Below, one piece after another: positions 1-64,000 of a stretch of 64,000 bases of DNA (its first letter is position 1; each line of letters starts with the position of its first letter). The notes beneath the pieces are model-generated. The model was not told where the DNA came from, made no database searches, and was given only the letters and a program-made list of their open reading frames with translations. This DNA is from Corynebacterium singulare. Its GTDB lineage: Bacteria; Actinomycetota; Actinomycetes; Mycobacteriales; Mycobacteriaceae. Location: NCBI RefSeq assembly GCF_000833575.1, contig NZ_CP010827.1, positions 2,219,993 through 2,283,992 on the forward strand, read 5' to 3'. Both the position numbers and the translations under genes were made by a program.

Positions 1-352
1 CCCGCAGGGAGCCGGCCAAAAGGCCGATGAGGGTACCGACGACGAGTCCCACAGCCACGGCAATGAGCGCGCCCAGCAGAGACTGGCGGGCGCCGTAGAC
101 CACGCGGGCATAGAGGTCACGTCCCACGGCGTCGGTGCCCATGAGATGGCCATTCTCGCCCGGCGCGAGCAGGGCGACGTCGGTGCCGGCGTACGGGTCG
201 GCGGAGGTAAACAATCCCGGCACGAGCGCGCCGAGAAACGCCACGGCGAGGATGATGATGGCAATAATCGAGCCCGGCGCGAGCCAGGGGTTGCCGTGGC
301 TCGTAGCGCCGCGGCGATGAGCACGGCGGGCTTTGGTGTGCATCAGGGTCAT
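1..352 (-). CDS. Peptide/nickel-type ABC transporter permease, DppC-like (partial)
   Basis: The gene continues past the left edge of the window, so only the N-terminal 117 residues are visible. The frame starts with ATG at 352, read as MTLMHTKARR, and its ATGA overlaps the stop of the upstream permease by four bases, which indicates translational coupling. A basic cytoplasmic tail is followed by one membrane segment (around residues 28-46), then a periplasmic stretch with the MGTDAVGRD motif characteristic of DppC/OppC permeases. A second membrane segment begins near residue 95. It should form the inner-membrane channel with the DppB-like partner. No ATPase gene is visible; it presumably lies beyond the edge. 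Confidence 0.9.
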   Translation of the reverse strand, partial: MTLMHTKARRAHRRGATSHGNPWLAPGSIIAIIILAVAFLGALVPGLFTSADPYAGTDVALLAPGENGHLMGTDAVGRDLYARVVYGARQSLLGALIAVAVGLVVGTLIGLLAGSLR

Positions 353-1368
353 GAGCGCACGGTCCTTTCTTCAGAGCTGGCGGTCGGGTCTGCGGTGCTG
401 GTCGTACGGAAGGCGCGGGCGGCCGGGCGATTGGTGGAGCTGGGGCGCAGGCGCGGGTCGAGCACCGGGTAGAGGAGGTCCACGACGAGGTTGATGATGA
501 TGTAGGAGGTCGCGGCAATAAGTACCACGGCCAAAAGAACCGGGGTATCGCGGTTAGCCACGGCCTGAGCTGTCATGTAGCCCAACCCGGTGCGGCCAAA
601 GACGGTCTCCGTCACCACGGCCCCGCCGACGAGCTCACCGAAGAGCAGGCCCGCCATGGTCAATGTCGGCAGCAACGAGTTACGCAGGATCGTGCGCCAG
701 AAGATCCACGACTCCGAGGCACCACGCGCCCGCACCGCTTGGACAAAGGGGCGCGACTGCGTCTCATCAATAGAGCGGATCAGCACCTGGATGAGCGGAG
801 CAGTCATCGGCACGGCCAGCGTGAGCGTGGGCAGGATGAGGCCCTCCACGCTGCCAGGCTCAATGATGCGCACCCAGCCGAGCTGGAAGGAAAAAACCTG
901 GATGAGCAGGATACCGATCCAAAATCCCGGCAGCGAGACCATGAGGGAGGGCAGGCCGCGGAAGAAGGTCGCGATACCTCCCAAGCCCGGAAGCGTTGCC
1001 AGAAAGGCCACGAGCACGGCCACGATGATGGCCAGGCCAATGGCGCAGGCGGCGAGGATGAGGGTGTGGGGGAGGGCGTCGGCAATGAGCGTAGCCACCG
1101 GCGCACCCGACTGCGTGGAGTTACCAAAATTACCGGTGAGGAAGCCACCGAGGGCGGTGAAGTACTGCACCATGAGCGGCTTGTCGACGCCCATCTCCTC
1201 CCGGATAGCGTCAATCTCCGCCTGGGACAACCCCAGGGCGGGATCGCCGAAGCGCGACTGCACTGCATCCGACGGCAGCGCCGAAAGGAGGAAGAAGGCC
1301 ACAGTGTAGGTAATAAGCAGCACGATGAGCGCTTGCCCGATGCGGCTGAGAATCTGGCGAGTAGTCAT
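349..1368 (-). CDS. Peptide/nickel-type ABC transporter permease, DppB-like
   Basis: The 339-residue product has the DppB/OppB layout: an N-terminal membrane helix (MTTRQILSRIGQALIVLL), a periplasmic loop, and five further helices containing the EAA-like loop around VQAVRARGASESW. The tail after VLDPRLRPS is long, polar and Ser/Thr-rich, which is unusual for this family. Its ATG directly follows the stop of the substrate-binding protein gene. The arrangement binding protein-permease-permease on one strand marks a single operon. Its promoter lies at about 3030-3120 beside an McbR-type operator. The substrate cannot be read from the sequence. I believe the operon corresponds to C. glutamicum cg2675-cg2678, an McbR-repressed importer, but this is from memory. 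Confidence 0.92.
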   Translation of the reverse strand: MTTRQILSRIGQALIVLLITYTVAFFLLSALPSDAVQSRFGDPALGLSQAEIDAIREEMGVDKPLMVQYFTALGGFLTGNFGNSTQSGAPVATLIADALPHTLILAACAIGLAIIVAVLVAFLATLPGLGGIATFFRGLPSLMVSLPGFWIGILLIQVFSFQLGWVRIIEPGSVEGLILPTLTLAVPMTAPLIQVLIRSIDETQSRPFVQAVRARGASESWIFWRTILRNSLLPTLTMAGLLFGELVGGAVVTETVFGRTGLGYMTAQAVANRDTPVLLAVVLIAATSYIIINLVVDLLYPVLDPRLRPSSTNRPAARAFRTTSTADPTASSEERTVRS

Positions 1369-3027
1369 TTATTCCTCCTCCTCATTCTTTGCCGCGCCCT
1401 GCGGCTCGGCGTCGATGCTGACCTCGTAGAACCACGGTCGCGCCACCGACTCCGGGCTAAAGCCCGACACCTCCGGGCGCACGGCGTAGACCACGGGTTC
1501 CTCAAAAAGCGGCAGGGCGTAGGCCTGCTCGGTGATGTAGTCCTGAACCTTCTCCGTGGCCTTGACTCGGCCTTGAGTATCGGGGGTGTCGAGGACGGCG
1601 TCGAGAAGCTGCTGCAGGTGGGCGTCGATGGGGTTGCCCTCGTCATCCTGATTGAGGAAGGCATCGCGATTATTGATGCCATAGAAGGAGGTGATGACGT
1701 CGTAGTCCGCGCGGCCGACCATCGAGTGGTACATCTGCACCTTGGTGATGTCCTTGGAGTCTGCGTTCTGCGTGGCCTGGTCACCGGCGTTGACCTGAAT
1801 GTCAATGCCAATACCGCGCAGCTGATCCTGGACCATGGTCATGACCTCCTTGGAACGCGGCTGCGGCAAGGCTGTGTTGGTGCGCAGGCTCAGGCGCTTA
1901 CCGTCCTTGACACGGATGCCGTCCGGGCCCGGCTCCCATCCGGCTTCGTCGAGAAGCCTGCGCGATTCCTCCGGATCAAAGGTGTAAGCCGCGGACTGAT
2001 CCTTATAAGCCAGACCGGTCTGCGCCACGGTCGAGGTGGCCAGCGGGTAAGAATCGGAGAAGAGCACGCGGAGGATTTCCTCGCGGTCGACACCGTGGAT
2101 AATCGCCTCGCGTACGCGCTTATCTCTGAGCAGCGGGTGGTCGAAGCGGAAGGCGAACTGGTTGTTCATCGAGTTCGTACCGCGCGAAACAATGTTAATG
2201 CCCTGCTCTTCAAGCAGCGATTCCTGCGGGGCGGAAATCTGGCGGGCAATATCGGCCTGGCCGGAAACAATTGCGCCGGTGCGCACGGACTCTTCGGCGG
2301 CGAGGATGTAGTGGATGCCGTCGATAGCCGCGCGGCCCTGGTGCTCAACTGCTGGCGGCGCCCAGTCATAATCGTCGCGGGCTTTCAGGATGAGGTCGGT
2401 GCCAATGGACTCCGATTCCACCACGAAAGGCCCGGAACCAATGACGTTGACCGCATTGCCGGGGCCGAAGCCTTCGTTGTCGAGCTCGAGTGTTGAATCG
2501 GACACTAGGCCGGCGTTATAGGCCGACGTAGCTTGGAGGAAGCCCGGGGAAGGTTTGGTGAAGTAGAACTTCACGGTGTCCTCGTCCACGACCTCGCCGC
2601 GGTCATAGTTAGCAATCTGCTCGGAGCTGGTCAGCGTGCGGGACTTGTCGCCGCGACCGAAGAGGTCGAAGTTGGCCACGACGTTCTCCGCGGTGAGCGG
2701 AGAGCCGTCCGAGTAGGTGACGTCCGTGCGGATGTCGAAAGTGTACTCAGTCGCATCTTCGTTGACCTTGGGCATGTCCGTGGCGATCCACGGCGAGAGC
2801 TCCAGGGTCTCCGGGTCCTGGTAAAGGAGGCGGTCAGTCAGTTGGTTGACCACGCCGCCGTTGGGGTAAAAGCCAGCCGCGGGCGGATAGAGCGTTCGGA
2901 AAAATTGCGGCTCGAGATAGGTGAGGATGTTCTCCTCTCCCGCTGGCCGGTCCGTGGCTGAGCAGGCGCCGAGCGAAGCAGCTAAACCTGCGGCCACGGT
3001 GGCGGCTAGTGCGCGTAGAGTTTTCAC
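1369..3027 (-). CDS. Family 5 extracellular solute-binding lipoprotein
   Basis: This is the substrate-binding component of the ABC importer. I prefer the GTG at 3027, giving about 552 residues. It begins MKTLRALAATVAAG, a clean lipoprotein signal ending in the lipobox LGAC, and it has GAAAG eight bases upstream. An upstream start at 3075 would add sixteen residues before the signal peptide. The mature protein shows family 5 (DppA/OppA) signatures: TEYTFDIRTDVTYSDGSPLTAENV, cut here to its first part TEYTFDIRTDVTYSDG, and VREAIIHGVDREEI. It acts on the outside of the membrane, captures the ligand and hands it to the two downstream permeases. It may belong to the TIGR04028 group, which often sits beside FAD-binding proteins; that placement is an inference. 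Confidence 0.88.
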   Translation of the reverse strand: MKTLRALAATVAAGLAASLGACSATDRPAGEENILTYLEPQFFRTLYPPAAGFYPNGGVVNQLTDRLLYQDPETLELSPWIATDMPKVNEDATEYTFDIRTDVTYSDGSPLTAENVVANFDLFGRGDKSRTLTSSEQIANYDRGEVVDEDTVKFYFTKPSPGFLQATSAYNAGLVSDSTLELDNEGFGPGNAVNVIGSGPFVVESESIGTDLILKARDDYDWAPPAVEHQGRAAIDGIHYILAAEESVRTGAIVSGQADIARQISAPQESLLEEQGINIVSRGTNSMNNQFAFRFDHPLLRDKRVREAIIHGVDREEILRVLFSDSYPLATSTVAQTGLAYKDQSAAYTFDPEESRRLLDEAGWEPGPDGIRVKDGKRLSLRTNTALPQPRSKEVMTMVQDQLRGIGIDIQVNAGDQATQNADSKDITKVQMYHSMVGRADYDVITSFYGINNRDAFLNQDDEGNPIDAHLQQLLDAVLDTPDTQGRVKATEKVQDYITEQAYALPLFEEPVVYAVRPEVSGFSPESVARPWFYEVSIDAEPQGAAKNEEEE

Positions 3028-3102
3028 GGTAAGAGCTTTCAAGATAGATCGTTGACGTGCGTTCGGATTTAACACAACGCATACCGACCGGTATTATTCC
3101 AC

Positions 3103-3118
3103 TAGACAGCACAGTCTA
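3103..3118. promoter_or_regulatory. McbR-type operator
   Basis: TAGAC-AGCACA-GTCTA is a perfect match to TAGAC-N6-GTCTA, the operator reported for the TetR-family methionine/cysteine repressor McbR of C. glutamicum. It lies 75 bases from the start of the binding-protein gene and 20 bases before the ATG of the divergent FAD/NAD(P)-binding protein. One site could therefore repress both transcripts. McbR itself is not in the window. Confidence 0.82.
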
Positions 3119-3138
3119 AAAATTGAGGTTTGATTATT

Positions 3139-5013
3139 ATGCCCTCCATCGCCATCGTCGGTGCCGGCCCACGCGGCATCTCGCTGGTTGAGCGCCTGGC
3201 AGCACACCTGCGCGCCACTCCCCTTGCGTCAGGACTGACGCTGCACATCATCGATGACGCCCCGCTGGGCGCAGGCCGCATCTGGGATACCGAGCAGACC
3301 CGCACGCTGTGCATGAACACGCTTGCCGGCGCGGTCACCCTCTTTACCGAGCCCGGCTCCACCACCACTGCCCCGGTGCTGGAGGGGCCCATTCTCTACG
3401 AGTGGATTCAGCTCCTGCGCGGCGAGCGCCCCGACCTGTCTCCGGCGAAGCTCAAGCTGTATGATGCCTTCCCTCCCCGCGAGGACCTGGCCACTTCCTT
3501 TGCCGAGGAGCTCGAGCAGACCCGTCCGGAGTCCAACCCCTCGCGTGCGCTGTACGGCGCCTACCTGGAGTGGGTGTATGAGGTTGCGCTCGCACAGCTC
3601 CCAGACAGCGTTGAGGTAGTCCAGCACCGCGCCCGCGCGGTGTCCATCGACTCTGGGGAGGACCAGGACACCATTGTGCTTTCCGACGACTCCACCATCA
3701 CCTCCGACGCCACCGTCCTCGCCTACGGTTGGCAGGTTCCCGCACTCAACGAGTCCGAGCGCGTCCTAGCGGACGCTGCACAGTCGGGTCTGCACTGGGT
3801 GCGCCCGGATAATCCCGTCGAGCAGCCGGTCAATGAGATTCCGGCCGGCGAGAAGATCCTCGTCCGCGGCCTGGGCATGGGCTTCTTCGACGTCATGGCA
3901 CTACTCACCATCGACCGCGGCGGCGAATTTGTGGAAGATCCCTCCACGCGCTCTGGGCTGCGCTATGAGCCGAGTGGTGATGAGCCGCACTTCATCGTGA
4001 GCTCGGGCCGCGGCTACCCGTATATCCCGAAGTCGGAGTACCACGCGTTGCCACCGAAGGCGGCGCTGGTGCGCTTCCGCCGAGCCGTCACGGAAGTCGG
4101 GGATGGGGTGGACTTTTCCACCCAGCTGCTGCCGCACATCCTGCGCGATGCCTACGCCGAGTACTACGAGACTCAGGCACGCGTCAATCCTGAGGCGCTA
4201 CAGCGCCCGCTCACCGACATCATCGCAACTATCGACGCCACCACCGTCGACGCCGCGGACTTGCGCAGCATGGCGGACCAGCTCACAACAGCGCTCGAGG
4301 GTTCCTCCACCCAGCCGCTGGATCTGGCGCACTGGACGCACCCGCTCGCTGATTTTAAGGGCGGTGACCTCACCGAATACATCGCCGAGGGGCTGGCTCG
4401 CGATATCGTCGAAGCCGTTGCAGCTGCCGATTCTCCGCTCAAGTCCGCGCTGTGGGCTATTTCCGCCGCCCGCAAGCCCGCGTCCATCGCTGGCTCAGAG
4501 GGCCGCATGACGTGGGAGTCCCGTACAAGCACGTACAAGGAGTTCATGGCGTTCGGCCAGATGGTGGGCTCTGGCCCGCCGCTGTTCCGCACGCGCCAGC
4601 TGCTCGCGCTTGTCGACGCCGGCCTCGCCACCTTCCTCGGCGAGCGCCCCCAGCTCGAGGTGGGCGAGAAGTTCACGCTGCGTACGCAGCATGGAGAAGC
4701 CTCCTCGGCCTGGCTTATCGACGCCTGGATGCACTCCCCTGACGTCCGCCGCGCCGCCGATCCGCTGGCTGTCTCCCTCAACGGCCGCGTGCGGGCCTTC
4801 GTTGACCACGGCCAGGCCACGGGCTCCCCGGAAACGACGTGGAACCGCCGCGTGGTCAACCCCGACGGCACCGAGGATCCCCGCCTGCACATCGTCGGCA
4901 TCCCCACGTACGCGCAGTGGCCGGATACCACCATCTCCCCCATGCCGGGCACGGACCCGCTCATGCTCCAGGAGACCGACCGCACCGCCGGCTCCCTCCT
5001 TGCCACCCTCTAG
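3139..5013 (+). CDS. FAD/NAD(P)-binding oxidoreductase-like protein
   Basis: The 624-residue product starts at ATG 3139; GAGG ten bases upstream decides against the TTG nine bases earlier. It opens with a dinucleotide-binding fold, VGAGPRGISLVERL, and carries a second Gly-rich motif, RGLGMGFFDVMALL, near residue 240. This is the pattern of the NAD_binding_9 (PF13454) family. No transmembrane segment is evident, so it is probably cytoplasmic. The reaction is unknown. Divergent transcription from an McbR-type operator shared with a peptide-type importer, and metB next door, suggest a role in processing an imported sulfur- or nitrogen-containing compound. That role is inference from context. Confidence 0.85.
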   Translation: MPSIAIVGAGPRGISLVERLAAHLRATPLASGLTLHIIDDAPLGAGRIWDTEQTRTLCMNTLAGAVTLFTEPGSTTTAPVLEGPILYEWIQLLRGERPDLSPAKLKLYDAFPPREDLATSFAEELEQTRPESNPSRALYGAYLEWVYEVALAQLPDSVEVVQHRARAVSIDSGEDQDTIVLSDDSTITSDATVLAYGWQVPALNESERVLADAAQSGLHWVRPDNPVEQPVNEIPAGEKILVRGLGMGFFDVMALLTIDRGGEFVEDPSTRSGLRYEPSGDEPHFIVSSGRGYPYIPKSEYHALPPKAALVRFRRAVTEVGDGVDFSTQLLPHILRDAYAEYYETQARVNPEALQRPLTDIIATIDATTVDAADLRSMADQLTTALEGSSTQPLDLAHWTHPLADFKGGDLTEYIAEGLARDIVEAVAAADSPLKSALWAISAARKPASIAGSEGRMTWESRTSTYKEFMAFGQMVGSGPPLFRTRQLLALVDAGLATFLGERPQLEVGEKFTLRTQHGEASSAWLIDAWMHSPDVRRAADPLAVSLNGRVRAFVDHGQATGSPETTWNRRVVNPDGTEDPRLHIVGIPTYAQWPDTTISPMPGTDPLMLQETDRTAGSLLATL

Positions 5014-5044
5014 CCCGCGCTATGACACCAGCGCCGCGAGGGTT

Positions 5045-6205
5045 TTAGGCTAGGGCGTCGAGAGCCTGCTCGAGGTCGGCGAGCAGGTCATCGATGGACT
5101 CGATTCCCACCGAGATGCGCACGAGGTCTGCCGGCGGGACCAGCTCGGAGCCCTCAGCGGAGATGTGCGTCATGTTCTGTGGGTGCTCGATGAGGGACTC
5201 TACGCCGCCGAGGGACTCGGCAAGTGAGATGAGCTTGGTGTTGAGACACACCTGGCGGGCATGCTCCTCACTGTGAAAGCGCACGGACATCATTCCGCCG
5301 GAGCCACGCATCTGCTTCTTGGCCAGTTCGTGGCCCGGGTGCGAGGGTAGGCCCGGGTAGAGGACTTTCTTGACCTCGGGGCGAGAGTCTAGGAACTCGG
5401 CCACCGCCTGCGCGTTGGCGCAGTGGCGGTCCATCCGTACTTCGAGGGTCTTGATGCCGCGGGCGGTAAGGTAGGCGTCGAAAGGCGAGGACACCGCGCC
5501 AACATTGCCCTGGAAGTAGAGCAGGCGCTCATCCATCTCTTCGGAGTTGGTTACTACCGCGCCGCCCAGGACATCCGAGTGGCCGCCTAGGTACTTCGTG
5601 GTGGAGTGCAGCACATGGTCCGCTCCCAGCTCCAGCGGGTTCTGCAGGTAGGGCGTGGCGAAGGTGTTGTCGACGACGATGTGGGCGTCGGACAGCGCTT
5701 TGACCGCCCGTGCCACCTCGGCGATGTCGGTGACCGTGGTTGCGGGATTGGTCGGAGTCTCGAGCCAAATAAGCTTCGTGTTCTCCTTAATCGCCGCCTC
5801 AACAGCCGCGGTGTCCGCGGTATTAACGATGGACAGCTCCACGCCCCACTCGCCGTAATCATGGTGAAGCAGGCGATACATGCCACCGTAGGCATCATTG
5901 CCCAGAATCACGTGGTCGCCCGGGCGCACGATGATGCGAATGAGGGTATCGACCGCCGCCATGCCCGTGGCAAAACAGCGGGCATAGGCGGCGTTCTCCA
6001 GTGCCGCGAGGGTCTTCTCCAGGGAGTGCACGGTGGGGTTGGCTACGCGGCCATACTCGTAGCCGCCGCGCAGCTGCGCGAGACCATCCTGTTGGAAGGT
6101 AGTGGAGGCATAGATCGGTACGTTGATGGATCCCATGTGGGGATCCGGCTGGTAACCGGCATGGATGGAACGTGAAGAAAAGCCAAGAGTGCGGTTGTCA
6201 GTCAT
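5045..6205 (-). CDS. metB: Cystathionine gamma-synthase
   Basis: The PLP enzyme joins an O-acylhomoserine (O-acetylhomoserine in corynebacteria) and cysteine to give cystathionine in methionine synthesis. The 386 residues equal the length I recall for C. glutamicum MetB. Visible signatures are the YGRVANPT segment, SxxTK with the Schiff-base Lys204 in [12 protein letters not shown], and the VGIES C-terminal motif. A cystathionine gamma-lyase cannot be fully excluded because the two families are very similar; position beside McbR-linked genes favours synthase. The ATG at 6205 has no Shine-Dalgarno, and a TAGACT -10 element ends only nine bases before it, so the transcript may be leaderless. 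It is convergent with the FAD-protein gene, with 31 bases between stops. Confidence 0.9.
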
Positions 6206-6213
6206 GTCACATC

Positions 6214-6233
6214 AGTCTAGACCAAGCTGTTCA
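6214..6233 (-). promoter_or_regulatory. metB promoter with degenerate McbR-like site
   Basis: On the minus strand TAGACT (6214-6219) fits an actinobacterial TANNNT -10 box just before the metB start. On the plus strand TAGAC-CAAGCT-GTTCA (6218-6233) matches the first McbR half-site exactly and the second in three of five bases. A palindromic GTCTAGAC covers 6215-6222. Binding would block the promoter. The site is weaker than the one at 3103. Confidence 0.4.
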
Positions 6234-6334
6234 GTTGCGAGAGTAACAGCCTTTTTATATTCAGCACGTATGAATGCCGCCCACGTCTTCTCTAGTATCG
6301 GAAGACATCAATCGTGAACGAAGGAAAGGACATC

Positions 6335-7345
6335 GTGACTACTCTTAGCGCGGCCGTGGGAGTCGCAACCGACAAGTCCGGCGAAGCCGTTGATACCATC
6401 ACCCAATGGTGGCAGAGCGAGGATATGCGCTCCTGGCTCGTCGATAAGCCCATCGGCATAATGCTCATCCTCCTTGTCGCCGTCATTGGCAACTGGCTAC
6501 TGCGCCGCCTCATCACCAAACTGGCGGACAACAGCATCAAGAAGGGAAAGCTGAGCTCGCCCCTGTCACAACGCAAGCCGGTGAAAACCGACAAGGCCCT
6601 AGCCGCCACCAACGAGGCTCGGCGCGTGTCCCGCATCCAAACCCTGTCAGGAGTGGGCCGATCCGCCGTGTCCATCTTCGTGTGGGTCTGGGCTGCGCTA
6701 GCCATCTTGGACAAGCTCGGCGTTAACGTCGCCCCACTCGTAGCCTCCGCCGGTGTTGTCGGTGTGGCCCTCGGCTTTGGCGCCCAAGCTCTGGTCAAGG
6801 ACTTCCTGTCTGGCATCTTCATGCTCATGGAGGACCAGTACGGCATCGGCGACACCATCGACTTGGGCAACGGCGTTTTTGGTGATGTGGAATCCATCTC
6901 CCTGCGCATCACCACCGTCCGCGACATCGACGGCGCCCTGTGGTACGTGCGTAACGGTGAGATCCTGCAGGTGGCCAACCACTCCGACCGTTACTCAGTC
7001 GCCCGCATCCAGGTTCCGGTGGCGCTCAGCAACGATCCGGACAAGGCGTATAACGTCATCAACGCCGCTGCTGCCGACGCCTCCCACGACCCCACCATCC
7101 AGCCTGACATCCTGGCCGAGCCTACCGTCAACGGCATGTCGGGCCTTGAGGTCGACCACATGTCCTACCGTGTATCCGTCAAGACTCTCCCTGGCAAGCA
7201 ATGGGATGTTCAGCGTGCCATGCAGGCGAAAATCCTCACCGCCATGCATGCTGAGGGTATCGCTACCCCCTACCCGCGCGGGATGGCTATCTTCGACATG
7301 GAAGAATCGGGTTCAGGACACGGCCTGACGCGAAAGGACAATTAA
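6335..7345 (+). CDS. MscS-family mechanosensitive ion channel
   Basis: The 336-residue product should be an inner-membrane channel that opens on hypo-osmotic stress. I chose GTG 6335 because AAGGAAAGGA ends four bases before it; another in-frame GTG at 6314 lacks such a signal. Two membrane segments are obvious (around residues 45-62 and 105-125). They are followed by the pore-lining helix rich in Gly and Ala, with GVVGVALGFGAQALVKDFLS, and by the beta domain with the motif YGIGDTIDLG. It is much shorter than the glutamate exporter MscCG of C. glutamicum (533 residues) and lacks that protein's C-terminal extension. The truncated haemoglobin gene follows after two bases, so the two are probably cotranscribed. 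Confidence 0.9.
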   Translation: MTTLSAAVGVATDKSGEAVDTITQWWQSEDMRSWLVDKPIGIMLILLVAVIGNWLLRRLITKLADNSIKKGKLSSPLSQRKPVKTDKALAATNEARRVSRIQTLSGVGRSAVSIFVWVWAALAILDKLGVNVAPLVASAGVVGVALGFGAQALVKDFLSGIFMLMEDQYGIGDTIDLGNGVFGDVESISLRITTVRDIDGALWYVRNGEILQVANHSDRYSVARIQVPVALSNDPDKAYNVINAAAADASHDPTIQPDILAEPTVNGMSGLEVDHMSYRVSVKTLPGKQWDVQRAMQAKILTAMHAEGIATPYPRGMAIFDMEESGSGHGLTRKDN

Positions 7346-7347
7346 CT

Positions 7348-7737
7348 ATGCAACCCAGCAGTGTGTACGAGGCCATCGGCGGGATGGAGACCTTTGAGAA
7401 GCTTGTCGGAGGCTTCTACGCCCAAGTGCGCACTGATGACGTCATCGGCCCCATGTACCCCGACCAGGATTGGGAAGGTGCTGAGCAGCGGCTGCTGTGG
7501 TTCCTCGTGCAGTACTGGGGCGGACCGCAGCTCTTTTCTGAGAACCGCGGGCACCCGCGCCTGCGCATGCGCCACGCGCCCTACCCCATCGACATGGCTG
7601 CCCATGATCGCTGGCTGGAGCTCATGGGAAATTCCCTGGCACAGATTGATGAGGCGACCATCCCGCCGGCCTACCGCTCCATGATCTGGGATCACATGGA
7701 GCGGGTGGCGGCGATGCTCATCAACCGCGCCCCTTAA
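7348..7737 (+). CDS. glbO: Group II truncated haemoglobin (trHbO)
   Basis: The 129-residue haem protein has the 2-on-2 truncated haemoglobin pattern: FYAQV in helix B, MYPDQDW at the CD region with a Tyr at CD1 (Y37), the proximal histidine H76 in RMRHAPYPI, and the W88 of HDRWLELM that marks group II members. Proteins of this group bind oxygen and are tied to respiration or protection from nitrosative and oxidative stress in mycobacteria; its role here is inferred. Translation probably follows from the mscS gene two bases upstream. Its stop codon overlaps the stop of the convergent alanine dehydrogenase gene, so there is no room for a terminator between them. Confidence 0.92.
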   Translation: MQPSSVYEAIGGMETFEKLVGGFYAQVRTDDVIGPMYPDQDWEGAEQRLLWFLVQYWGGPQLFSENRGHPRLRMRHAPYPIDMAAHDRWLELMGNSLAQIDEATIPPAYRSMIWDHMERVAAMLINRAP

Positions 7738-8816
7738 AGGCCGAGGGCATCCTTGACCGGCTGGTGGACCAGTCCGCCGTTGCGGGTCATGAGGCCGTTG
7801 GCCAAGCCCGGGAAGCGCTCAATAGCGCCCTCGTAGCCGCCGGCTGCCAGTGCGCGCATGTACGGCAAGGTAGCCGAGCCCAGCGCACGGGTGGAGGTGT
7901 TGGCCACCGCGCCCGGCATGTTAGCCACGCAGTAGAAGAGGGTGTCGTGGACCTTAAAGGTGGGCTCGTCGTGTGAGGTCTTGTGGGAGTTCTCGAAGCA
8001 GCCGCCTTGGTCAATGGCAACGTCGACAAGCACGGCGCCCTTCTTCATGCGCTTGACCACATCCTCGCGCACCAGCTTCGGTGCCGCAGCACCCGGTACG
8101 AGGACAGCACCGATAACGAGGTCGGCCTCAAGGAGCTCGGCCTCCAGCGCAGCCGGATCGGAGACGATGGTGCGCACAGTGCCCTGGTACTGGTCATCGA
8201 AGCGCTGCAGCACGTGCGGGTCGAGGTCGAGCACGGTGACCTCCGCGCGCAGGCCGTGAGCCATGGCCACAGCGGACGCGCCGACCTGGCCACCACCGAT
8301 AACCACGACGCGCGCCGGCTGGGTGCCCGGCACACCGGGAGCCAGCACACCGCGGCCGCCCTGAGTGGACAGCAGGTGGTGGGTACCTTCAATCACGGCC
8401 AGACGGCCAGCCACCTGGGACATCGGGGTCAGAAGCGGCAGGGTGCCGCGGGCATCGGTGACGGTCTCGTAGGCCACTGAGGTGGTGCCGGCCTTCATGA
8501 GGGCCTCCGTCAGCGGGCGGTCCGCAGCCAAGTGCAGGTAGGTGAAAAGGAGGAGGTCATCACGCAAGAAGCCGTACTCAGGCTCGAGCGGCTCCTTAAC
8601 CTTGACCACCATGTCCGCAGCCCACGCCTCCTCAGCGGTGGCCACGATGGTAGCGCCGGCCTCCTCGTAGAGCTCATCCGGGAAGGACGCGCCGACGCCG
8701 GCACCAGTCTCCACGAGGACCTCATGGCCGTCCTTCACCAACGTCTGGACAGCGCTGGGAGTAAGAGCCACGCGGTTCTCGTTGTTCATGATTTCTTTAG
8801 GTGCTGCAATACGCAT
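7734..8816 (-). CDS. ald: Alanine dehydrogenase
   Basis: The cytoplasmic enzyme interconverts L-alanine with pyruvate and ammonia using NAD. It is 360 residues, near the usual 370, beginning MRIAAPKEIMNNENRVALTP, the family's N-terminal motif. The substrate region VVKVKEPLEPEY and the following LFTYLHLAAD hold the catalytic Lys and His equivalents. VVIGGGQVGASAVAMAHGL is the Rossmann NAD site. The ATG lies nine bases after GGAGT on the minus strand. In facultative bacteria Ald is often induced under low oxygen, where it reoxidises NADH; the neighbouring haemoglobin would fit such a setting, but this is inference. Confidence 0.94.
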   Translation of the reverse strand: MRIAAPKEIMNNENRVALTPSAVQTLVKDGHEVLVETGAGVGASFPDELYEEAGATIVATAEEAWAADMVVKVKEPLEPEYGFLRDDLLLFTYLHLAADRPLTEALMKAGTTSVAYETVTDARGTLPLLTPMSQVAGRLAVIEGTHHLLSTQGGRGVLAPGVPGTQPARVVVIGGGQVGASAVAMAHGLRAEVTVLDLDPHVLQRFDDQYQGTVRTIVSDPAALEAELLEADLVIGAVLVPGAAAPKLVREDVVKRMKKGAVLVDVAIDQGGCFENSHKTSHDEPTFKVHDTLFYCVANMPGAVANTSTRALGSATLPYMRALAAGGYEGAIERFPGLANGLMTRNGGLVHQPVKDALGL

Positions 8817-8890
8817 GAGGCAGACTCCTTTGGAGACAAAAAATTAATGGGTCCACCGTCAGCGTAACGCAGAACACTACGGTGTGAGGG

Positions 8891-8908
8891 CGTGATTCAT
8901 TTTTCACG
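8891..8908. repeat. Inverted repeat between ald and chrA
   Basis: CGTGA and TCACG form a perfect inverted repeat with an eight-base AT-rich spacer in the divergent ald-chrA region. It resembles a CRP/GlxR half-site pair, but GlxR sites have a six-base spacer. It could be an operator for another dimeric regulator, for example an Lrp-family AldR. Confidence 0.35.
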
Positions 8909-8944
8909 TCGCGGCCTCCCCCATTAGGCGTTAGGATGCTGCCA

Positions 8945-10105
8945 ATGAGCACTATGCGCGATGTTCGCCGTTCCTTTCTCCCGCTGGGATGGACCGCTTT
9001 CGGGGGGCCTGCGGCTCACCTAGGATACTTCCGCACGGAGTTTGTCAGCCGCCGGGGTTGGCTGAGTGACTCCTCCTACGCGGACTTGGTAGCGATGTCT
9101 CAATTCCTGCCCGGCCCGGCAAGTTCCAAGGTGGGTATGGCGCTGGGCTATGGCCGCGCGGGCCTGGCCGGCATGGCGTATTCCTGGTTCCTGTTTACCT
9201 TCCCGTCGGCACTCATCCTCACGCTGTTTGGCCTCATCGTGGTGCCGAGCAGCGGTGTGGGGTGGCTCGATGGACTGCTCGCCGCGGCGGCGGGCGTGGT
9301 GGTGCATGCGATTGTGGGGATGGCCAAGAAGCTCTTATCGACGCCCACCGCCTGGGCCCTCGCCCTCATCAGTTCTGGGGTGCTACTCGTGGCCGGATCG
9401 GCCTGGCAGCTCGCAGTGCTGGCCGTCGCCGGCGTGCTTGGCGCAACGGTACTGCGCCGGTTCTTGGCGGTCACCACTGCCCCCGATATTGACAGTGGCC
9501 TGCGCAGCGTGCCAGCCGGCCTGGCGTGGGGCTGCCTAGCGGCGTTCTTCCTCCTCCTGGGTGGATTGGCTGCGGCGGCACAGGTCAGCGATTCCTACCT
9601 CCTTACCCGCGCCAACGCCTTCTACCAATCCGGCGCATTAGTCTTCGGTGGCGGGCACGTGGTGTTGCCGCTTCTTGAGGATCAGTTCGTGGGCGCGGGG
9701 TGGCTAAGCCAACAGGAGTTCTTGGCCGGCTACTCAGTGGCACAGGGTGTGCCGGGCCCGCTGTTCACCTTCGCTTCCTACCTCGGCGCGGTCGACGGCG
9801 GTCTCGGCGGCGCGATCCTCGGCACGGTGCTGATCTTCCTGCCGGGAGCTTTGCTGACGCTGGCGGCGCTGCACTTGTGGGCCCGCTGGAACCACCTGGA
9901 GTGGCTACGCGGGGCATTCGCCGCCATCAGCGCGGCCGTCATTGGACTGCTGGTCGCTGCACTGTGGGATCCGATCATTACCCACGGTGTCACCGGCTGG
10001 GCCTCCGGGCTTATTGCAGTGGCCGCGGGGGCGGCATTGTTTTTCAAGGCGCCGCCGTGGACCGTCGCGGTGGGCGCGGCCTTGGCGGGCGCGGTGCTGC
10101 TGTAA
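8945..10105 (+). CDS. chrA: Chromate transporter family protein (ChrA, long chain)
   Basis: The 386-residue membrane protein has two homologous halves, as in long-chain ChrA. The first half carries GWTAFGGPAAHLGYFR and MSQFLPGPASSKVGMALG; the second carries FYQSGALVFGGGHVVLPLL and QGVPGPLFTFASYLGA. These are the paired GGP/GGGH and PGP signatures of the CHR family. About ten hydrophobic segments are visible. The family exports chromate or related oxyanions by proton motive force; the physiological substrate may be another anion. ATG 8945 is preceded by AGGA at eight bases, which is better than the ATG at 8936 within the same stretch. Confidence 0.9.
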   Translation: MSTMRDVRRSFLPLGWTAFGGPAAHLGYFRTEFVSRRGWLSDSSYADLVAMSQFLPGPASSKVGMALGYGRAGLAGMAYSWFLFTFPSALILTLFGLIVVPSSGVGWLDGLLAAAAGVVVHAIVGMAKKLLSTPTAWALALISSGVLLVAGSAWQLAVLAVAGVLGATVLRRFLAVTTAPDIDSGLRSVPAGLAWGCLAAFFLLLGGLAAAAQVSDSYLLTRANAFYQSGALVFGGGHVVLPLLEDQFVGAGWLSQQEFLAGYSVAQGVPGPLFTFASYLGAVDGGLGGAILGTVLIFLPGALLTLAALHLWARWNHLEWLRGAFAAISAAVIGLLVAALWDPIITHGVTGWASGLIAVAAGAALFFKAPPWTVAVGAALAGAVLL

Positions 10106-10129
10106 CGCTCCAGGTGCAGCGCTACAGCG

Positions 10130-10810
10130 CTAGAACAAGGACAAGCGCGTCGAGTGGTAGACGCTGCCGAACGGCGCATCGACGCGCACCCAACGTCCCT
10201 TGCCGGCCACGCGCAGGTGGCGCGGCACGTCCATGGGAGCGGCGAAGCCAGGGATAAGCCCAAGATTGGTGCAGGCGAAAATCATGCGCATGGGGATTTC
10301 TACCTGCTGCGCAGCCACCTCCGATTCCTCGCCCGGAGTGCTCTCAACCGTGATGACGGTCTGGTTCAGCAGGCTGCTTGGCGGACCCATGGGGCCGGAG
10401 AACTGCCGGGCCAGCTGCTGTCCTTGGTCCGCGAGTTCGCGGACGACACCGACGGGCAGCGAGTCGATTTCCCGAAAGCCCTCGGCCGGCGGCAGGGCGC
10501 CCGGCCATGAGGGGTCGCGGGCAGGTCCCAGCTTCAGCACCACGGGGGAACCGGTGAGTTCGGGGTCGGGGGCGGTATGGAGGGCGTCGAGAAGCACCTG
10601 CGCTGAGACCACCGCACCGTCCCTGCCCACCGCGCCTTCGACGCGGCGGGAGGCCACGACCTCAAACGGGGTGGTCACAAACACCTCGACATGGGTACTG
10701 TCATGCTGACGCAGACGCACCGACGCTGAGGCATCAAGCCCCGTCGCGCGGACAAGGAGGGCCCGCAGCCCTACCCCACTGCCCCGCAGTTCGAGCGTTT
10801 CGCCGTCCAT
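10130..10810 (-). CDS. Conserved actinobacterial protein of unknown function
   Basis: The 226-residue product has no motif I can assign. It looks soluble: no signal peptide or membrane helix, a mixture of short beta-prone segments, and the central acidic stretch TPGEESEVAAQQVEIP. The gene lies three bases downstream of the acyl-CoA thioesterase gene on the same strand, so both probably come from one transcript. Codon usage matches the surroundings, which supports a real gene. A role with acyl chains is possible from context only. It is convergent with chrA, 24 bases apart, with no clear terminator. Confidence 0.75.
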   Translation of the reverse strand: MDGETLELRGSGVGLRALLVRATGLDASASVRLRQHDSTHVEVFVTTPFEVVASRRVEGAVGRDGAVVSAQVLLDALHTAPDPELTGSPVVLKLGPARDPSWPGALPPAEGFREIDSLPVGVVRELADQGQQLARQFSGPMGPPSSLLNQTVITVESTPGEESEVAAQQVEIPMRMIFACTNLGLIPGFAAPMDVPRHLRVAGKGRWVRVDAPFGSVYHSTRLSLF

Positions 10811-10813
10811 GGC

Positions 10814-11275
10814 CTAGGCGTTCTCGTCGAGTTCCACGAGCGCGTGCTCGAGGATAATGGCGCGCTCCTCCTCAGTGACCTCGCGCGGCTTCTGGGTCTC
10901 CGGGTCCATGGTGACCTGTACGCAGTCAATGACGCAGGCAACCTCGCCCTGCGAGTCCTTCACCTTCTGGCGGGTGGTGAAGGATGTTTTGCCGAGGCGC
11001 ACCACGGTGGTCTCCACGGTCACGGTGCCGTGGCGACCATCCCACTTGAGGGGGCGAACATAGTCGGCCTCGATGTGGCGGACGAAGGCCACCATGTTGA
11101 CGCCGCGCGAGTAGAAGTTGTGCATGGCAAATGCCAAGCGCGCCTCCTGCGCCAGCTCAATGAAGTTGGCGTTCATCATGTGGCCATACATGTCAAAATC
11201 TGACCAGCGCACACCAACGGTGAGCGCGTGGACATTATCCGTGGTTTCCTCCGACACAACATGTTGAGCAGACAT
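10814..11275 (-). CDS. Acyl-CoA thioesterase, hotdog fold (4HBT family)
   Basis: The 153-residue protein has the 4HBT hotdog pattern: VGVRWSDFDMYGHMMNANFIELAQEARL, of which VRWSDFDMYGHMMNA holds the characteristic Asp of the D-x-D/N-x-x-G-H motif. VRHIEADYVRPLKWDG follows. Such enzymes hydrolyse acyl-CoA thioesters in the cytoplasm. The chain-length preference cannot be told. The ATG is preceded by AGGATCCTGGA. Its promoter region, upstream toward ettA, contains two inverted repeats. In C. glutamicum a similar thioesterase gene is found close to the ABC-F gene, as I recall. Confidence 0.88.
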   Translation of the reverse strand: MSAQHVVSEETTDNVHALTVGVRWSDFDMYGHMMNANFIELAQEARLAFAMHNFYSRGVNMVAFVRHIEADYVRPLKWDGRHGTVTVETTVVRLGKTSFTTRQKVKDSQGEVACVIDCVQVTMDPETQKPREVTEEERAIILEHALVELDENA

Positions 11276-11288
11276 TCCAGGATCCTTC

Positions 11289-11332
11289 CTGAGGTTGACC
11301 TCAGCGTTGGTAATGGGGATGACACCATCCCC
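11289..11332. repeat. Two inverted repeats between ettA and the thioesterase gene
   Basis: CTGAGGT-TG-ACCTCAG spans 11289-11304, and GGGGATG-ACAC-CATCCCC spans 11315-11332. The arms shown are perfect. The second sits nine bases after the ettA stop and could fold as an ettA terminator, though no T-run follows on the minus strand. The first is placed like an operator for the thioesterase promoter. Confidence 0.5.
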
Positions 11333-11340
11333 TCGAGCAG

Positions 11341-13011
11341 TTAGCGGCTTAGCTTGCGGTGGGTAACGCGAGACGGACGGGCCGCCTCTTCACCGAGGCG
11401 TTCAACCTTGTTCTTCTCATAATCACCGAAGTTACCCTCGAACCAGAACCACTGGCCCTCGGCAACGTTGCCTTCCCAGGCCAGGATATGGGTACAGGTG
11501 CGGTCCAGGAACCAGCGGTCGTGGGAAATGACCACCGCACAGCCCGGGAACTTCTCCAGGGCGTTTTCCAGGGAGCCGAGGGTTTCGACGTCAAGGTCGT
11601 TCGTCGGCTCATCGAGGAGGATCAGGTTGCCGCCCTCCTTCAGCGTCAGCGCCAGGTTCAGGCGGTTGCGCTCACCACCGGACAGCACCTTGGATGGCTT
11701 CTGCTGGTCTGGGCCCTTAAATCCGAAGGCGGAGAGGTAGGCGCGGGACGGCATCTCGTTCTGGCCAACGTGGATGTAGTCCAAGCCGCCGGAGACAACC
11801 TCCCACACGGTGGACTCAGGATCAATGTTTTCACGGCCCTGGTCCACGTAGGAGAGCTTGACGGTCTCACCGACGTCGACGGAGCCGGAATCCGGCTGCT
11901 CAAGTCCGACGATGGTCTTGAACAGGGTGGACTTACCCACACCGTTCGGGCCAATTACGCCGACGATGCCGTTGCGCGGCAAGGTGAAGGAGAGGTCCTT
12001 GATAAGCACGCGGCCGTCAAAGCCCTTAACCAGGTCCTTGACCTCAACGACCTTGTTGCCCAGACGCGGCGGGGTCGGAATCTGGATTTCTTCAAAGTCG
12101 AGCTTCTTGTACTGCTCGGCCTCAGCTGCCATTTCCTCGTAGCGCTGGAGACGAGCCTTGTTCTTGGCCTGGCGGGCCTTCGCACCGGAGCGAACCCATG
12201 CGAGTTCGTCCTTCAGGCGCTTCTGCAACTTCTTGTCCTTGGCGCCAGCAACCTCGAGGCGCTCTGCCTTCTTCTCGAGGTAGGTGGAGTAGTTGCCCTC
12301 GTACGGGTAGAGCTTGCCGCGGTCAACCTCACAGATCCAGCCCGCGACGTGGTCGAGGAAGTAGCGGTCGTGCGTCACGGCCAGGACGGCACCCGGGTAG
12401 GACTCGAGGTGCTTCTCCAGCCACTGGACGGACTCGGCGTCGAGGTGGTTCGTGGGCTCGTCGAGAAGCAGCAGGTCCGGCTCGCTCAGCAGCAGCTTCG
12501 CCAACGCCACGCGGCGGCGCTCACCACCGGAGAGATTGGTCACCGGGTCATCAGACGGCGGGCAGCGTAGGGCCTCCATGGCCTGCTCAATCTTGGAGTC
12601 AACCTCCCACGCGTCGGCGTGGTCAAGCCCCTCCTGCAGCTTGCCCATCTCTTCCATGAGCTCATCGGAGTAGTTGGTGGCCATTTCTTCCGCGATCTGC
12701 TCGAAGCGCTGCTTCTTCTCGAAGATCTCACCGAGGCCTTCCTCGACATTCTCACGGACCGTCTTCTCCTCGTTGAGCGGCGGCTCCTGAAGGAGGATGC
12801 CGACGGTCTTACCCGGGTCGATGAAAGCCTCACCATTGGAGGGCTGATCGAGGCCGGCCATAATCTTCAGGATCGAGGACTTACCTGCACCGTTGGGGCC
12901 CACGACGCCAATCTTGGCTCCTGGGTAGAAGGCCATGGTGACGTTGTCCAAAATGACCTTGTCACCAATGGCCTTGCGCACGTTTTTCATCGTGTAGATG
13001 AACTCGCCCAT
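11341..13011 (-). CDS. ettA: Energy-dependent translational throttle protein EttA (ABC-F)
   Basis: The 556-residue ABC-F ATPase binds the ribosomal E site and couples translation to the ATP/ADP ratio in the E. coli homologue. It has two nucleotide-binding domains and no membrane domain. Walker A motifs are GPNGAGKSS (near residue 39) and GPNGVGKST (near residue 357). Signature motifs are LSGGERRRVALAK and LSGGERNRLNLAL, and both Walker B motifs read LLLDEPTNHLD or ILLDEPTNDLD. The charged inter-domain linker around residues 240-310 is the interaction motif of the family. Length matches E. coli EttA (555). The start has AAAGGGTGA just upstream. Confidence 0.95.
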   Translation of the reverse strand: MGEFIYTMKNVRKAIGDKVILDNVTMAFYPGAKIGVVGPNGAGKSSILKIMAGLDQPSNGEAFIDPGKTVGILLQEPPLNEEKTVRENVEEGLGEIFEKKQRFEQIAEEMATNYSDELMEEMGKLQEGLDHADAWEVDSKIEQAMEALRCPPSDDPVTNLSGGERRRVALAKLLLSEPDLLLLDEPTNHLDAESVQWLEKHLESYPGAVLAVTHDRYFLDHVAGWICEVDRGKLYPYEGNYSTYLEKKAERLEVAGAKDKKLQKRLKDELAWVRSGAKARQAKNKARLQRYEEMAAEAEQYKKLDFEEIQIPTPPRLGNKVVEVKDLVKGFDGRVLIKDLSFTLPRNGIVGVIGPNGVGKSTLFKTIVGLEQPDSGSVDVGETVKLSYVDQGRENIDPESTVWEVVSGGLDYIHVGQNEMPSRAYLSAFGFKGPDQQKPSKVLSGGERNRLNLALTLKEGGNLILLDEPTNDLDVETLGSLENALEKFPGCAVVISHDRWFLDRTCTHILAWEGNVAEGQWFWFEGNFGDYEKNKVERLGEEAARPSRVTHRKLSR

Positions 13012-13095
13012 GTTTCACCCTTTGCTTCTGTCAGGATTGGTAAATAACAGTACAAAGACTACATCACATGGGCGACGGCGGTGTTCCGCCCTTGT

Positions 13096-13710
13096 TTAGG
13101 CCATGACTTCCTCCGGCTCGGGAATCTCTTCGGCCGTGTTCAGCGCGTGGTGGCGGTCAGCGGCCGTGTCGAGTGGTGAGTCCTCACCGGGTTGCAGCGC
13201 GGTGGGCATCGGCTCATCCGGTGCGGGCTCCATGGGCTGTTCTGATGCCGCAGTGCTTTCCGACGCCGTGTTATCCACATCCGGCACCGGTGGGTTCTCC
13301 CCCAGCCACAGCTGTTCTTCGCCATCCTCACCGAATGCGGTACCAACCTTCACGGAGGTGACGAAGTAGCGATTGAGGTCAAGGCCAACGTGCGCAGCCT
13401 TAATGTAGGTTTTGGAGCGCCGCCCGCCATGTTGGTCAGTCCACTGGTCTGTGACGATGGACCCCATAACAAAGATGGGCATGCCCCTTCGCAGAGATTT
13501 CTTGACGTTAATGGCGCACTGGCCCCAGACCTCGGCGTCGATGAAGTTGAGGTCGAGTTCGCGCCATATGGTCTTGCCTTCATCGGTAACCTCCGGAACG
13601 CTGCGGGAGGAGGCGATGCGGAAGCGAGTCTTATACATAGTCTCGCTGATTTTGGTCAGGTGCGGATCACTAGTGAGGCGTCCGGTAAGAGAAATGGGAT
13701 ATTGCGACAT
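13096..13710 (-). CDS. Single-stranded DNA-binding protein (OB-fold, second SSB type)
   Basis: The 204-residue product begins with an SSB OB fold: ISLTGRLTSDPHLTKIS, then RFRIASSRS, ELDLNFIDAEVWGQCAINV and KKSLRRGMPIFVMGSIVTDQW. The C-terminal 85 residues are acidic, low-complexity and end EEIPEPEEVMA, lacking the DDDIPF-type tip that recruits partners in canonical SSB. That, and separation from rpsF/rplI, argue for a secondary SSB paralogue rather than the housekeeping protein. It lies 84 bases upstream of ettA on the same strand. A weak GGGCG/CGCCC stem at about 13068-13089 might partly separate them. Confidence 0.85.
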   Translation of the reverse strand: MSQYPISLTGRLTSDPHLTKISETMYKTRFRIASSRSVPEVTDEGKTIWRELDLNFIDAEVWGQCAINVKKSLRRGMPIFVMGSIVTDQWTDQHGGRRSKTYIKAAHVGLDLNRYFVTSVKVGTAFGEDGEEQLWLGENPPVPDVDNTASESTAASEQPMEPAPDEPMPTALQPGEDSPLDTAADRHHALNTAEEIPEPEEVMA

Positions 13711-13905
13711 TGCGGGTGTCCTTACATGCTGTGGTAACTCTGTGTGCGAGGAGGCGTTTCACCTCCCTTGATTCGCATCTTTGCCACCGCACACATGCCG
13801 CGCAATGCCCCGCCCGTCCGCCTGTGGATAACTTGTTGAATAAGTCAACAACTCCGGTGTTTGCCCAGGTGAAAATCCACAGGCCCCCGCTCGTTCGTAC
13901 GGAAT

Positions 13906-16014
13906 CTACTGCGGACGAAAACCTGAATCATCGCCCTCGCTGATCTGCTTCAGCATGGCGTTGTAGCTCTCAAGGTCGGCATCGCCGTCAACATCCGCCT
14001 TGGCGTCATAGCGGCGGGCCTGGGCGCGGTCCTCGCGCAACCATTCAGTAAACAACGTGCCAAACACCACGACGAGCGGGAACTGGCCAAAGCCCCAGGA
14101 AATACCACCGCCGGTGCGTTGATCCTTAATGAAGTCCGGGTTCCACGGCAAGTTGAGGGATTCGTAGAAGTCAAGCCCCAGAATGGACTGCATCTGCATG
14201 AGGTAGACGCCAGCGAAAAGGTGCAGCGGCATCGAGAAGAAGAGGATACCCAAGCGCACCTTCGTGGGCGCGCGCCACGGCAACGGGTCCGGCCCGATGA
14301 CCTCCCAGTAATAGATGTAACCGGAAATCAAGAAAACCCAGTTCATGATGACGTGCCCGGCATGCTCTGAGATGGCAAGTTCATAGAAGCTCGGGAAGAG
14401 GTAAAGCATGTAGAGGAAGGCGAGGAACTGCAGAACGTTGACCGCTGGGTGCGTGAGGAAACGTAGGGTACGGGACTTGGTGAGGGCCACGGAGGCGTCG
14501 TGAAGCGTGGGCTTACCCGGCTCCCCTGGCTCAAAAGCCTCCATCACCAAAGTCACCGGCGCGCCCAGCACTAGGCACAGGGGGATGGCCATGGACAGAA
14601 TCATGTGCACGAGCATGTGCATGGAATACAGTGCCGGCATGTAGAGGCCAATACCGTTACTCATAATGACCGTCATGCCCAGCGAGCCCAGCAGGAACCA
14701 GGCAGTGCGACCGCCGGGCCACGTCAACCCACGACGCTTCAGGCGCCACAGGGCATACAGGTAGAAGCCGGCCAGCACGAGCCCGAGCGAGCCGAACATG
14801 AGATCAAAGCGGAACATGGTCCACACGTTGGTGGCGGTGGGGGCGTCGACAAGCTCGTAGCCCACCAGAATCTGCATGGAGTTCAGATTCGGATCGCGCG
14901 GCGGCGGCGGTGGTGTGCGCCCCATGGAAATAGCCACGCCGACGGTGGCAGCCATGATGAAAACCTCCACGATGGAGACCCGAACAAAGAGGCGCGGTGC
15001 GCTCTCAAGCTGCGGAATCGTCACCCGGCGGTGAACAAATCCGACGGCAGCAAGCACCACCGTAAGCACAGCCTTGCTCAGCACGAGCAAGCCGTAGCGC
15101 GTAGTGACAAGGTCACTGAACTCAACACGAATGAGCGCATTGATCACGCCCGTGACTGCAAGCGCGATGATAGAAAAGAGCGCCACCGAGGAGTAGCGGC
15201 GCACGGCGACGCCCATATTCGGGCCAAGGCGACGGCCATGCGCGATGAGCCCCATGAGCCCACCCACCCACAGCATGATGAAGAAAAGGTGAATGAGCAG
15301 GGAGTTCGTTCCATAGTCATGATCACCGCCCGCCGCAGAGTGGCCCTCCATGCCGAGCGGAACAGTCAGCAACACCGAGAGGAAGAACGCCCCCACCTGA
15401 CCAGCCCACGTGCGCGCAACAAATCCCACAATGGCCACCAGAGCGGCCAGCGCGGCCGTGACGAGCCAGACTTGCGACGCCGCGATCTGTCCCACAGCCA
15501 TCCCCATAAGCTCCGGATTGAGAACCTTGGCGATGGGAGTGCCGGTTAAATCCGACATGACAAGGGGCACCTCAAGCAGCGCGACCACCGCGGTGCCGAC
15601 AGCCGCCCATGCGCCAGTCCGGGCAGCGATATGACCGTCAACGCTCAGCCCCGCCTTATGAAGCTGCTCGTTATCGTTGTCCGGCACGGCCGGATAGATG
15701 AAGAAGGCGCTGGCCATGAAGGAGCCAATCGAGAGCGCCATGAGCATCCATGCGGCGGCCCGGAAGAATGGCAAACCAAAGGTGGTCACGCGTCCTGGGT
15801 CAGGGATGCCGAGGGCCGCGAGCGAATCCGCAAGGAAGAAGAGGGAAATAATTCCCCCCACAAGGCCCGCAAAAACGACAAAAGAAAGATGCAGAAGGCG
15901 GGAAGATCGTGCTCGCGAGGCTACTGTAGAGCTCGCCTGAACAGGCTTCTGCAAGGCCTGTGAGCTGGAGTTATCTTTCTCTTCGTGCATAGTCGGCAGT
16001 CTACCGCCAGACAT
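13906..16014 (-). CDS. CopD-CtaG fusion: copper transport / cytochrome oxidase assembly membrane protein
   Basis: The 702-residue polytopic protein joins two families. Residues of about 60-380 resemble CopD, with eight hydrophobic segments and the histidine-bearing stretch GMEGHSAAGGDHDYGTNSLL. Residues of about 400-660 match the caa3 oxidase assembly factor CtaG, with SMHMLVHMILSMAIPLCLVLGAP and NWVFLISGYIYYWEVIGPDPLPW. The fusion is common in actinobacteria and is thought to deliver copper to cytochrome c oxidase. The soluble tail is rich in Asp. The ATG at 16014 with AAGAG upstream is preferred over a second in-frame ATG at 15990. It diverges from the LysR-type gene across 52 bases. Confidence 0.9.
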   Translation of the reverse strand: MSGGRLPTMHEEKDNSSSQALQKPVQASSTVASRARSSRLLHLSFVVFAGLVGGIISLFFLADSLAALGIPDPGRVTTFGLPFFRAAAWMLMALSIGSFMASAFFIYPAVPDNDNEQLHKAGLSVDGHIAARTGAWAAVGTAVVALLEVPLVMSDLTGTPIAKVLNPELMGMAVGQIAASQVWLVTAALAALVAIVGFVARTWAGQVGAFFLSVLLTVPLGMEGHSAAGGDHDYGTNSLLIHLFFIMLWVGGLMGLIAHGRRLGPNMGVAVRRYSSVALFSIIALAVTGVINALIRVEFSDLVTTRYGLLVLSKAVLTVVLAAVGFVHRRVTIPQLESAPRLFVRVSIVEVFIMAATVGVAISMGRTPPPPPRDPNLNSMQILVGYELVDAPTATNVWTMFRFDLMFGSLGLVLAGFYLYALWRLKRRGLTWPGGRTAWFLLGSLGMTVIMSNGIGLYMPALYSMHMLVHMILSMAIPLCLVLGAPVTLVMEAFEPGEPGKPTLHDASVALTKSRTLRFLTHPAVNVLQFLAFLYMLYLFPSFYELAISEHAGHVIMNWVFLISGYIYYWEVIGPDPLPWRAPTKVRLGILFFSMPLHLFAGVYLMQMQSILGLDFYESLNLPWNPDFIKDQRTGGGISWGFGQFPLVVVFGTLFTEWLREDRAQARRYDAKADVDGDADLESYNAMLKQISEGDDSGFRPQ

Positions 16015-16066
16015 GTTCTCTTACCTAAAAGGCAGCAAAGATTCAGCAATAGGGTAGGATGCACTC

Positions 16067-17032
16067 ATGGACTCTCGTCAGCTTCACCATTTTCGCACCA
16101 TCGTGGACCACGGTTCGTTCACGCAGGCTGCGGAAACACTGCGGCTTACACAGCCCTCTCTAAGCCTGACTGTGCGCAAGCTTGAAGAGGATCTCAACGT
16201 CAAATTACTTTCCCGGGGGCGTGGCGGCGTTAAGACAACAGAGGCTGGCGAATTTCTCTATGGGGTCGCCACCTCAATCGATTCGTTGCTGGCCACAGCT
16301 ACCACCCGCTTAGCCGAAATCGCCGCTGGCAGCGCTGGCTCGGTCACTCTGTGCTCGGCACCTGAATTCAACTGGCTGTTTATGCCAACTGTTTTGCGCC
16401 GCATGCGCCAGCGCGCACCGCAGGTAAACGTTTCCTTAAGTGACTTAGAACCAACCGCCACGCTCAAGCGTGTATTGGATGGTTCCGTGGAGATCGGCAT
16501 CATCCCGAGCACCAATCCGCAGCACTTCCAGAACCGCTATGGCGACCAGCTTGCTATTAGTCGCGCGGCAGATATGGAATTCCGCGTCGCCCTTCCGCAG
16601 CGCTTGTCCCACCTTCCGGATCCCGTCCGCTTGTCCTCCCTGACCACCGAAACATGGTTGCTGCCGCCGCGCTGGCCGGAGCTCAGCGGGCTGCCGGAGC
16701 TGCTGGATCAGCTGTGGGCTACGTCCCCGGACTGCAAGCCGGCGATTGTGCAGGAGATTTCCACGCTGCAGACTGGCCTTCCGTTGGTTGCGGGCGATTA
16801 TGGCATCAGCCTGATGCCGCACACGGCCCAGGCGCTGGGCCAGCGGGGCGTACATTTTCACCGTATCGAGGAACCTCTGCCCTCAATGGAGGCACTGCTC
16901 ATTTACCGCGCGGACCGCGCACTAACCCCGGCTGCACAGACACTCATCGATATCCTCTTGGACACCGCCAGCCATTCCCCGGCCGAGCTTCCCACCGATG
17001 GAGCTATCGTCGGACTGCCACCGGCTAGCTAG
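16067..17032 (+). CDS. LysR-family transcriptional regulator
   Basis: The 321-residue protein has the N-terminal LysR winged helix-turn-helix: MDSRQLHHFRTIVDHGSFTQ followed by AAETLRLTQPSLSLTVRKLE. The effector domain starts near residue 90 (GSVTLCSAPEFNWLFMPTVL) and includes the hinge VEIGIIP. The effector is unknown. LysR regulators often act on divergent neighbours, so the ctaG-copD promoter 52 bases away is the natural candidate target, but no LysR T-N11-A box stands out. It is followed by tRNA-Arg after 42 bases. Confidence 0.9.
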   Translation: MDSRQLHHFRTIVDHGSFTQAAETLRLTQPSLSLTVRKLEEDLNVKLLSRGRGGVKTTEAGEFLYGVATSIDSLLATATTRLAEIAAGSAGSVTLCSAPEFNWLFMPTVLRRMRQRAPQVNVSLSDLEPTATLKRVLDGSVEIGIIPSTNPQHFQNRYGDQLAISRAADMEFRVALPQRLSHLPDPVRLSSLTTETWLLPPRWPELSGLPELLDQLWATSPDCKPAIVQEISTLQTGLPLVAGDYGISLMPHTAQALGQRGVHFHRIEEPLPSMEALLIYRADRALTPAAQTLIDILLDTASHSPAELPTDGAIVGLPPAS

Positions 17033-17074
17033 TTTTTCGAGCAAGTGAATAGCTAAGCTATGATGTTTCGGTAG

Positions 17075-17148
17075 GCCTCCATAGCTCAGCGGATTAGAGC
17101 AGTGGGTTTCTACCCCATGTGTCGCGGGTTCGAGTCCTGCTGGGGGCA
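17075..17148 (+). tRNA. tRNA-Arg (anticodon TCT)
   Basis: A complete cloverleaf: acceptor GCCTCCA paired with TGGGGGC, the anticodon arm GTGGG-TTTCTAC-CCCAT giving TCT, and the T arm GCGGG-TTCGAGT-CCTGC. The discriminator is A and CCA is not encoded. It reads AGA/AGG codons, which are rare in these genes. Confidence 0.96.
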
Positions 17149-17158
17149 CGCAGGTCAG

Positions 17159-17201
17159 AGCCACTTTTTACCGTTCTAGCGGGCGGTGGAAAGTGGCTTT
17201 T
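17159..17201 (+). terminator. Terminator after tRNA-Arg
   Basis: AGCCACTTT and AAAGTGGCT form a perfect nine-base stem followed by a T-run. It argues that the next gene has its own promoter and does not start within the tRNA. Confidence 0.75.
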
Positions 17202-17238
17202 GGGCTGTTTTGGGCACACGCAAGCATATGCTGAAGGT

Positions 17239-17877
17239 ATGGATATCACCCTCGCTACTTTTGACCATGCCCCAGATTCTGCACTGAGGGGACGGCGCTT
17301 TTTGAATGCCTGGGCGCCGTCGGAAAGCTATGCCCAGTCACGCCGTGGAGTGCTCACCGGGCAGTATCCGCAACGCGGTGCGACAACGCGCATCACCGAC
17401 GTTTTCGAGCAGGCAGAATACGAGATTCGCCAGGACGTCGAGGGTGACACGGGGGTGTTTAGGCTTCTCGAGCAACCTGAAGCCGACGCGCTCGAGCAGC
17501 TCCATGGAGTCGTGGCTGTGTGCTCATTGCAGCCCGGGGAGGACGGCACAGCCCCGATGTCACTGCTGTGGCCAGGCGTGGCTGAGGACGGCGAGAGCCA
17601 TGAGCTGGTTTCTCCATTGGACCTCGCACCGACGTTGGCGGCCATTGCGGGGCTCGATGTGCGCCCCAATGCCGCGCTTTCCTTCGATGGTCTCAACCTC
17701 GTCCCGCTGCTGCGCTATGGTGCGGCTGGGCATGCGGCACTCTTCTTCGATAACGGCGTACGCATGATGGACGCCACGCTTATCGACGGCACCGCTACCC
17801 CACCCTCCGCCCTTCCGCGCCTCCAAGAGGAATGGGGGCTGTGGAAGAGCTTTATGGAGATGGGGCCGCTGCAGTAA
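17239..17877 (+). CDS. Compact sulfatase-like protein, catalytic residue replaced
   Basis: About 212 residues, less than half the 450-500 of a sulfatase. Three sulfatase landmarks survive: DITLATFDHAPD like the first metal-binding strand, RRFLNAWAPSESYAQSRRGV then LTGQYPQRG like the active-site segment, and SPLDLAPTLAAIAG with DGLNLVPLL near the C-terminus. In the active-site motif C/S-x-P-S-R-x-x-x-L-T-G the position of the formylglycine precursor is Tyr and the Pro is Gln. The middle of the fold is largely missing. It is therefore unlikely to hydrolyse sulfate esters; it is either a decaying gene or a repurposed fragment. The reading frame is open without interruption. The start is uncertain: ATG 17239 has GAAGG almost touching it. 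Confidence 0.6.
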   Translation: MDITLATFDHAPDSALRGRRFLNAWAPSESYAQSRRGVLTGQYPQRGATTRITDVFEQAEYEIRQDVEGDTGVFRLLEQPEADALEQLHGVVAVCSLQPGEDGTAPMSLLWPGVAEDGESHELVSPLDLAPTLAAIAGLDVRPNAALSFDGLNLVPLLRYGAAGHAALFFDNGVRMMDATLIDGTATPPSALPRLQEEWGLWKSFMEMGPLQ

Positions 17878-18063
17878 TTACTGCACGGGAATGACAACCC
17901 ACAAAATCAGGTAGAGCAGGACACCAGAAAAGCCGAGAAGGGTGGCCGCTACGAAGACAATGCGAACCAAGGTCGGGTCGAGGTCGTAGGTTTCGGCGAT
18001 GCCGCCGCAGACGCCTCCGATCATCGAGTCGGTAGTGGAACGGGTCAAGCGCTGGTTGTTCAT
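17878..18063 (-). CDS. Small PspC-domain membrane protein
   Basis: The 61-residue protein begins MNNQRLTRSTTDSMIGGVCG and shows the PspC core GGIAETYDLDPTLVRI followed by a hydrophobic segment ending LYLILWVVIPVQ. Start ATG 18063 has AAGGAG six bases upstream, so longer frames are not used. PspC proteins sit in the cytoplasmic membrane and are linked to envelope stress; no psp operon is present here. Its stop touches the stop of the sulfatase-like gene, convergent. Confidence 0.88.
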   Translation of the reverse strand: MNNQRLTRSTTDSMIGGVCGGIAETYDLDPTLVRIVFVAATLLGFSGVLLYLILWVVIPVQ

Positions 18064-18184
18064 GATGTTCTCCTTTCCTTTTCCATTATGCTGAACGAGT
18101 ATAAGAACGGCATCGGGGAAACCCCTGATTTTTCCTCTACGCTGGGTGGAAACCTTGACCTTAGAGAAAGGATGCCGTTTCACC

Positions 18185-18997
18185 ATGGCTCACTCCCCCG
18201 GATTGCCTGCCCCTACCCGCACCTCCTATGCGCTTCTGACTGGCGCTAGCCAGGGCATCGGTGCCGCGATGGCCAAGGACCTGGCCGCGCGCGGGTACAA
18301 CGTCATTCTCGTCGCCCGCCGTGAGGAAGTCTTGGAGTCTCTCGCTGCGGAGTTGCGTGCGCGCCACGACGTCGACGCCATCGCACTCGCCGCGGATCTT
18401 TCCGCGACTGTCGACGTCTCCCGGGTCATCGAATTCATGAACAGCAAAGAGATCTCCATCATTGTAAATTCCGCTGGCATTGCTAGCTTTGGCAAGTTTA
18501 TGGACCAGGACTGGGACTATGAGACGCGCCAGTTCGATCTCAATGCGAAGGCTGTCCATCGCCTGACGCGTGCCGCGTTGGATCAGATGCTGCCGCGGCG
18601 CAGCGGCGCCATCTGCAACGTCGGTTCCGCCGCGGGCAATGTCTCGATCCCCAATAACGCCACCTACGTCTTCACCAAGGCCGGCGTTAACGCTTTTACC
18701 GAGGCTCTGCACTATGAGCTCAAGGGCTCGGGCGTAAGTTGCACGCTGCTTGCACCTGGCCCGGTGCGCGACGCCGTGATTCCGGAGGAAGAGCAGTCCA
18801 TCGTTGACAAAGTCGTACCAGACTTTCTGTGGACCACCTACGAGTCCTGCTCTAAGGAAACTCTGGAGGCGATGGCCCGAAACCAGCGCCGGGTGGTTCC
18901 TGGCCCGCTCTCGAAGGCGATGAACACGCTGGGCAACATTGTGCCCACCCCGATTGCCGCACCCCTCATCGGCAGCTTCTATTCCAAGATGGCCTAA
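18185..18997 (+). CDS. cmrA: Short-chain dehydrogenase, probable mycolate reductase CmrA
   Basis: The 270-residue SDR has the cofactor motif TGASQGIGAAMAKDLAARGY, NSAGIASFG, and the catalytic Ser of CNVGSAAGN with YVFTKAG as the Y-x-x-x-K pair. M. tuberculosis Rv2509 and its C. glutamicum counterpart reduce the 3-oxo group of newly condensed mycolates. As here, Rv2509 lies close to orn, and the L,D-transpeptidase, bcp, acpS and fas follow in the same order. The assignment rests on family plus this synteny. ATG 18185 is preceded by AGAAAGGA at twelve bases, a rather long spacing. A hairpin terminator follows the stop directly. Confidence 0.75.
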   Translation: MAHSPGLPAPTRTSYALLTGASQGIGAAMAKDLAARGYNVILVARREEVLESLAAELRARHDVDAIALAADLSATVDVSRVIEFMNSKEISIIVNSAGIASFGKFMDQDWDYETRQFDLNAKAVHRLTRAALDQMLPRRSGAICNVGSAAGNVSIPNNATYVFTKAGVNAFTEALHYELKGSGVSCTLLAPGPVRDAVIPEEEQSIVDKVVPDFLWTTYESCSKETLEAMARNQRRVVPGPLSKAMNTLGNIVPTPIAAPLIGSFYSKMA

Positions 18998-19028
18998 ACG
19001 CCCACTCTCACTGGGTGAGAGCGGGCGT
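18998..19028 (+). terminator. Terminator after cmrA
   Basis: ACGCCC-A-CTCTCAC and GTGAGAG-C-GGGCGT form a long stem with one mismatch, starting right after the stop codon. The T-run is short (TCTTA). It may serve both convergent genes. Confidence 0.7.
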
Positions 19029-19047
19029 CTTACGCCTGTGACGGGAA

Positions 19048-20592
19048 TTACTGACCCTGAAGCGGGGAATCCTGCGCGATGGCCTTCTGCGCGGCTTCCT
19101 CGCGGGCAAGCTTGCGCTCTACCCAGAACTCAGCATTCTTGATACCGAGCGCCTCTGGGTCAAACTGCGGATCCGTGCCAGCCTTCTTCTGAGCCGTGTA
19201 GTCCTTGAGGCACTTGAGCGCTGGGACCTGGAGGAAGAGGATGGCGATGATGTTGAGCCATGCGGTCGCGCCCACACCAATGTCACCGAGCGCCCAGGCG
19301 GCACCCGGGGTGGTGGTCGCACCGATGACGACGGAAACAACAAGCAGTACACGCAGCAGCCAGACCAAGGCACGGCGAGCGGTCTTGTTCTTGATCCAAC
19401 GGTTGAAGTAGGTCAGGTTGACCTCCGCCATGTAGTAGTACGCCAGCACGGTGGTGAAGGCGAAGAAAGCGATAGCAATGGCAATGAAGCTTGGGCCGAA
19501 GCCGTTGAGCAACGTGTCGAGGCCGTGCTGAACATAGCCCGGGCCAACAGCCACGTCATCCGGAATAGCACCCGCGTAGCGCGTCGGACCATCTTCGGAC
19601 TCGTTCTCGAAGACCTTGTACATGTCCGTGGAGATAATGATGAACGCGGTAGCCGAGCACACGAAGATGGTGTCGATGTAGACGGCGAAGGCCTGGACAA
19701 AGCCCTGCTTCGCCGGGTGGGACACCTCAGCGGCTGCCGCGGACTGCGGGCCGGTACCCTGACCTGCCTCGTTGGAGTAGATACCGCGCTTAACACCCCA
19801 CATAATGGCGGAGCCCAGCAGGCCGGAGAAGGCCTGCTCCGCACCGAAGGCAGACTTGAAGATCATCCCGAAGACCTCTGGGATCTGGTTGAAGTTCACG
19901 AAAAGAATGATGATGGCGAACAGGATGTAGGCACCCGCCATGAACGGGACGACCAAGGAAGCGAAGTTAGCAATACGCTTCACACCACCGATGATGATGA
20001 GGGCAAGAACGCCGGCCAAGACGATGGCGGACCAACCCACTTTGATGCCCCAGGCGTTTTCGACAGCCGCAGCCACACCATTGGCCTGAATGCCAGGTAG
20101 GAAGTAACTGGTGGCCAGAATCATGGCGATGGCGAAGACAATGCCGTAAACCACCATGAAAGGACCAGCCTTCGTGTGCTTATAAGCCTTCTCGATGTAG
20201 TAGGCCGGGCCACCACGGTACTCACCGGTGTCCTGGTCTTTTTCCTTGTAAACCTGGGCGAGCGTACATTCGACGAAGGACGTCGCCGAACCCAACAGTG
20301 CCACAGCCCACATCCAGAACACGGCGCCCGGGCCGCCGAATGCGATGGCGGTAGCAACACCAGAAATGTTACCCACACCGACTCGGCCGGCCAGCGAAAT
20401 CATCAGCGACTGGAACGAGGAGACGCCGGACTCGGAGCTTTCACCGTCCTTCAGCTGCTTAATCATGTCGGGGATGCAGCGAATCTGCAGGAACTTGGTG
20501 GCAAGGGTGAAATAGATTCCTGCGCCTAGGCACAGGAAAACCAGCGCTGGCGACCAAATTATTGTGTTGAGTGTGTCGAGGAAGCCTGACAT
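19048..20592 (-). CDS. Alanine/glycine:cation symporter (AGCS family)
   Basis: The 514-residue secondary transporter has about eleven hydrophobic segments. It carries the AGCS features SLAGRVGVGNISGVATAIAF, GGPGAVFWMWAVALLGSATS, and GIYSNEAGQGTGPQSAAAAE. The family imports alanine or glycine with sodium. The polar C-terminal tail (LAREEAAQKAIAQDS) is cytoplasmic. I chose ATG 20592 (MSGFLDTLNTIIWSP), with AAGGA twelve bases upstream; frames further upstream lack the family N-terminus. It points away from orn across about 290 bases that hold no other gene I can support. Confidence 0.9.
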   Translation of the reverse strand: MSGFLDTLNTIIWSPALVFLCLGAGIYFTLATKFLQIRCIPDMIKQLKDGESSESGVSSFQSLMISLAGRVGVGNISGVATAIAFGGPGAVFWMWAVALLGSATSFVECTLAQVYKEKDQDTGEYRGGPAYYIEKAYKHTKAGPFMVVYGIVFAIAMILATSYFLPGIQANGVAAAVENAWGIKVGWSAIVLAGVLALIIIGGVKRIANFASLVVPFMAGAYILFAIIILFVNFNQIPEVFGMIFKSAFGAEQAFSGLLGSAIMWGVKRGIYSNEAGQGTGPQSAAAAEVSHPAKQGFVQAFAVYIDTIFVCSATAFIIISTDMYKVFENESEDGPTRYAGAIPDDVAVGPGYVQHGLDTLLNGFGPSFIAIAIAFFAFTTVLAYYYMAEVNLTYFNRWIKNKTARRALVWLLRVLLVVSVVIGATTTPGAAWALGDIGVGATAWLNIIAILFLQVPALKCLKDYTAQKKAGTDPQFDPEALGIKNAEFWVERKLAREEAAQKAIAQDSPLQGQ

Positions 20593-20884
20593 CGGAGGAA
20601 ACCGTCCTTCGGTATATGTGAGTGCCGTCACTATTCGGGCTGAATTAATCATGTCTCATGACCTGAGCCTTTCGTGAGTAGAATCATGAAAAACTTCACG
20701 CAGCCCTCCGCCCGCAGCCCTCCAGACGCAACAAAAGACCAGCTCACATCGATTAAGGTGACGTGCCGCACTCGTCCGGTAAAACTCTGACGCTACAGCC
20801 CCACATACCCCCTCAGCCACCCCCGAATCTGCCCTATACCCCGTGAGAAGAAGCAGAATCAGTAGAGAAACTATGGTGGGGATC

Positions 20885-21517
20885 ATGAGTGAAATCCCCG
20901 CTAAAAACGACCGCCTCGTCTGGATAGACCTGGAGATGACGGGCTTGGATCCCGAGCGTCACGTCATCGTGGAGGTCGCCGCCGTCGTCACCGATGCCGA
21001 GCTCACCATCCTGGACGAAGGCCTCGATCTCGTTGTCCACGCCACCGAAGAACAGCTTGGCCAGATGGATGACTTCGTCACCGAGATGCACGCCAACTCC
21101 GGGTTGGACAAGGAAATCCGCGAGTCCACGGTGACTATTGAGGAAGCAGAGGAGGCGGTGCTGGGGCTCGTCGAGAAGCACTGCGACCCCAACCACCCCG
21201 CTCCCCTGGCCGGAAATTCCATCGCCACCGACCGCACCTTCATCCGCGCCTACATGCCGCGACTGGATAAAGCGCTGCATTACCGAATGATTGATGTGTC
21301 GACGATCAAGGAGCTGGCACGTCGCTGGCACCCACGCGCTTACTACAACCAGCCAGATAAGGGCATGGCGCACCGCGCACTGCAGGACATCATTGAATCC
21401 ATCCGCGAGTTAGATTTTTACCGCCGTAGCGTCTTCCGCACCGACGAAGGCCCCTCCAGCGAAGAAGCCGAGGAACTCAAGACCGCCACTACGGCAGACT
21501 ACCAGGCGTTTTTGTAA
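20885..21517 (+). CDS. orn: Oligoribonuclease
   Basis: Orn degrades RNA dinucleotides to mononucleotides and finishes mRNA and pGpG turnover. The 210-residue protein shows the DEDDh exonuclease motifs: [14 protein letters not shown] (Asp and Glu of Exo I), [17 protein letters not shown] (Exo II), and [15 protein letters not shown] (Exo III with the His and Asp). ATG 20885 is preceded by GGTGGGG. The C-terminus is about 20 residues longer than E. coli Orn and is acidic. Its position near cmrA matches M. tuberculosis Rv2511. tRNA-His follows after 49 bases. Confidence 0.95.
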
Positions 21518-21566
21518 AATCCGCGGTGTGAGTTAACCTGTATCTCGTTGCTTTCGGGCAACGATG

Positions 21567-21642
21567 GTGGCTGTAGTTCAGCTGGTAGAGCACCAGGTTG
21601 TGATCCTGGGTGTCGCGGGTTCGAGCCCCGTCAGCCACCCCA
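21567..21642 (+). tRNA. tRNA-His (anticodon GTG)
   Basis: Acceptor GTGGCTG pairs with CAGCCAC. A G at 21566 can serve as the G-1 typical of tRNA-His, facing discriminator C. The anticodon loop TTGTGAT gives GTG, and the T arm is GCGGG-TTCGAGC-CCCGT. CCA appears encoded at 21640-21642. Confidence 0.96.
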
Positions 21643-21650
21643 AATTTTCT

Positions 21651-21682
21651 AACGCCGCGCGGTGCTCATCGCGCGGCGTTTC
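21651..21682 (+). terminator. Terminator after tRNA-His
   Basis: AACGCCGCGCG and CGCGCGGCGTT form a strong stem with a short loop, followed by TT and a pyrimidine tract. Confidence 0.8.
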
Positions 21683-21728
21683 CCGTTCCGGTTGCGGGTT
21701 CGTTAGACCTGTTTTAGGCTTCCGGGTC

Positions 21729-22820
21729 ATGGGGGTATTAGAAACCTACTTCCACTACCGCAATTCGGGGATTGCGCTCGTGGAGAATGCATCCAGCTCA
21801 CCCGACGAACTCCGCGCGCTCGGCGCCGACGCGTCTGACGCCGCAGAGCTTGCCCACCTGCACCGCACCTACTTCGGCCCCACCCGCTTCACCGGCAAAC
21901 AACGCAAAGCACGCACAGCAGCCCAAACCCAGAAACACAGCCTAGCCACCCTCACACTCATCGAGTCCTACACCGCCAAAGTCAAAAAAGACCTCGATGC
22001 CTGGAACCTCCGTGTTAAACTCGCCGGCACACCAGCACATCGGATCCGCGAAGTAGCAGTCAAAAGACTCAAAGAACTACGCAACAAACGCGAAGCCAAA
22101 CCCGGAGTCCGGTTCACCTACCGCTCCACCGGACCCAACTCCATGACGATTACCGATGACGCACAAGTTATCGCTGATATCCGCGGCACCCTCGAATCCG
22201 TCAACAAACACAACCTCCTCGAGGCTGCACGTACCGTCATCGTCACCGGCGGTGTGGGCACTAAACCCGCCGTGCATGCCCAAGTCGTAGTGACATTGGA
22301 TGAATTCGATCGCATTATTAATGGCGACGGTGATGAAATCGAACTCCACCTCACCAACGGTGCGCGCATGACCGGGGCAGAATTCCTGTCCTATAAATTC
22401 GCCTCCATCGGGTATGCCACCATCATCCACCCCGTGGAAGGGCCTATTAACTCCTACCGCGCAGAACGCAGTGCCAGCTGGAAACAACGCCTCACCCTGG
22501 CAGCTGAAACCCAAACCTGCTCCAGGCCCGGCTGCAACAAACCCGCTGATTACTGCCAGGTTCACCACATCATCCCCTGGCAAGCCGGCGGCTACACCAA
22601 CATCAAGAATCTGACCTTCCTCTGCGCCTACCACAACGGTATTAACGATGATGACCCATCGCGGCCCACCGGCCGTGGCTACGTCTTCAGACTCAACACC
22701 GGCATCGGCTACATCCCACCCTGGGGACTACCGATCACCGCCACACCCGAATACCAACAAGCCATAGCCAGACTCAACGCCGAAAAAGCAGCAGAACAAC
22801 CACCACCAGGCGCAAGCTAA
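21729..22820 (+). CDS. HNH endonuclease signature protein (corynebacterial DUF222/HNH type)
   Basis: The 363-residue product starts at ATG 21729, after the tRNA-His terminator; upstream in-frame codons lie inside the tRNA and are rejected. The N-terminal two thirds are helical and basic, as in the DUF222 group. The C-terminal HNH motif is clear: CSRPGCNKPADYCQVHHIIP, then NLTFLCAYHNGINDD, with two Cys, the paired His and the final His. Such proteins occur in many copies in Corynebacterium genomes, often near tRNAs, and their biological role is unresolved. Codon choice is richer in A-ending Lys, Gln and Pro codons than in the neighbours, which fits a mobile or recently duplicated gene. Confidence 0.85.
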   Translation: MGVLETYFHYRNSGIALVENASSSPDELRALGADASDAAELAHLHRTYFGPTRFTGKQRKARTAAQTQKHSLATLTLIESYTAKVKKDLDAWNLRVKLAGTPAHRIREVAVKRLKELRNKREAKPGVRFTYRSTGPNSMTITDDAQVIADIRGTLESVNKHNLLEAARTVIVTGGVGTKPAVHAQVVVTLDEFDRIINGDGDEIELHLTNGARMTGAEFLSYKFASIGYATIIHPVEGPINSYRAERSASWKQRLTLAAETQTCSRPGCNKPADYCQVHHIIPWQAGGYTNIKNLTFLCAYHNGINDDDPSRPTGRGYVFRLNTGIGYIPPWGLPITATPEYQQAIARLNAEKAAEQPPPGAS

Positions 22821-22917
22821 ACCCGCCGCAGGCAGACACACGCACCCTACGCCGAAACCCGCCAACCACACCACGGCCAGCGGGCACGTCGGCGATCCCG
22901 CCCGTTAAACTGCAGCA

Positions 22918-23463
22918 ATGATTGATTTCACCGCCTCCGCCGATGTCGTGGCTCCCCAACTGCTGGGCGCGGTACTTACCCACAACGGGGTTTCCATTCG
23001 GATAACCGAGGTCGAAGCCTACCTCGGATCCCACGATGAGGCCTCACACACTTTCAACGGCCGTACCCCACGCAACGCCGCAATGTTTGGGCCACCGGGG
23101 CGCCTTTACGTCTACATGTCATACGGGATTCACCGCAACGGCAACATTGTCTGCGCGCCCGAAGGCCGCGGCGAAGGATGTCTGCTGCGTAGCGGCGAAG
23201 TTATTGACGGAATGGATGTGGCCCATGAGCGCCGAGGCAACACAGACTTCCACAACCTCGCCCGCGGGCCAGGAAACCTAGGCAAGGCCCTTGGGTTCAG
23301 CTTGGAAGACAACGGCACACGAGTGCACTTGGCCGAACGCACCACGGAACCCGAATGGGTACGTGGTCCACGCATTGGCATTTCCAAGAACACGGACGCG
23401 GCCCTGCGCTTCTGGATTCCCTTTGACAAGACCGTGTCTCGGCGTCGTGGGCGCCCTTCGTAG
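22918..23463 (+). CDS. DNA-3-methyladenine glycosylase (AAG/MPG family)
   Basis: The 181-residue base-excision repair enzyme begins MIDFTASADVVAPQLLGAVL and shows the MPG landmarks VEAYLGSHDEASHTFNGRTP, RNAAMFGPPGRLYVYMSYGI, and ARGPGNLGKALGFS. The Glu in TEVEAY is the expected catalytic residue, and the Tyr of YVYMSYGI belongs to the base-flipping pocket. It should remove alkylated purines. It ends 20 bases from the convergent L,D-transpeptidase gene. Its length is at the short end of the bacterial family (about 190-200). Confidence 0.93.
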   Translation: MIDFTASADVVAPQLLGAVLTHNGVSIRITEVEAYLGSHDEASHTFNGRTPRNAAMFGPPGRLYVYMSYGIHRNGNIVCAPEGRGEGCLLRSGEVIDGMDVAHERRGNTDFHNLARGPGNLGKALGFSLEDNGTRVHLAERTTEPEWVRGPRIGISKNTDAALRFWIPFDKTVSRRRGRPS

Positions 23464-23483
23464 TTCCCGCCCCTCTCGGTTAC

Positions 23484-24701
23484 TTACTGGTTTGCAGTAG
23501 CATTCCCCGCGGACCATGTCTCCCAGTCCATGTTCCAGTCACCCAGTCCATCGAGCGGGCTCAACACGCCGCCGCCGGTGTTGGACACCCTGACCACGTC
23601 ACCGCGCTTCACCGTGCTCTGGAACCATTCTGCATCCGCAGTCGTCACATTGATGCAACCATGCGACTGGTTGTAGCTTCCCATCGCACCAACCGCCCAG
23701 GGAGCCGCGTGAACGTAGATGCCCGAATAGGACATCTGAGTCGCCCACTGGACGTCCGTCTTGTAGCCACCAGCATCGAGAGCCAGCCCAAAGGTGGTGG
23801 AATCCATAGTCAAGGATGGATACTCGTCACCAATGACGTAGACACCATTCGGCGTATCCCATTGGCCGTCCGTACCCATAGAAATCGGAATGCGCCGCAG
23901 AACCTCTCCATTCTTAAACACCGACATCATCTTGGAGTTGTTGTCCACCAGCGTGATGACGCGGTCCCCAATGGTGAAATTCGTTGAGGCGTCCTCGCCT
24001 CCATAGACCCCGCCGCCGAGGTTTCGGCCGTAGAGGTCGACGTCAACAGTCACGGCCGTCCCTGGCTCCCAGTATTTCTCGGGACGCCACCGCACCTCCT
24101 GGTTATTCACCCAGTAGAAAGCACCCTCCACCGCGGGTTCCGTCTTGACGGTGATAGCGTCTTCCGCCGCCTTCCGGTCGGTGACGTAGTTACCAAAACG
24201 CACGCCGATGACCTGACCCACACCCACAACAGAATCCGGGATGGGCGTCATCGCCACCTCAGAGACGGCTGCTGCCTGCGGAGTGGTGAACGTGATGGTC
24301 TTATTGTTGCCGTCTTTGTCCGTGGCCTTAACGGTGTAGGTGTGGTTGTACCCCAGCACCTCTGTGTTCTTCCACGTCATAGCGTCGGAGGACAGCTCAT
24401 CCTTGACAACCTTGCCGGCCTCGTTGGTCATGGTGACCTTTGAGAGCCCCGCGGTGGATGTCACCTCAATCGGTTCGGAAGGATCCACGTCCTCCGCCCC
24501 GTCCTTGATGGAGAACCTCAGCTCCTTCGCCTTCGCGGCCGCCGAAGCCTCCGCACTCGCCTGCACTTGTTCCTCCGAGAGGTTCTTTGCCTCATCGTGA
24601 CCTTCAGGCTCTCCGATGGTGCACGCAGCCATCACCGACCCGGCCAGGGCAAGACCAGAAAGAAACACTGCGGGACGTGCAGCAGGGAATAGAGAACGCA
24701 C
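23484..24701 (-). CDS. L,D-transpeptidase lipoprotein (LdtMt5/LppS-like)
   Basis: The 405-residue lipoprotein crosslinks peptidoglycan through 3-3 links outside the membrane. A signal peptide (MRSLFPAARPAVFLSGLALA) ends in the lipobox VMAAC. A Thr/Ala-rich linker is followed by two immunoglobulin-like domains. The YkuD catalytic domain carries GIYVHAAPW and the SHGCINV motif with Cys349 as nucleophile. The M. tuberculosis positional equivalent is Rv2518c (LppS, LdtMt5), between orn and bcp. Resistance to classical beta-lactams is associated with such enzymes in the group. Upstream, 24702-24973 holds its promoter region and no other gene that I can support. Confidence 0.93.
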   Translation of the reverse strand: MRSLFPAARPAVFLSGLALAGSVMAACTIGEPEGHDEAKNLSEEQVQASAEASAAAKAKELRFSIKDGAEDVDPSEPIEVTSTAGLSKVTMTNEAGKVVKDELSSDAMTWKNTEVLGYNHTYTVKATDKDGNNKTITFTTPQAAAVSEVAMTPIPDSVVGVGQVIGVRFGNYVTDRKAAEDAITVKTEPAVEGAFYWVNNQEVRWRPEKYWEPGTAVTVDVDLYGRNLGGGVYGGEDASTNFTIGDRVITLVDNNSKMMSVFKNGEVLRRIPISMGTDGQWDTPNGVYVIGDEYPSLTMDSTTFGLALDAGGYKTDVQWATQMSYSGIYVHAAPWAVGAMGSYNQSHGCINVTTADAEWFQSTVKRGDVVRVSNTGGGVLSPLDGLGDWNMDWETWSAGNATANQ

Positions 24702-24973
24702 ACAAACCCCTAGATAGATACAACGTTTATTAAGACAACATCCTCAGACTAGTCCGCGCACTCGACTCCAAACTAGTTGACCCCGCCGCCTTTAACCGTT
24801 TCGTTATCCATCCGTCATTGGCCGCGGTACAGCGGAACAAAAGATGCACGCAGCAACACTCTTGAAATGCGCAACAACCAGGCGATTTTACCTTTTTCCA
24901 CACAGGGTGTTAAAGTTACATCTCGTTGCACGGCAGGCGCTGAGGAAATCAGAAGCCCGCCATGACAATGACT

Positions 24974-25046
<73 letters not shown>

Positions 25047-25055
25047 CAAATAAGG

Positions 25056-25099
25056 AGCCTCGAGACGTCGATTCCCTTTCGGTGTCTTGAGGCTTCTTT
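25056..25099 (+). terminator. Terminator after tRNA-Lys
   Basis: AGCCTC-G-AGAC and GTCT-T-GAGGCT form an interrupted stem, followed by TCTTTCGTTT. The next 90 bases to the 2H phosphoesterase stop hold nothing recognisable. Confidence 0.75.
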
Positions 25100-25190
25100 C
25101 GTTTCTGGGGAATCGTGTTCTAGATGTGCTTTCGGTGGTATTTGGGTTTGGCTCCGCGTCCCCACCCCACATCCAACACCCGCTCGATCG

Positions 25191-25691
25191 TTAAAACACC
25201 TCGAGCTGCTCTACCTTCGGCCGCCACCAAGCGGCAGTCGTGGCGAGGAACTCCTTGTGCTCTGGCCCAGATATGTCATCGAGAGCCCGCACATATTCAG
25301 GCACCATGACGCGTGGAAGGCGTAGCCCCATCGTCAGATGGGGCGTCCAGCGAGCCCCTCGTCCGTCCGAGTTTGCGGCACTTAACTGGCGGGCAGCGGC
25401 CTCCAGTTCATCGGTGGTTTCCAGCATCCATGCCACCGTCTGTTTACTCTTGGTGCCGAAAACAACGGTCCCTACGCGGCGAAACACTGCAGGAACAAGC
25501 GGCGGCAACACGTCGCGGGCTTGGTCCACCACAGCCGTGTCCATCGTGGGCGCGAAGGTAACCGTGATGTGCGGGCGCTGGTGCTGGAGGGGAAATCCCC
25601 TCTCAGCTAGCACAGAAAAGACTGCCCGCACAGATTCTTCGTCCTCCGGAGCCAAATACAACAGTAGGTTCTCAGGCGAATTGCGACTCAC
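25191..25691 (-). CDS. 2H phosphoesterase / 2'-5' RNA ligase family protein
   Basis: The 166-residue cytoplasmic protein carries the two H-x-T motifs of the LigT fold: HITVTF (His41) and HLTMGL (His117). Bacterial members act as RNA ligases or as cyclic phosphodiesterases on 2',3'-cyclic ends; the natural substrate is unknown here. It lies next to tRNA-Lys, which is suggestive but not evidence. It is encoded on the same strand as, and 11 bases downstream of, the siderophore ABC ATPase gene, so it may be the last gene of that DtxR-controlled operon. Confidence 0.85.
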   Translation of the reverse strand: MSRNSPENLLLYLAPEDEESVRAVFSVLAERGFPLQHQRPHITVTFAPTMDTAVVDQARDVLPPLVPAVFRRVGTVVFGTKSKQTVAWMLETTDELEAAARQLSAANSDGRGARWTPHLTMGLRLPRVMVPEYVRALDDISGPEHKEFLATTAAWWRPKVEQLEVF

Positions 25692-25702
25692 GCCGCCTAA
25701 GT

Positions 25703-26464
25703 CTAACTAACGGCCTCCAGCGCTACCACGGGATATCCGCGGTGTTCAACGATGTCAGCTTCCACGCGATACACCTCGCGCAATAGCTCACGGCTCAGCA
25801 CGTCCGCTGGGGCACCGTGAGCATGTACCTGCCCGTCCTTCATCACGACGAGCTGGTCGCACATCCGGGCTGCCAGGTTGATGTCGTGAATCGCCACCAG
25901 CGCCACACTGCCTTCCTCCTGTGTCTTTTTCCGTACCTGTTCCAAGACGAAGAGTTGGCGGTGGAGGTCGAGGGCGGACGTGGGTTCGTCGAGAAGCATG
26001 AGTCCCGGGTGCCCCACCAGCATCTGTGCCACAGCGACTAGCTGGCGCTGGCCGCCAGAAAGCTCGTTGAGGTAGCGCTGCGCAATCGCATCGAGCCCCA
26101 GGGAGTGCAGTACCTCGGCAGTGCGGGTGACCGGGTCCTCACATAGTTCCCGGCGGGCCGCAATAAGTACGGCTTCAAACGCCCGCAACGCCGCACTGTG
26201 CGGCAGGTCCTGGGGTACATAGCCGATGAGCTGGCGGCGGCGCTGTCCGCGCGGAGTCTGGCCGTCGACACGGAAATCTATCGTGCCGCCTCGTGCGCGG
26301 TGTACCCCGGCAAGCGTCGTGATGGTCGTGGTCTTGCCGGATGCATTCGGCCCCAGCAATCCCACCACCTGCCCGCCACGCAGCGTGGGCAGGCTCAATC
26401 TATCCACCACCATGCACGAGCCGTACCCGGCTGACAAATCAGAAATGGTTAGTTCTACGTCCAC
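25703..26464 (-). CDS. Iron-siderophore/haem ABC transporter ATP-binding protein
   Basis: The 253-residue ATPase energises the importer. Motifs are Walker A GPNASGKTT (an Ala replaces the usual Gly), the Q-loop YVPQDLPH, signature LSGGQRQLVAVAQML, Walker B LMLLDEPTSALD and the switch His in VAIHDINLA. These are typical of FecE/FhuC/HmuV proteins. Its GTG start overlaps the end of the permease gene by ten bases, after AGGAGGG. It acts at the cytoplasmic face. Confidence 0.92.
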   Translation of the reverse strand: MDVELTISDLSAGYGSCMVVDRLSLPTLRGGQVVGLLGPNASGKTTTITTLAGVHRARGGTIDFRVDGQTPRGQRRRQLIGYVPQDLPHSAALRAFEAVLIAARRELCEDPVTRTAEVLHSLGLDAIAQRYLNELSGGQRQLVAVAQMLVGHPGLMLLDEPTSALDLHRQLFVLEQVRKKTQEEGSVALVAIHDINLAARMCDQLVVMKDGQVHAHGAPADVLSRELLREVYRVEADIVEHRGYPVVALEAVS

Positions 26465-27561
26465 AATGCCCTCCTGCGAGTCATGACGATGGCGATGAAG
26501 AACGGCACGCCCAGAAGCGAGGTGACGATGCCGATGGGGATGGCCAGCCCAGGCTTAATCACGAGGCTGAGCGCGTGGGCAGCGCACATCACCGCCGCGC
26601 CTGCAGCCATGGAGGCCGGCACGAAGTAGCGCTGATCCTCGCCCACCAGCATGCGCGCGATGTGCGGGCCAACGAGGCCGATGAAACCGATGATGCCGGC
26701 GAAGGCCACGGTGGTGGCCGCGACGAGTGATACTACGACGAGCACGATGACCCGCAGGCGGGAAGTGTTGATGCCGAGGGCGGTGGCGCGGGCGTCGCCA
26801 AGCCGCAGCGCCGTCAGCCGCCACGACAGCGCGCCCAGGATGGGCAGCGCCACCACGAGCACACCCGCTAACACGGCGTTGGCCTGCCAGCTGGCGCGGG
26901 TGAGCGAGCCCATGGACCAGAAGACGATTTGCTGGAGCGCCTCGCTGGAGGAACGGTACTGGATGAGCGCCAGCATGGCCTGGAAGAAGAAGACGAGGCC
27001 GATGCCGAGCAGCACCATCGTTTCGGACTTCGCACCGCGGATAACGGCGGCGACGACGATGACGGCCGTGGCCACCGCAGCGGACAGCCACGCGATGAGG
27101 GCGAGGTTGAACTGCGGCTGGGCCAAGAGCTGCCAGCGCAGCACGATGGCGCTGGCCCCGCCGAAGGCCGCGGCGGCGGAGATGCCGAGGGTAAAGGGCT
27201 CTGCCAGGGGGTTGTCCAGGATGGTCTGCATCTGCGCGCCGGCGAGCGACAGGCTGGCACCGATAAGCAGCGCCATGACGGCCATGGGCAGGCGCAGGCT
27301 CCACAGGACGGTACGCGTTTGCTTGTCGACGCCCCCTGGGTCCACCATGCCGCGCAGCACCTCACCCGGGGTGAGGTTGATGGCGCCGACGATGACACTG
27401 ACAACGAAGGCGGCGAGCGCCACGAGGACTAGGCCGGCGACGATGGCGATGCGGCGGCGGGTCACGCGGGAGTGCTCGCGGGCGAGGGCCGCGGCGGCGG
27501 CCACGGGATCGGTGGTGCTCTCAGCGCGAACCGGATGTGCGGTGGTTGTAGAAATACTCAT
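26455..27561 (-). CDS. FecCD-family iron transport permease
   Basis: The 368-residue polytopic protein starts at ATG 27561. The N-terminal 50 residues are a soluble Thr/Ala-rich extension (STTTAHPVRAESTTDP). The family features LPMAVMALLIGASLSLAGAQ, PLAEPFTLGISAAAAFGG, and GFIGLVGPHIARMLVGEDQR are present, the last being the ATPase-coupling loop. About ten membrane helices are expected. It presumably works as a homodimer, because only one permease gene is present. The stop of the binding-protein gene lies two bases upstream. Confidence 0.93.
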   Translation of the reverse strand: MSISTTTAHPVRAESTTDPVAAAAALAREHSRVTRRRIAIVAGLVLVALAAFVVSVIVGAINLTPGEVLRGMVDPGGVDKQTRTVLWSLRLPMAVMALLIGASLSLAGAQMQTILDNPLAEPFTLGISAAAAFGGASAIVLRWQLLAQPQFNLALIAWLSAAVATAVIVVAAVIRGAKSETMVLLGIGLVFFFQAMLALIQYRSSSEALQQIVFWSMGSLTRASWQANAVLAGVLVVALPILGALSWRLTALRLGDARATALGINTSRLRVIVLVVVSLVAATTVAFAGIIGFIGLVGPHIARMLVGEDQRYFVPASMAAGAAVMCAAHALSLVIKPGLAIPIGIVTSLLGVPFFIAIVMTRRRALWT

Positions 27562-27563
27562 GA

Positions 27564-28793
27564 CTAGTTGGTGCTGAAGAAGGTTCCGTCGCCGGGGACG
27601 GGCGAGTACTTCTCCTGGGCATCGGCCCACTCTTTCTGGACGTCGATGTCTGCGTAGTCCTCCGGGTGGAGCCACGCGGCTATCTGGAGCAGCGCCAGGT
27701 AGTTAAAGGGCGAGTTGTAGAACTGGTGCCACAGGCCGTGGAGGTTGTGTTCCTTGACGGCGGTGAGGTCGGGGAAGCCGGGCTGGACTTCGGCAAGCGT
27801 GGCGGCGCTATCGTGGGCATCCTTTGAGCTGATGCCATACCCCGCGGCCGCGAAGCCGGTGTGGCCCTTGGAGCTATCGACCTTGGAGGACCAGTCGCCG
27901 CCGGTAGCGATGATCATGTCCGGATCAGCATCGATGACCTTTTCAGGGGTAAGGGCGCCGGATTCGCCGTCGATGAGGCCGTCAGCCACATTCTCACCAC
28001 CGGCGACGTTGACCAGCTGGGAGATGTTGGAGTCATTCCACGAGCCGCAGCAATCTGACACACCCGCCGCTCGCCACACGAAGGTAGACGGCGTGTCTTT
28101 TGCCTTAGCTGCACGTTCTTTTACCAGGTCAACGTTCTTCTGCCAGTCTGCGATGAATTCATCGGCACGATCCTCGTGGCCAAAAATATCAGCGAAGATT
28201 TCCATAGTGGGGACAGTGTTCTCCAGCGGCTTGGCACGGAAATCAGTGACGGCGTAGGTGAGTCCGGCTTGATCCAACTTGTCGGTGAGCCCAGCGGTCT
28301 GAGAAGCCTCATACTGGTCTTTGGAAAGCACGATGAGGTCTGGATCGAGGCTAATCAGCTCCTCTACGCTGACGTCGCCCTTGGTAAAGCCGCCAATTTC
28401 GGGCAGCTCGTTGACCTTGGGGACGACCTTTTCCAACTCGCGGTAGTAATCGGGCACGTTCTGCTTGAGGTCCGAGCCGATGGCTACAACTTTGTCGAGC
28501 GGATCTTTAGCGTTAAGGACGCCGGTGGCAAACACTCCGCGCCCCTCTCCGAGGATGACACGCTCTGGCTCATGGTCCAGCTCCACGTGGCGGCCGGCTA
28601 GGTCCGTGAAAGTCACGGCTGCAGTGCTATCAGTAGATGCGTCTTGGGTGGCATCCTCGGCCGTTGTCCCGGCAGCGCAGCCTGTCACAGTACTGGCAAG
28701 TGCCGCCACTAGAGCAAAGGTTCCTACGACACGCGGTCGTGCCGTTTGGTGGTGAGTAGGGCTGTGAACCACTGTTGTTCCTCGTACTTTCAT
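27564..28793 (-). CDS. Iron-siderophore/haem-type substrate-binding lipoprotein
   Basis: The 409-residue protein has a long charged N-region, a hydrophobic segment and the lipobox VTGC near residue 39. The mature part is a periplasmic-binding-protein domain (PF01497): DLAGRHVELDHEPERVILGE, LDPDLIVLSKDQYEASQT, and IDADPDMIIATGGDW. It is longer than typical FecB/FhuD proteins. A Cys pair (VSDCCGSWND) in the middle is unusual. It should capture a ferric chelate or haem outside the cell. A DtxR-type box lies 62 bases upstream, indicating repression by iron. Confidence 0.9.
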   Translation of the reverse strand: MKVRGTTVVHSPTHHQTARPRVVGTFALVAALASTVTGCAAGTTAEDATQDASTDSTAAVTFTDLAGRHVELDHEPERVILGEGRGVFATGVLNAKDPLDKVVAIGSDLKQNVPDYYRELEKVVPKVNELPEIGGFTKGDVSVEELISLDPDLIVLSKDQYEASQTAGLTDKLDQAGLTYAVTDFRAKPLENTVPTMEIFADIFGHEDRADEFIADWQKNVDLVKERAAKAKDTPSTFVWRAAGVSDCCGSWNDSNISQLVNVAGGENVADGLIDGESGALTPEKVIDADPDMIIATGGDWSSKVDSSKGHTGFAAAGYGISSKDAHDSAATLAEVQPGFPDLTAVKEHNLHGLWHQFYNSPFNYLALLQIAAWLHPEDYADIDVQKEWADAQEKYSPVPGDGTFFSTN

Positions 28794-28854
28794 CGTCGTG
28801 TGCGGTACCCACGCGGGGAGCGCACTCCAATCAGGACGAGTTCATCCTACACAT

Positions 28855-28873
28855 TCAGGTTAGGCTACCCAAA
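28855..28873. promoter_or_regulatory. DtxR-type iron box
   Basis: TCAGGTTAGGCTACCCAAA matches the DtxR consensus TTAGGTTAGGCTAACCTAA at 16 of 19 positions, including the whole central AGGTTAGGCTA. It sits in the promoter region of the siderophore-type importer. Confidence 0.82.
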
Positions 28874-28920
28874 GTCTACATAGGGTGGGCAACACTTTTC
28901 CCTGCTATGCGGAGCGTAAT

Positions 28921-28955
28921 AAAACCCCGACCTGGACAACGTCCAGGGCAGGGTT
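28921..28955 (-). terminator. Terminator of the DUF3618 gene
   Basis: Read on the minus strand, AACCC and CCTGGAC pair with GTCCAGG and GGGTT around a GTT loop, and TTTTATT follows. It lies about 40 bases after the stop at 28998. Confidence 0.75.
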
Positions 28956-28997
28956 CTCATGCGTGCGCAGTCAGCGCAGCGAATATGGGGAGAGTGC

Positions 28998-29276
28998 TTA
29001 GCGGCGCTCAGCCAGCAGGCGCTGCAGCTCCTTGATATCGGACTTGCGACGCTTGGAGCGGAAGACGGAGAAAGCGATAAGACCTACGACAGCAGCGCCG
29101 ACACCGGCGAGCGCCATCTGCACGTTGCGGTCCTGCAGCTTCTGAGTGGCGGCACCCTTGGCGTCGTCCACAAAGTTCTGCGGCTTGCTGCGGTCAGCCA
29201 GCTCATCCAGAGTGCTAGCCAGCTGACGGCGGGTGCGCTCGATGTCGCGCTGGATATCATCAATGTTGCGTGCCAC
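28998..29276 (-). CDS. DUF3618 small membrane protein
   Basis: The 92-residue protein begins ARNIDDIQRDIERTRRQLAS, the recognisable DUF3618 helix (I-x-x-x-I-E-x-T-R-x-x-L-x-x-T-L). One membrane segment follows, AGVGAAVVGLIAFSVF, and a very basic tail RSKRRKSDIKE. GTG 29276 with AGGAG seven bases upstream is the start. Its function is unknown. It is a single-gene transcript with its own terminator. Confidence 0.9.
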   Translation of the reverse strand: MARNIDDIQRDIERTRRQLASTLDELADRSKPQNFVDDAKGAATQKLQDRNVQMALAGVGAAVVGLIAFSVFRSKRRKSDIKELQRLLAERR

Positions 29277-29455
29277 GTAAATCTCCTGAGATTTTGACTG
29301 TGATTGTGTGATCTGTTGCGGCCAGAATCTGGCCGCTGAAGTTCTAACGTCGATATTCTACATTGACCTTCACCGCTGCCGCATGTCTACCCGCACAGTG
29401 AGGGCGCAAGAACTGTGCCGGAGAGCACGCAGTGGAGCACGGTATGGTGGAGACC

Positions 29456-29926
29456 ATGACTGAAGCACAACGACTGTACGTAGGAGATAAAGCCCCGGCC
29501 TTTTCCTTGAGCGATGATGCCGGCACTACCGTGAGCCTGAGCGATTATGCAGGCAAACGCGTCGTGGTCTACTTCTACCCGCGCGCCAACACCCCTGGAT
29601 GCACCAAGGAAGCGTGCGATTTCCGGGATAGCCTCGAGCAGCTCAACGGTATGGACATCGCCGTCGTGGGCATTTCTCCCGACAAGCCGGAGGCCTTGGC
29701 GAAGTTCCGTGAGGATCACGAGCTAAACTTCCCGCTGCTGTCGGACCCCGAAAAGGAGGTCATGACGGCTTATGGCGCGTTCGGTGAAAAGAAGAACTAC
29801 GGCAAGGTCGTCCAAGGCGTTATTCGCTCCACCTTCCTCGTGGACGAGGATGGCACCATCGCCCAGGCCATGTACAACGTCAAGGCCACCGGCCACGTCG
29901 CCCGCGTTCTCAAAGCGCTGGACTAG
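29456..29926 (+). CDS. bcp: Thioredoxin-dependent peroxiredoxin Bcp
   Basis: The 156-residue enzyme reduces hydrogen peroxide and organic peroxides in the cytoplasm. VVYFYPRANTPGCTKEACDF carries the peroxidatic Cys (in TPGCTKEA) and the second Cys five residues later, the pattern of the alpha/E subfamily. ATG 29456 follows GGTGGAG. The gene overlaps the acpS stop by four bases, convergent, as bcp and acpS are close in M. tuberculosis (Rv2521, Rv2523c). Confidence 0.94.
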   Translation: MTEAQRLYVGDKAPAFSLSDDAGTTVSLSDYAGKRVVVYFYPRANTPGCTKEACDFRDSLEQLNGMDIAVVGISPDKPEALAKFREDHELNFPLLSDPEKEVMTAYGAFGEKKNYGKVVQGVIRSTFLVDEDGTIAQAMYNVKATGHVARVLKALD

Positions 29927-30357
29927 CCACACCCCGCGGTGAGAAGAAGAACCGTGGCGGTGGCATAGTCACCGTCATGGCTGATGGACAGCGCTGTGGT
30001 GTAATCCCCCAAGGACTCCTGCGCCGCAGCAGCGATACTCCCCCGCAGCTCGAGGGCCACCCGACCCCACGCGTCAGGGCGGACCTCAATGTCTGACCAG
30101 ACAACAGCCTCCTCATTCATGACTGGCGGGCGCCCGTAGAGCGCCTGCGACCACGCCTTGATGAAGGCCTCCTTAGCAGCCCAGCGCCCAGCCATGTACT
30201 GGGCGCGGGCAGCACCCTCAAGTCCTCGAGTCTGCGCCCCGCGCAGCTCGGCAGCGCTAAAGACCCGGGCAAAGCGCGTACCAGGCAGCGCAAGCTGCTC
30301 AGCAAAGGACGGGATGTGCACGAGGTCGGTACCCACACTCATTCCGCTCATGCTCAT
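29923..30357 (-). CDS. acpS: Holo-[acyl-carrier-protein] synthase
   Basis: The enzyme moves 4'-phosphopantetheine from CoA to a serine of the ACP, here most likely the ACP domain of the type I fatty acid synthase, which has no phosphopantetheinyl transferase domain of its own. Motifs are VGTDLVHIPSF (metal-binding Asp) and RWAAKEAFIKAW (Glu and Lys of W/F-x-x-K-E-A-x-x-K). About 140 residues. Three ATG codons (30357, 30351, 30342) are possible starts; the family consensus begins at 30342, and none has a strong ribosome site. It is the last gene of a minus-strand run that begins upstream of fas. Confidence 0.92.
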   Translation of the reverse strand: MSMSGMSVGTDLVHIPSFAEQLALPGTRFARVFSAAELRGAQTRGLEGAARAQYMAGRWAAKEAFIKAWSQALYGRPPVMNEEAVVWSDIEVRPDAWGRVALELRGSIAAAAQESLGDYTTALSISHDGDYATATVLLLTAGCG

Positions 30358-30367
30358 GCAGAACAGC

Positions 30368-31120
30368 CTAGCGCGCCAACTGTTGCTTGAGCTCCTCAAG
30401 CTCATCGCCGCCGGCCATCCACTGAGTCAGTTCCGGCAGGCTAACCGCCTCTTTCGGCGCGTTCAAGGACATCTCTCCCACCGTGAGTACGACGAAGTGG
30501 TCGCCCACCAGGTAAGCATGCTGCGGATTGTGGGTAATAAACACAACGCCCATGCCGCGCTCGCGAGCGGCGTCGATGAAGCGCAGCACCATGCCGGATT
30601 GCTTCACGCCGAGGGCGGCGGTGGGCTCATCGAGGATGATGTAACGAGCGCCGAAGTAGATCGCGCGTGCGATGGCGACAACTTGGCGCTGGCCACCGGA
30701 GAGTGCGGAGAGTTCCACGTCGACGTCGCCAAGCACAATGCCCATATCTGAGAGCTGGTCGTGCGTAATTCGCTTCATCTCCGACTCGCGGAGACGACCC
30801 AACGCGCCTGTAAGCTCCTGCCCCAGGAAGAAGTTGCGCCACACCGACAAGGACGGCACGAGCGCCAGGTCCTGGTACACCGTGGCGATGCCCGCGTCGA
30901 GGGAATCGCGGGGGCTGGCAAACCGCACCTCATCGCCATCAACGGTGATGGTGCCACCGGTCGGTGGGGTCAGGCCAGCCAGAATCTTGATGAGCGTAGA
31001 TTTTCCCGCACCGTTATCTCCCAGCACGCAGGTCACAGTCCCCTCCTTCACGGCCAAGTTGATATCCCGCAAGGCGTGGAAGTTGCCGAAGGTTTGGGAA
31101 ATATCGTGGAGCTCAATCAT
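30368..31120 (-). CDS. Sugar-type ABC transporter ATP-binding protein (single NBD)
   Basis: The 250-residue ATPase has Walker A GDNGAGKST, signature LSGGQRQVVAIARAI, Walker B YIILDEPTAALG and switch His in VVFITHNPQ. GDNGAGKS together with an ALG at the D-loop is typical of the ribose/fructose-type CUT2 ATPases. Unlike RbsA or XylG it has a single nucleotide-binding domain, as in FrcA, so it should act as a homodimer. It lies three bases after the permease gene. Confidence 0.9.
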   Translation of the reverse strand: MIELHDISQTFGNFHALRDINLAVKEGTVTCVLGDNGAGKSTLIKILAGLTPPTGGTITVDGDEVRFASPRDSLDAGIATVYQDLALVPSLSVWRNFFLGQELTGALGRLRESEMKRITHDQLSDMGIVLGDVDVELSALSGGQRQVVAIARAIYFGARYIILDEPTAALGVKQSGMVLRFIDAARERGMGVVFITHNPQHAYLVGDHFVVLTVGEMSLNAPKEAVSLPELTQWMAGGDELEELKQQLAR

Positions 31121-31123
31121 GGT

Positions 31124-32164
31124 TTATCGCTTCCTCGTGAAGTTGGCCACCGACGTGTTCGTCAGCACGGCGAAAAGCAGCATGGCACCGAGGAAGAACT
31201 TGAACCAGTCGGGGTTCCAGCCCGCATACACGATGCCTTGGTTGGTCATGCCGAAAATGAGCGCGCCAATGGCCGTGCCCACCGCGGTACCGCGCCCACC
31301 AGTCATGGAGCAGCCGCCGATCACTGCAGCGATGATGTAGAGAAACTCGTTACCGATACCCTGGCCCGCTTGGATGGAGTCGAAGGCAAACAGGGTGTGC
31401 ATGCCCACGAACCAGGCGGCAAAACCGACAAACATGAACAGCGCCACCTTGACGCGGCGCACGGGCACGCCGACGGCGCGAGCGGCCTCGTCATCGCCGC
31501 CAACAGCGAAAATCCAGTTGCCCCAGCGCGTCTTGTACAGAACCCACGAAGCAATGGTGACAAACACTAACCACCAGATGACGGTGGCGCGAATACTCAA
31601 CGAGCCCAGGTGAATCGTGCCAGCGAAGACGACGCGTGCGGAAGGAAATCCCTCCATATCCGCGATGGTAGGGGTGGCCACCTGCCCCGTCACCAGCTTT
31701 GTGATGGCCAGGTTGAGGCCCTGCAGCATGAGGAAGGCCGCCAAGGTGATGAGGAAGGAATCAATCTTCGTCCGGGTAACTAGCACACCGTTGAGCGCGC
31801 CAATCGTCAGCGCGGTAAGCAGCGAGAGGCCCACGCCCACCCAGGAATTGAGGTGGAAATTGTAATTGAGCATCGTGGCCACGAGTGCGGCCGAAGTCAC
31901 GGCCACGCCGGAGGACAGGTCGAACTCGTTGCCTATCATGAGCAGGCCCACCGCCAGTGCCACGATGCCCAGCGTGGAGCTGGCATACAGCACCGTGGAG
32001 AAGGCCTCCACCGAGCGGAAGGCGGGGGCAACGACCATGAAGAGGACGAAGATGAGCACCGCGCCCAGTAGGCTCGCCAGCTCTGGACGGCGAATCAGGC
32101 GCGAGAATGCGCTGCGGCGGGTCAGGCGCGCATCGCCTGTGCTTATCGACGCCTCCCCACTCAT
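31124..32164 (-). CDS. CUT2-type sugar ABC transporter permease
   Basis: The 346-residue membrane protein belongs to the RbsC/FrcC family (BPD_transp_2). About nine hydrophobic segments are visible, with LMIGNEFDLSSGVAVTSAAL and GALNGVLVTRTKIDSFLITL, which hold the conserved early-helix and coupling-loop elements, and AVIGGCSMTGGRGTAVGTAI near the C-terminus. The sugar is not deducible. Its start overlaps the stop of the binding-protein gene by four bases. Confidence 0.92.
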   Translation of the reverse strand: MSGEASISTGDARLTRRSAFSRLIRRPELASLLGAVLIFVLFMVVAPAFRSVEAFSTVLYASSTLGIVALAVGLLMIGNEFDLSSGVAVTSAALVATMLNYNFHLNSWVGVGLSLLTALTIGALNGVLVTRTKIDSFLITLAAFLMLQGLNLAITKLVTGQVATPTIADMEGFPSARVVFAGTIHLGSLSIRATVIWWLVFVTIASWVLYKTRWGNWIFAVGGDDEAARAVGVPVRRVKVALFMFVGFAAWFVGMHTLFAFDSIQAGQGIGNEFLYIIAAVIGGCSMTGGRGTAVGTAIGALIFGMTNQGIVYAGWNPDWFKFFLGAMLLFAVLTNTSVANFTRKR

Positions 32165-33156
32165 CGCAGGCCCTCCTTCGCCGACTCAGAGATGATGTCC
32201 ACATTGGTGGAATCGACGAAGGACGGCCCGGTGTACACCGGGCGGCCGCCGCCTAGTGTGGAGCCGTTACGGTGGGCCAGCCATAGCGCATCAACGGCGA
32301 GGTAGCCCTGCATATAGGGCTGCTGGTCGACGGCCCATTGGACGGTGCCGTCGGCGATGGCGTCGACAAGCTCGGCGTTGGTGTCGAACGTCGAGACCTG
32401 TGCGTCAGAGCCTGCCTCGGCCACGGCATCTGTCGAACGCATGGCCACGGAGGCCTGCAGAGCCATCACCCAGTCGATGGACCTATCCTGTGCCAGCTTG
32501 GCGTTGATGGTGGACTGCGCGGCGGTGAGATCCTTGCCGTTGACGTAGAGAATCTCCACCTTGCCGCCGTCCATGCCCTCCTTAACGCCGGCGCACCGCG
32601 CCTCCTGGGACGAGTTGCCCTGCTCGTGGATAACGCAGAGGGCATGCTTCGCGCCATCGGCCTTGAGGCGCTCGCCCGCCTTGGTGCCTGCAACCTTCTC
32701 TTCTTGGCCGAAGAAGGCGCTCATGCCGTATTTCTCGTAGTCGTCCATGCCGGCGTTAAGGCCGACGGTGGGGATGCCGGCATCAGCAGCCTTCTTGGCC
32801 ACGGGGCCGATAGCGCCCGCGTTCGGCATGGTCACGGCGATGCCGTCCACCCCGGAATCGATGGCGGATTGCACCAGGTTGGCCTGGTTAGGGGCTTCCG
32901 GGTCGGAGGAATAGCGCAGTTCGATGTTGTCCTTGCGCGCGGCATCCTCCGCGCCCTTGCGTACGAGGTCCCAGTAGGTATCGCCCGGCGCGCCATGGGA
33001 GATCATGGCGACGACGAGGCGCTCGGTGTCGACACCACCGGCCAGCTCGCCCTCCTCGCTCGGGCGGGGCGCGCCTCCGGTGGCGGAGCATCCCCCGATC
33101 GTGGCGGCGAGGGCGACCGCACTGACACCACGTGCAAACTTTGTGTTGATTTTCAC
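32161..33156 (-). CDS. CUT2-type substrate-binding lipoprotein
   Basis: About 331 residues from GTG 33156, which gives a compact lipoprotein signal MKINTKFARGVSAVALAATI ending in IGGC. AAGG lies almost against the GTG, so a start further upstream is possible. The mature domain is a type I periplasmic-binding fold (PF13407): VVAMISHGAPGDTYWDLVRK, QSAIDSGVDGIAVTMPN, and GTVQWAVDQQPYMQGYLAVD. The ligand is probably a monosaccharide or polyol, by family. The gene follows fas by 97 bases on the same strand. Confidence 0.88.
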   Translation of the reverse strand: MKINTKFARGVSAVALAATIGGCSATGGAPRPSEEGELAGGVDTERLVVAMISHGAPGDTYWDLVRKGAEDAARKDNIELRYSSDPEAPNQANLVQSAIDSGVDGIAVTMPNAGAIGPVAKKAADAGIPTVGLNAGMDDYEKYGMSAFFGQEEKVAGTKAGERLKADGAKHALCVIHEQGNSSQEARCAGVKEGMDGGKVEILYVNGKDLTAAQSTINAKLAQDRSIDWVMALQASVAMRSTDAVAEAGSDAQVSTFDTNAELVDAIADGTVQWAVDQQPYMQGYLAVDALWLAHRNGSTLGGGRPVYTGPSFVDSTNVDIISESAKEGLR

Positions 33157-33253
33157 CCTTGCATGGTGCCCCAGCACACACTCTGGGTTCAACCCGCTTG
33201 ACCTGGTTCTTTATCGTTTCAGAGGGTTCGAGCTGGGGTTATTCTTCGGTGTT

Positions 33254-36200
33254 TTACCCCCGCTCGGATGTGTCGTGTGGTGCTGCGTCCGGCTCTAGGA
33301 TGCCGCTGCGCAGGCGCGCCGACTCGCTGAGTAGTACGGCGGCTTCTCGCTCTGTTACTGCGTTGGCATCGCCGCCTCCGAGGTTGCGTTCGATCGGCCG
33401 CTCGTACAGTGCTGCTCCGCCGCGCATGGCCTCCTCTAGGCGGCGCAGCCCGGCGCGTTCACGCGCCTCGGCGGCCTTATGCCACGCTTGTGCGGCATCG
33501 TCGCCGCGCTCGCTGGCCACTGCCGCCACGAAGGCCTCCGGGTGGACGAGCGCGATGAGTGCTGAGACGTGCCCGAAGCCCAAAGAGGTCACGAGCCCTG
33601 CCTTGGGCGGAGTTCGCCGCAGATCCAGTGGCCTGCGCAGCCACACGAGGTGCTCGTGGCGGCGCAGTTGCGGATCAACGCAATCCAGGGAGCGATTCGG
33701 CGGGATGATGCCCTGGCGCAGCACCTGGCTCAGGCCCACGATCTGGAAGGCCGCGGCCCCACCTTTGGCGTGGCCGGTCAGTGACTTCTGGGACACCACG
33801 TACAGCGGGTTGCCTGCACTGCGCCCGAGGGCAGAGGCGATTCGTTCGTGCAGGTCGGACTCGTTAGGGTCGTTGGCTGTCGTGGACGTGTCGTGCTTGG
33901 ACACCACGGCGATGTCATCCGGAGACACCCCCAGGTCCTTGAGACCACGGGCGAGGCGGGACTCGGAAGCGCCGCGCGCCGCCGAGAGCGCACCGATGCC
34001 CGGCGCGGGAATGGAGTTGTGCGCACCGTCGGCAAAAGATTCGGCAAAGCCCACCACGCCGAGGACCGGCAAGCCTAGGTCCGCGGCGAGGGTTCCACGC
34101 GCGAGCAGCAGCGTTCCGCCGCCCTCCGATTCAACAAATCCGCCGCGGCGGCGGTCATTCGGGCGGGAGAAGTAACGGTTCTCAATGCCCTGTGCGGCCA
34201 AGTGCGTGCTATCGGCGGTGGCGGCCATGTCGCCGAAACCTGTAATGCCCTCCACCGAGAGCGCGTCGATGCCACCGGCGACAACGAAGTCGGCCTTGTG
34301 CAGGCGCAGCTTATCGCAGGCTTCTTCCACCGACACCGCTGCCGTGGCGCAGGCGGCGACGGGGTGGACCATCTGGCCGTAGCCACCGACGTACGACTGC
34401 ATGACATGCGCGGCAATGACGTTGGGCAGTGCCTCCTGAAGGATGTCATTCTGCCGCGGGTGGGCCAAGAGCTTATCGACGTACAGCGACCGCAACGCCT
34501 CTTGCCCTGCCATGCCGGTGCCCTGTGTGGAGCTCACCCGCGCCGGGTGAACGTGGGACAGCAACTCGGCTGGGCTAAACCCTGCAGAGAGGAAGGCGTC
34601 CACCGTGCACACGAGGTTCCACACGGCAAGGCGGTCGAGATTGTCCAGCATGTCGGCTGGGATGCCGTAGACCCCGGGGTCGAATCCTTCCGGGATCTGT
34701 CCACCCACTACGCGTGTCATGGCCACGCGGCGTGGCACGCGCACGGCGGAGCCCGCTGGCCGGGTGACCTGCCATTCGGTCTCACCGCCCGGAGTGGATT
34801 CCACGCGCTGAAGCGTGGCTCGCTCGCAGCTGTCCACGAAGGAGCGTGCGGTGGCTTCATCCTCAACGGTGAAGGTCAGCGGTTTCTCCAGGTAAATGGT
34901 GGTCAGCTCTGGGGCGAGGTTGTCCACCATGGGCAGGTGAGGTCCGAAACTGTCGTGGAAGCGCCGCACACCGATGCCGGCGAGGACCTCGTCGTGGAAG
35001 CGCTCATAAACTTCTTCCTCCGCGATGGACTCGCCCTCTGGCGTGATCCACGCCGCTGTCTTTTCATCCCACGTCACAAGTCCACAGGTCCACGCCAACT
35101 CCAGCACGCCGGCAGCGCTAAGTTCACCGCCGACTTCGACCTCATAGCGGGTGCGCGATGAGCCCAGCGGCCCCAGTTCGCCGGCGCCGACAATGACCAC
35201 CATGTCTTCCAGGGATTGGGTGACCTCGCTGAAGTCGGGGTGGGTCCATTCCAGTGGCTTCAGCACGTGCGGTAGAGCCGTCACGGTGCGTGGTGTGGGC
35301 AGTTCGGTCCCGGACTCGGGGGCTGTGGAGGCACCGTGTGCCTCACGTGCCACCTCGGCCAGATTAAGGTCGGCACCCAACAGTCCGCCACTAAAGTCCA
35401 TGGTTTGTGGCGCAGTGGCGGCCTCGATGAGCACCGATTCGTTGGCGGCGCCATCGACAAGGCGGATGGCCATCTCCTTCGCGGAAAATGTGGCCACGCC
35501 GCGGGCCTCGACCTGGGACACAAGAGAATCGTTGCCCGCCATCAGCCCGGTTCCGCGAACCCAGCCGATGAGCGCGTGGACCAGCGAGGTTCGAGCGCCC
35601 CATGAATCTTGCTCGGCATGCCAACGGTTGACCAGGGCGTGGAAAGCGGCCTTGGCCTCGCCATACGCGCCGTCGCCGCCGAAGCGCCCGTGGTTGGGTG
35701 AGCCGGGCAGCACCACGTGGAGGCGATGCCCCAGGTGGGTATCCGCGCCCACCGCGGACAGCCCCGCGATGAGCCGCTCCACGGACCACAGCAGCAGGCG
35801 CATCTGGGCCTCAGCCGCCGGCCCCGCATCGGCCACGGTTCCGCTGACGGGCGGTGCCGCAAAGGGAAAGAGTAGGTCGGGTATGAAGGCCGGTTTGCGC
35901 ACCACGGTCTCGCCATTCACCGTGGCAGTCTCCTCCGCACCGATCCACTCCACAAACGCATCGATATCTGCAAAAGAGTTGAGGTTGGTTGGGACCACCC
36001 ACAGCACGGCCGTGCCGACTCCACGCTTGCGGTAGAGGTCTTTAAAGAATTCAACGCGCTGCGGGGTGAGTTGCGAGGTCGTCGCAATGACAGTGGCGCC
36101 CTCGACGAGGAGCTCGGAGATAATCTCCGCACCAATCGAGCCCGGCGAACCTCCCGTCACCACAGCCACCTGACCGGAGTGGAGCAGGAACTCGCCTGGC

Positions 36201-39200
36201 ACCGCGGCGTCCGCGGCCTGGCGTCGATAGCCCAGATAAGCTGCCATACGCTCGACCTCCGCACCGGCGCCGAGAACATCGAGGCGTGGTTCCTCGACTC
36301 CAGCTGCGGCAGCCTGGACAAGGTCTTCGCGGGCGTAGGCCCAGTAGTCGTCGAAAAGCACTGCCTTCGTAGCGTCAAAGGCAGGGGCCACGCGCTGTTC
36401 CCAGTCGGGTCCCAGCTCCGCTTCGATAAGGCCGGCACGGTTGTCGGTGTCCGTCGTATTCTTCATCGACGCGGCCGCGTCGTCGCGAGCGCCACACCCC
36501 AGGGCGTCGAGCAGCGAGCGCGCAGAATCCTCGAGTGCGGTTTCCAACCGCTGCGCATACTCCGTCAGCGCCACCGGGTCCACGTTCGCTTCCGCGGTGG
36601 CCCGCGCGCGCTTCGTCACTGTCACCCCGGCGCGGGTGGTGACGGCGGTCAGGGAGGCGTCGATAAGCTCGTCGAGCTCACGCACAGTCGACACCTCCGC
36701 GCGCGGCAGGGTGGCCAGGTCCCCGCCACGCAGGGAGGCACCCTCGCGGCTGGCCAGCACGAGCTCCGCTACGACGCGGTCAGCCCAGCCAGGGCCTAGG
36801 CCCCACTCGGTGTGAACGCGCTCGGCGATGTACCCCGGCTTCTTCCCCGCCGGGCCCGTCAGGCGGCGCACCGCCTGCCCCACCTGCGCGGCGAGTACGG
36901 GACCAAAAGAGTCATAGCGAGGCGCGCGCTGCGCCACTGTCTCCGCAAGCTCACGCAGTGGTCTATCCGCCGCGCCCTCGATGGCGCCGATCCCGAATTC
37001 CACGCCCAAGTCCAGCAGCAGCTGGTTGCGGCGGGAGGACACGCCCTCCACGAGGGCCTCGATCGTGTCGCTAGCCTCCATCTGGTCGGGACGGACCTTG
37101 GTCCACAGGGCGATGAGCATCTCCACGGCAACCTGCGGGTTCAGCGCGCGGTCTGGCACCTCTGTGTGCGGCTCGTCGGGGACAGCGGCCACCGCCGGTT
37201 CCGGCGTGGGGTCTGCCACGTGTTCCGTGAGGTCTTCCACAGCTTCTTCAGCAGTGCGCTCCGGCGCGGGCTGCGCGTCCTCGGCGAAGACGCGGGCGTG
37301 GTCGCGCTCAGTGTTGAGCACCTCAACCTCACTGCCCGCGTAGTCAGACAGGCCTAGTGTGTGGCCCATCATGTTAGCTACGGTCGGTGCGGCACCCACG
37401 CCAACCTCGATGAAACGCTCGATGCCCAGTCCCGCTACGCCTGCTTCTGTCATGGAACCGCGTGGGGTAAGCAGAAGGTCTTGGGTTTCAATCCACCGCA
37501 CTGGGGAGGCGAATTGCCAGGCCAGAAGCTCAATGAGGAGCGTGCGCCCGAGCTCCTTCGGGTTCGCTGCAGCCCTTGCGAAATCCTCAACAAGTGCCGT
37601 GATCCGCTCAGATTCCACCACGTCCGCTATGGCCTCTACGAACTCACGATCCAGAGAAAAGGGCCTGGCCACGAGGTTCGGCACGTAACGGCCCACCAGC
37701 ACCGAGAGGTCAATGTCCCGTGGAATGAGCTCCTCTAAATGCGAGCGGAAGTCCTCTACCCCACCACGCAAAAGGGAGGAATGGAAGGGCACGTCAACGC
37801 CTGGAATGGGCACGAAGGCGCGCTGGCCAGGAGCCCAGTACTCGGCATTCTCATCGATGGCCTCGAGGCCGTCGATGGTCCCCGCAATCGCGTACTGGCG
37901 CCCCTGGACGTTGTAGTTGACCACCTCGAGGAACTCCCCGGTGACCTCGCTTGTCTCGGCAACGTAGTCCGCAACCTCATCCGCACGCATCCCCATCTTG
38001 TGCGGTCGGAGCGCTCCCAGGCCGTAGCGGGACTCGCCGTCAGCATCGCGTTCGACGAAACGGTGCATGGTCAGCCCACGGACATAGACAATCTCCAGAA
38101 CCGCCTCAAGGGAGAGGACCTCCGCATACGCGGCCAGGGCGTTGTACTCGCCCACGGAATGTCCGCCGAAGGATGCCGTGGTGTCGAGGACCCCTGCTTC
38201 CTTCAGGGCGGCGATCTGGGCGCAGCCCAACGTAGCCATGGCGACCTGGGTGAACTGGGTCAGGAACAGCACACCATTCGGATGGTGATAGGTAGTGCCA
38301 CCCACCACAACGTTGTCCGGGTTGATGCGCACGATCGCCAGGATGGAAAAGCCAAGGTGTTCTCTCGTGTACGCATCCGCACGGTCCCACACCGCGCGCG
38401 CAGCCAGTGACTGTCCGTAGTCCGCCATGCCCATCCCCGGGGATTGGATGCCCTGGCCGGGGAAGGCATAAAACGTGCGCGGAGTGCTCATTGTGGCGCG
38501 GGCCTCGAGCACCACCACACCATTGCACGTTGCGGTGACAGCGCGGATTTCGCCGTGATCGCCGCGCTTGTCGACGCCCACCCGTTCCACCCCAAACTCC
38601 ACCTCACTGCCGGGCAGGACTGGGGCCAGCATCGATGCAGACCACTCCAGGACCTGTGTGCCATCACAGGCCGCGGCCGCCTGAGCTAGGGCCGAGGTCC
38701 ACATGCCGTGCACGATAGGGCCGTCCTTCAGGCCTGCCAACGCCGCGGCATTCGCGGAGAGGTGAATAGGGTTATGGTCCCCCGTCACCGCGGCGAAGGG
38801 GCGCAGAGATTCCGGCGCGGTCACGGTGCGTTGGTGAAGGAAGGACCGTGGGGTTTCGCGTATCCCTTCCGACGCTGCGCCTGAATCACGGAACTCGTCC
38901 ATACTCGCGGTCCCAGTGCGCCCAGCAATCAGGAAGCGCTCGCGTAGCGTTGCTATGTCCCCCACGCTCACCGCAACGTCGATGACTCGACCCGAGGGCG
39001 TATCACTTACCGCGACCAGGTCGGCGGTGATGGTCACCTCCAGCGGCGTGGAACCCGGTGCGGCCGTGGCCGCAAGACGCTCGGTGGCATCCTTACCAAG
39101 CATCAGTGAGTGTTCGAGGTGGACCAGGTTGAGCAGACCCTCGACTACTGGCTCAGCCTTCGCATCGTTAGTGATGCGGGCATCCGCGATGACAGCGAAG

Positions 39201-42157
39201 ATCGCTGGCCAGGCCATTCCTACGAGGACGTCTGGCGCGGCTGACTCCGCGGCCGCCATACCAGCACTATCCGAGCTCGTCACGGAGACGTAGTCAGCCA
39301 TGTCCGCTGCATCGAGGCGGGCCTCCACCGAGGCACGACCGTCCTTGACTTCCGGCAGTGTGCCACCGGCCGCTGCACGGGCAAGCTCACGCATAGCAGA
39401 AGCGGCATCCTCGGTGCTCACGGAAGGCGAGGCGCCCGGAATACTCGGTGCCATGATGCGCACGCGCAGCACAGCGTCACCCTCCTGCGTCGAGCCAGCG
39501 CCCACGGGCACGGTGTACCAGAAGTCCGCAGAGCCCTCACCGATGGGAACAGTTGCACCGCTCGGGCGAAGAGTCACGCCGGGTAGGTCAAGGAGCAGCG
39601 GATTTACTTTTTCGCGGCCAGCCCAGTTCAGGGTAGGTGCGCGGCGGATGAGAGTCTCAGCGCTCGGTGCAGACTCGCGTGCGTCCGGTACTTCCTGGGG
39701 AAGGCGGTCTGCGGCGGCCTGCTCGAAGCGAGCCAACAGCTCAACCACCGGCTCGTTGGCGCGCTCAATACCCGCAACAGCGGCTGGGCCGGGGATGATG
39801 CAGACCTGGTCGGCGTCATAGTGCTCGTCGTGGGCCTGCCACAAGGAGTCGAGGCGGAAGCGGCGGCGCACGGAGGAATCGATAACCGGCACAAAGCTCG
39901 GCGGTTTCCCCGGACCATCGAGCAGGGTGATGAACCAGGCGGCATCGGTGGGATGAAGCGCGGCGTCCCCGTAGAGCTTTATGAGCGAAGCGATGGCGTC
40001 TGTGGGGTGAGAACGATCCACGCTCACCTGAAGTTCTATCTCACCGTGATCGGCCTCGTGCAGACGAGCTTCGCTGCGCGCGACCATGTCCTTAAAGCGA
40101 TTAAACCATGACTCGTCGACCCACCCGTCGAGGAAAGACAGCTCCACATAGCGGTGCAGCCACTGGGAGTACGACATCGCGGCGAGGTCGCCGAAGTAGG
40201 GTTTGCACGTCGCCGCCAGCGCAGCGATGATCTCCTCACGACGGGCAGCAACGTGCGCCTCGTCGCCGGCGACCTCATCGAGCAGCCTGCCCGCGCGGGC
40301 GAAGGAATTGTCCAGCTCATGAATGCTCGCATCCAGATCTGACCGTCCGGACGTGACGTCCTTGTCCGTGGCGGCGGCGAGAGCCTGCTTGACTGACTCC
40401 GACGCGGTGGACTCCGCGGTGGCCATAGCGGCGGTGCCAACCATGATGGCATCAACAGGTGCTGCGGGCAGGCCAAAGCGCCGTGACCACTCGCCGGTGA
40501 GGTACTCCGCGCCGCGCGCCGGGGTTCCGATGCCACCGCCGACGGCGAGCAGCACGTTAGGCTGCTGGCGAATGTCGGCGTACGCGGCCACAAGCAACTC
40601 ATCGAGTTCCTCGGTGGAGTGGTGTCCGCCGGCGCTACCGCCTTCGAGCTGAAGGATGAGTGTGGTGGACACCTCGCGCGCAATCGCGAGCACCTGCTTG
40701 ACCTGCTCGACGGTGCCAGGTTTAAAGGCTATCCACGGGAAGTTTTCTGCTTGCAGGCGCTCTACCAGCGCAAGGGCCTCCTCGTGCGGCGGGATACCAG
40801 CGGAAATGACCACGCCGTTGAGCGGCGCACCTGCGGCTCGGGCGCGGGGGATGGCACGCTGCCCCTCAATCTGGCGGCGCCACTGCGCAGCAGACAGATA
40901 CAGGGCGTTGAACTGTGCATTCACGCCCGGCGCGAGCATCTCTGCGAGGTTATCCAGGTTCTGCGCCAGGATCTCATCGGTGTGTTGGCCGCCGCCGGCG
41001 AGCTCTGCCCAGTGTCCTGCGTTGGCGGCCGCGGCAACGATGGTCGGATCTACAGTGGTGGGCGTCATGCCGGGCAACATGACCGGGGAATAGCCCGTCA
41101 CGTCGGTGAAGCGCGTGGTGAGGCGCCCTTCCACCAGACGTGGTGCACAATCAGACCAGGCGGCAGGCAGCGCGGGCGCGTGGCCGGGCTCAAACAGCTG
41201 CGCTTGCCCCTCTGTGGTAGCTGCGGCCACCGTGCCCACTCCCCGGCCAGCGACGATGCCTCGTGTTAAAGGCTCAACGCCGCGAGCGGGACCCATCTCC
41301 AGAATCCAGCACGCGCCGGCGGCGACAGCCTCAGTGACACGGGCAGGCCAGTCCACGGTGTCCGTGAGCACCGCGCGGGCCAGCTCACTCACGAGTTCAG
41401 ACTCGAGGCCGATGCGCGCTGCCCAGCGCTCCACCTGTTCCACGGCCTCCCCCATCGCCGGATGATGGAAGGCGGCGTCAACGTCCAGGTCCGTCAGACT
41501 CACATGTTCGCCGTCGATAGTTCGGCGCACGCGAGCAAGCTCGGCTGGTGTTCCCACGATGACGAAGCGCTCGTGGCCGTTGATAAGGCCGATGTGGGCG
41601 CCGGCTGCCCGAAGTTGTTCCTCCGAGGCACCCGACACCGCCACCATGGGTGAGCCCTGGTCGGTGCGGACGAGTCCGTGGATTCGGGCAGTCCTGGTCA
41701 TAGCAGCGCCAATGAGGCGGGCCAAGGCCAAGGCCTCAACTGGGCTTACCCGGCCAGCGGCGACGGCGGCAGCCACAACGCCTTGGGAGTGCCCGATGCT
41801 CGCCACGGCGACGTCAGTGTTGAGCCCCTGTGCGCGCACGGACTCGAGGACCGAGAGCTGGGCCGTCACAATGCCCGGCGTGGACACAGCTGGCGCGGAT
41901 AGCCTGAACGCAGGCTGGGCATCCGCCCACTCCAGCGGCGAGAAACCGTGGGGGGTGGTAGGCAGGAGCGCGCCGACAAGCGGGGCGAGAAGCTCCTCGG
42001 CCGCATCCAGGTATCGGGCAAGCTGCGGCCGCACACCTGTGGCTAGGGCCTCACGGAGGGTGGGCAGCCACGCATAGCCCTGCCCGGAGAAGGACAGCGC
42101 GCAAGGCTCCACGTCTAAACACGCGACAAGGGGTGCGGTGTTCATGGGATGGGTCAC
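33254..42157 (-). CDS. fas: Type I fatty acid synthase
   Basis: The 2,967-residue cytosolic synthase makes acyl-CoAs used for membrane lipids and mycolates. Domains in order: acetyltransferase with GHSQG (Ser124); FMN enoyl reductase from about residue 350 (SPVMLPGMTPTT); MaoC-like dehydratase near 1127 (GDHNPIHLSANA); malonyl/palmitoyl transferase with GHSVGE (Ser about 1334); ACP with GVSSRRNQ, whose Ser near 1706 should take phosphopantetheine; ketoreductase near 2000 (VTGGSPGSIGAEI); ketosynthase with the Cys near 2603 in VAACATAAVS. No phosphopantetheinyl transferase domain follows. GTG 42157 has GGGAG eight bases upstream. The acpS-bcp neighbourhood matches C. glutamicum fasB, although the length is also close to FasA. 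Confidence 0.97.
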   Translation of the reverse strand: MTHPMNTAPLVACLDVEPCALSFSGQGYAWLPTLREALATGVRPQLARYLDAAEELLAPLVGALLPTTPHGFSPLEWADAQPAFRLSAPAVSTPGIVTAQLSVLESVRAQGLNTDVAVASIGHSQGVVAAAVAAGRVSPVEALALARLIGAAMTRTARIHGLVRTDQGSPMVAVSGASEEQLRAAGAHIGLINGHERFVIVGTPAELARVRRTIDGEHVSLTDLDVDAAFHHPAMGEAVEQVERWAARIGLESELVSELARAVLTDTVDWPARVTEAVAAGACWILEMGPARGVEPLTRGIVAGRGVGTVAAATTEGQAQLFEPGHAPALPAAWSDCAPRLVEGRLTTRFTDVTGYSPVMLPGMTPTTVDPTIVAAAANAGHWAELAGGGQHTDEILAQNLDNLAEMLAPGVNAQFNALYLSAAQWRRQIEGQRAIPRARAAGAPLNGVVISAGIPPHEEALALVERLQAENFPWIAFKPGTVEQVKQVLAIAREVSTTLILQLEGGSAGGHHSTEELDELLVAAYADIRQQPNVLLAVGGGIGTPARGAEYLTGEWSRRFGLPAAPVDAIMVGTAAMATAESTASESVKQALAAATDKDVTSGRSDLDASIHELDNSFARAGRLLDEVAGDEAHVAARREEIIAALAATCKPYFGDLAAMSYSQWLHRYVELSFLDGWVDESWFNRFKDMVARSEARLHEADHGEIELQVSVDRSHPTDAIASLIKLYGDAALHPTDAAWFITLLDGPGKPPSFVPVIDSSVRRRFRLDSLWQAHDEHYDADQVCIIPGPAAVAGIERANEPVVELLARFEQAAADRLPQEVPDARESAPSAETLIRRAPTLNWAGREKVNPLLLDLPGVTLRPSGATVPIGEGSADFWYTVPVGAGSTQEGDAVLRVRIMAPSIPGASPSVSTEDAASAMRELARAAAGGTLPEVKDGRASVEARLDAADMADYVSVTSSDSAGMAAAESAAPDVLVGMAWPAIFAVIADARITNDAKAEPVVEGLLNLVHLEHSLMLGKDATERLAATAAPGSTPLEVTITADLVAVSDTPSGRVIDVAVSVGDIATLRERFLIAGRTGTASMDEFRDSGAASEGIRETPRSFLHQRTVTAPESLRPFAAVTGDHNPIHLSANAAALAGLKDGPIVHGMWTSALAQAAAACDGTQVLEWSASMLAPVLPGSEVEFGVERVGVDKRGDHGEIRAVTATCNGVVVLEARATMSTPRTFYAFPGQGIQSPGMGMADYGQSLAARAVWDRADAYTREHLGFSILAIVRINPDNVVVGGTTYHHPNGVLFLTQFTQVAMATLGCAQIAALKEAGVLDTTASFGGHSVGEYNALAAYAEVLSLEAVLEIVYVRGLTMHRFVERDADGESRYGLGALRPHKMGMRADEVADYVAETSEVTGEFLEVVNYNVQGRQYAIAGTIDGLEAIDENAEYWAPGQRAFVPIPGVDVPFHSSLLRGGVEDFRSHLEELIPRDIDLSVLVGRYVPNLVARPFSLDREFVEAIADVVESERITALVEDFARAAANPKELGRTLLIELLAWQFASPVRWIETQDLLLTPRGSMTEAGVAGLGIERFIEVGVGAAPTVANMMGHTLGLSDYAGSEVEVLNTERDHARVFAEDAQPAPERTAEEAVEDLTEHVADPTPEPAVAAVPDEPHTEVPDRALNPQVAVEMLIALWTKVRPDQMEASDTIEALVEGVSSRRNQLLLDLGVEFGIGAIEGAADRPLRELAETVAQRAPRYDSFGPVLAAQVGQAVRRLTGPAGKKPGYIAERVHTEWGLGPGWADRVVAELVLASREGASLRGGDLATLPRAEVSTVRELDELIDASLTAVTTRAGVTVTKRARATAEANVDPVALTEYAQRLETALEDSARSLLDALGCGARDDAAASMKNTTDTDNRAGLIEAELGPDWEQRVAPAFDATKAVLFDDYWAYAREDLVQAAAAGVEEPRLDVLGAGAEVERMAAYLGYRRQAADAAVPGEFLLHSGQVAVVTGGSPGSIGAEIISELLVEGATVIATTSQLTPQRVEFFKDLYRKRGVGTAVLWVVPTNLNSFADIDAFVEWIGAEETATVNGETVVRKPAFIPDLLFPFAAPPVSGTVADAGPAAEAQMRLLLWSVERLIAGLSAVGADTHLGHRLHVVLPGSPNHGRFGGDGAYGEAKAAFHALVNRWHAEQDSWGARTSLVHALIGWVRGTGLMAGNDSLVSQVEARGVATFSAKEMAIRLVDGAANESVLIEAATAPQTMDFSGGLLGADLNLAEVAREAHGASTAPESGTELPTPRTVTALPHVLKPLEWTHPDFSEVTQSLEDMVVIVGAGELGPLGSSRTRYEVEVGGELSAAGVLELAWTCGLVTWDEKTAAWITPEGESIAEEEVYERFHDEVLAGIGVRRFHDSFGPHLPMVDNLAPELTTIYLEKPLTFTVEDEATARSFVDSCERATLQRVESTPGGETEWQVTRPAGSAVRVPRRVAMTRVVGGQIPEGFDPGVYGIPADMLDNLDRLAVWNLVCTVDAFLSAGFSPAELLSHVHPARVSSTQGTGMAGQEALRSLYVDKLLAHPRQNDILQEALPNVIAAHVMQSYVGGYGQMVHPVAACATAAVSVEEACDKLRLHKADFVVAGGIDALSVEGITGFGDMAATADSTHLAAQGIENRYFSRPNDRRRGGFVESEGGGTLLLARGTLAADLGLPVLGVVGFAESFADGAHNSIPAPGIGALSAARGASESRLARGLKDLGVSPDDIAVVSKHDTSTTANDPNESDLHERIASALGRSAGNPLYVVSQKSLTGHAKGGAAAFQIVGLSQVLRQGIIPPNRSLDCVDPQLRRHEHLVWLRRPLDLRRTPPKAGLVTSLGFGHVSALIALVHPEAFVAAVASERGDDAAQAWHKAAEARERAGLRRLEEAMRGGAALYERPIERNLGGGDANAVTEREAAVLLSESARLRSGILEPDAAPHDTSERG

Positions 42158-42162
42158 CGGCG

Positions 42163-42333
42163 CTACTCCCCCAGGGCACGCGCAACGAGCTGCACGGCCG
42201 CATCGAGGGAAGGCTGGGTCTGGGGCTCAGGCAGGCCGCAAAAGACCTGGCAGGCGTGGTCCGGAACGACCTCGGCCGAGCGGGACAAACCACGCTCGGA
42301 GAGGTACTCATCAAAGAACATGTCGATACTCAT
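42163..42333 (-). CDS. 56-codon ORF immediately upstream of fas
   Basis: ATG 42333 opens a frame beginning MSIDMFFDEYLSERGLS and ending QLVARALGE, closing five bases before the fas GTG. The fas ribosome site lies inside its last codons. Third positions are about 79% G or C with no A, which looks coding and matches the neighbours. No known domain was recognised; there is no signal peptide or membrane helix, and two Cys occur (HACQVFC). A TAGAAT -10 box ends eleven bases before the ATG and no Shine-Dalgarno is present, so a leaderless or very short leader transcript is likely. Translation of fas may be coupled to it. Confidence 0.6.
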   Translation of the reverse strand: MSIDMFFDEYLSERGLSRSAEVVPDHACQVFCGLPEPQTQPSLDAAVQLVARALGE

Positions 42334-42344
42334 ACCGACATCAG

Positions 42345-42350
42345 ATTCTA
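42345..42350 (-). promoter_or_regulatory. Candidate -10 box of the fas operon
   Basis: TAGAAT on the minus strand is a good actinobacterial -10 match. It predicts a start site near 42337, so the message would begin almost at the ATG of the 56-codon ORF. On the plus strand TACGAT at 42356-42361 is a similar element for the divergent nuclease gene. Confidence 0.45.
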
Positions 42351-42370
42351 CCCATTACGATCGATGCGTT

Positions 42371-43123
42371 ATGGCCTCTCGCACCCCTTTCATCCTCGCA
42401 GCTCTCCTCAACGTTCTCGTTGCTGCCTTGGTGCTTGTTGGCCTCATGTTTCCTACCTCCAGCTCCCAGCCAGACGCTGCCCCGAACACAGCTCAGGAGA
42501 GCCCCTCTGCGTCCGCGAACGTACAGGATGAGCAGACGGAAGCCGCAGCTGAGGTAGCTGCGGCGCTTGCCACGTTGGACTCCCTCGAGGTCAAGGGCCG
42601 TGCGCCGATGACCGGTTATGAGCGCGAGGAATTCGGACAGGCCTGGTCCGATGATGTCACCGTAGAGTTTGGCCACAATGGCTGCGATACCCGCAATGAC
42701 ATTCTGCGCCGCGACTTGGACAACCTCGTGATCAAGGACGGCACGCATGACTGCGTGGCGTTATCGGGGACCCTCCAGGATCCCTACTCTGGCCAGACCA
42801 TCGACTTCCAGCGCGGGGCTGACACGTCGAGTGCGGTGCAGATTGACCACGTTGTCGCGCTTGCCGACGCCTGGCAGAAAGGCGCCCAACAATGGTCACC
42901 CGAGCAGCGCCGAAACTTTGCCAACGATCCCCGCAACCTCCTTGCCGTCGATGGCCCCCTCAACCAGCAGAAAGGCGCCGGTGACGCCGCCACGTGGCTG
43001 CCACCCAACAAAGCTTTTCGCTGCCAGTATGCGCAGCGCATCGTTGAGGTGAAGGCAGCCTACGACATCTGGGTGACCGACGCCGAGCAGGAGGCGCTGC
43101 GCCGGCAGCTGCTTGCCTGCTAA
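42371..43123 (+). CDS. Secreted or membrane-anchored HNH nuclease-like protein (DUF1524 type)
   Basis: The 250-residue product starts at ATG 42371 with a short basic end and one hydrophobic segment (FILAALLNVLVAALVLVGLM), either a signal peptide or an anchor. An Ala/Glu/Ser-rich linker leads to a domain with the DUF1524 HNH pattern: QIDHVVALADAWQKGA, RNFANDPRNLLAVDGPLNQQ and KGAGDAATWLPPN. Four Cys in the mature domain may form disulphides. It is probably an extracellular nuclease for nutrient or phosphate release; not shown. No clear ribosome site precedes the ATG. Confidence 0.85.
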   Translation: MASRTPFILAALLNVLVAALVLVGLMFPTSSSQPDAAPNTAQESPSASANVQDEQTEAAAEVAAALATLDSLEVKGRAPMTGYEREEFGQAWSDDVTVEFGHNGCDTRNDILRRDLDNLVIKDGTHDCVALSGTLQDPYSGQTIDFQRGADTSSAVQIDHVVALADAWQKGAQQWSPEQRRNFANDPRNLLAVDGPLNQQKGAGDAATWLPPNKAFRCQYAQRIVEVKAAYDIWVTDAEQEALRRQLLAC

Positions 43124-43458
43124 AGGGGGTTACCCCCATCCCACCCCGCATATTATTCACCTACAGCTCATACACAGAACCCCCTCAGTTGCCCCACAAA
43201 CCACGTGCATGGCGTGTGAATCGAGCCTCCGCGCGCGAGCATCTATAGATCTTTCCATATCTAATAAATGCAGCGTCCAGAGCTAGGCAGTCACCCCCTC
43301 ATGAAAGAAAATTAATCGTTATTTCTTCCACGCCTCACATTTCTTTTAATATGTGACACAGCACCTAGGCTGAGGTCTAGGTCACATTAGTAATGCGCGT
43401 GCGCTACTGCTCTCATTGAGACACGCTTGCCGAATCAACTCCCTGCGAAGGAACCGTG
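43124..43458. other. AT-rich intergenic region before the oligopeptide operon
   Basis: These 335 bases hold no gene. A GGGGGT-T-ACCCCC hairpin starts three bases after the nuclease stop and may be its terminator. The middle (43240-43360) is clearly AT-richer than the rest of the window. The distal part has the repeat cluster at 43335-43387 and the AAGGA ribosome site of the first permease gene. Confidence 0.7.
43335..43387. promoter_or_regulatory. Candidate operator with three TCACAT/ATGTGA half-sites
   Basis: TCACAT (43335-43340), ATGTGAC (43351-43357) and GTCACAT (43381-43387) alternate in orientation. The first pair is separated by ten AT-rich bases. ACCTAG (43363-43368) and CTAGGT (43377-43382) form a further inverted repeat inside the second interval. 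The cluster lies about 70-125 bases before the first gene of the oligopeptide operon. Confidence 0.45.
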
Positions 43459-44442
43459 ATGTTCAAGTACATCATCAAGAAGACCGCCAGCTGGCTGGTT
43501 GTCATCTTCCTCGCGACTAACATCGCGTACCTCCTAGCCGCAACCTTTCTCGACCCCAGATCAAACTACATTGGCCGCAACCCTCCGCTCGGCCAGGAAG
43601 AGATAAGTCGCATCCTCACTCCCCTCGGGCTTAACCCCGAAACCCCACTTTTGGAACGCTGGTGGGGCTGGCTCTCCGGCATCCTCTTCCATTGGGACTG
43701 GGGAACATCTCCGCTTGGTGACCCGGTCAGCGCGCAGATTGGCCACCGCGCTCTGGTCTCCGCCCAGCTTCTGCTTGTCGCTACGGTTCTGTCCGTCATC
43801 ATCGGAGTCGGTCTCGGCGTTTACACCGCCTCCCGCCAGTACAAAGCAGCAGACCGCTTCTGGCAGGGTGTCTCTATCATCACGATGAACACCCACGTCG
43901 TCGTGGCCTCGATTCTGGTCGTCGCCGGAGGCCTCTGGATTAACCGCGTCACCGGTCACCGCGTTGTGTATGTCACCGGCGCATCGAGCTTGGGCGTGGA
44001 AGGCTTCTTCCCCAGGCTGCTGGATATGGCGCAGCACCTCATTCTGCCGTCCATCTCACTCATCATCATCAGCTACGCCGGCTATCACATGATGCAACGC
44101 ACCCTGCTCTTGGATAACTTGAATGCTGACTACGTGCGCACCGCCCGCGCCAAAGGTCTTACCCGTTCCCAGGCTATTCGCAAACACGCCCTGCGCACCT
44201 CCATCATCCCGGTAGCAACCTCCGTGGCCTTCTCCGTTCCCGGTATCTTCACCGGCGCCATCATGACGGAAACCATCTTCGCGTGGAAGGGCATGGGCCA
44301 ATACTTCATCGAAACCATCAACCGCAATGACGTCAACGGCACCACCGCCGTCGCCGCTTTCGGCGCCGTCATGATTGCCTTCTCCGCAATCCTGGCTGAC
44401 CTCGTCGTTGTAGCCCTCGACCCGCGAGTAAGGGTGAGTTAA
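43459..44442 (+). CDS. Oligopeptide-type ABC transporter permease, DppB-like
   Basis: The 327-residue inner-membrane protein begins FKYIIKKTASWLVVIFLATN and has six hydrophobic segments. The coupling loop is VRTARAKGLTRSQAIRKHALR, of which VRTARAKGL is the conserved core. ATG 43459 has AAGGA six bases upstream; GTG directly before it is a possible alternative. It is the first gene of a four-gene operon (permease, permease, fused ATPase, binding protein). It follows a different order from the importer at the window's left edge. Confidence 0.92.
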   Translation: MFKYIIKKTASWLVVIFLATNIAYLLAATFLDPRSNYIGRNPPLGQEEISRILTPLGLNPETPLLERWWGWLSGILFHWDWGTSPLGDPVSAQIGHRALVSAQLLLVATVLSVIIGVGLGVYTASRQYKAADRFWQGVSIITMNTHVVVASILVVAGGLWINRVTGHRVVYVTGASSLGVEGFFPRLLDMAQHLILPSISLIIISYAGYHMMQRTLLLDNLNADYVRTARAKGLTRSQAIRKHALRTSIIPVATSVAFSVPGIFTGAIMTETIFAWKGMGQYFIETINRNDVNGTTAVAAFGAVMIAFSAILADLVVVALDPRVRVS

Positions 44443-45528
44443 ATGACTCCAGAGAAGAAATCCACCTCCCCGCGCTCCGAGGCGCGCCAACCGCAGCGTT
44501 ACCACCGCAACGACTTGGCAATCGATACCGCCGCGGACAACCTGGGCGTGCGTCCGCATGCCGCCACCGCAGACTATTCGCCGTCCACCGAACCCAGCGC
44601 CCAATCGGCACTTGGTGCCGGCGTCGACGTCGACGATGCGCAGCGCAAGCAATACACCAGCAAAGACTTCAGCGGAACCTCAAAGCTCACGCTGTACACG
44701 CGCCGCTTTTTCCGCAACAAGGCGGCAGCTGTCGGTCTCGTTATCTTCGTGCTGCTCGCCCTGCTGTCAATCTTCGGCAGCTACCTGACGCCCTGGGCAT
44801 TCGACGATCCGGACTTCTTCAATTTGTCCACAGGTCCATCTTCCGAGCACTGGTTCGGTACCACGGACTCCGGAAATGACCTGTTTGCCCAGACCGTGCA
44901 CGGACTTGGCCGCTCACTGATCATCGCGCTCATTGTGTCGCTGGTGTCCACCCTGCTCTCCGCCTTCATCGGTGCAGCGGCGGCAATGTATGGCGGCGCA
45001 GTGGAAAAGGTCATCTTGGCCGTTATCCACTTCTTGCTGGCCATCCCGACCTTCCTGTTGATCGCCTTGGTTGTCTCCGACTCCGGTGGTGACTGGAAGC
45101 TGCTCATTGTCGTCCTCATCGTCTTCGGCTGGATGTACCCGGCGCGTGTTATCTGGGCCATGGCGCTCAGCGTGCGCGAAAACGATTATGTGCGTGCTGC
45201 GGATTACATGGGCGTTTCTCGCTTCCGCACCATTTTCCGCCACGTCGTGCCCAACATCGGCTCGCTGCTCATCATCCAGGCAGCCTTGGGCGTGGTGTCC
45301 ACCATCATGTCAGAAACCGCACTGTCCTTCCTGGGCTTGGGCGTCAAGCTTCCCGACGTCTCCCTAGGCACCCTCCTTGCCGGTGGCGCCAATGCCGTCG
45401 AGGCTTCGCCCTGGCTCTTCTACTTCCCTGCCGGCATCCTCACTCTGCTCACCGTCTCCATGGCGTTCATCGCCGACGGTCTGCGCGATGCCATTGACCC
45501 CAACTCGAACTCCGGAGGCCGAGCATGA
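44443..45528 (+). CDS. Oligopeptide-type ABC transporter permease, DppC-like
   Basis: The 361-residue permease starts directly after the stop of the previous gene. It has an unusually long soluble N-terminus, about 80 residues of Ser, Ala, Asp and Arg before the first membrane helix near residue 95. After it come the DppC motif FGTTDSGNDLFAQTVHG, five further helices, and the coupling loop YVRAADYMGVSRFRTIFRH. It pairs with the preceding permease. Its TGA overlaps the ATG of the ATPase gene. Confidence 0.92.
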   Translation: MTPEKKSTSPRSEARQPQRYHRNDLAIDTAADNLGVRPHAATADYSPSTEPSAQSALGAGVDVDDAQRKQYTSKDFSGTSKLTLYTRRFFRNKAAAVGLVIFVLLALLSIFGSYLTPWAFDDPDFFNLSTGPSSEHWFGTTDSGNDLFAQTVHGLGRSLIIALIVSLVSTLLSAFIGAAAAMYGGAVEKVILAVIHFLLAIPTFLLIALVVSDSGGDWKLLIVVLIVFGWMYPARVIWAMALSVRENDYVRAADYMGVSRFRTIFRHVVPNIGSLLIIQAALGVVSTIMSETALSFLGLGVKLPDVSLGTLLAGGANAVEASPWLFYFPAGILTLLTVSMAFIADGLRDAIDPNSNSGGRA

Positions 45529-47495
45529 CCCCGTCACACACCGCAAACGCCGTCCCGATCGGAAGCAGCGGCGAATCCTTCCCAGCCGCCGAACCGGTCC
45601 TGTCCGTCCGCAACCTCTCCGTCACCTTCCCGTCGGAAGCCGGCTCCGTTCACGCAGTGCGTGGCGTCGACTTCGACCTCATGCCAGGACGCACCTTGGC
45701 CATCGTGGGTGAATCCGGCTCCGGTAAGTCCGTCACCTCCCTTGCCGTCATGGGCCTGCTTCCGGGCTACGCCAAGGTGGAAGGCTCCGTGGTCTATGCA
45801 GGCACCGAGCTCATCGGCAAGTCGGACAAGGAGATGTCACAAATCCGCGGCAAAGACATCTCTATGATCTTCCAAGACCCACTGTCTTCCCTCACCCCGG
45901 TGTTCTCCATCGGCGACCAGCTCATCGAGGCCATCCAAACCCACCGCGATGTGTCGAAGCGCGAGGCAGAAAAGGAAGCCATCCGTTTGCTCAAGCTCGT
46001 GGGCATCCCAGAGGCTGAAAAACGTGTGAAGTCCTTCCCACACGAATTCTCCGGCGGCATGCGCCAGCGCGTGGTCATCGCCATCGCCATGGCCAACAAC
46101 CCGCGCGTCATCATCGCCGACGAGCCCACCACAGCCCTCGACGTCACCATCCAGGCCCAGATCCTCGAGGTACTCAAGGTGGCGCAGCGCGAAACCGGTG
46201 CTGCTGTCATCATGATTACCCACGACATGGGAGTGGTGGCCGGCACTGCCGACGACGTCCTCGTCATGTACGCCGGCCGCCCGGTGGAGCTGGGCGATGT
46301 CGATACCATTTTCAACCGCCCCAAAATGCCCTACACCGTAGGCCTTCTCGGCTCCACCCCGCGCGTGGACAAGGCCACCGATGAGCCGCTCACGCCCATC
46401 GCCGGCACCCCGCCGCGCCTTATCGAGGTCGCTGCGGAGTGCCCCTTCGCCGACCGCTGCCCGGTGGCCCAGCCAGAGTGCCGCACTCAGGAACCCGAGC
46501 TGCGCGCGCTTGACGACGCCCCCGGCCACCACGCCGCCTGCCTTCGTTCCGACGAGATAGAAGGCGGCACCATCGGCGGCGAGCGCATGTACCCGCTGCC
46601 GAAGATTTCCGCCGATGCATTGGGGGATACTCCGTACGACCAGCGCCCCATCACCCTCGAGGTGAAGAACTTGGTCAAGGACTTCCCCCTCATCAAAGGT
46701 GCCATCCTCAAACGCCGCGTGGGCACCGTCCATGCGGTGAAGAACGTCAGCTTCGATGTTCACCAAGGCGAGTGCTTCGCCATCGTGGGCGAGTCTGGCT
46801 CCGGCAAGACCACCACCCTCCTGGAAATCATGGATCTCAACCCACCGGAGGGCTCCACCATCGTGGTCAACGGCACCAACACGTCGGGCCTAAGCTCCTC
46901 CGCACGGCGCAAGCTGCGCAAAGACATACAGATCGTGTTCCAGGATCCGATGAGCTCGCTCAATCCTCGCATGACCATCCGGGAGATCATCGCCGAGCCA
47001 CTGGAGTCGCTGGGCTATGAGGGGGACGTCGGCCAGCGCGTGGGTGAGCTCATGCAACTCGTGGGCCTCGAAGCACACCAAGTGGACCGTTTCCCCGGCG
47101 CCTTCTCCGGCGGCCAGCGCCAGCGCATCGGACTTGCCCGTGCCCTAGCCACCAATCCCTCCATCGTGGTGCTCGACGAACCTGTCTCCGCACTCGATGT
47201 GTCCATTCAGGCCGGCATCATCAACCTGCTGCATGACCTGAAGAACCGCCTGGGCATCTCCCTGGTGTTCGTTGCCCACGACCTATCCGTCGTACGCCAC
47301 CTCTCCGACAAGGTCGCGGTGATGTACAAGGGCGACTTCGTGGAATACGGCCCCACCGATGAGGTCTTCGATAACCCGCAACACGCTTACACCCGCGCGC
47401 TGCTTTCGGCCATTCCGGTGCCGGACCCAGCCGTGGAACGTGACCGGGTGCGCGAGATCTATCAACCCGCCGAACCCGCTGAAACCTCGGCCTAA
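45525..47495 (+). CDS. Fused oligopeptide ABC transporter ATPase (DppD-DppF)
   Basis: The 656-residue protein contains both nucleotide-binding domains that are separate in E. coli. The first half has Walker A GESGSGKSV, signature FSGGMRQRVVIAIAM and Walker B VIIADEPTTALD. Near its end is the Cys cluster CPFADRCPVAQPEC of the oligopeptide ATPase C-terminal motif. The second half (from about residue 360) has GESGSGKTT, FSGGQRQRIGLARAL and SIVVLDEPVSALD. ATG overlaps the permease stop (ATGA). It is cytoplasmic and powers the importer. Confidence 0.95.
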   Translation: MTPSHTANAVPIGSSGESFPAAEPVLSVRNLSVTFPSEAGSVHAVRGVDFDLMPGRTLAIVGESGSGKSVTSLAVMGLLPGYAKVEGSVVYAGTELIGKSDKEMSQIRGKDISMIFQDPLSSLTPVFSIGDQLIEAIQTHRDVSKREAEKEAIRLLKLVGIPEAEKRVKSFPHEFSGGMRQRVVIAIAMANNPRVIIADEPTTALDVTIQAQILEVLKVAQRETGAAVIMITHDMGVVAGTADDVLVMYAGRPVELGDVDTIFNRPKMPYTVGLLGSTPRVDKATDEPLTPIAGTPPRLIEVAAECPFADRCPVAQPECRTQEPELRALDDAPGHHAACLRSDEIEGGTIGGERMYPLPKISADALGDTPYDQRPITLEVKNLVKDFPLIKGAILKRRVGTVHAVKNVSFDVHQGECFAIVGESGSGKTTTLLEIMDLNPPEGSTIVVNGTNTSGLSSSARRKLRKDIQIVFQDPMSSLNPRMTIREIIAEPLESLGYEGDVGQRVGELMQLVGLEAHQVDRFPGAFSGGQRQRIGLARALATNPSIVVLDEPVSALDVSIQAGIINLLHDLKNRLGISLVFVAHDLSVVRHLSDKVAVMYKGDFVEYGPTDEVFDNPQHAYTRALLSAIPVPDPAVERDRVREIYQPAEPAETSA

Positions 47496-47550
47496 AGACT
47501 TACAACTAAATACTCCCCGTCTCCATGTTTCCTCTTGAAAGGTCATTGAT

Positions 47551-49251
47551 ATGAACATGAAGCTCCGCAAGGCAACTCTCGCGGCGGTCACCGCCTCCGC
47601 CCTCATCCTCACCGGCTGCGCCTCCGATGGTGGCTCCGATAGCTCCAAGGACTCCAGCAACTCCGCCTCCGGCGAAAAGCTCGACGTCAAGCTGGACGGT
47701 TCCTACAACCCCAAGGACCGCTCCGAGCTCAAAGAAGGCGGCGAGCTACGCCTAGCTATCGACGAGATCTCCCAGCAGCAAAACCCCTTCCAGGCCGACG
47801 GAACCCGCTACACCAGTGACGTCTGGAAGTACTACAACCCGCAGATCGGCCTCTTCGACGGCGCGGGTGAATTCCACGTCAACAATGACTACATCACGGA
47901 TGTTAAGGACGAGGAGAAGGACGGTAAGACCGTCGTCACCTTCACCATCCACGAGAAGGCTCAGTACAACGACGGCACCCCCATTGACTGGAAGGCCTTC
48001 GAAAACACCTGGAAGTTCAACAACGGTGAGAACAAGGAGGCTAACGTCTCCTCCACCGATGGCTACGAGCTCATCGAGTCCGTGGAGCCGGGCGAGAACG
48101 ACAAGCAGGCCGTCATCACCTTCAAGCAGACTTACCCCTGGTGGCAGGGCCTCTTCAACATCCTGCTCCCACCGCAGGTGGATTCCACGGAGAAGTTCAA
48201 CGAAGCCTACCTGGGCAAGGTTCACCCCGAGTGGGGTGCAGGACCCTTCAAAGTGGACAATGTGGACTTCCAGAGCGGTACCGCGACCTTCGTCCCGAAC
48301 GAGAAGTGGTGGGGGGACAAGCCTTTCCTGGAGAAGGTGACCTACCGCCAGATGGAAGATCAGGCCTCCATTAACGCGTTCAAGGCCGGCGAGATCGACG
48401 CTACCGGTGTGGGCAACAAGGAGCGCTTGGCTGCGGTCAAGGACATGCAAGACATTGAGATCCGCACGGCCATGGCGCCGTCTAAGTCTCTCTTCACGCT
48501 CAATGCCAAGAACGAGATCCTCTCTGATATCAAGGTCCGCGAGGCCATCATGTCCGGTATCGACCGCTCGACGTTGTCCGGTATCCGTTTCAACGGCCTC
48601 AACGGCTACACCGAAGACCTCCCCGGTTCCTTCAACCTGTACCAAACCCAGAAGGGCTACGAGGATAATGTGGGAGCCGTCATCAAGTTCGACGCCGACA
48701 AGGCCAAGTCCCTCCTCGATGAAGCAGGCTGGAAGGAAGGCAGCGACGGCATCCGCGAGAAGGACGGCACGAAGCTGTCCATGCGCTATACCCTGATCGG
48801 TGACTCCTCCATCTCCAAGGCTATAGCTACCGCTACCCAGAAGATGATGAAGGATATCGGCGTGGACCTGAAGGTAGAGGAGCGCCCGTCCTCCGACTTC
48901 TCCGAGATCACCTCGAAGTATGACTTCGACATCCTGCCCATGGGCTTCTCCTCGGGCGACCCCTTCGGTGTGGCCTACTTTGGCCAGGTCTATCGCTCCG
49001 GCTCCCAGCTGAACCGCTCCGGTACCGGTACCCCGGAATTGGACAAGAAGATCGATGCGCTGTCCCAGATTGCTGACCCGGATGAGCAGATCAAGGAATC
49101 CAACAAGCTGGAAAAGGAAGCTTTGGCCCAGTACGGCATCATTCCGATCTACAACGGCCCCGCCATGGTGGCCACCCACCCGGACATCGCCAACTTTGGA
49201 GCGAACTCCTTCGCCATCATCGAGGTGGAAAACATCGGCTACACCAAGTAG
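47551..49251 (+). CDS. Family 5 oligopeptide-type substrate-binding lipoprotein
   Basis: The 566-residue lipoprotein has the signal MNMKLRKATLAAVTASALIL and lipobox LTGC, then a Ser-rich tether (SKDSSNSASG). Family 5 features include YNDGTPIDWKAFENTWKF, GAGPFKVDNVDF and VREAIMSGIDRSTLSG. Its length and sequence are clearly different from the binding protein at 1369-3027, so the two systems have different ligands. AAAGG precedes the ATG. A strong terminator follows, closing the operon. Confidence 0.93.
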   Translation: MNMKLRKATLAAVTASALILTGCASDGGSDSSKDSSNSASGEKLDVKLDGSYNPKDRSELKEGGELRLAIDEISQQQNPFQADGTRYTSDVWKYYNPQIGLFDGAGEFHVNNDYITDVKDEEKDGKTVVTFTIHEKAQYNDGTPIDWKAFENTWKFNNGENKEANVSSTDGYELIESVEPGENDKQAVITFKQTYPWWQGLFNILLPPQVDSTEKFNEAYLGKVHPEWGAGPFKVDNVDFQSGTATFVPNEKWWGDKPFLEKVTYRQMEDQASINAFKAGEIDATGVGNKERLAAVKDMQDIEIRTAMAPSKSLFTLNAKNEILSDIKVREAIMSGIDRSTLSGIRFNGLNGYTEDLPGSFNLYQTQKGYEDNVGAVIKFDADKAKSLLDEAGWKEGSDGIREKDGTKLSMRYTLIGDSSISKAIATATQKMMKDIGVDLKVEERPSSDFSEITSKYDFDILPMGFSSGDPFGVAYFGQVYRSGSQLNRSGTGTPELDKKIDALSQIADPDEQIKESNKLEKEALAQYGIIPIYNGPAMVATHPDIANFGANSFAIIEVENIGYTK

Positions 49252-49284
49252 CTAACAGCTGAATACGCGTCATGTAAGGCATAA

Positions 49285-49321
49285 GAAGAGGGCCTTCCCA
49301 ATTCCTGGGAAGGCCCTCTTC
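49285..49321. terminator. Strong bidirectional terminator
   Basis: GAAGAGGGCCTTCCC and GGGAAGGCCCTCTTC form a perfect 15-base stem with a seven-base loop between the convergent oligopeptide operon and SPFH gene. T-rich tracts are weak on either side. Confidence 0.88.
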
Positions 49322-49337
49322 GTGGTGTCTAGGCGGC

Positions 49338-50528
49338 TTAGTTGCCCTTGTTGAGCTGGTTGCGCAGTTGATCAAAGTAATCGCGTGCGCTCTGCGGCTG
49401 CGCAGTGCCCTGCGGCGGAGGCGGGAAGCCCGGCAACTGGCCAAAGCCCTGCTGAGCGCCCCTTACCTTCTCTTGAGCCTGCTGCTGTGCACGCTTGGCC
49501 TGCTCCATCATCTCGGCGTCGCGGCTAGCGCGCTCATCGCGCTCACGGCGCTCCTTCTCCTCGCGGCGACGACGTGCTGCCGCGGTTTCTTCACGGCTGT
49601 GCTTAGCCTCGCCCGCCGGAACGGTAGGCTTCGGGGCGGAGTTAATGGCGTTGGTGGACAACAGCGTATCGCGCATGCCGCTGAAGAGATCCTGCATACC
49701 AGCAGGGTTTGACGGCATGTAGAGCACGTTCGTGTGGGCGCGGTCAGCCACGTCCACCATGGCGTCAAGGTACTGAGAGACCAGCATGAGTGTCTCCGGG
49801 TTCTCCTCGACACCAGCGGCACGCAGCAGCTCATACTGCTGAGCAATACCCTCGACGATCTCCTTACGTTGGTCAGCCACACCGCGACCCTGCAGCTTCT
49901 TGGCCTCGGCCGCACCTTCGGCTTCCTTGACTACGCGGATCTTCTCAGCCTCCGCCTGAGCCACGGCAGCCTCACGTTCACGTTGCGCGGCGTTAATAGA
50001 GTTCATGGACTCGCGCACGCGGGCATCCGGGCGGATATCGGTGACCAGGGTATTGACGAAGTTCCAGCCGTAGGCGGCCATGTTATCCCGCAGGGACATC
50101 GCCACGTTGCGCGCGATGGTGTCCTTGGACGAGAAGGAGTCATCCAGGTTCATGTTCGCAACGGAGGAACGGACGTTGTCCTGGACATAGGCCACAATCT
50201 GCTGTTCATGGTTGGACAACGTGTAGAAGGCCTGGCGTTCAGCGCCCTGAACAACCTCGTATTGGACGGCGACCGGAATCTGGACGAAGACGTTATCCTT
50301 CGTCTTGGTCTCCACCATGACGTCAAGCTGGCGGATTTGCAGGCTGATCTTTGCGCGGACGCGGTCAACATACGGCACTTTGAGGTGCAGACCAGCGTGG
50401 GCAACGTTGACAAACTTACCCATACGCTCGATGATGGCGGCTTCCTTCGTACGAACGATAAAAAAGCCGTCAAAGACGGTGGCAGCGATGATCAACAGGA
50501 TCACGCCAATGACAATCAAAGGTCCCAT
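49338..50528 (-). CDS. SPFH/Band 7 (stomatin-like) membrane protein
   Basis: The 396-residue protein has one N-terminal membrane helix (LIVIGVILLIIAATVFDGFF), then the Band 7 domain with GKFVNVAHAGLHLKVPYVDR and VQIPVAVQYEVVQGAERQAF. A helical coiled-coil region follows (NAAQREREAAVAQAEAEKIR). The last 110 residues are charged and then rich in Gln, Gly and Pro. It resembles QmcA/HflK-like scaffolds thought to organise membrane microdomains. No NfeD-type protein gene is beside it. Confidence 0.92.
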   Translation of the reverse strand: MGPLIVIGVILLIIAATVFDGFFIVRTKEAAIIERMGKFVNVAHAGLHLKVPYVDRVRAKISLQIRQLDVMVETKTKDNVFVQIPVAVQYEVVQGAERQAFYTLSNHEQQIVAYVQDNVRSSVANMNLDDSFSSKDTIARNVAMSLRDNMAAYGWNFVNTLVTDIRPDARVRESMNSINAAQREREAAVAQAEAEKIRVVKEAEGAAEAKKLQGRGVADQRKEIVEGIAQQYELLRAAGVEENPETLMLVSQYLDAMVDVADRAHTNVLYMPSNPAGMQDLFSGMRDTLLSTNAINSAPKPTVPAGEAKHSREETAAARRRREEKERRERDERASRDAEMMEQAKRAQQQAQEKVRGAQQGFGQLPGFPPPPQGTAQPQSARDYFDQLRNQLNKGN

Positions 50529-50659
50529 GAACTAGCCTTTCTAGGATCACTTCACTTTCCGCAACTATTTTGCCACAGCGTGATGCCCGCCACGAGGCCA
50601 TGCGGATCACTCCCCAAGAATCGTTGCCAAGTAGTAATACGCTCCGCCCCGAGCATGCT

Positions 50660-51910
50660 CTAGCGCTCGTCCGCCAAGCGAAACAACTCGCCGAGAATTC
50701 CCGCGCCATCTTCGCTGATTCCGTTGTGCTGGAAGCGGTTGGTCACCATCGGGCGGAGGTCACGAAAAGTGTGACCCGTAGCGAGAGAATCCTCGAAGGG
50801 GACGAAGATATCGTCGAGGTAGATGGCGGCAGCGGCGATGAGAGGGGCGTCGGAAAGCACAGCGGCGTCATACGGTGGGCTCGTCCACTCGTGGGCAGCG
50901 AGCTCCCCGGCCGCCTGTTTGAATGGGCGCAGCGCTGGGTCCTCATCGAACTGCCAGGGAAAGACATGCTCACCGGTGAGGTAGGTGCCGTCCTCGGCGA
51001 ACTCGGGGAATTCCTCACGCATGCGATGCGCCGCCCACCCTGTGACGGACTGGCCACCGACGCCGCCGTAGATGGACTCATGAATCGCCGCGTACAACGG
51101 CCCGGCCTGGAAGCTCACCCTCTGCCCCACGTCCAGAAGAAAGTCCGAACGCAGGCGCTTCTCCCCGCCCACGGTCCGGAAAGGATCCTCCAGCAGGTAG
51201 CCCAGCGCATCGAACCCGGCACCACGGCCCAGCTCAATGCCGATGGTGCGGAAACGGCGGGAGGACAGACGCTCGCCCGTGGGCAAGAACTCCTCGGAGT
51301 TATCCAGGTGATGGATGATCTCCTCGATGCGCTCCTGCGCCCACGGGAACTGCGCAGTAAAACGGTCGTGGCGCACCTTGAGCTTAGAAAACGTCGTGCG
51401 GTAGAGCTCGTCCGCGCCCTTGGTGAGGGTGGGAAGGCCACCGGTGAGGAAGGCCCGGCCGATAGACTCCGGGAACATCGAAGCATAGGCCGTGATGATG
51501 AAGCCTCCGAAGGACTGGCCGAAGAGATCCCAGCGCTCCTCCCCGAGGTGCTCGCGGAGACGTTCAGCATCACGCACGATGTTGTCCTGGCGCAGTTGGG
51601 CCAAGCGTGTGGCGGTGCGGTCCTCAGCAGGACTCAACTCATCAATCCGGTGGCTGCGTCCAGTACCGCGCTGGTCCATGAGGATCCAGCGGTAGCGCTC
51701 AAGGCCCTTCCCGATGAGCCCGGTGGCACCCGTTGGCCGCGGAGACGGGAAACCCGGCCCTCCCTGGTTATAGAGCAGTGCCGGGTAATGCTCACCGCCC
51801 GGCGGGACAATCTCGCGAGCATAGAGCTCGAAGGAACCCGCAGTGGGGTCCGTGTAGTCCCATGGGACGATGAGGGTGTGTTCCTTGATGGTGTGGCCGA
51901 AGCGTTTCAT
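50660..51910 (-). CDS. Alpha/beta hydrolase, probable proline iminopeptidase (S33)
   Basis: The 416-residue cytoplasmic hydrolase has YNQGGPGFPSPRP, the oxyanion-hole HGGPG-like motif, LMDQRGTGRS, and the nucleophile elbow GQSFGGF. Together these mark the S33 prolyl aminopeptidase family, which frees N-terminal proline from peptides. I take ATG 51910 (MKRFGHTIKEHTLIVP) as the start, because upstream codons lie in the pflA gene and read like noise. The pflA stop is four bases upstream, so the gene is probably translated from the pfl transcript. Why it travels with pfl is not evident. Confidence 0.88.
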   Translation of the reverse strand: MKRFGHTIKEHTLIVPWDYTDPTAGSFELYAREIVPPGGEHYPALLYNQGGPGFPSPRPTGATGLIGKGLERYRWILMDQRGTGRSHRIDELSPAEDRTATRLAQLRQDNIVRDAERLREHLGEERWDLFGQSFGGFIITAYASMFPESIGRAFLTGGLPTLTKGADELYRTTFSKLKVRHDRFTAQFPWAQERIEEIIHHLDNSEEFLPTGERLSSRRFRTIGIELGRGAGFDALGYLLEDPFRTVGGEKRLRSDFLLDVGQRVSFQAGPLYAAIHESIYGGVGGQSVTGWAAHRMREEFPEFAEDGTYLTGEHVFPWQFDEDPALRPFKQAAGELAAHEWTSPPYDAAVLSDAPLIAAAAIYLDDIFVPFEDSLATGHTFRDLRPMVTNRFQHNGISEDGAGILGELFRLADER

Positions 51911-51914
51911 GCTT

Positions 51915-52784
51915 CTAGTAGACCACGAAACCCTCCTCGCGGAATGCATCGCGGATCTTCTCGACGTCTTCCGGTTTCGGCGGCTTGGTGTCCTCGAGTG
52001 TGTATGGGTAACCCAGCTCGCGCCACTTGTCCGCGCCCATGTTGTGGAAAGGCAGGACCTCGACGCGCTCGACGTTGCTCTTCCACCGGGAGACAATCTT
52101 GACCACGTTGGCCACGTTCTCCGGGGAATCAGTCAAGTCGGGCACCACCACGAAACGGATCCACACTGGCTTGCCAATGGCATTGAGGCGGTCACCGAAG
52201 TCGATGGTCGGCTGCAGCTCGCGGCGAGTGACCTCTTTATAGGTCTCCTCGTCACCCGCCTTCACATCCAAAAGCACCAGATCGATGTTGTCCATGTCCT
52301 CATCGCGCACACGTGAGCCTAGGTATCCCGACGTGTCAATCGTCGTGTGAATACCGGCGTCATGGACCTCTTTGAGCAGGCGCCGGGTGAAAGCGATTTG
52401 GAACAGCGCCTCGCCACCCGACAAAGTCAGTCCGCCGCCGGAGGCATTGAAGACAGGCTTATAACGCTTAATGCGCTTCACCACATCGTCGATGCGCTCC
52501 AGGGTGCCGACCTTCATCTCCATCGTGTCCGGGTTGTGGCAGTACTGGCAGCGCAGCGGGCAGCCCGACATGAACATGGTCATGCGGGTTCCAGGGCCGT
52601 CAACGGCGGTCACCAACTCCCAGGAGTGGACGAGGGCGATGTCGCCAGAGCGGCGTGCCTGCATCAACTCTGGGCGGGTGATGTCGTCGAGGTTATTATC
52701 TGTGCCCAAACCGGCGGCGGCGCCGCGCACCTTGTCTCCCTCTTCAGGGGAAAGGTGGACGACGCCGGTAATGCCATCTGCCAT
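51915..52784 (-). CDS. pflA: Pyruvate formate-lyase activating enzyme
   Basis: This radical SAM enzyme installs the glycyl radical on pyruvate formate-lyase. The [4Fe-4S] motif is MSGCPLRCQYCHNPDT with Cys75, Cys79 and Cys82. GGGLTLSGGEALFQ, binding the SAM amino group, and LLDVKAGDEETYKEVTR follow. The 289-residue protein has about 45 residues more at the N-terminus than E. coli PflA (246). Its target Gly is on the separate small protein encoded just upstream, with adjacent reading frames (stop 52785, start 52784). Confidence 0.94.
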   Translation of the reverse strand: MADGITGVVHLSPEEGDKVRGAAAGLGTDNNLDDITRPELMQARRSGDIALVHSWELVTAVDGPGTRMTMFMSGCPLRCQYCHNPDTMEMKVGTLERIDDVVKRIKRYKPVFNASGGGLTLSGGEALFQIAFTRRLLKEVHDAGIHTTIDTSGYLGSRVRDEDMDNIDLVLLDVKAGDEETYKEVTRRELQPTIDFGDRLNAIGKPVWIRFVVVPDLTDSPENVANVVKIVSRWKSNVERVEVLPFHNMGADKWRELGYPYTLEDTKPPKPEDVEKIRDAFREEGFVVY

Positions 52785-53036
52785 TTAGGAGCCCTGGTGG
52801 AAGGTACGGGAGATGACGTCGAGCTGCTGCTCGCGAGTCAGCTTGACGAAGTTGACTGCGTAGCCGGATACGCGAACGGTGAGGTTCGGGTACTTCTCCG
52901 GGTGCTCAACGGCGTCCTCCAGGGTGGACTTGTCCAGCACGTTGATGTTGGCGTGGTAGAGGCCCGAGTCCATGTTGTTGGCGCTGCGGTTGGCCTTCAT
53001 GGTGGCGAGGCGCTCGTCGAAAGTTGGGGTAGCCAT
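52785..53036 (-). CDS. Stand-alone glycyl-radical domain of pyruvate formate-lyase
   Basis: The 83-residue protein matches the last 55 residues of one-piece PflB and the C-terminus of E. coli GrcA (YfiD): [20 protein letters not shown] followed by [20 protein letters not shown]. The radical-bearing Gly is Gly58 in RVSGYAV. The first 25 residues ([20 protein letters not shown]) match neither PflB nor the GrcA N-terminal domain. ATG 53036 has AAAGGAGAA eight bases upstream, so this is a real gene and not the tail of a frameshifted pfl. The large subunit upstream lacks this region, so the protein is probably an essential subunit rather than a repair factor. Confidence 0.9.
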
Positions 53037-53072
53037 GATGTGTTCTCCTTTGGGAAGTGGTGTGAAAAAGGT

Positions 53073-55166
53073 TTACTTGGAATCCATGATGAAGCCGGCG
53101 TCGAGGACACCCACCAGGTTGGTGATGCGCTCCTCAGGCGTGCGGCCCAGACCGGACGGGGTGATGGTGTTCGTCAGCGAGATGCCGTCGAGCGCATCCT
53201 TGTAGTCCAGCTTGCCCACGGACAGCATGGACGCAACCATGCCGTGGTTGTCTGCACCGTTCTCCGGGTTTGCGCCCGGGGCGAACGGAGTACCTGCCTG
53301 GTGGCCAGACGGGAAGGAACCGGTGGCCTTGCCGTAGACCACGTTGGAGGTAATGGTCAGCACGGACTGGGTCGGGATGGCGTTGCGGTACATCGGGATG
53401 GCCTTAATCTTTGCCATCACCGTGTGGACGATGGTGGCGGCGATGTCATCAGCGCGGTCATCGTCGTTTCCGTAGAACGGGAAGTCACCTTCCGTCTTGT
53501 AGTCCACGATAAGTCCGGTCTCATCACGGACCGGGTATACCTTGGCGTACTTGATGGCGGAGAGGGAGTCAGCCACGATGGACAGACCGGCGATACCGCA
53601 GCCCATGGAGCGCACGATGTCAGAATCGTGCAGCGCCATCTCGACAGCCTCGTAGGCGTACTTGTCGTGGCAGTAGTGGATGATGTTGAGGGCCTCGACG
53701 TAGGTTCCGACAACCCAGTCCAGCATCTCCTCGTACTTCTGCCAGACCTCATCGAAGTCGAGCGGGCCATCACCCTGGATAGCCTCGTAGCCATCTACAA
53801 CCTGCTTGCCGCTGACCTCATCGCGGCCACCGTTGATGGCGTAGAGCAGGGCCTTGGCGGCGTTCACGCGAGCGCCGAAGAACTGCATTTGCTTACCGAC
53901 GGCCATCGGGGACACGCAGCACGCAATCGCCGCGTCGTCGCCCCACTGCTCACGAATCTGCTTATCAGACTCGTACTGGATGGACGAGGTCTCAATGGAA
54001 ATGTGGGCACAGAATTCCTTGTAGCCCTCCGGAAGCTGCGGATCCCAGAAGATGGTGATGTTCGGCTCCGGGGACGGGCCAAGGTTGACCAAAGTCTGCA
54101 GGAGACGGAAGGAGGTCTTGGTGACCATGTGGCGGCCATCGCTGCCGAAGCCAGCATCGGTCCAGGTTGCCCAGTATGGGTCGCCGGAGAAGATCTGGTC
54201 GTAGTCCTCGGTACGCAGGAAGCGCACGATGCGCAGCTTGAGCACCAGCTGGTCGATGATCTCCTGGGCATCTTCCTCAGTAATGATGCCAGCGGCAAGG
54301 TCACGCTCGAAGTAAACGTCGAAGAAGGCGGAGAGGCGGCCGATGGACATCGCGGCGCCGTCCTGGGACTTGATGGAAGCCAGGTAGCCAAAGTAGGTCC
54401 ACTGCACTGCCTCGTGAGCGGTCTTCGCCGGCTTGGAGATGTCAAAGCCATAGGACTCAGCCATCTTCTTGAGCTTCTTCAGGGCCTTGATCTGCTCGGA
54501 GTGCTCCTCACGGTAGCGAGCCCAGTGCTCGGAGAATCCAACATCGCCCACTGCATGCTTGGATGCTTCCTTCTCAGCGATGAGGTAGTCCACACCGTAG
54601 AGGGCCACACGGCGGTAGTCACCAATAATGCGGCCGCGGCCATAAGCATCCGGCAGACCAGTGATGATGTGGGAGGAACGAGCAGCGCGGATGCGTGGGG
54701 TGTAAATATCGAAGACGGCGTCGTTGTGAGTCTTGCGGTAGCGGGTGAAGATCTTCTCCACATCCGGGTCGACTTCCTTGCCAGCCTCGAAAATGGCCTG
54801 CTTGACCATGCGCCAGCCGCCGTACGGCATCATGGCGCGCTTGAGCGGGCTATCAGTCTGCAGACCGACGATGACGTTGTCATCCTCACAGATGTAGCCA
54901 GCTGGGAAGGCATCGATGTCCGTCGGGGTATGGGTGTCCACGTCGAAGATGCGCTTCTGACGCTCAACGGACAGGTAATTTTCCTCCAGATGGTCCCAGA
55001 CGCGCTTGGTCTTCTCGGTCGGACCGGCGAGGAAGGAAGCATCTCCGTCGTACGGGGTGTAGTTGCGCTGGATGAAGTCGCGGACATCGATTCCCTCGGT
55101 CCACGGGCCTTCTTCAAAGCCCTTCCAACCCTCAAACTGCACGGATTGCTCAGTTGCGGTGGTCAC
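53073..55166 (-). CDS. Pyruvate formate-lyase, large chain without glycyl-radical domain
   Basis: The cytoplasmic enzyme cleaves pyruvate with CoA to acetyl-CoA and formate under low oxygen. The 697 residues align from the PflB N-terminus through the barrel, with the active-site pair Cys416-Cys417 in IACCVSPMAVGKQMQFFGAR. The chain ends TNLVGVLDAGFIMDSK, equivalent to the point in E. coli PflB about 60 residues before its end; the segment with RVSGYAV is absent. A 36-base gap separates it from the small gene that supplies this domain. GTG 55166 with GGGAG eight bases upstream is the start. Together 697 plus 83 residues exceed the 760 of PflB. Confidence 0.93.
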   Translation of the reverse strand: MTTATEQSVQFEGWKGFEEGPWTEGIDVRDFIQRNYTPYDGDASFLAGPTEKTKRVWDHLEENYLSVERQKRIFDVDTHTPTDIDAFPAGYICEDDNVIVGLQTDSPLKRAMMPYGGWRMVKQAIFEAGKEVDPDVEKIFTRYRKTHNDAVFDIYTPRIRAARSSHIITGLPDAYGRGRIIGDYRRVALYGVDYLIAEKEASKHAVGDVGFSEHWARYREEHSEQIKALKKLKKMAESYGFDISKPAKTAHEAVQWTYFGYLASIKSQDGAAMSIGRLSAFFDVYFERDLAAGIITEEDAQEIIDQLVLKLRIVRFLRTEDYDQIFSGDPYWATWTDAGFGSDGRHMVTKTSFRLLQTLVNLGPSPEPNITIFWDPQLPEGYKEFCAHISIETSSIQYESDKQIREQWGDDAAIACCVSPMAVGKQMQFFGARVNAAKALLYAINGGRDEVSGKQVVDGYEAIQGDGPLDFDEVWQKYEEMLDWVVGTYVEALNIIHYCHDKYAYEAVEMALHDSDIVRSMGCGIAGLSIVADSLSAIKYAKVYPVRDETGLIVDYKTEGDFPFYGNDDDRADDIAATIVHTVMAKIKAIPMYRNAIPTQSVLTITSNVVYGKATGSFPSGHQAGTPFAPGANPENGADNHGMVASMLSVGKLDYKDALDGISLTNTITPSGLGRTPEERITNLVGVLDAGFIMDSK

Positions 55167-55539
55167 TATAATGACTCCCTTCGTAGTTCACACGACGTGT
55201 TGAAATCTGTCGCAGAAGGGCTACGGGTGACGCCAGCTCACGGGTAAATCGATCAACACGTTCGTCACCGAACCCCTCTCTGTAGCCCATAGTAGGGGCA
55301 AAGCCGGGATAGCTCATATCTCGCTTTTTATGTTCCAGATCACTAACGCTTGTCGTTTCGAGCACCCCACTGGTCATCGCTGTCAAAAGAAACGACCGTA
55401 CTATTTGCACCGGGGGTAAATCACCCCCTGACGTGGCGTTTAACACACGTTTCTGGCTCGATCTTGGTGCGTGTCTGTGCCGCGCTCTATTGTTATGCGC
55501 AGTATCTTCATCTCGCCCTCCCCCAAGGAGATCCCTAGC
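55167..55539. promoter_or_regulatory. Divergent promoter region of pfl and the purine permease
   Basis: These 373 bases hold no gene. ACACG-A-CGTGT at 55190-55200 lies just upstream of the pfl ribosome site. GGGGGT-AAATC-ACCCCC at about 55415-55431 is a perfect hairpin that also contains the AC5T pattern reported for RamA sites in C. glutamicum. The permease start has AAGGAG at 55525-55530. I could not identify an oxygen- or redox-regulator box with confidence. Confidence 0.5.
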
Positions 55540-57462
55540 GTGTCCGACACCGCCGCCACCGCCAGCCCAACCACTGTTCCAGTGCATCCCGTGGATGCCG
55601 TTCCACCGGCTCCCAAGCTGGCCGCGCTCGGCCTCCAGCACGTCCTAGCCTTCTACGCCGGCGCTGTCATTGTGCCGCTGCTCATCGCCGGCTCCCTCGG
55701 CCTGGATGAAGCGACGACCATTCACCTCATCAACGCGGACCTGTTGACCTGTGGTCTGGCGACGTTGATCCAAGCGGTGGGCGTCGGCAAGCACATTGGC
55801 GTTCGCTTGCCCATCATCCAGGGCGTGACCACCACCGCGGTGAGCCCCATCATCGCCATCGGCATGAGCGCGGGTGAGCAGCCTCTGCCCACCATTTACG
55901 GCGCGATTATTGCCGCCGGTATCTTCACATTCCTCGCCGCACCGGTTTTCGGACGCGTCCTCAAATACTTTCCGCCGATCGTCACCGGCACCGTGCTGCT
56001 CGTGATGGGTACGTCCCTGCTTGCGGTCTCAGCCAATGACTTCATCAATTACGCCGAGGGGGTTCCTGCCTCACGCGATCTTCTGTATGGCTTCGGCACG
56101 CTCGCCATCATCATTATCGTCCAACGCTTCTTCCGTGGCTTCCTGGGAACGCTGTCAGTACTGCTGGGGCTGGTGATCGGTACCGGCGTGGCCCTCGCGT
56201 TGGGTGACACGTCCTTCGACGGCGTTCGTGAGGCCGATGCCATCGGCGTGACCACGCCCTTCTACTTCGGTATGCCGAAGTTCGACATCATTGCCATTCT
56301 TTCCCTCATCATCGTCATGATCATCACGATGGTGGAGACCACCGGTGATGTTTTTGCCACCGGTGAGATTGTGAAAAAGCGAATCAAACGTGACGATGTT
56401 GTCCGTGCGATTCGCGCCGACGGCCTCTCCACCACCCTCGGCGGTGTGATGAACTCCTTCCCCTACACCTGCTTCGCGCAAAACGTCGGCCTCGTGCGCC
56501 TCACCGGCGTGAAGTCACGCTGGGTTGCCGCCTCGGCCGCAGGCTTCATGATTGTGCTGGGCCTGCTCCCCAAGGCTGCGGCCATCGTCGCCGCTATCCC
56601 CTCCCCCGTTCTAGGCGGTGCTTCCCTGGCACTCTTCGCCAACGTCGCGTGGGCCGGCCTGCAGACCATTGCGAAGGAAGACATTGCTGACGGACGCAAC
56701 GCCGCCATCGTCACCACTGCACTGGGGCTGGCTATGCTCGTCACCTTTAAGCCCGACGTGGCTGAGGCCTTCCCGGAGTGGGCGCGCATCTTCGTCTCCT
56801 CCGGCATGTCCATCGGTGCAATCACCGCCATTCTGCTCAACCTACTGTTCTTCCACATCGGCACGCAGTCTGGTGACGACATCAGCCGCATCGACGGCGC
56901 CGGTGTCTCACTCAAGGAACTCAACGCGATGGAGCGCGAGGACTTTGTCGGTGCGCTACGCCCGCTCTTTAACAATGAGACCTGGCCGCTCGAAGCAGCG
57001 TGGGAATCCCGTCCCTTCGCCGATGTCAGCCAGTTGCGGGAAGCCATTCAGGTCGCCGTGCTCACCGCGTCGCGCGAGCAGCGCCGCACCCTTATCCACG
57101 ACTACCCCGCAATGGATGAACTGCTCTTGGCCGATGCCGACACCGCAGCAACCATCTCCGCCGACCGCGGCTCACTAGCCCTTGATGACCTCGATGACGT
57201 GCAGACGCAGCAGCTTATCGACGTCTCCCAGGCCTACCGCGAACGCTTCGACATGCCCTTCGTTGCCTACCTGGACACCAACGATTCCGCAGACCGAGTC
57301 ATCGACGAAGGTGTACGCCGCCTTGCCAACTCTGATGAGTTGGAGCAGCGTGTCGTCCTGAGCGAAATCATCGAAATTGCCAATGACCGCTTCGACATCC
57401 TGCTTGCCGACGCCAACCCGGTGCGCGCCTACTGGGACCGCAAGTTCACCGAGGTCGAATGA
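55540..57462 (+). CDS. NCS2 purine permease fused to an OHCU-decarboxylase-like domain
   Basis: The 640-residue protein starts at GTG 55540, with AAGGAG nine bases upstream. Residues of about 25-470 form a 12-14 helix nucleobase:cation symporter-2 with the signature QNVGLVRLTGVKSR, which fits the purine (xanthine/urate) branch. The last 165 residues are soluble and resemble 2-oxo-4-hydroxy-4-carboxy-5-ureidoimidazoline decarboxylase, the last enzyme from urate to allantoin: LNAMEREDFVGALRPLF, YRERFDMPFVAYLD and LSEIIEIANDRF. The HP pair of the active site reads DYP here, and the S-x-x-E-Q motif is not seen, so catalysis is doubtful. No uricase genes are nearby. Confidence 0.85.
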   Translation: MSDTAATASPTTVPVHPVDAVPPAPKLAALGLQHVLAFYAGAVIVPLLIAGSLGLDEATTIHLINADLLTCGLATLIQAVGVGKHIGVRLPIIQGVTTTAVSPIIAIGMSAGEQPLPTIYGAIIAAGIFTFLAAPVFGRVLKYFPPIVTGTVLLVMGTSLLAVSANDFINYAEGVPASRDLLYGFGTLAIIIIVQRFFRGFLGTLSVLLGLVIGTGVALALGDTSFDGVREADAIGVTTPFYFGMPKFDIIAILSLIIVMIITMVETTGDVFATGEIVKKRIKRDDVVRAIRADGLSTTLGGVMNSFPYTCFAQNVGLVRLTGVKSRWVAASAAGFMIVLGLLPKAAAIVAAIPSPVLGGASLALFANVAWAGLQTIAKEDIADGRNAAIVTTALGLAMLVTFKPDVAEAFPEWARIFVSSGMSIGAITAILLNLLFFHIGTQSGDDISRIDGAGVSLKELNAMEREDFVGALRPLFNNETWPLEAAWESRPFADVSQLREAIQVAVLTASREQRRTLIHDYPAMDELLLADADTAATISADRGSLALDDLDDVQTQQLIDVSQAYRERFDMPFVAYLDTNDSADRVIDEGVRRLANSDELEQRVVLSEIIEIANDRFDILLADANPVRAYWDRKFTEVE

Positions 57463-57478
57463 ACATAGTTCATTCGAC
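57454..57478. repeat. Perfect hairpin overlapping the permease stop
   Basis: GTCGAATGAAC-ATA-GTTCATTCGAC is a perfect 11-base inverted repeat with a three-base loop. The stop codon of the permease lies in its left arm. Its right arm leads straight into the tandem repeats. Confidence 0.85.
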
Positions 57479-57545
57479 GACAAGCAGGTCATTCGACGAC
57501 AAGCAGGTCATTCGACGACAAGCGGGTCATTCGACGGTGAGGAGG
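57470..57545. repeat. 19-bp tandem repeat, four copies
   Basis: TCATTCGACGACAAGCAGG is repeated head to tail four times. Copies 1 and 2 are identical, copy 3 has one change (GCGGG), and copy 4 diverges after TCATTCGACG. A fifth, decayed unit may begin at 57546. The period is exact. It ends about 24 bases from the stop of the next, convergent gene. Confidence 0.9.
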
Positions 57546-57568
57546 TCACTCCACGGGGAGACGTGGGG

Positions 57569-58174
57569 CTATTTGAATGTCATGGTGACGTGGGCCTCTG
57601 GGTCCACGCCCCGGATAATGCCCTCGTAGAAGGCTCGGGCCTGGTCTTGGAGTAGCTCCCGATTGTCGTTGATATCCTTGCGCTTCTTATCGGCGCTCAA
57701 CACATCAGACACCGTGGACGCGGCATCCAGCGGCTGCGTGGTCCAGCTCAGCACACCATTGTCCTCCACCGCAGTCTTGAACTCTTCATCGCTGTGACCG
57801 ATGAAAATGAACTCAGGGATGTCAACGGTATAAGCATGCTCGCTCGTCTCGGTGACGCGGACATCCTTGCCTTCGATGCCAAGCTTGGCTTTGTAGGAGT
57901 ACTGGACAAATTGGGTACGGTCAGTCCATGGAACTCGCACACCAAAGACCTCCCCAGCGGAGGACTTTTCCGCCAAACCTTGGATTCCGAGGCTAAGCAA
58001 GACAACCTGTTCCTGGCGTTCCACGGCCGTAACGACCTGCGAGTTGGTGGACTCTACTGGGGCCGTATAGACGTCATGTGGCTGGCGAACAGCATAAACG
58101 CCCAAGCCAGCGCAGACTAAAGAAAGAAGCACCACGATAGCAATGAGCATGGTGCTGAGTTTGCGGCTCGTCAT
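57569..58174 (-). CDS. Membrane-anchored protein of unknown function
   Basis: The 201-residue protein has one N-terminal membrane helix (LIAIVVLLSLVCAGLGVYAV) and an extracellular domain. EQVVLLSLGIQGLAE, then FVQYSYKAKLGIEGKDVRV and YTVDIPEFIFIG resemble the DUF4230 pattern, but I am not certain of the family. It follows the DUF3817 gene by five bases and is likely cotranscribed with it. No enzymatic motif was recognised. Its stop lies close to the tandem repeat array. Confidence 0.75.
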   Translation of the reverse strand: MTSRKLSTMLIAIVVLLSLVCAGLGVYAVRQPHDVYTAPVESTNSQVVTAVERQEQVVLLSLGIQGLAEKSSAGEVFGVRVPWTDRTQFVQYSYKAKLGIEGKDVRVTETSEHAYTVDIPEFIFIGHSDEEFKTAVEDNGVLSWTTQPLDAASTVSDVLSADKKRKDINDNRELLQDQARAFYEGIIRGVDPEAHVTMTFK

Positions 58175-58179
58175 GGATC

Positions 58180-58536
58180 TTAGAGCTGGAACTGCTCGGT
58201 TACTTCACTGCGGCGCTTGTGCTCCATCCAGAAGGACAGGAAAGGCACCACGCCGGCCAGGGCAGTAGTGATGAGCTTGCCCACCGGCCACAGTGCACGC
58301 GGTCCAAGAATGAGGATGGACACGAGGTAGACCATGTAGGCGACGCCGTGAGCCTGGGCAATGAGAGTGGCCCAGGATGGCATCTCCATGCCCACGCCGT
58401 ACTGCAAGATCATACGCACCACGAGAATGAGCAGGAAAATACCCGTAATCGTAGCGGCGATGGAAAAGAACTTCAGCGGACCGCGGATACGCTCCTTGCG
58501 GTCTGGATGCACGGCATTGGTCGCTGGGTTGCTCAT
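58180..58536 (-). CDS. DUF3817 integral membrane protein (Rv1342c-like)
   Basis: The 118-residue protein has three hydrophobic segments: SIAATITGIFLLILVVRMIL, HGVAYMVYLVSILILG, and KLITTALAGVVPFLSFWMEH, with the His-Gly of AQAHGVAYM conserved in DUF3817. Function unknown. Its ATG overlaps the stop of the upstream gene by four bases. Position near rph and rdgB matches M. tuberculosis Rv1342c. Confidence 0.88.
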   Translation of the reverse strand: MSNPATNAVHPDRKERIRGPLKFFSIAATITGIFLLILVVRMILQYGVGMEMPSWATLIAQAHGVAYMVYLVSILILGPRALWPVGKLITTALAGVVPFLSFWMEHKRRSEVTEQFQL

Positions 58537-58961
58537 AGATTCTCCTCTTCGGTGCCGCGACGGCGGCGCTGTTTATTCATGGCATTAAAAGTCTCGACGT
58601 CCACCTGCGGCCGGGGCGGCAGAAAATCCTCGTCGATCTTAGTCACCTGCTGTTCCTGCGCGGCGTCCTTGGGCGTGGCTTCATATTGGGCAGGCTCCTG
58701 CCCCATTTCGAGGGCCTCATTCTCCGCATCAATGCGTTCGTTCTCATAACGCATCGCGGTGCGATAGGCATAGACCACAAACACAGCAAAGAGCGGCCAC
58801 TGGAAGGCATAGCCTAGGTTCTGGAAGGTACCCGATCCAGATTTAAAGCGCGTCCACTGCCAATACGCGAGGAACAAAAAGAGCACGACGAAAAACACGA
58901 TGAGGACGATATGCCACCATCGGGCCTTCATCTTCTTTCGCGGGGCTTGGTTGGTGCTCAC
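58533..58961 (-). CDS. Conserved actinobacterial membrane protein (Rv1343c/LprD position)
   Basis: About 142 residues from GTG 58961, with AGG nine bases upstream; a GTG at 58979 is also open. Two membrane segments (WWHIVLIVFFVVLFLFLAYW and FQWPLFAVFVVYAYRTAM) are joined by a short loop with RFKSGSGTFQNLGYAFQWP. A charged, acidic and then basic C-terminal tail follows (KQRRRRGTEEENL). No catalytic motif is visible. It is the first of three coupled minus-strand genes. Confidence 0.82.
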   Translation of the reverse strand: MSTNQAPRKKMKARWWHIVLIVFFVVLFLFLAYWQWTRFKSGSGTFQNLGYAFQWPLFAVFVVYAYRTAMRYENERIDAENEALEMGQEPAQYEATPKDAAQEQQVTKIDEDFLPPRPQVDVETFNAMNKQRRRRGTEEENL

Positions 58962-59074
58962 GCGTATCAGCCTACCCACCTCGATCTGAAAAGTGGATTT
59001 CCGTCGATGGCCTGCCGCCCTGTATGCTATTCAGCGTTGCTTCGAGCACACTGTGCTCTGTGGCAATTGTGTTT

Positions 59075-59156
59075 GCGCCCGTGGCGGAATTGGCAGACGC
59101 GCTAGATTTAGGTTCTAGTGTCTTATGACGTGTGAGTTCAAGTCTCACCGGGCGCA
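59075..59156 (+). tRNA. tRNA-Leu (anticodon TAG)
   Basis: Acceptor GCGCCCG pairs with CGGGCGC. The anticodon arm CTAGA-TTTAGGT-TCTAG gives TAG. A long variable arm of the class II type is present, and the T arm is GTGAG-TTCAAGT-CTCAC. Length 82; discriminator A. Confidence 0.96.
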
Positions 59157-59163
59157 CAACGTT

Positions 59164-59202
59164 AAGGCCTGCGCTGAAGCTATGTACTTCAACACAGGCC
59201 TT
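59164..59202 (+). terminator. Terminator after tRNA-Leu
   Basis: AAGGCCTG and CAGGCCTT form the main stem, with GAAG/CTTC pairing inside the loop. TTGTTGCTT follows. Confidence 0.75.
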
Positions 59203-59262
59203 GTTGCTTGGGCTAAGGAACCCGACTCCCCCGGTCAGATGCTGCCGTGGCTCGGCGAATGC

Positions 59263-59874
59263 CTAGGACCGGCTAGCCAGAGCAGCGAGCGGTTCGCGCA
59301 GCTGGGCCAAAGCACGGCCGCGGTGCGACACAGCGTTCTTTTCTTCCGGGGACATGTCGGCTGCGGAGCGCTCCTCGCCTTCGGGCTGGAAGAGAGGGTC
59401 GTAGCCGAAGCCATTCTCGCCCTGCGGCGCAGTGAGAAGGCAACCAGGCCAGCGGCCTTCCACCACGTGCTCCTGACCGTCTGGGGTCACAAGTGCACAC
59501 ACCGAGACGAATGCTGCTGCGCGGCGCTCAGCCGGAACGTGGGCCATCTGCCCCAACAAAAGGCGGTTATTCGCCTCATCATCACCGTGGCCGCCAGACC
59601 AGCGCGCCGAAAGAACACCCGGCATACCGTTGAGTTCCTCGACGGCGAGGCCGGAGTCATCAGCAATCGTAGCCAGGCCGGTGTGCTCCACCCCGGCGCG
59701 AGCCTTGATCAGAGCGTTGTCGGCAAAAGTACGGCCATCCTCAACGGGCTCCGGGTAGGCCTCCACCGCGGACAGCGGAAGAAGCTCGATACCCGCGATG
59801 CCCGCCTCTGCCAGAATCTTTTCCAGCTCTTTAAGCTTCTTGGTGTTATTGGAGGCAACGAGAAGCTTTACCAT
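59263..59874 (-). CDS. rdgB: Non-canonical purine NTP pyrophosphatase (RdgB/HAM1)
   Basis: The 203-residue enzyme hydrolyses ITP, dITP and XTP to monophosphates and cleans the nucleotide pool. Motifs are [18 protein letters not shown] at the N-terminus, [20 protein letters not shown] with the catalytic Asp, and [15 protein letters not shown] with SHRGRAL for nucleotide binding. ATG 59874 overlaps the rph stop (ATGGTAA). rph-rdgB pairing is widespread and matches M. tuberculosis Rv1340-Rv1341. Confidence 0.95.
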
Positions 59875-60596
59875 CCCAGGGCCGCCTTCTGGGCCTCAAT
59901 CAGCTGCGCGCAGCCAGCCTGGGCTACGTCGAGCATGTCGTTGAGCTCTTGGCGGCCGAAGAGGCCGTGCTCACCGGTGCCCTGGATTTCCACGAAGTCG
60001 CCGCCTTCCTGCATGACCACGTTGAGATCCACCTCGGCACGGGAGTCCTCCTCATAAGGCAAGTCCAGGCAGACGTGCCCATCGATGATGCCCACAGAGA
60101 CTGCCGCGATCGGGTCAAGCAGGGGCTCGCCTGGTACAACGCCCTCTTCTTTGAGGTATGCAATCGCATCAGCCAAAGCCACGTAGGCGCCCGTAATGGA
60201 TGCGGTGCGGGTACCGCCATCAGCCTGGAGTACGTCGCAATCCAGCTGGATGGTGTTTTCGCCCAACTCAGACAGGTCAACGGCAGCACGCAAGGAGCGC
60301 CCCACCAGACGAGAAATCTCGTGGGTACGGCCCTTGACCTTGCCCTTCATGGATTCACGCGGCATGCGCTCATGCGTGGACGACGGCAGCATGGAGTACT
60401 CGGCAGTGAGCCATCCCTCGCCGGAATCCTTCTTGAAGCGGGGCACTCCGAATTCGACGGAGGCGGTACACATGACGCGGGTGTTGCCGAACTCCACGAG
60501 GACCGACCCAGCCGGGTTGGTGGTGAAGTTGCGGGTAATGCGGACGCTACGGAGTTGGTCGAGCGCGCGACCATCAGCACGAGTGAAATCAGTCAT
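59868..60596 (-). CDS. rph: Ribonuclease PH
   Basis: The 242-residue phosphorolytic exoribonuclease trims the 3' ends of tRNA precursors. Landmarks are [57 protein letters not shown] with the phosphate-binding Arg, and [18 protein letters not shown]. The length is normal for the family. It is cotranscribed with rdgB (overlap of seven bases) and follows the Rv1339-like gene by 23 bases. Confidence 0.96.
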
Positions 60597-60619
60597 GCCC
60601 CCTACCCTACCGTCAGGCC

Positions 60620-61387
60620 TTAGAGCTCAAACTCCATCCCGGACGCACCGAGGACGATCTCACCGTCAAACTCGCGGGCCGCGGCCGCATAGGTAGCGGC
60701 GGCGTCGCCCCACGGCTGCAGGTGAATGAGCACGAGCTTCTTAACTCCGGCCTCGCGGGCGAGACGGCCGGCTTCGGCGCCGGACATATGCATGTCCGGT
60801 GCTTTGTCCTCCGAGGTTTCGCCCCATGCGGCTTCACAAAGGAAAATGTCGGCGCCGCGGGAGGCATCGACAAGCGCGGGCGTATAGGCCGAGTCCGCGG
60901 AGTAACACAAGGTGGCCCCACTTTTCGCGTGCTCCATGCGCAGTGCGTACGTCTCTACCGGGTGGACGGTGCGGAACGGGGTGATAAAGACATCGTCGAC
61001 AAGCTGGCGCTCGCGGTCCACCCAGGGACTGAACGCGAAGGTATCACTCATGTCATCCACGCCCTCGGGGTCATCCGAGGACAACCGGCCCAAATGGGAT
61101 TCCGTACGCTTCGGACCGAGGCAGAAATTGCGAGAAGCTGCCGGCGCCGTGGGATGGAAGCGGCGCCACACCATCAGCGAAGGGAAGTCCAGGCAGTGGT
61201 CTGCATGCAGGTGGGTCAACGCCACGTGAGCATCACACGGATCTTGATGTTCCTGCAGGCGAGCAAGGGTGCCAGGGCCCAGATCCATAACGATGGACGG
61301 GGCAGAGTCGAAAGACACGAGGTAGCCGGAGGCGGGGTTACCGATAGTCGGCACCGAGCCGGAACAGCCTAGGATGGTCAACTTCAT
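60620..61387 (-). CDS. Metallo-beta-lactamase-fold phosphodiesterase (Rv1339-like)
   Basis: The 255-residue protein starts at ATG 61387 ([20 protein letters not shown]). [16 protein letters not shown] is the H-x-H-x-D-H zinc motif, and [15 protein letters not shown] and [10 protein letters not shown] supply the later metal ligands. The M. tuberculosis positional homologue Rv1339 has been reported to hydrolyse cyclic AMP, so a cyclic-nucleotide phosphodiesterase is the leading idea; the fold also covers RNase Z-like enzymes. It stands between murI and rph, as in mycobacteria. Confidence 0.88.
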
Positions 61388-61454
61388 GCGTTCAATAGTC
61401 CCACGAAACAAAGCGGATTGCTGGATTTGCGTCGATTGTACCTGTTGAGTCCCG

Positions 61455-62231
61455 CTAAATCTGGGGTCCCAAGAAGCGGGTAGCCAGCTGGGAGAACGAC
61501 TCATGGTCACCGGTGCATTCAAAGCTGCGCGTCGGTGTATGCCCCTGAGGCGCCAGCATGTCTGTTGTGGTGAGAATGCGCATGACATCCTTCGCTGTCT
61601 CCTCCGCGGAGGACACGAGCGTAACGTTGTCACCGATGGCCAGCTGGATAACCCCGGTGAGCAGCGGGTAATGCGTGCAGCCCAACACGAGCGTGTCCAC
61701 CCCCGCGGATTGCAAAGGCGCGAGGTAGCCCTCCGCCACCCCCAGAATTTGGCGGCCGGCCGTAATACCGCGCTCCACAAAATTCACGAAGTCCGGGCAG
61801 GCCACGGAAAACGATTCAACATGGGGGTTGACCGCGAACAGGTCCTGATAGGCACCGGAGTTGATGGTGCCCTCAGTACCGATGACACCAATCTTGCCGT
61901 TGCGTGTCGTGGCGATGGCTCGGCGCACGGCCGGGCGGATAACCTCAACGACGGGGATGCTGTAGCGCTCGCGGGCGTCGTGAAGAAAGGCGGCAGTGGC
62001 GGTGTTGCAGGCAATGACGAGCATTTTGCAGCCGCGCTCCACAAGCTCATCCGCAATGGCCGTGGACAACTCACGGACCTGGGCAATCGGCCGCGGGCCA
62101 TACGGCGCATGGGCGGTATCACCGATGTACATGATGGACTCGTCCGGCAGCTGCTCAATGATGGTGCGCGCCACGGTCAACCCGCCCACCCCCGAATCGA
62201 AGATGCCGATGGGGGACGATGCATCAGGCAT
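61455..62231 (-). CDS. murI: Glutamate racemase
   Basis: The 258-residue enzyme makes D-glutamate for peptidoglycan. [17 protein letters not shown] is the N-terminal motif. The two catalytic Cys lie in [11 protein letters not shown] and [28 protein letters not shown] is also typical. It overlaps the rhomboid gene stop by one base (TAATG), so the two are coupled. Confidence 0.96.
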
Positions 62232-62953
62232 TAGCGCATCCCTGCCCTAGGCGTCGGCGTAACCTTCTTGATCGGGTCATCGGAGGTAATCACCATGCCC
62301 GCCACGATGCCACCGATCGCACCGAAGAGGTGTCCTTGCCAGCTCACGCCCTCATAAATAGGCAGCACACCCCAAATGAGACCGGAGTAGGCAAAGCCCA
62401 AACCAAGACCGACAAGGAATTGCGTCAGCGACCGGTTAAAGATGCCGCGGACGATGAGGTAAGACAACCAGCCATAGACCATGCCCGAGGCACCAATGTG
62501 GGAGGTACCCGGCCCGCCCAGAAGCCACGTGCCGACGCCCGCAATGAGCACGACGATGATGGTGACCTCCCACCACGCCTTGCGGCCGGACAGACCGATC
62601 AGGAAGCAAAACACCGCACCTGGTAGGGAGTTTCCAATGAGGTGCTCAAAGTTCGCGTGCAACAGCGGTGCGGTGAAGATTCCCCAAATGCCGTTGAAGT
62701 CCAGCGGGTGAATACCGTATTGACCCAGCCCGTTGCGGAAAACGAGGAAGTTGATGATGTGGATAACCCACTCAACGACTAGGAACCCCACGGTCAGAGT
62801 GGCGGCCGTCTTGAGCCGCCCGGTGCGCGTGTAATTCTTCGAATCACCCGAATTCACGGTGCGCTGGTGGCTCACCCCGGGGCTTCCCGGGATGGGTTGG
62901 AAGGGGTTGGTCTGATGGGAATTCTTCTGGCCGAACGGTCCATTGCTCGTCAT
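62231..62953 (-). CDS. Rhomboid-family intramembrane serine protease
   Basis: The 240-residue membrane protein begins with a polar, Gln/Pro-rich cytoplasmic tail of about 50 residues, then six membrane segments. The catalytic Ser is in [14 protein letters not shown] (GxSG), and the His is in [11 protein letters not shown] of the last helix. [19 protein letters not shown] is the family's H-x-x-x-N-like stretch. Substrates are unknown. It corresponds by position to M. tuberculosis Rv1337. Confidence 0.92.
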
Positions 62954-62965
62954 AATGCCTCAACT

Positions 62966-63913
62966 TTAGCAAGCCAACAGCGATGAGTACGCCTCTAAGC
63001 CCAGCCCCGGGGAGGCGCTCACCACGGCATCCACGATTGCGGCCTCGACAGCATCTGCCGCCGCGGCGCTCAAGGTAGCGAGAACCTCAGAGTCTACGTC
63101 GGAGGCGGTTCCCGCCGCGCTTGACGACGCCGCGAAGATCGCATCACCATCCAGTGGCGAGTGCGCCGGGCGCACCGCACGCGCAATACCATCGTGGCCG
63201 GCCAAGGCTAAACGCTTGGCCTGAGCCTTGGTGATGGGTGCATCTGTGAGCACAGCCCCGATGGTCGTGTTGAGGTGGGCCTCCGCCAGGCTCTGTGCGG
63301 CGGCGAAGCGCTCCACGTCCACGGGGGTTTTCTCCGGAGCTCCGAACAGACGGCCGGTCTCACCATCGATGACGTTGCCCACGGGGTTGGCCACGATGAC
63401 GGCGGCAAGGGTGTAGGGGGAGACGTCGATAAGCGCTATGCCCACTCCCCCGCGCACCTTGCCTGCGCACGCCCCCACTCCTGCACCCACGCTGCCTGTA
63501 GAGGCATCATGACCGCTCAATGCGCTGCGCAAGGCCGCTGCACCATCCTCCGCGGTAGGGCGCTGCGGGCCAGCCAACAGATCGAAGATGACCGCACCGG
63601 GCACGATAGGCACGCGTGGGCCCGGCTTGTCCTCGCCAAAGACGGGAAAACCGACCCCGGCCTCCGCAAGCTCGCGCATGACTCCGTCCGCGGCTGCCAA
63701 GCCAAAAGCCGAGCCGCCGGCCAACACTAGGGCGTGGATACGCTCGACGGTATTGTGCGGCTCCAACAAGTCTGTCTCGCGCGTGCCGGGGCCGCCGCCG
63801 CGCACGTCAACGCTGGCCACTGCGCCGTGCTCGCCACAATAGATGACGGTAACCCCAGTATCCTCGCGCGTGGCGTGGCCGACAGAAAATCCGATCTCGG
63901 GCAAACTCCGCAT
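62966..63913 (-). CDS. P1 family (S58/DmpA-like) self-processing hydrolase
   Basis: The 315-residue protein belongs to the DmpA/Ntn-type aminopeptidase family. Visible are VLAGGSAFGLAAADGVMREL, GSVGAGVGACAGKVRGGVG, and the probable autocleavage site AHLNTTIGAVLTDAPI, where the Thr near residue 216 would become the N-terminal nucleophile of the small chain. The physiological substrate is unknown. M. tuberculosis Rv1333 lies at the same place, beside the DUF2017 gene. No ribosome site of note precedes ATG 63913. Confidence 0.92.
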   Translation of the reverse strand: MRSLPEIGFSVGHATREDTGVTVIYCGEHGAVASVDVRGGGPGTRETDLLEPHNTVERIHALVLAGGSAFGLAAADGVMRELAEAGVGFPVFGEDKPGPRVPIVPGAVIFDLLAGPQRPTAEDGAAALRSALSGHDASTGSVGAGVGACAGKVRGGVGIALIDVSPYTLAAVIVANPVGNVIDGETGRLFGAPEKTPVDVERFAAAQSLAEAHLNTTIGAVLTDAPITKAQAKRLALAGHDGIARAVRPAHSPLDGDAIFAASSSAAGTASDVDSEVLATLSAAAADAVEAAIVDAVVSASPGLGLEAYSSLLAC

Positions 63914-63917
63914 GGGC

Positions 63918-64000
63918 TTAATCCAGAATGACGTTGAGCAAAGAGTCCTGGCAGAAGGCCAGCCACTCGACGAGGGTGTCGCGGTCTGCGCCCTGGGAAT
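63918..64000 (-). CDS. DUF2017 family protein, C-terminal end (partial)
   Basis: Only the last 27 codons lie in the window. The frame reads ADRDTLVEWLAFCQDSLLNV and ends at a TAA (63918-63920), four bases before the P1 hydrolase ATG. The sequence and the place next to the Rv1333-like gene fit the C-terminus of a DUF2017 protein (Rv1332-like); the identification rests largely on synteny. Confidence 0.6.
   Translation of the reverse strand, partial: SQGADRDTLVEWLAFCQDSLLNVILD

Follow-up and report, generated by a model that had tools for sequence, protein, structure and literature searches.

Pyruvate formate-lyase encoded by two genes in Corynebacterium singulare and its relatives: a barrel chain and GrcA2 as its probable glycyl-radical subunit

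PflB, the pyruvate formate-lyase (PFL) of E. coli, is a single chain of 759 residues. At the pfl locus of Corynebacterium singulare, which lies in a window of 64,000 nucleotides (the whole stretch of DNA analysed; contig NZ_CP010827.1, positions 2,219,993 to 2,283,992), the same barrel, Cys-Cys pair, RVSGYAV loop, activase and fold are encoded, but the last 66 residues of the chain are replaced by a separate gene whose product has a new N-terminus. The gene order on the minus strand is a 697-codon barrel gene, an 83-codon gene and pflA. Does such a locus represent a broken gene, a PFL accompanied by a repair protein, or an enzyme made of two chains? Judging from comparative sequence analysis, it very probably encodes an obligate two-chain PFL composed of the large chain and the 83-residue protein, a member of the NCBIfam family GrcA2. 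A split PFL was not described in the literature titles and abstracts searched, which came mostly from outside subscription journals, nor was it mentioned in the accessible parts of PMC12288474, PMC13252398 and PMC11528403.

The two pfl genes of C. singulare

The barrel gene (53073–55166, minus strand, as for all features below) starts with GTG and encodes 697 residues up to a TAA stop codon (53073–53075). It is separated by 36 nt from the glycyl-radical subunit gene (52785–53036), which encodes 83 residues between an ATG start and a TAA stop and is in the same frame as the barrel gene in the window, although the frames are mixed among relatives. The ATG of pflA (51915–52784), which codes for a radical-SAM activase of 289 residues recognized by Pfam and NCBIfam profiles, directly follows the TAA of the small gene. 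A sequence-only reading of this DNA had proposed a PFL split into two genes, the smaller with its own ribosome site, and both elements are present: the two open reading frames (ORFs) stand on the minus strand at these positions, and AAAGGAG (53045–53051) is found 8 nt before the small gene's ATG with an energy of -8.7. The best candidate site of the large gene has a similar energy (-7.9). A simple scan of 51700–55600 detected no terminator-like site on the minus strand and no sigma-70-like promoter.

The large chain is spanned by PF02901 (676 bits) and by itself passes the cut-off of TIGR01255 (Pyruvate formate-lyase 1; 1002 vs 994.2 bits, profile positions 2–679 of 744). It is 58% identical to E. 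coli PflB lacking its first 18 residues. The adjacent catalytic cysteines of TIGR01255 are present as Cys416 and Cys417 (codons at 53916–53921), aligned to PflB Cys418-Cys419, while the radical glycine of this family is not in the large polypeptide and the Gly motif is confined to the second gene. The alignment ends at F692, the counterpart of F693 in mature PflB, after which comes a tail of five residues (IMDSK) peculiar to this chain. The alignment to PflB thus agrees with what had been read from the sequence, namely, a large chain that keeps the cysteine pair, lacks the radical glycine and ends about 60 residues early. Ten positions distinguish split from fused barrels; F at the cut is one of them, and others form a cluster around PflB 578–582. 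The Gly_radical profile PF01228 is itself cut in two, with positions 1–65 matching the end of the large chain and positions 64–106 matching the small protein.

The small protein passes the cut-off of GrcA2 (NF008341; 167.6 vs 145 bits) and fails those of the GrcA/YfiD spare-part profile TIGR04365 (85.9 vs 170 bits) and of GrcA3 (NF038360; 100.6 vs 158 bits). Its residues 25–81 align with PflB 701–757, whereas the first 24 residues are absent from PFL. The glycine of its RVSGYAV motif is residue 58 (codon at 52863–52865), the predicted radical glycine equivalent to PflB Gly734. The description of this protein as a separate glycyl-radical chain with a new N-terminus therefore stands, but it was not a new family: GrcA2 and GrcA3 are already known to NCBI as separate families, under a cofactor/repair name.

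Profile searches of the genome (one contig, 2.83 Mb, completeness 100) found no PF01228 gene beyond the two pieces and no PF02901 gene beyond the large chain. The supposition that the split pair has no one-piece PFL beside it is hence upheld, and there is no PFL with its own radical glycine of the kind that a TIGR04365 spare part would serve. A class III ribonucleotide reductase (PF13597) was likewise not found in this genome, although PFL is present. These results bear on the idea that GrcA2 only repairs oxygen-cut PFL, as a spare part like that of E. coli. Its NCBIfam name, autonomous glycyl radical cofactor GrcA2, points that way, as does the alignment of residues 25–81 (75 bits) with PDB 6owr, an "Autonomous glycyl radical cofactor" that we take to be YfiD. 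However, with no radical glycine in the large chain and no other PFL in the genome, nothing is left for GrcA2 to repair, and its gene lies between the barrel gene and pflA, unlike E. coli grcA, which is far from both pflB and pflA. We consider a pure repair function very improbable. Since GrcA2 is the only glycyl domain here, it should instead be an obligate subunit.

Distribution and origins of the split

If the locus were a broken gene or a sequencing artefact, a nonsense mutation in pflB would have left a remainder opened by a chance ATG; the shared frame of the two ORFs in the window, with a single TAA between them, would suit such an event. We therefore compared loci across genomes. Gly_radical matches occur in 102 of 201 Corynebacterium genomes, five of which have only a ribonucleotide reductase, leaving 97 with PFL. 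Among the 96 loci that could be parsed (the remaining genome, G131, has its locus at a contig edge), 95 are split and one, in G122, is fused, which answers for the genus whether split or one-piece pfl prevails. Full-length Gly_radical matches in 15 Corynebacterium genomes were considered as PFL and rejected, as they are class III ribonucleotide reductases (assigned by translation for six and by position for the rest). Long open frames at many split loci were also considered as fusions; direct translation shows a stop in every parsed locus of this type except G122.

Outside the genus, GrcA2 exceeds the NCBIfam cut-off in 26 of 198 genomes of a related order (that of G339), and the 23 loci parsed are all split as in Corynebacterium (G1100, G1010 and G1056 were not among the loci fetched). 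In wider draws GrcA2 is rare, with 2 of 396 phylum genomes and 3 of 394 class genomes above the cut-off, each count including the window's own genome. Close homologues carry the NCBI names Brachybacterium and Gulosibacter too, and the split is also seen in a Trueperella metagenome-assembled genome (MAG) whose large frame is broken. From 588 PFL loci confirmed in named genomes, 80 were kept, and the motifs class 72 of these as one-piece (73 of 81 with the E. coli control); the other eight are four from Corynebacterium, the Trueperella MAG, two with broken frames (L233 and L251) and L250, whose motif class is not resolved.

The 95 Corynebacterium loci and the 23 others make up 118 loci with the split of the window, which we call type A. 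Left out of this set were L183, L184, L185 and L196, named Corynebacterium contigs taken as duplicates of G164, G038, G120 and G105 on account of their identical lengths; L186, L233, L250 and L251, with broken or unresolved frames; and L225, which has a one-piece PFL and an extra small ORF. RVSGYAV is in the small chain at all 118 loci, and the large chain has the Cys pair and lacks the Gly motif at 117, the exception being L173. After LDAGF, the large-chain tail varies in both length and letters. The barrel gene ends with TAA at 70 loci, TGA at 26 and TAG at 22, the relative frames of the two genes are distributed as 46 (same), 40 and 32 (chi-square p 0.29), and the spacers range from 3 to 287 nt with a median of 44. 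Of the 117 loci in which the start of the small gene could be placed (L080 lacks the anchor motif), 115 use ATG and 2 use GTG. The median energy of the small gene's ribosome site is -8.5, compared with -2.6 for 931 internal ATGs; we used energies with this control because a count by loose pattern (117 of 117) is uninformative. pflA follows the small gene on the same strand at 117 of the 118 loci (none was found at L288 within the 1.5 kb fetched); at the 116 loci where its first in-frame start is placeable, the distance from the small-gene stop is -8 to 262 nt (median 7).

The use of three stop codons and the random frames mean that the split is neither a sequencing error nor programmed readthrough; a programmed readthrough or frameshift joining the two ORFs is ruled out by the random frames. 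The broken-gene explanation is refuted by the comparison as a whole, since spacers also vary, the new N-terminus and the ribosome sites are conserved, and the nearest one-piece relatives lack such an N-terminus and join the same two parts by a connector of only about four residues (LDAG-MTEG-LFHANINVL). It is scarcely credible for the window either. What the split loci have beyond such one-piece enzymes is a stop codon, a ribosome site and a new N-terminus. The split PFL is confirmed, from sequence comparison, as a real and family-wide arrangement.

Two kinds of irregular locus were seen. The one fused type-A PFL of the 96 Corynebacterium loci is that of G122 (loci L065/L024), in which a sense codon takes the position of the stop found in its relatives and the grcA2 ribosome site and ATG are retained; the fusion could be real or a sequencing error. 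With the sense codon, two chains are not strictly required in G122. At L186, L233, L251 and L173, the last being one of the 95 Corynebacterium split loci with its large ORF interrupted further upstream, the large chain is broken by a frame break or stop, perhaps through draft assembly errors.

A second split, type B, was found at another point of PFL, in a distant group, in the search of the 396 phylum genomes (21 fetched loci, L042–L062). Like the window, type B has a two-gene PFL, belongs to the same phylum and has a small chain of about 83 residues. It differs in that the cut is about 10 residues earlier (PflB ~681 to ~684), the large chain, after ending near PflB ~681, carries a divergent tail that often contains cysteines (for example, DCACC and PDCGCC), and the small chain starts with a helix, NLV.M.D. 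The small chain is GrcA3, as two tested proteins scored 166.5 and 166.9 bits against the cut-off of 158. The names of near homologues are Collinsella and Enorma, which are gut anaerobes. The same split with GrcA3 was also seen at L091–L103.

To place the two types, we built a quick-search tree (LG+C20, 661 columns) from 99 barrels; L243 and L257 are absent, having been missed by the trimming pattern. All 13 type-B rows in this tree form one clade (SH-aLRT 100). Type-A rows form a clade together with three one-piece rows (support 92), and the sister of this clade is the one-piece PFL of Bifidobacteria (joint support 100). Forcing A and B into a single clade was rejected (p 7.8e-6, with 42 of the 99 rows), from which it follows that fission of PFL happened at least twice, at cut points about 10 residues apart, and that type B differs from the window in having an independent origin. 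That two independent fissions fell at neighbouring points suggests that this border is a repeatable evolutionary solution. Type A alone as one clade was not rejected (p 0.334 with 42 rows and 0.455 with 99 rows). In the free tree, the one-piece L302, L303 and L306, which have a very short connector, are nested in the split clade, a placement that is not significant. They are possible natural re-fusions, but because a single split clade is not rejected, we claim no re-fusion for them.

Barrels that lack the glycyl domain also occur in the PDB. Entry 38lb resembles the large chain of type B, including its tail, and the chain of 38la ends at the same place; both are titled only Formate acetyltransferase, and their chains are without a glycyl domain. 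The presence of these entries means that structures of such barrels exist. Neither was matched in the search with the small protein or appeared among the best 50 rows of the fold search (library to April 2026).

The predicted two-chain enzyme and its E. coli counterparts

In the enzyme that we propose, the large chain would carry the Cys416-Cys417 pair, the binding sites for pyruvate and CoA and the greater part of the barrel, which the 83-residue GrcA2 would complete with its last strand while also bringing the radical loop. PflA would generate the radical at Gly58 of docked GrcA2, from where it would pass to the cysteine pair of the large chain in the manner of one-piece PFL. Docking may be the task of the GrcA2 N-terminus (codons at 52962–53036, through the conserved G of GLYHAN). 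The suggestion that this 25-residue segment is a docking element fits the comparison: in 106 of 117 placed small chains, the segment through the conserved glycine has 25 residues, and in these 106 chains R9, M13 and G25 are invariant, position 6 is always F or Y, K occupies position 14 in 99 and R17 is replaced in a single chain. The segment is unlike the YfiD N-terminus in both sequence and length. Its conservation makes it the most likely candidate for docking, in which it would take over the recognition role played in E. coli by PflB residues 696–733 and the YfiD N-terminus.

Among the closest known parallels are GrcA/YfiD of E. coli and Y06I of phage T4, which are likewise stand-alone glycyl-radical domains working with a PFL barrel and PflA. 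They differ in that YfiD backs up a PFL having its own glycine, whereas GrcA2 is here the only glycyl domain. According to the accessible parts of PMC12338860, E. coli PflB carrying G734A makes formate only when GrcA is present, which shows that a radical protein can work in trans.

More direct comparisons come from the accessible parts of the study by Andorfer et al. (2021, PMC8683613) on shortened E. coli PFL. YfiD binds cPFL (residues 1–733) with a Kd of 14 uM and is activated on it to the level of intact PFL (15.9 vs 17.2 uM radical). With tPFL (residues 1–695), YfiD binding is not detectable and only 0.5 uM radical is obtained, 32-fold less; the kcat per radical is not lowered (121 vs 105 per second). 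The YfiD N-terminus, 60 residues that are disordered in solution as opposed to the 25 of GrcA2, helps on cPFL (15.9 vs 4.1 uM radical), while on tPFL its removal raises the radical 5.4-fold, to 2.7 uM. The pair of tPFL and YfiD thus has nearly the same cut as the natural pair (PflB 695 vs 693) and is catalytically competent once activated, but it binds and activates poorly; the natural pair has another N-terminus, which is conserved, and a short tail of its own. Given that the large chain ends at most two residues from the tPFL cut, the natural pair should have something that the E. coli pair lacks, and, given the undetectable binding of YfiD to tPFL, its affinity must come from features outside those that the E. 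coli experiments test. Because the E. coli mimic fails to bind, the natural pair should show what was missing. It would offer a natural test system for the docking needs of a glycyl-radical domain in trans and for how PflA reaches a glycine on a separate chain.

We modelled the natural fusion of G122 with AlphaFold2. The model used (81 aligned rows) has a pLDDT of 85.8 and a pTM of 0.88; a first run with 55 rows was poor (pLDDT 69). It superposes on E. coli PFL (2pfl) over 747 residues at 1.5 A with 56% identity (model range 7–803). The junction, 696–724, is disordered, and the N-terminus forms a helix at 726–739, with block means of 52 and 59, a low to moderate confidence. Fused homologues were among the aligned rows and bias the model. 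It places both parts within the PflB fold and fits a two-chain complex without proving it.

The N-terminal extension of PflA had been counted as part of the same story. About 50–65 residues also precede DGPG in PflA of one-piece relatives (L302, L303, L304, L310 and L317), including Bifidobacteria. Being common to these relatives, the extension is not tied to the split. The overall reading, a two-gene PFL with an outsourced glycyl domain that is conserved and has no other PFL beside it, holds without this element.

Oxygen and the possible purpose of the split

In the remaining step of the proposed mechanism, after oxygen has cut the radical loop, a fresh GrcA2 would replace the damaged one. 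By analogy, the arrangement resembles the spare-part repair of E. coli made permanent. The evidence for replacement is mixed, and we put the chance that oxygen is the purpose of the split somewhat under even.

The principal competitor of the replacement idea, which is compatible with the two-chain enzyme, is that the split is unrelated to oxygen and reflects either a neutral early fission that was kept or a means of regulating the enzyme by how much small chain is supplied; we rate it as quite conceivable, if a little short of an even chance. In its favour, the split arose at least twice, once in the lineage named Collinsella/Enorma, which are strict anaerobes, and one-piece PFL is found in aerobic actinobacteria such as Streptomyces and Cryobacterium. 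In addition, the anaerobic class III reductase is commoner in Corynebacterium genomes with PFL (41 of 97) than in those without (21 of 104; odds ratio 2.9, p 0.0008). On the other hand, 56 of the 97 genomes with PFL have no class III reductase, so that many hosts may not live strictly without oxygen. At 88 of 112 loci, the small gene also has a stronger ribosome site than the best large-gene candidate, as a disposable part would need (weaker at 22 and tied at 2; the large-gene median is -6.5); the p value of 1.6e-10 is too small because the loci come from related genomes.

Set against this competitor, the replacement idea in its full form is that PFL was split twice, independently, into a permanent barrel and an exchangeable radical subunit. 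In the actinobacterial version, a new 25-residue dock would have taken the place of the recognition element needed in E. coli, and the subunit would be overproduced, so that oxygen damage consumes no more than a 9-kDa part. We offer this idea tentatively, as having rather less than an even chance. If true, PFL would here be a constitutive replaceable-cofactor enzyme. The two-chain enzyme as such makes the emergency spare part of E. coli the normal enzyme design in a large genus and several related families. The natural pair would also allow an examination of whether exchange of the radical part helps oxygen-exposed bacteria to keep PFL.

A still smaller version of such a part was seen in Silvimonas terrae, where a frame of 66 residues (L225:6369-6566), almost purely a glycyl-radical domain, lies just downstream of a one-piece PFL and is perhaps a minimal spare part.
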